A stretch of DNA of 10,542 nt from Campylobacteraceae bacterium (lineage in GTDB: Bacteria > Campylobacterota > Campylobacteria > Campylobacterales > Sulfurovaceae), in NCBI GenBank assembly GCA_027056615.1, contig JALUKJ010000210.1, positions 1-10,542 of the forward strand, written 5' to 3'. Below are positions 1 to 10,542 of the stretch, piece by piece. Position numbers and translations under genes: made by a program. The notes under the pieces are model-generated. The model saw only the letters and a program-made list of their open reading frames with translations. It made no database searches and was not told where the DNA came from. The first letter of the stretch is position 1, and each line of letters starts with the position of its first letter.

Positions 1-49
1 TACAATCACTTTCTATTTATTATTTATTAAATAACTATTATCTTTTATA

Positions 50-58
50 TGATAGAAT
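50..58 (+). promoter_or_regulatory. Candidate extended -10 promoter for the lipoprotein gene at 88
   Basis: The sequence TGATAGAAT fits the extended -10 pattern TGnTAnnnT and sits in an AT-rich stretch with T runs upstream. It would start transcription near position 65, giving a leader of about 22 bases that contains the AAGGA ribosome binding site at 78-82. No convincing -35 box is visible, which is usual for sigma-70 promoters in Campylobacterota. AT-rich sequence gives such matches easily, so the call is tentative. Confidence 0.35.
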
Positions 59-87
59 AAGTAAAATAATTTAATACAAGGATAAAT

Positions 88-717
88 ATGCCATACATCT
101 TTTTACTGCTTTTCACCTTACTATTTACAGCATGTAACAATAGTGCTATAGTACCCCCACCTACTCAAAGTAATATTCCAGTTGGATTACCAAAAACTAA
201 TCAAACTACAGATAATGATAACTCTATTAAAATAATACCTGAAAACTCTATTCTTGGAGAGTATACTCTTCAACGTGGTCTATATAGCAATGAGAGTATC
301 CACCAAGAACTAAGCGAAGGCTATTTAGTTATTGAAGAGTTAGATGTTGATAACTATGGATACTACTACGCAACCATTATAGATGGTATTGCCGAAACAC
401 ATCTAGGTATTTACTATAAGAAAGATGGAAAATTTGTACAAAAAGTAATCTATAATGATGAGTCTGGTAAATCTAAAATAGATATTCAAGACAATATTAA
501 GATTAAACTAGATGGTGATATTTTAAAAATTGTTATTGATGATGCTAAACATCAAGTTACTATTTGGAAAAAGGACGATGGAACTGCTACAAAAAGTGAC
601 AAACTAAAAAAAGCACTTAAAGAGGCACAAGAAGCTTATAAAGAGTTTTATAAACAAAAATGTGCTGTAGCAGAGGTTAAATGTGCTGAGCATGAGTTTA
701 CTCCTATAGATGAGTAA
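88..717 (+). CDS. Small lipoprotein of unknown function
   Basis: A 209-residue protein that I do not recognise. Residues 1-15 form a short hydrophobic signal sequence, followed by a lipobox-like LFTAC with the candidate lipidated cysteine at C16. The -3 residue is F rather than the usual L, so the signal is slightly atypical. Residues 17-50 are rich in Pro, Asn, Thr and Ser, a likely flexible tether. Residues 50-165 alternate hydrophobic and polar residues (for example GYYYATIIDG and LKIVIDD), suggesting a small beta-rich domain. Residues 172-200 are Lys/Glu/Ala-rich and probably helical, with two cysteines (about C193 and C199) that could pair. The ATG is supported by AAGGA at 78-82 with a 5-base spacer. 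It stands alone and converges on plsC. Envelope location is inferred only from the signal peptide. Confidence 0.75.
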   Translation: MPYIFLLLFTLLFTACNNSAIVPPPTQSNIPVGLPKTNQTTDNDNSIKIIPENSILGEYTLQRGLYSNESIHQELSEGYLVIEELDVDNYGYYYATIIDGIAETHLGIYYKKDGKFVQKVIYNDESGKSKIDIQDNIKIKLDGDILKIVIDDAKHQVTIWKKDDGTATKSDKLKKALKEAQEAYKEFYKQKCAVAEVKCAEHEFTPIDE

Positions 718-740
718 ACGTTGCTCAACTAATACTTTAG

Positions 741-759
741 AACTTGGTTCTCCCAAGTT
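741..759. terminator. Hairpin between convergent genes, possible bidirectional terminator
   Basis: AACTTGG at 741-747 pairs perfectly with CCAAGTT at 753-759 across a 5-base loop. It lies between the stop of the lipoprotein gene (717) and the stop of plsC (790), where a terminator serving both strands is expected. Only a short TTTT follows at 764-767, so it is a weak intrinsic terminator. A second inverted repeat, TTGGGAT at 766-772 and ATCCCAA at 794-800, overlaps the end of plsC. Confidence 0.4.
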
Positions 760-789
760 GCCATTTTGGGATATGTTAATAACACTTAA

Positions 790-1467
790 TTAAATCCCAA
801 ACATCTTCTCATAAATATTCTGAATATTTCCTCGCTCTTTATAGTCAATAAGTTCTCCAATCTCAATAGTAATTGTCTGCTCTAAATTTTTATCTGCCAA
901 AGCATTACCTAAAGCCTCATGTGTTTGAGTACGAATATAAACAGGTAAAATAGGCAACCTATTTTTTAGAGCAATAATCCTAAACCCCTCTTTAAACTCA
1001 AGAAGTTTCTCTTCACTTTTGTTTCGTGTACCCTCAGGAAAGATAAAAACGGAAGCCCCCTCTTTAACTGCATTTTTAACATCAGTAAAAAATCCTGACA
1101 TTTGACTCTTTTCTCTATCAAGGAGTACAGAACCTGCATTACGAACAAAGATACCAAAAAAAGGTGAGTTATAAAGCTCTTTTTTAGAAATCCATACTCC
1201 GTAAATATTGCTTTTTTCAAGTGCTATTTCTAAGATTAAAGGGTCAATAATACCTCTATGGTTTGAAATAATTAGATATTGACCATCTATTATTCGCTCT
1301 TTATTTTTAACTTCTACTCTAATATTCAACTTATCTAAAAGAGTTTTAGCATACTCAAAACGGAGTGCTTTTTTATCTTTATTTGTAGATATTTTTTTAA
1401 GTTTTAAACCAAAATAGTTAGTTAATACTAACGAATAGATTCCCATTTTAATAGAATGTAGTGTCAT
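790..1467 (-). CDS. plsC: 1-acyl-sn-glycerol-3-phosphate acyltransferase (PlsC family)
   Basis: A 225-residue membrane-associated acyltransferase expected to transfer an acyl chain to lysophosphatidic acid, making phosphatidic acid for phospholipid synthesis. The family blocks appear in order: NHRGIID at 69-75 is the catalytic HX4D motif (H70, D75); residues 90-118, ending in GSVLLDR, form block II; FPEGTR at 143-148 is the glycerol-phosphate-binding EGTR block; LPVYI near 174-178 is block IV. Length is normal. The start codon at 1465-1467 shares one base with the era stop codon (TAATG), which indicates translational coupling and favours this start over the in-frame Met8. No good Shine-Dalgarno sequence lies at normal distance, which also fits coupling. 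Substrate specificity within the family cannot be read from the sequence, so the gene symbol is the usual family name. Confidence 0.9.
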   Translation of the reverse strand: MTLHSIKMGIYSLVLTNYFGLKLKKISTNKDKKALRFEYAKTLLDKLNIRVEVKNKERIIDGQYLIISNHRGIIDPLILEIALEKSNIYGVWISKKELYNSPFFGIFVRNAGSVLLDREKSQMSGFFTDVKNAVKEGASVFIFPEGTRNKSEEKLLEFKEGFRIIALKNRLPILPVYIRTQTHEALGNALADKNLEQTITIEIGELIDYKERGNIQNIYEKMFGI

Positions 1468-2357
1468 TAGAAAATATACCCCATATCTTCAAGCCCACCA
1501 CGAGATTTTGACCAACCTTTTTTAACGGCTACATGTAAATCTAGGTAGATTTTTTTTCGTGAAAAGAGTTCAAGCTGTTGACGTGCTAGTTTTCCAACAC
1601 GTTTAATACCTTCTCCCTTATTTCCAACAATAATCCCTTTTTGAGTCTCCTTTTCTACAATAATTGTTGCATAGACTCTGTCCATCTCTTCACTCTCCTC
1701 AATCTTTTCAATAGTTACATCAGACTCATAGGGAATTTCATCAGATAGGTTCTCAAAAATTGATTCTCGAATAAGCTCTTTATATATGTCTCGTACAAAC
1801 TCAGTGGTAGTAATATCAGTATCATACAAAGCAGGTGATTGGGGAAGATATTTAATAACCTCATCAAGTAGTGGTTTCTTACCTACTTTTTTATTGACAG
1901 AAAAAGGAATAATCGCTTCAAATCTATCTTGATACTTTTGATACTCACCAAGCTTCTCTAAAATCTTCCCTTGTGGGACATGGTCCATTTTTGTTAGAAG
2001 TACAATATGTTTTGCTTTTGAACTCTCTTTAAGAGCTAAAAATTTTTCATACTCATCTAGTCTATCGGTAATAGGTGCTAAAAATAGAATAAGGTCAGCA
2101 TCACCCATTGCTTTTAATGCCTCTTCTAACATAAACTCATTAATTAGTCGCTCTTTTTTATGAATACCTGGAGTATCTACAAATATAAGCTGATTGCCCT
2201 TATGCATAACTATAATATTCATTCGTTTTCTTGTGGCTTGTGCCTTTTTTGAAACCATCGCTAGTTTCTCACCAACCAAAAAGTTTAAAAGGGTACTCTT
2301 ACCCGAATTTGGTCGCCCTACTACGGCGATAAAGCCTGATTTTGTTCTGCTTTCCAT
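1467..2357 (-). CDS. era: GTPase Era, ribosome assembly factor
   Basis: A 296-residue GTPase that binds 16S rRNA and assists 30S subunit maturation. The N-terminal G domain has G1 GRPNSGKS at 14-21, G3 DTPG at 61-64 and G4 TKMD at 122-125 (the Era-type variant of NKxD). The expected effector region lies around 36-45. The C-terminal KH domain starts near residue 215 and carries the RNA-binding loop GNKG at 245-248 within GIIVGNKGEGIKRVG. Length and architecture are standard for Era, and no residue is obviously missing. The ATG at 2355-2357 has only a weak upstream purine stretch. The gene is transcribed divergently from hisS, and its stop overlaps the plsC start by one base, so the two form a coupled pair. 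Confidence 0.96.
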   Translation of the reverse strand: MESRTKSGFIAVVGRPNSGKSTLLNFLVGEKLAMVSKKAQATRKRMNIIVMHKGNQLIFVDTPGIHKKERLINEFMLEEALKAMGDADLILFLAPITDRLDEYEKFLALKESSKAKHIVLLTKMDHVPQGKILEKLGEYQKYQDRFEAIIPFSVNKKVGKKPLLDEVIKYLPQSPALYDTDITTTEFVRDIYKELIRESIFENLSDEIPYESDVTIEKIEESEEMDRVYATIIVEKETQKGIIVGNKGEGIKRVGKLARQQLELFSRKKIYLDLHVAVKKGWSKSRGGLEDMGYIF

Positions 2358-2384
2358 CTATGCTATCACTTTCATCTTTTTTAC

Positions 2385-2414
2385 TTAGCATTATAACCTA
2401 ATCTACTGTATACT
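2385..2414 (+). promoter_or_regulatory. Candidate sigma-70 promoter for hisS
   Basis: A -35-like TTAGCA at 2385-2390 is separated by 18 bases from TATACT at 2409-2414. The start would fall near 2421, about 20 bases before the hisS ATG. The -35 of this promoter overlaps the -10 of the divergent era promoter, so the two could compete for polymerase. This is consensus matching only. Confidence 0.4.
2390..2395 (-). promoter_or_regulatory. Candidate -10 box for the era-plsC operon
   Basis: On the minus strand this reads as a perfect TATAAT, inside the 83-bp divergent gap between era and hisS. Transcription would start near 2383, leaving a leader of about 25 bases before the era ATG. No clear -35 is visible; the sequence at 2413-2418 reads TGGAAG on the minus strand. 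Confidence 0.5.
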
Positions 2415-2440
2415 TCCACAAATAAAAACTAGGAATATAG

Positions 2441-3655
2441 ATGATTAATGCACTTCGTGGTATGAAAGATTTAACGTTTGAAGAGAGTGAACGTTTTGTG
2501 CATATTGTTACCACTGCTATTGGTATTGCTAAAAGATATGGCTACAGTTACATTGAAACCCCAATTTTAGAAGAGACAAAACTCTTTAAACGCTCTGTTG
2601 GAGAGAGTTCTGACATTGTAGGTAAAGAGATGTATCAGTTTGAAGACAAAGGTGGAAACGATGTCTGTATGCGTCCTGAAGGTACAGCAGGAGTGGTTCG
2701 CTCTTTTATTCAAGCCAAACTTGACAGACGACAAAATGAGAAGTTTAAGTTTTATTATTATGGAGCTATGTTTCGTTATGAACGACCACAAAAAGGTAGA
2801 CTAAGAGAGTTTCACCAATTTGGTTGTGAGAGCTTTGGAGAGGCTTCTGTCTATGAGGACTTTACTATTATACAGATGATAGGTGACATCTTTAACGCAC
2901 TAGGTATTGGCTATAAACTACAAATTAACTCTCTTGGTTGTCCCAAGTGTATGCCTCCTTACCGTCAAAATCTTATTAACTTTTTGACAGAGTGCAAAGA
3001 GGAGTTGTGTGAAGATTGTAACCGTAGAATTGAGACTAACCCTATTCGTGTATTAGACTGTAAAAATGAGAAGTGTCAATCGCTCCTAGTTGACTCCCCA
3101 AAACTCATTAAAAACCTCTGTAGTAGTTGTGATGATGATTTTAGCAAACTCGAAAGATTACTTAAAAGTGAAAATATAAAATATGAGGTAGACACAAACT
3201 TGGTTCGTGGACTAGACTACTACTCCAAAACTGCTTTTGAGTTTGTAAGTAATGAAATAGGCTCTCAATCTGCCATTGCAGGTGGTGGACGATATGACCG
3301 TTTAGTAGAGTTTTTAGATGGTAAACCAACCCCTGCTGTTGGATTTGCTCTTGGGATTGAGCGAATTATGGAGCTTGTAAAGATGCCAGAGGTTGAGAGA
3401 AGTGGCTACTACCTTGGAGCAATGGACGAAGAGGCTATTGATGCCCTCTTTCCACTTGCTTCTAAAAAGAGAGCAACCCATAAAGTTACCGTTGAGTATG
3501 CTCCTAAAAAGCTAAAAGCCCACCTAAAAAATGCAGATAGAGTCAATGCTAGATATTGTGCTGTTATTGGGGAAGATGAGTTTAAAAATAGAACTATTTG
3601 GGTTAAAGATTTGGTTGAGAAGAGAGAGGTAGTTGTTGATTGGGAGGAGTTGTAG
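2441..3655 (+). CDS. hisS: Histidine--tRNA ligase
   Basis: A 404-residue class II aminoacyl-tRNA synthetase that charges tRNA-His. The N-terminus (ALRGMKDL, 4-11) and motif 1 region (YGYSYIETPILE, 33-44) are typical. CMRPEGTAG at 76-84 and motif 2, running from FRYERPQKGR (111-120) to FHQFGCESFG (124-133), are intact. The histidine-specific LVRGLDYYSKTAFEF is at 254-268. Motif 3 covers AIAGGGRYDRL (279-288) and GFALGIERI (301-309). The insertion domain keeps the bacterial cysteine-rich pattern: CPKC at 167-170, C190 and C193, C207 and C212, C227 and C230. The C-terminal anticodon-binding domain occupies about 325-404 and is compact. AGGA at 2431-2434 with a 6-base spacer supports the ATG. It appears monocistronic, and a hairpin begins directly after its stop codon. 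Confidence 0.97.
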   Translation: MINALRGMKDLTFEESERFVHIVTTAIGIAKRYGYSYIETPILEETKLFKRSVGESSDIVGKEMYQFEDKGGNDVCMRPEGTAGVVRSFIQAKLDRRQNEKFKFYYYGAMFRYERPQKGRLREFHQFGCESFGEASVYEDFTIIQMIGDIFNALGIGYKLQINSLGCPKCMPPYRQNLINFLTECKEELCEDCNRRIETNPIRVLDCKNEKCQSLLVDSPKLIKNLCSSCDDDFSKLERLLKSENIKYEVDTNLVRGLDYYSKTAFEFVSNEIGSQSAIAGGGRYDRLVEFLDGKPTPAVGFALGIERIMELVKMPEVERSGYYLGAMDEEAIDALFPLASKKRATHKVTVEYAPKKLKAHLKNADRVNARYCAVIGEDEFKNRTIWVKDLVEKREVVVDWEEL

Positions 3656-3675
3656 GGTGCGATTGCTATCGCACC
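3656..3675. terminator. Perfect 8-bp hairpin directly after hisS
   Basis: GGTGCGAT at 3656-3663 pairs perfectly with ATCGCACC at 3668-3675 around a 4-base loop, starting one base after the hisS stop codon. There is no U-run after it, so it is not a classic intrinsic terminator. It could stabilise the hisS mRNA 3' end, or be a dispersed REP-like palindrome. Confidence 0.5.
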
Positions 3676-3729
3676 GTTAAATGGAATTGGTAAACTCAAC
3701 AATATCGCAAAAAAGCTTAACAGTGATTT

Positions 3730-3738
3730 TGATATAAT
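3730..3738 (+). promoter_or_regulatory. Strong extended -10 promoter upstream of the truncated nucleotidyltransferase frame and pdxJ
   Basis: TGATATAAT is a full extended -10 (TGn plus perfect TATAAT at 3733-3738). A second TATAAT follows at 3743-3748. TTAACA at 3717-3722 resembles a -35, but the spacing to the first -10 is only 10 bases and to the second 20. Starting near 3745, the transcript would have a leader of about 27 bases with an AGGAG site at 3758-3762, and would run through the short frame into pdxJ. Confidence 0.6.
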
Positions 3739-3771
3739 GTATTATAATAATTGAAAAAGGAGAGTTTTTTG

Positions 3772-3972
3772 ATGTTAAGACAACAAGATATTTTAAACTA
3801 TTTAACTCAACATAAAAAAGAGTTTAAAGAAAAATATAATATTGAAAGAATAGGTCTATTTGGAAGTTATACTCGTGAAGAGGCTCATGAAGAGTTAAAC
3901 AATAACAAGCTCCTCCAATTCCTCCTCGTCCAAATCACAAATTATGGACGAGGTTTCCTTGGAGGTTTTTGA
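3772..3972 (+). pseudogene. Truncated MntA-like nucleotidyltransferase (antitoxin-type) remnant
   Basis: From the ATG at 3772 this frame encodes 66 residues. AGGAG at 3758-3762 with a 9-base spacer supports this start; the longer frame from a TTG at 3751 would overlap that site. Residues 1-44 match the N-terminus of minimal nucleotidyltransferases: a helical start (LRQQDILNYLTQ), then IERIGLFGSYTREEAHEE, which carries the GS half of the GS-x10-DxD active site. The expected (S)DID segment should come next, but the frame changes to ELNNN and an unrelated hydrophobic tail (KLLQFLLVQI) encoded by a hairpin. Both catalytic aspartates and the rest of the fold are absent, so it cannot be active. No HEPN toxin partner is adjacent. 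Its TGA overlaps the pdxJ ATG (TGATG), so it may persist as a translated leader for pdxJ. Confidence 0.75.
3912..3965 (+). promoter_or_regulatory. Long imperfect hairpin that includes the pdxJ Shine-Dalgarno site
   Basis: Outer arms CCTCCAA at 3912-3918 and TTGGAGG at 3959-3965 pair perfectly. A 5-by-5 internal region (3919-3923 against 3954-3958) follows, then inner arms CCTCGTCC at 3924-3931 and GGACGAGG at 3946-3953 pair perfectly around a 14-base loop. The outer right arm contains GGAGG at 3961-3965, the ribosome binding site of pdxJ, so the folded RNA would hide it. Translation of the overlapping short frame would melt the hairpin. It could instead be an inserted REP-like palindrome that truncated the upstream gene. 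Confidence 0.55.
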
Positions 3973-4754
3973 TGAAACTAGGCGTAAACATAGACCATAT
4001 AGCAGTATTAAGAGAGGCAAGAAAAATAGCCGACCCTAACCCAATGGATGCATTAAGCATTGTAAAACGTGCAGGGGCAGAGCAGATAACCATTCACCTT
4101 AGGGAAGATAGACGACATATACAAGATAGTGATGCTAAAAATATAATCTACCACTCCTCTTTGCCTGTCAATTTGGAATGTGCTATTGCTAAAGAGATTG
4201 TTACGTTAGCTTGTGAACTACAACCTCATAGAGTTACTTTAGTTCCTGAAAAGCGTGAAGAGGTGACTACTGAGGGGGGATTAGATATTTTTAAATATGA
4301 AGAGGAGCTAAAAGAGGTAATTTCTAAATTTCATAAACATGAAATAGAGGTTTCACTCTTTATTGACCCTACTTTAGAAAATGTAGAGATGGCTCATAAA
4401 TTGGGAGTTGAATGGATAGAGTTTCATACAGGAAAGTATGCTAATATATATGCTATGCTCTTTTCCAATTTAAGTAATACTCACCACTCTATTAAAGAGT
4501 TGGAGCTTTCCAGAAAAGAGCTAAAAGAGATGCTTGAAGAGGAGTTAACAAATCTAAGAGCTTTATCATGTGATGCAATGGAACTAGAAATTAAAGTAGC
4601 AGCAGGTCATGGACTAAACTATCAAAATGTAGAAGCAATAGCAGATATTGAAACTATTGAAGAGTTAAATATTGGACAGAGTATAATTGCTAGGTCTGTT
4701 TTTACAGGGCTTGAGAGTGCTATTTTGGAGATGAAAGCTCTTTTAATAAGATAA
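3972..4754 (+). CDS. pdxJ: Pyridoxine 5'-phosphate synthase
   Basis: A 260-residue TIM-barrel enzyme of the DXP-dependent vitamin B6 route. It condenses 1-deoxy-D-xylulose 5-phosphate with 3-amino-2-oxopropyl phosphate to give pyridoxine 5'-phosphate. Visible signatures are VNIDHIA at 5-11, IHLREDRRHI at 41-50 with likely catalytic H42, NLE at 67-69 with E69, LVPEKREEVTTEGG at 90-103, FIDP at 130-133, EFHTGKYA at 150-157, AAGHGLNYQN at 210-219 with catalytic H213, and LNIGQSIIARSVFTGL at 232-247. Length fits the Campylobacterota form, which is longer than that of E. coli. The ATG at 3972 has GGAGG at 3961-3965 with a 6-base spacer; a TTG one codon upstream is in frame but less likely. pdxA, often next to pdxJ in this phylum, is not here. 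The next item downstream is a MITE-like repeat. Confidence 0.97.
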   Translation: MKLGVNIDHIAVLREARKIADPNPMDALSIVKRAGAEQITIHLREDRRHIQDSDAKNIIYHSSLPVNLECAIAKEIVTLACELQPHRVTLVPEKREEVTTEGGLDIFKYEEELKEVISKFHKHEIEVSLFIDPTLENVEMAHKLGVEWIEFHTGKYANIYAMLFSNLSNTHHSIKELELSRKELKEMLEEELTNLRALSCDAMELEIKVAAGHGLNYQNVEAIADIETIEELNIGQSIIARSVFTGLESAILEMKALLIR

Positions 4755-4766
4755 AATTCCAATATG

Positions 4767-4936
4767 CATTCCCAACAAGGACATCAATGCCAATGAATTA
4801 AGGAATAAATATTCAAAAACTGTAGGTTCGATTTCATCGAACGGATTGTTTTATGGGCTTCAATTTTTTGTTCGATAAAATCGAACCTACAGGATTTGGG
4901 CTTAATTCAATGGCATTGACAAGGACGTTGGGAATG
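4767..4936. repeat. Hairpin split by the first MITE-like insertion, with 10-bp target duplication
   Basis: The outer arms CATTCCCAAC (4767-4776) and GTTGGGAATG (4927-4936) are perfect 10-bp inverted repeats separated by the insertion. The direct repeats ACAAGGACAT (4775-4784) and ACAAGGACGT (4919-4928) flank the element and differ at one base. Removing one copy plus the element restores a single hairpin with a 10-bp stem and a 6-base loop AAGGAC, located just after pdxJ. This was probably the original REP-like or terminator hairpin. Confidence 0.75.
4785..4918. mobile_element. MITE-like non-autonomous element, copy 1 (134 bp)
   Basis: Terminal inverted repeats are CAATGCCAATGAATTAAG at 4785-4802 and, at 4901-4918, a sequence whose reverse complement differs from it at one of 18 positions. 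Nested inside are 23-bp inverted repeats (4820-4842 and 4870-4892, one mismatch). Each contains its own small palindrome, GTTCGAT-N3-ATCGAAC. There is no reading frame of note. A second copy at 5718-5851, in the same orientation, differs at only four positions. Terminal repeats, precise ends, multiple copies and flanking 10-bp duplications are the hallmarks of a MITE mobilised in trans by a transposase not present here. Confidence 0.85.
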
Positions 4937-4971
4937 AGTCGGTAAACTAAGATTTAATATATAGGACAAAT

Positions 4972-5655
4972 ATGCATAGAATACTACAAATGCTAAAACT
5001 ACAACAAACACTAAATGATGCAACCAATGGAGTTGGTTGGGAAAAAGGCTTAACCAAAAATGGAAAAAAGATAGATTGGCGACGCTGTATCTACCTTGAA
5101 GCTTCTGAATTGGTCGACTCCTACCCTTGGAAACACTGGAAAAATATTGATGCCTCTCCTGATTATGAGAATATAAAGATTGAGATTGTTGATATTTGGC
5201 ACTTTATTATGTCTGAGGTTTTACGACTCTACAAAATAGAAAATCTTGGTTCACTAGAAGATATTGCTAATGTTGTTGCCAATATGGAGGAGTTTGAAAA
5301 CTTTAAAGAAGCTAGTAGAGGTGAAGAGCTTGACCCTTATGAGCAGATAGCATTAGTAGAAGATATGATAAAAACGCTCTTTTGCAATAGTGACATTAAT
5401 GCCCTACTCGTCTCATTTTTGACCATGTCTTCAAAGCTTAATCTAAAACTATATGAACTATATGAGCTATATGTTGGAAAGAATATTTTAAATAAATTTA
5501 GACAAGAACATGGCTATAAAGAGGGAAGTTACATTAAAGAGTGGAATGACAAAGAAGATAATGTTGTGATGCAAGAAATTTTAGCAACTCATAGTGATAT
5601 TACTCCTGAAGAGCTTTATGAAGCTTTAGAAGAAGCTTATCCAAAAAATCAATAG
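4972..5655 (+). CDS. dut: dUTP diphosphatase, dimeric all-alpha type
   Basis: A 227-residue protein closely resembling the dimeric dUTPase of Campylobacter jejuni. It hydrolyses dUTP to dUMP and pyrophosphate, keeping uracil out of DNA and feeding thymidylate synthesis. The metal-binding helices are intact: EASELVD at 43-49 (E43, E46) and KIEIVDIWHF at 69-78 (E71, D74). The preceding WRRCIYLE and following SYPWKHWK are typical. The C-terminal segment YVGKNILNKFRQ at 167-178, then HGYKEGSY and WNDKEDN to 197, is the conserved nucleotide-binding region of this family. It is unrelated to the trimeric beta-fold Dut of E. coli. AGGA at 4963-4966 with a 5-base spacer supports the ATG. Two MITE-like repeats flank the gene, and any promoter must lie in the roughly 35 bases after the first hairpin, where only a weak AT-rich -10 is visible. 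Confidence 0.95.
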   Translation: MHRILQMLKLQQTLNDATNGVGWEKGLTKNGKKIDWRRCIYLEASELVDSYPWKHWKNIDASPDYENIKIEIVDIWHFIMSEVLRLYKIENLGSLEDIANVVANMEEFENFKEASRGEELDPYEQIALVEDMIKTLFCNSDINALLVSFLTMSSKLNLKLYELYELYVGKNILNKFRQEHGYKEGSYIKEWNDKEDNVVMQEILATHSDITPEELYEALEEAYPKNQ

Positions 5656-5670
5656 CAAAGCTAAAGCCGT

Positions 5671-5705
5671 CGATTCCTTATGTGCCATTTGCATTTTTGG
5701 AATCG
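5671..5705. terminator. Hairpin downstream of dut
   Basis: CGATTCC at 5671-5677 pairs perfectly with GGAATCG at 5699-5705 across a 21-base loop. GCCG at 5666-5669 and GGC at 5705-5707 could offer an alternative register in which TC is bulged. It begins 15 bases after the dut stop codon. The right arm is shared with the hairpin broken by the second MITE copy. A terminator or REP-like role is possible; the run of T lies within the loop, not after the stem. Confidence 0.4.
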
Positions 5706-5868
5706 GCGTGTTTACACCAATGCCAATGAATTAAGTAATAAATATTCAAAAACTGTAGGTTCGATTTCATCGAACGGATTGTTTTATGGGCTTCAATTTT
5801 TTGTTCGATAAAATCGAACCTACAAGATTTGAGCTTAATTTAATGGCATTGGTGTTTACACCCGAATT
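5699..5868. repeat. Hairpin split by the second MITE-like insertion, with exact 10-bp target duplication
   Basis: GTGTTTACAC occurs exactly at 5708-5717 and 5852-5861, directly abutting both ends of the element. This duplicated sequence is itself a palindrome (GTG, TTTA, CAC). Removing the element and one copy joins GAATCGGC to the left and CCGAATT to the right, giving a hairpin with a TTTA loop, one bulged C and one A-A mismatch. It lies between the convergent dut and lipoprotein genes, where a terminator is expected. Confidence 0.7.
5718..5851. mobile_element. MITE-like non-autonomous element, copy 2 (134 bp)
   Basis: Same length and orientation as the copy at 4785-4918, 933 bp further on, with four substitutions in 134 bp. 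The terminal inverted repeats differ from each other at two of 18 positions. Internal 23-bp inverted repeats lie at 5753-5775 and 5803-5825. The flanking 10-bp duplication is exact, whereas that of copy 1 has one mismatch, so this insertion may be the younger of the two. Confidence 0.87.
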
Positions 5869-5869
5869 A

Positions 5870-6568
5870 TTATGGAACAGTTTTACTCAAATCTACCTCT
5901 GTTTTTCCTCTACCTGCATAAACTTTTTTAACAAGAAGAACTGATTTATTTTCTCGATAACCACACTCAACAGAACACTGAATAGTTGCTGTTAAATAAT
6001 ACTCTCCTGAGGGAATACCAAAAAAATTAAAACTACCGTCAGATGAAGAGTAGGTAAATTTTAGATAGTTAAAGAGTCTTCTATCTGTTTTAGTAAGTTT
6101 GTTACCTCCTAAGTAAACCTCATTGTACCACTGATTAGAGTATGAAGTAACAGGATTTAGCCATAATTTTACTTTAGATTTTTTTATATCATCACCAGTA
6201 AGTCTATTGGTTATATGAATTTTCCCACTAACTGTATTTCTTCCTCGTTTACTAAGATGTCTGTACTCCGATACAGGAAAAGGTATACGAGTTATAAGCA
6301 TTCTTCTATGCTCTTGAACATTATTATTAATAATCGGATTATTTTTAGGAACATCAACTCGTGAACCTAAATTTGAATTATTACCATGTCGACCCAATAA
6401 AATCTCCTCTTTAATTGGATGTCTTTTAACTGGAGTAACCACTGGGGTATGTGTTTGTGGAGTTGGGTAAACAGGGGTATTGATAGTGATTCTTCTTTGG
6501 GGAGTACACCCAACAGCTCCAAAAACAACTAATGAGAAGAGTGTGTATTTTAAACTAGATTTAAACAT
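5870..6568 (-). CDS. Lipoprotein with a carboxypeptidase-regulatory-like (beta-sandwich) domain
   Basis: A 232-residue predicted lipoprotein of unknown role. The N-terminus has basic residues, a hydrophobic core (10-18) and a lipobox GAVGC with lipidated C21. Residues 22-110 are low-complexity, rich in Pro, Thr, Asn and His, and probably disordered. Residues 112-230 look like a CarboxypepD_reg-type fold: VSGKIHITNRLTG opens the domain, and SSSDGSFNFFGIPSGEYYLTA at 174-194 is the typical turn and strand signature. Such domains usually help adhesion or anchoring and are not catalytic. Two cysteines at C198 and C202 could form a disulfide. TCCTT at 6574-6578 (AAGGA on the coding strand) with a 5-base spacer supports the ATG. 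It follows mnmE by 38 bases on the same strand and may be the last gene of the yidC operon. Confidence 0.78.
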   Translation of the reverse strand: MFKSSLKYTLFSLVVFGAVGCTPQRRITINTPVYPTPQTHTPVVTPVKRHPIKEEILLGRHGNNSNLGSRVDVPKNNPIINNNVQEHRRMLITRIPFPVSEYRHLSKRGRNTVSGKIHITNRLTGDDIKKSKVKLWLNPVTSYSNQWYNEVYLGGNKLTKTDRRLFNYLKFTYSSSDGSFNFFGIPSGEYYLTATIQCSVECGYRENKSVLLVKKVYAGRGKTEVDLSKTVP

Positions 6569-6606
6569 GTTTTTCCTTTGTATAGTATTCTGTAGAACTC
6601 AGGTTT

Positions 6607-7947
6607 TTATTTTCCTAAACAGAACTCTCCAAACATTTTATCTAAAATTTCTTCAGAATCATAGGGTTTTGAAATAGAACTAAGAGCTGTAATTGCATCT
6701 TGAAGATGATATGAAAAAAACTCTAATTGCCCCAAAAGTAGAGGTTCTTTTGCTTCTAAAATTGCTTTTTTTGTCTTTTGAACTGCCTCAATTTGACGTG
6801 TTGAGATAAGCATTAACTCCTCATCTTGACCAATTGAATTGAAAAACTCTTCCAATTTATGAGTTAATTTTTTAAAATCATCTTTTGCTGAAATATCAAT
6901 AGTATCATATTTTTGAAGAGGTTCTAAATCTAATTTTTTCTCTAAATCTGCTTTATTAAGAGTTACAATTACCTCTTTGTCTTCAATAGCATCAATTATC
7001 TCAATAATCTTTGCATCCTCTTCATCAAATTCTCGACTTAAATCAAAAAGTACAATAACCACATCTGCATCTTTAATTGACTCTAGTGAACGCTCTACCC
7101 CAATTTTTTCAATGCTATCTCGTGCATTACGAATACCTGCTGTATCAATAAGACGAATAATATGACTACCAATACGTACCTGCTCCTCAATAGTATCACG
7201 TGTTGTTCCTGCAATCTCTGAGACAATGGCTCTATCATGTGCTAAAAATCCATTAAGCAGTGAACTTTTACCAACATTTGGTTTTCCTATAATGGCAACC
7301 CTAAACCCCTCTATAAGACCTTTTCTTCTTTGACTTGCGTCTACAATCTTATCTATTTTAACTACCAATGAATCTAACTGCTTTAAGATATTTTCTAAAA
7401 TATCTTCTGGAATATCCTCTTCAGCATAATCTATCATAACCTCTGAGTATGCCATAGCCTTTAACATAGCTTCTCTACTCTGTTCTATAAACTCTTTTAG
7501 GTCGCCCTTTAGCTGTTTTGCTAAAATTTTAGCAGCATCTACCGATTTGGCTTCAATAAGTTTTGCTATTGCTTCTGCTTTTGTTAAGTCTATTTTCCCA
7601 TTTAAAAAAGCACGTTTTGAAAACTCACCTGGTTGGGCTAGTTTTGCTCCATAAGCTAAGAGAGTTTCTAGTATCTCTTGTGCAACAATCATTCCACCAT
7701 GACACTGAAACTCAACAATATCTTCACCTGTAAAAGAGTGTGGACTTTTAAAGTAGATAAGTATTGCATGGTCAATTAAATGGTGGTCTTTGTTATAAAG
7801 AGAGGTTAAGTGTGCATGTCTTGGAATAATATTACTTTTTTGGGAAACTTTTTTTGCAAGAGTAAGGGCTAAGTCACCACTTACTCGTATAATAGATATT
7901 GAAGATATACCACTTGCCGTAGCAATGGCAACAATTGTAGCAGACAT
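6607..7947 (-). CDS. mnmE: tRNA uridine-5-carboxymethylaminomethyl modification GTPase MnmE
   Basis: A 446-residue GTPase that works with MnmG to add the carboxymethylaminomethyl group to C5 of wobble U34 in certain tRNAs. The N-terminal folate-binding domain shows ATASGISSISIIRVSG at 9-24, EFQCHGG at 79-85 and GEFSKRAFLNGKIDLTKAEA at 107-126. The G domain sits inside the helical domain: G1 GKPNVGKS at 221-228, G2 GTTRD at 247-251, G3 DTAG at 268-271, G4 NKAD at 331-334 and SAK at 353-355. The protein ends with FCLGK, whose C443 is the conserved C-terminal cysteine motif (C-x-G-K). All key motifs are present at normal length. The ATG lies six bases after the jag stop codon with only a weak ribosome binding site, pointing to translational coupling. 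mnmG is not in the window. Confidence 0.97.
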   Translation of the reverse strand: MSATIVAIATASGISSISIIRVSGDLALTLAKKVSQKSNIIPRHAHLTSLYNKDHHLIDHAILIYFKSPHSFTGEDIVEFQCHGGMIVAQEILETLLAYGAKLAQPGEFSKRAFLNGKIDLTKAEAIAKLIEAKSVDAAKILAKQLKGDLKEFIEQSREAMLKAMAYSEVMIDYAEEDIPEDILENILKQLDSLVVKIDKIVDASQRRKGLIEGFRVAIIGKPNVGKSSLLNGFLAHDRAIVSEIAGTTRDTIEEQVRIGSHIIRLIDTAGIRNARDSIEKIGVERSLESIKDADVVIVLFDLSREFDEEDAKIIEIIDAIEDKEVIVTLNKADLEKKLDLEPLQKYDTIDISAKDDFKKLTHKLEEFFNSIGQDEELMLISTRQIEAVQKTKKAILEAKEPLLLGQLEFFSYHLQDAITALSSISKPYDSEEILDKMFGEFCLGK

Positions 7948-7953
7948 TAGGAC

Positions 7954-8904
7954 TTAAGTACGCTTTCTCGTATTAAAATCATTAATAATAATAAATTTTT
8001 TACCATCTTTTCCTGTTTTAATAGCAATATATTTATTAGGAAACATTGCTCTTAATTTTTCTAATGCAATCTGCACTAGGATACCATCAAGAGGTTTTGT
8101 TTTACCTTTTCCATGCTCTATAATATGTTCTGCAATTGGTTTTAGATAGTTATCTATCATCTCCTCTTGTGCTTGAATAAACTCTGCAATCTCTAACTTA
8201 ATATAAAGGTTATACTCTGCATTAATCCAGTTAAACAACATATAAGAGAGTGCATTATAACGATATCCCTCTTTTCCTATAAGAAGAGCAGCATCTTCAC
8301 CATCAATAAAGATATGAGCAATACCATTAAATACATCTACCTCAACTGTATCAATCTCAAAACAGGCAACTTTTATAAGGTTTTGAATTTTACGCTCAAT
8401 TTCAATAGAACGTTCTCTATTTTCAGGAATATCTCTATCATCATCAAAAATAACTTCTCTACTCTCTTTTACTATATCCTTGGTAGATTCTTCTTTTGTT
8501 AATTCTGAAGAGAAAAAAGTATCTACTATCTCATCTTTTTTTTCAAATTTCTTAATATCTACTTTATGCTTTTTAACTTTTGGTATTTTAGATATTTTTT
8601 CATCTTTTTTGATAACTTTTTTCTCTTCTTTTGGCTTCTGAGGCTTATCTCTTATCTCATTAACTATATCTTTTTTAACTTCTTCTTTCAAAGCTATAAT
8701 ATCTGAACTATTTTCTGTAACAGCAATACTCTTTTTAACTGCTACAATAATAGCTGTTTTCTTAAATAGCCCCATAACACCCGATGTAGGATGTTGAACT
8801 ATCTCATAATTAATCTCTGTAACAGAACATGATAACGCTTGTGCAGCCTTGCTGTAGGCCTCTTCTAAGGTGTCAGCTTCAATTCTTTTCATTTGCATGT
8901 CCAT
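7954..8904 (-). CDS. jag: RNA-binding protein Jag (KhpB) with Jag-N and KH domains and a degenerate R3H domain
   Basis: A 316-residue Jag/KhpB family protein. Residues 1-58 are a Jag-N domain (EADTLEEAYSKAA, then SGVMGLFKK). Residues about 70-170 form a highly charged Lys/Glu linker. A KH-II domain covers about 172-245, with its RNA loop GKEG at 210-213 in LLIGKEGYRYNALSYM. The C-terminal region 250-316 aligns with the R3H domain, but the usual Arg and His of the motif are replaced: PLDGILVQIAL at 271-281 stands where family members have an ERRIIHLAL-like segment. Start choice is uncertain. GGAG on the coding strand is only three bases from the annotated ATG but nine from Met3 (start at 8898), which may be the true start. 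It lies 19 bases after yidC and six before mnmE, the usual order. Confidence 0.9.
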   Translation of the reverse strand: MDMQMKRIEADTLEEAYSKAAQALSCSVTEINYEIVQHPTSGVMGLFKKTAIIVAVKKSIAVTENSSDIIALKEEVKKDIVNEIRDKPQKPKEEKKVIKKDEKISKIPKVKKHKVDIKKFEKKDEIVDTFFSSELTKEESTKDIVKESREVIFDDDRDIPENRERSIEIERKIQNLIKVACFEIDTVEVDVFNGIAHIFIDGEDAALLIGKEGYRYNALSYMLFNWINAEYNLYIKLEIAEFIQAQEEMIDNYLKPIAEHIIEHGKGKTKPLDGILVQIALEKLRAMFPNKYIAIKTGKDGKKFIIINDFNTRKRT

Positions 8905-8923
8905 TCTCTCCCCAAATAGTTAT

Positions 8924-10513
8924 TTATTTCTTTATTGCTAATCTAGTAGCTTTTTGTTTCGCGTAAGCATTGTTAATGACAAACTGTTGTCCAATGGTGA
9001 ATAGGTTATTTACCAACCAGTAAAGAACTAGCCCAGCAGGGAATGTTAAGAAAAATAGTGTCATAATCACTGGTAAAAATTGAAATATTTTCTGTTGCAT
9101 TGGGTCAGTCATACTGTTTGGTGTAACCTTCTGTTGATACCACATAGATGCACCCATTAAAATTGGTAATATGAAATATGGGTCTTGTTGTGATAAATCT
9201 TGAATCCATAACATCCATGGAGCACCTTGTAACTCTACTGAATTTAAAAGTACACGATAGATACCAAAGAATATTGGAATCTGCAAAATCATTGGTAGAC
9301 AACCACCCATTGGGTTAGCACCATGTCTTTTATACATCTCCATCATTTTTGCATTCATCTTTTGTGGGTCTTTAGCATATTTCTCTTTTATCTCTTTCAT
9401 CTGAGGAGCTAAGTCTTTAAGACGTTGCATCGACATCATACCTTTGTATGAGAGAGGGAAAAGTAGAAGTTTTACCAATATAGTAAAGATAATAATCGCC
9501 CAACCCCAGTTACCAATAAGGTCATTAATCCATGCCAAAATTTTAAACATAGGCTTTGAAATCATAGTAACTAAACCATACTCAATAGCATCTGTTAATT
9601 TAGGATTTAAAGCCTCTAAAACCTTTGACTCTTTTGGACCTAGATAACCATGTAGTGACATAGTGGGTTTACCCTCAACAAAAATAAGAGCATCTTCATC
9701 TTTAGTAACCTGAGTATATACAGTAATAGGTTTTTCAAAGTTATATAAAATAGAAGTAAAGTATCGGTCAAATGAAGATGTAAACTCAACATTATGAAAA
9801 GTTAATTTCTCTTCAGCATCACCATCTTCAATAATTTTAAGAGGTTTATCTTTTGCTTTTACCATAACCCCTTTAACAACCATATATCGAGTATGGTCAG
9901 CATTTGGTCTCTCTCCAGGCATAATAAAATACTCTTTAGGAGTAGATAGTTTTATATTTATATCATAATGTCCATCTTTATAGAAAGTTATCTCTTTAGT
10001 TACAGTAGTTGAACTCAATTTTTGAGTCAATACAACTTTCCCTGAACCAGAGTTAAGGTTTAAATTTGTACTTGAGGTAGTATAAAGTACTTTATGAGCT
10101 TCATCATTAAGCTTAGCATCTGAGAAACGAATCTCTAAAGGTTTTACTTTTTTACTATCTAAAACTTTTAAAGGCTCTCCCTCATACTCATACTTTTTTT
10201 CAAGCATTGTTAACTGTGCAATACGTCCAAACTCATCAATATTGTAGATAAACTTATTTGACTTAATAGTTGTCAAAGATTTTATAGTTGAATTAGGTGT
10301 CTCAGAAGAGTCTACTAATTTAGGAGCTTGTGCTATAGATGATTCACTCTTAACAATTTGAGGTGTTGTTGAGGATTGTTTGGCTTGAATCGTTTGATTC
10401 TGCTCAAGATTGGTTGCCGTTTTAGGCATAAGTATATCAAATGCTACAAATACTGCAAATGACAATGCTAATGCCAGTATAAGTCGTTTTTGAAGATCGT
10501 TTTGTTGTTCCAC
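8924..10513 (-). CDS. yidC: Membrane protein insertase YidC
   Basis: A 529-residue inner membrane insertase that inserts and folds membrane proteins, alone or with SecYEG. TM1 is at about 11-29, followed by a Ser/Thr/Gln-rich linker (32-85) and a large periplasmic beta-domain (about 86-305). The conserved YidC/Oxa1 core is at about 325-515: a hydrophobic segment at 337-354, a cytoplasmic loop with YKGMMSMQRLKDLAPQ at 356-371 (R364 is the likely groove arginine), a coiled hairpin region to 398, GGCLPMILQIPIFFGIYR at 403-420, and further TM segments near 447-460, 478-490 and 492-508. The tail is short and basic (KQKATRLAIKK). The start codon is GTG at 10513, supported by AAAAAGG at 10523-10529 with a 9-base spacer. 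It heads the visible part of the operon; yidD, rnpA and rpmH are expected just outside. Confidence 0.97.
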   Translation of the reverse strand: MEQQNDLQKRLILALALSFAVFVAFDILMPKTATNLEQNQTIQAKQSSTTPQIVKSESSIAQAPKLVDSSETPNSTIKSLTTIKSNKFIYNIDEFGRIAQLTMLEKKYEYEGEPLKVLDSKKVKPLEIRFSDAKLNDEAHKVLYTTSSTNLNLNSGSGKVVLTQKLSSTTVTKEITFYKDGHYDINIKLSTPKEYFIMPGERPNADHTRYMVVKGVMVKAKDKPLKIIEDGDAEEKLTFHNVEFTSSFDRYFTSILYNFEKPITVYTQVTKDEDALIFVEGKPTMSLHGYLGPKESKVLEALNPKLTDAIEYGLVTMISKPMFKILAWINDLIGNWGWAIIIFTILVKLLLFPLSYKGMMSMQRLKDLAPQMKEIKEKYAKDPQKMNAKMMEMYKRHGANPMGGCLPMILQIPIFFGIYRVLLNSVELQGAPWMLWIQDLSQQDPYFILPILMGASMWYQQKVTPNSMTDPMQQKIFQFLPVIMTLFFLTFPAGLVLYWLVNNLFTIGQQFVINNAYAKQKATRLAIKK

Positions 10514-10542
10514 TAGAATTTACCTTTTTATTCTTTATATAT

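Follow-up and report, generated by a model that had tools for sequence, protein, structure and literature searches.

Miniature elements with IS4-type ends found at the axis of REP-like palindromes in a Campylobacteraceae genome

Two 134-bp elements on either side of a gene in a Campylobacteraceae genome belong to a high-copy family of MITEs with IS4-type ends. These MITEs are probably moved in trans and prefer the dyad axis of REP-like palindromes as their site of insertion, and the REP pairs that they carry as cargo can, in some subfamilies, supply new targets; we regard this account, taken as a whole, as well favoured by the evidence set out below.

The window (the whole stretch of 10,542 nucleotides that was analysed) is contig C210 of the host genome G000, an assembly of 2.40 Mb in 467 contigs that is 94.5% complete. 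The two elements flank a single gene, one on each side, whose product we take to be dUTPase-like. This protein is 91% identical to a protein of a Campylobacteraceae MAG, and shows 71–79% identity to the next fifteen loci, several of which are labelled Sulfurovum; the host is therefore probably a Sulfurovum-like campylobacterote. The elements are 96% alike over a 138-nt repeat, and each consists of 18-bp inverted ends enclosing an inner pair of inverted repeats. The features of the two loci are as follows.

4767..4776, no strand: left arm of the type A target palindrome of copy 1, CATTCCCAAC; the palindrome is intact at the orthologous place in L109
4775..4784, no strand: target duplication to the left of copy 1, ACAAGGACAT, with one mismatch relative to the right copy
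4785..4918, + strand: MITE copy 1, 134 bp, inverted ends CAATGCCAATGAATTAAG / CTTAATTCAATGGCATTG, with a pair of inverted GTAGGTTCGAT..ATCGAAC palindromes as cargo
4919..4928, no strand: target duplication to the right of copy 1, ACAAGGACGT
4927..4936, no strand: right arm of the type A target palindrome of copy 1, GTTGGGAATG, the exact reverse complement of the left arm
5661..5678, − strand: partner REP of the copy 2 pair, GCTAAAGCCGTCGATTCC, inverted relative to 5699-5717; the same pair structure occurs at other loci
5699..5717, + strand: left half, GGAATCGGCGTGTTTACAC, of the TTTA-type REP into which copy 2 is inserted; L324:7292 has an uninterrupted version of this palindrome
5708..5717, no strand: target duplication to the left of copy 2, GTGTTTACAC, a perfect duplication
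5718..5851, + strand: MITE copy 2, 134 bp, 96% identical to copy 1 over the 138-nt repeat
5852..5861, no strand: target duplication to the right of copy 2, GTGTTTACAC, a perfect duplication
5861-5866: continuation of the TTTA-type REP, CCCGAA, after copy 2

A preliminary description of this DNA, made from its letters, had placed both copies in the loops of hairpins that existed before them. Removal of copy 1 was said to restore a perfect 10-bp stem; it does so when the right duplication is kept, and gives nine pairs when the left one is kept, because the two duplications differ at one base. Removal of copy 2 restores, as described, a hairpin centred on GTG-TTTA-CAC with imperfect arms, the rebuilt site folding with seven pairs and one bulge at −4.4 kcal/mol. 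At both loci the duplicated 10 bp correspond to the loop together with the inner stem, again in agreement with the preliminary description.

The order of events was examined at empty sites by comparing six MITE copies with the relative G010/G100. Four of the six gave a readable orthologous site, and the two on C349 did not. The gap that precedes the same gene in L109 reads ACATTCCCAACGAGGACGTTGGGAACGAG, an uninterrupted palindrome at the place occupied by copy 1 in the window, and the palindrome therefore preceded the MITE. The GACGTT of L109 matches the duplication to the right of copy 1. The copy 2 locus in L109 contains neither the MITE nor the REP pair, and is therefore uninformative on the order of insertion. 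A pre-existing hairpin is thus established for copy 1, where the palindrome is intact in the relative, and not for copy 2, where the relative lacks the whole REP pair. The place orthologous to C442:12787 is occupied by a type A palindrome whose inner stem is different, and that orthologous to C442:15476 by an unrelated REP. At two loci of G100 (L326 and L329, on C125 and C148), the REP in the orthologous gap has another stem, or is of another type, than in the genome to which the window belongs; REPs therefore turn over quickly at fixed places.

To define the family, the end pattern was searched for with up to three mismatches, which gave 153 matches in G000 and one for the reversed control. 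The second genome rich in these ends was G029, with 37+30 end matches. From G000 and its relatives in the genus, 83 distinct two-sided copies of 110–165 bp were extracted. A target duplication is retained in 49 of them (10 bp in 44 copies, 11 bp in four and 9 bp in one), and a matching duplication is absent in the other 34. Target duplications of IS4-family elements are expected to be about 9–13 bp long. The elements have the properties of MITEs, being short, non-coding and multicopy, with IS4-like inverted ends and duplications of about 10 bp. Their ends are identical at 15 of 19 bases, counted by eye, to the end of the IS4 copy in E. coli K-12 (NC_000913.3:4502090-4503515); that copy has a 12-bp duplication around it and, unlike the MITEs, is autonomous. 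E. coli IS4 also carries the Nterm_IS4 domain (PF13006), for which none of the 34 genomes of the MITE host's genus gave a match, the E. coli control being positive. We know of no REP targeting by E. coli IS4.

A search of Rfam at the gathering cut-off gave no match, and a search of the PDB by sequence gave only two matches, both unrelated and with E about 0.6. When copies with 300 bp on both sides were considered, 11 of 70 touched an ORF of at least 100 codons running into the element. A sample of 32 contigs was also taken from G000, from which 13 that were all N (under 3 kb, e.g. L303-L310) were excluded. The 19 usable contigs contained zero MITE ends, though the genome average predicts a few, and therefore either the distribution of the copies is uneven or the bin is mixed.

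The cargo is a pair of palindromes whose type varies with the size of the element. The 134- and 165-bp forms carry a GTAG-tagged pair, GTAGGTTCGAT..ATCGAAC, the 113-, 121- and 144-bp forms carry a TTTA-type pair, GGCTAAAGCC.. and ..GGTGTRAACAC, and the 133-bp form in G029 carries yet another palindrome pair. GTAG-tagged and TTTA-type palindromes are also found free of MITEs. The GTAG tag is present in the cargo palindrome GTAGGTTCGAT, and none was seen by eye in the two main target types.

These target types, A and T, have unrelated sequences. Type A reads CTCGTTCCCA, then CCGTCTCGG, ACGAGGACGT or a variant of these, then TGGGAACGAG or ..GCAT. Type T reads GGAAYCG-n, then GTG, GGC, GAC or GAG, then TTTA, the complement of the triplet, and CCGAA or similar. 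Both types, like the GTAG cargo, are short intergenic palindromes present in many copies, as is expected of REPs. REP-class sequence was found at 85 of 106 distinct junctions in G000 (type A at 58, type T at 23 and two minor classes at four), at 37 of 48 in G029 and, for the remaining genomes, at 25 of 52, a total that takes in end-like matches within genes. The class patterns were composed after the sites had been seen, and the identical patterns fitted 2.7% of 28,272 random intergenic flanks. The suggestion that the element lands in REP-like repeats of unrelated sequence therefore holds for most targets. Intact type A palindromes without an element occur elsewhere in G000 (e.g. at L320:8595). 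At L203:962 in G032, a single end abuts half of a TAGGGTGCGATTGCT palindrome, which may represent one more type of target and is distinct from the cargo hairpin.

To ask whether the rebuilt targets fold into centred hairpins, the 49 sites with a duplication were reduced to 40 by collapsing those with similar outer flanks, and folding was carried out with DNA parameters, the hairpin centre being required to lie within 2 bp of that of the duplication. The intergenic control consisted of 14,518 pooled positions. Centred hairpins of −2 kcal/mol or better were found at 23 of the 40 targets, compared with 8.0% of intergenic and 6.5% of coding positions (binomial p about 1e-15). At −4 kcal/mol or better the count was 17 of 40 against 2.8% of intergenic positions (binomial p about 2e-16), and at −6 kcal/mol or better it was 11 of 40 against 1.4%. 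When the centre was shifted by 6–15 bp within the same sites, the proportions at these three thresholds were 9%, 4.8% and 2.2%. G000 alone contributed 19, 15 and 11 of 30 targets at −2, −4 and −6 kcal/mol respectively, and the other genomes 4, 2 and 0 of 10. A majority of copies in unstructured sequence, the result named in advance as counting against the hairpin proposal, was thus not what was observed.

The 17 targets with no centred hairpin of −2 kcal/mol or better include weaker centred stems, imperfect T stems, four sites with an off-axis hairpin (L025, L029, L069 and L205) and a few sites with little structure (e.g. L285). In the 144/145-bp subfamily, one of five sites was centred. Two sites holding elements of this size, L069 and L205, lie 3 bp off the hairpin axis, which hints at a different target geometry. 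An ungapped palindrome score was also tried; at a score of at least 5 it detected 6 of 40 targets against 3.8% of the control, or 15 of 40 against 15% with a 1-bp shift allowed. This score was too strict, and was replaced by folding because bulges and half-base shifts hid stems. Within the duplication itself, at least three outer complementary pairs were present in 25 of 40 cases, against 14.8% of control positions, and the pairing triplets were GGC/GCC, ACC/GGT, AAC/GTT, GTG/CAC, CCG/CGG, ACG/CGT, GAC/GTC, GAG/CTC and one other.

Sites that belong to one REP family do not count as independent evidence on structure, and the data amount to two scaffolds used on axis, with their stem variants, rather than forty independent tests. 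The further claim that the element recognises structure and not sequence is borne out in so far as these two unrelated scaffolds, with varying complementary stems, are both used on the axis. It fails for the GTAGGTTCGAT..ATCGAAC hairpin, which occurs free of MITEs at 8 places in 264,743 bp and was the target at none of the 207 junctions obtained in a recount over all genomes (206 at the first count). The fold energy of this hairpin is −6.5 to −7.3 kcal/mol; two T-type targets fold at −3.0 to −4.4 kcal/mol and type A at −9.4 kcal/mol. Some T stems in use were already imperfect, the flaw being present in both copies of the duplication (e.g. at L243). A transposase dimer reading a symmetric centre that is closed by G/C pairs is as compatible with these data as an extruded hairpin.

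A candidate for the transposase was sought among sequences that adjoin the same ends. C-terminal transposase pieces lie next to such an end at three places in G019 and one place in G029. The fragment matches PF01609 at 9.6e-5 and NF033592, 'IS4 family transposase', at 2e-12, both under the curated whole-protein cut-offs because it is a fragment, and a Y..R...E......K pattern, resembling the YREK motif, was seen in it by eye. G030 contains a longer relative (L221), of 453 aa and truncated where the contig begins. It scores above the NF033592 cut-off, and upstream of it lies a related end with four mismatches. No match to the relatives' fragment was found in G000, at 94.5% completeness, and the copies there are therefore orphans or reliant on a missing contig. 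Five PF01609 matches in G000 were rejected as partners: those on C438, C129 and C103 had no such ends in the stretch examined, and those on C62 and C217 lie near a MITE and not between its ends. At L042 (G000:C62:1100-2200), a REP pair together with a MITE interrupts a PF01609 transposase frame, the uninterrupted form of which is present in L103.

Nested and compound arrangements were also found. In L283 (G030), a 121-bp element with GTGTAAACAC on both sides lies on the axis of a T palindrome that itself belongs to an element of about 143 bp. Partial nesting seems to be present at L229 and L258. On C319 (L005:1356-1634), two tandem MITEs are accompanied by three copies of the 10-bp duplication ACCGAGACGG, as would arise if the duplication had twice served as target, and on C208 (L034) each of the two REPs of one pair contains an element. 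Among the 28 type A copies, the two outer arms are joined in 13 of 16 without a matching duplication and in 2 of 12 with one (Fisher p 0.0016). Such joining points to a loss of the DNA between two occupied partners, to an insertion that took in two axes, or to a skip in the assembly.

We propose that an IS4-family transposase, of the kind seen as fragments in G019 and G029, would move the MITEs in trans. Its preferred insertion point would be the dyad axis of REP-like palindromes, where a staggered cut across the loop and inner stem would yield the duplication of about 10 bp. Unrelated palindromes may serve provided that a symmetric, G/C-closed stem flanks a centre of 3–4 nt, the ability to form a hairpin being in itself insufficient; the transposase complex would then read dyad symmetry, in the form of a bent or extruded palindrome, and no fixed sequence. 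The REP pairs carried as cargo, which in some subfamilies are of a target type, would provide new targets and hence lead to nesting. Hybrid copies, if the elements feed themselves in this way, would result from recombination between two MITEs in one REP pair, or from one insertion spanning both axes. The most far-reaching version of this proposal, in which the transposase picks targets by dyad symmetry or extruded shape across unrelated REP families and the cargo plants landing sites that grow into nested mosaics, is a tentative one, and we would put it somewhat below an even chance.

A degenerate symmetric duplex consensus over the 10-bp target, of the kind reported for Tn5, which belongs to the same superfamily, could direct insertion with no hairpin or cruciform being read. 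Symmetric 10-mers such as GTGTTTACAC, GGCTTTAGCC and GACTTTAGTC are consistent with this, as are the strong GTAG hairpin that goes unused and the non-REP site L067, where the palindromic duplication CGATAATCGT forms a hairpin of merely four pairs; palindromic Tn5 targets with terminal G/C are noted in PMC1525189. However, type A and TTTA-type duplications have no common half-site, their complementarity being kept by different triplets, and type A duplications are often half a base out of frame with the axis. We therefore think such a consensus rather unlikely as the explanation.

The axis position could also go back to a few founding insertions that were then copied, with REP arms and MITE travelling as one composite. 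The AAGTAGTTTACAC..GACTTTAGTC arrangement with a MITE inside does recur in several contigs with similar outer flanks, and the REP pair around copy 2 is entirely missing from L109. Yet arms and duplications differ between copies, the collapsing of similar flanks drops only 9 of 49 sites, and the palindrome is uninterrupted at the orthologous place and elsewhere in G000, which makes a travelling composite very improbable. Survivorship, that is, near-random insertion with persistence only in neutral intergenic REPs, might be expected in a genome as dense in genes as this one, where a simple ORF rule classes 8,348 of 120,647 usable systematic bases as non-coding. The control was already intergenic, however, and selection leaves exact centring unexplained (23 of 40 targets, reduced to 9% on a shift of 6–15 bp), so that survivorship can be given hardly any weight.

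Insertion at the REP axis by an IS4-family element is already known, and the use of several scaffolds together with REP cargo is a variant upon it. According to Tobes and Pareja (2006; PMC1525189), all nine copies of ISRm22, an IS4-family element of Sinorhizobium meliloti, lie in REPs at the axis of palindromy, and hybrid direct repeats in some copies are explained there by recombination between copies. The MITEs resemble ISRm22 in family, in REP-axis insertion and in hybrid repeats. They differ from it in that ISRm22 is a complete IS that has direct repeats of 6 bp and a single REP consensus, whereas the MITEs have duplications of about 10 bp, several scaffolds and REP-pair cargo. According to the same paper, ISPsy8, ISPa11, ISPpu9, ISPpu10, ISRm19, IS1397, IS621 and ISKpn1 likewise strongly prefer REPs, and ISPsy8 is also found at the symmetry axis as the MITEs are, but these elements belong to other families and each is tied to one REP consensus. 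In the type 1 REP-recognising elements of Tobes and Pareja, 100% of copies lie in REPs at the same position; the MITEs, at 85/106, 37/48 and 25/52 junctions and usually on the axis, are not of this type. Dimers of GTAG and CGTC repeats nested within longer palindromes are described in PMC3733652, which also records GTAG and CGTC repeats from Sulfurovum sp. NBC37-1. REP dimers lie inside palindromes there as here; there the REP is the insert, whereas here REP pairs lie inside IS4-type ends that are in turn inside REPs.

The preliminary description had not recognised this pairing of element and target, and ISRm22 provides a precedent for IS4-family insertion at the REP axis. In the open-licence papers searched, no report was found of one element using several REP scaffolds, of MITEs with REP pairs as cargo, or of element-in-REP-in-element nesting.

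In the REP-targeting cases described in PMC1525189, one IS goes with one REP consensus, so that sequence and structure are inseparable. A high-copy element found in several palindromes of unrelated sequence, but never in another of equal strength, constitutes a natural experiment on what the transposase reads. It would also offer a simple route for the growth of intergenic REP/MITE mosaics, in which the cargo of one element provides the target of the next.
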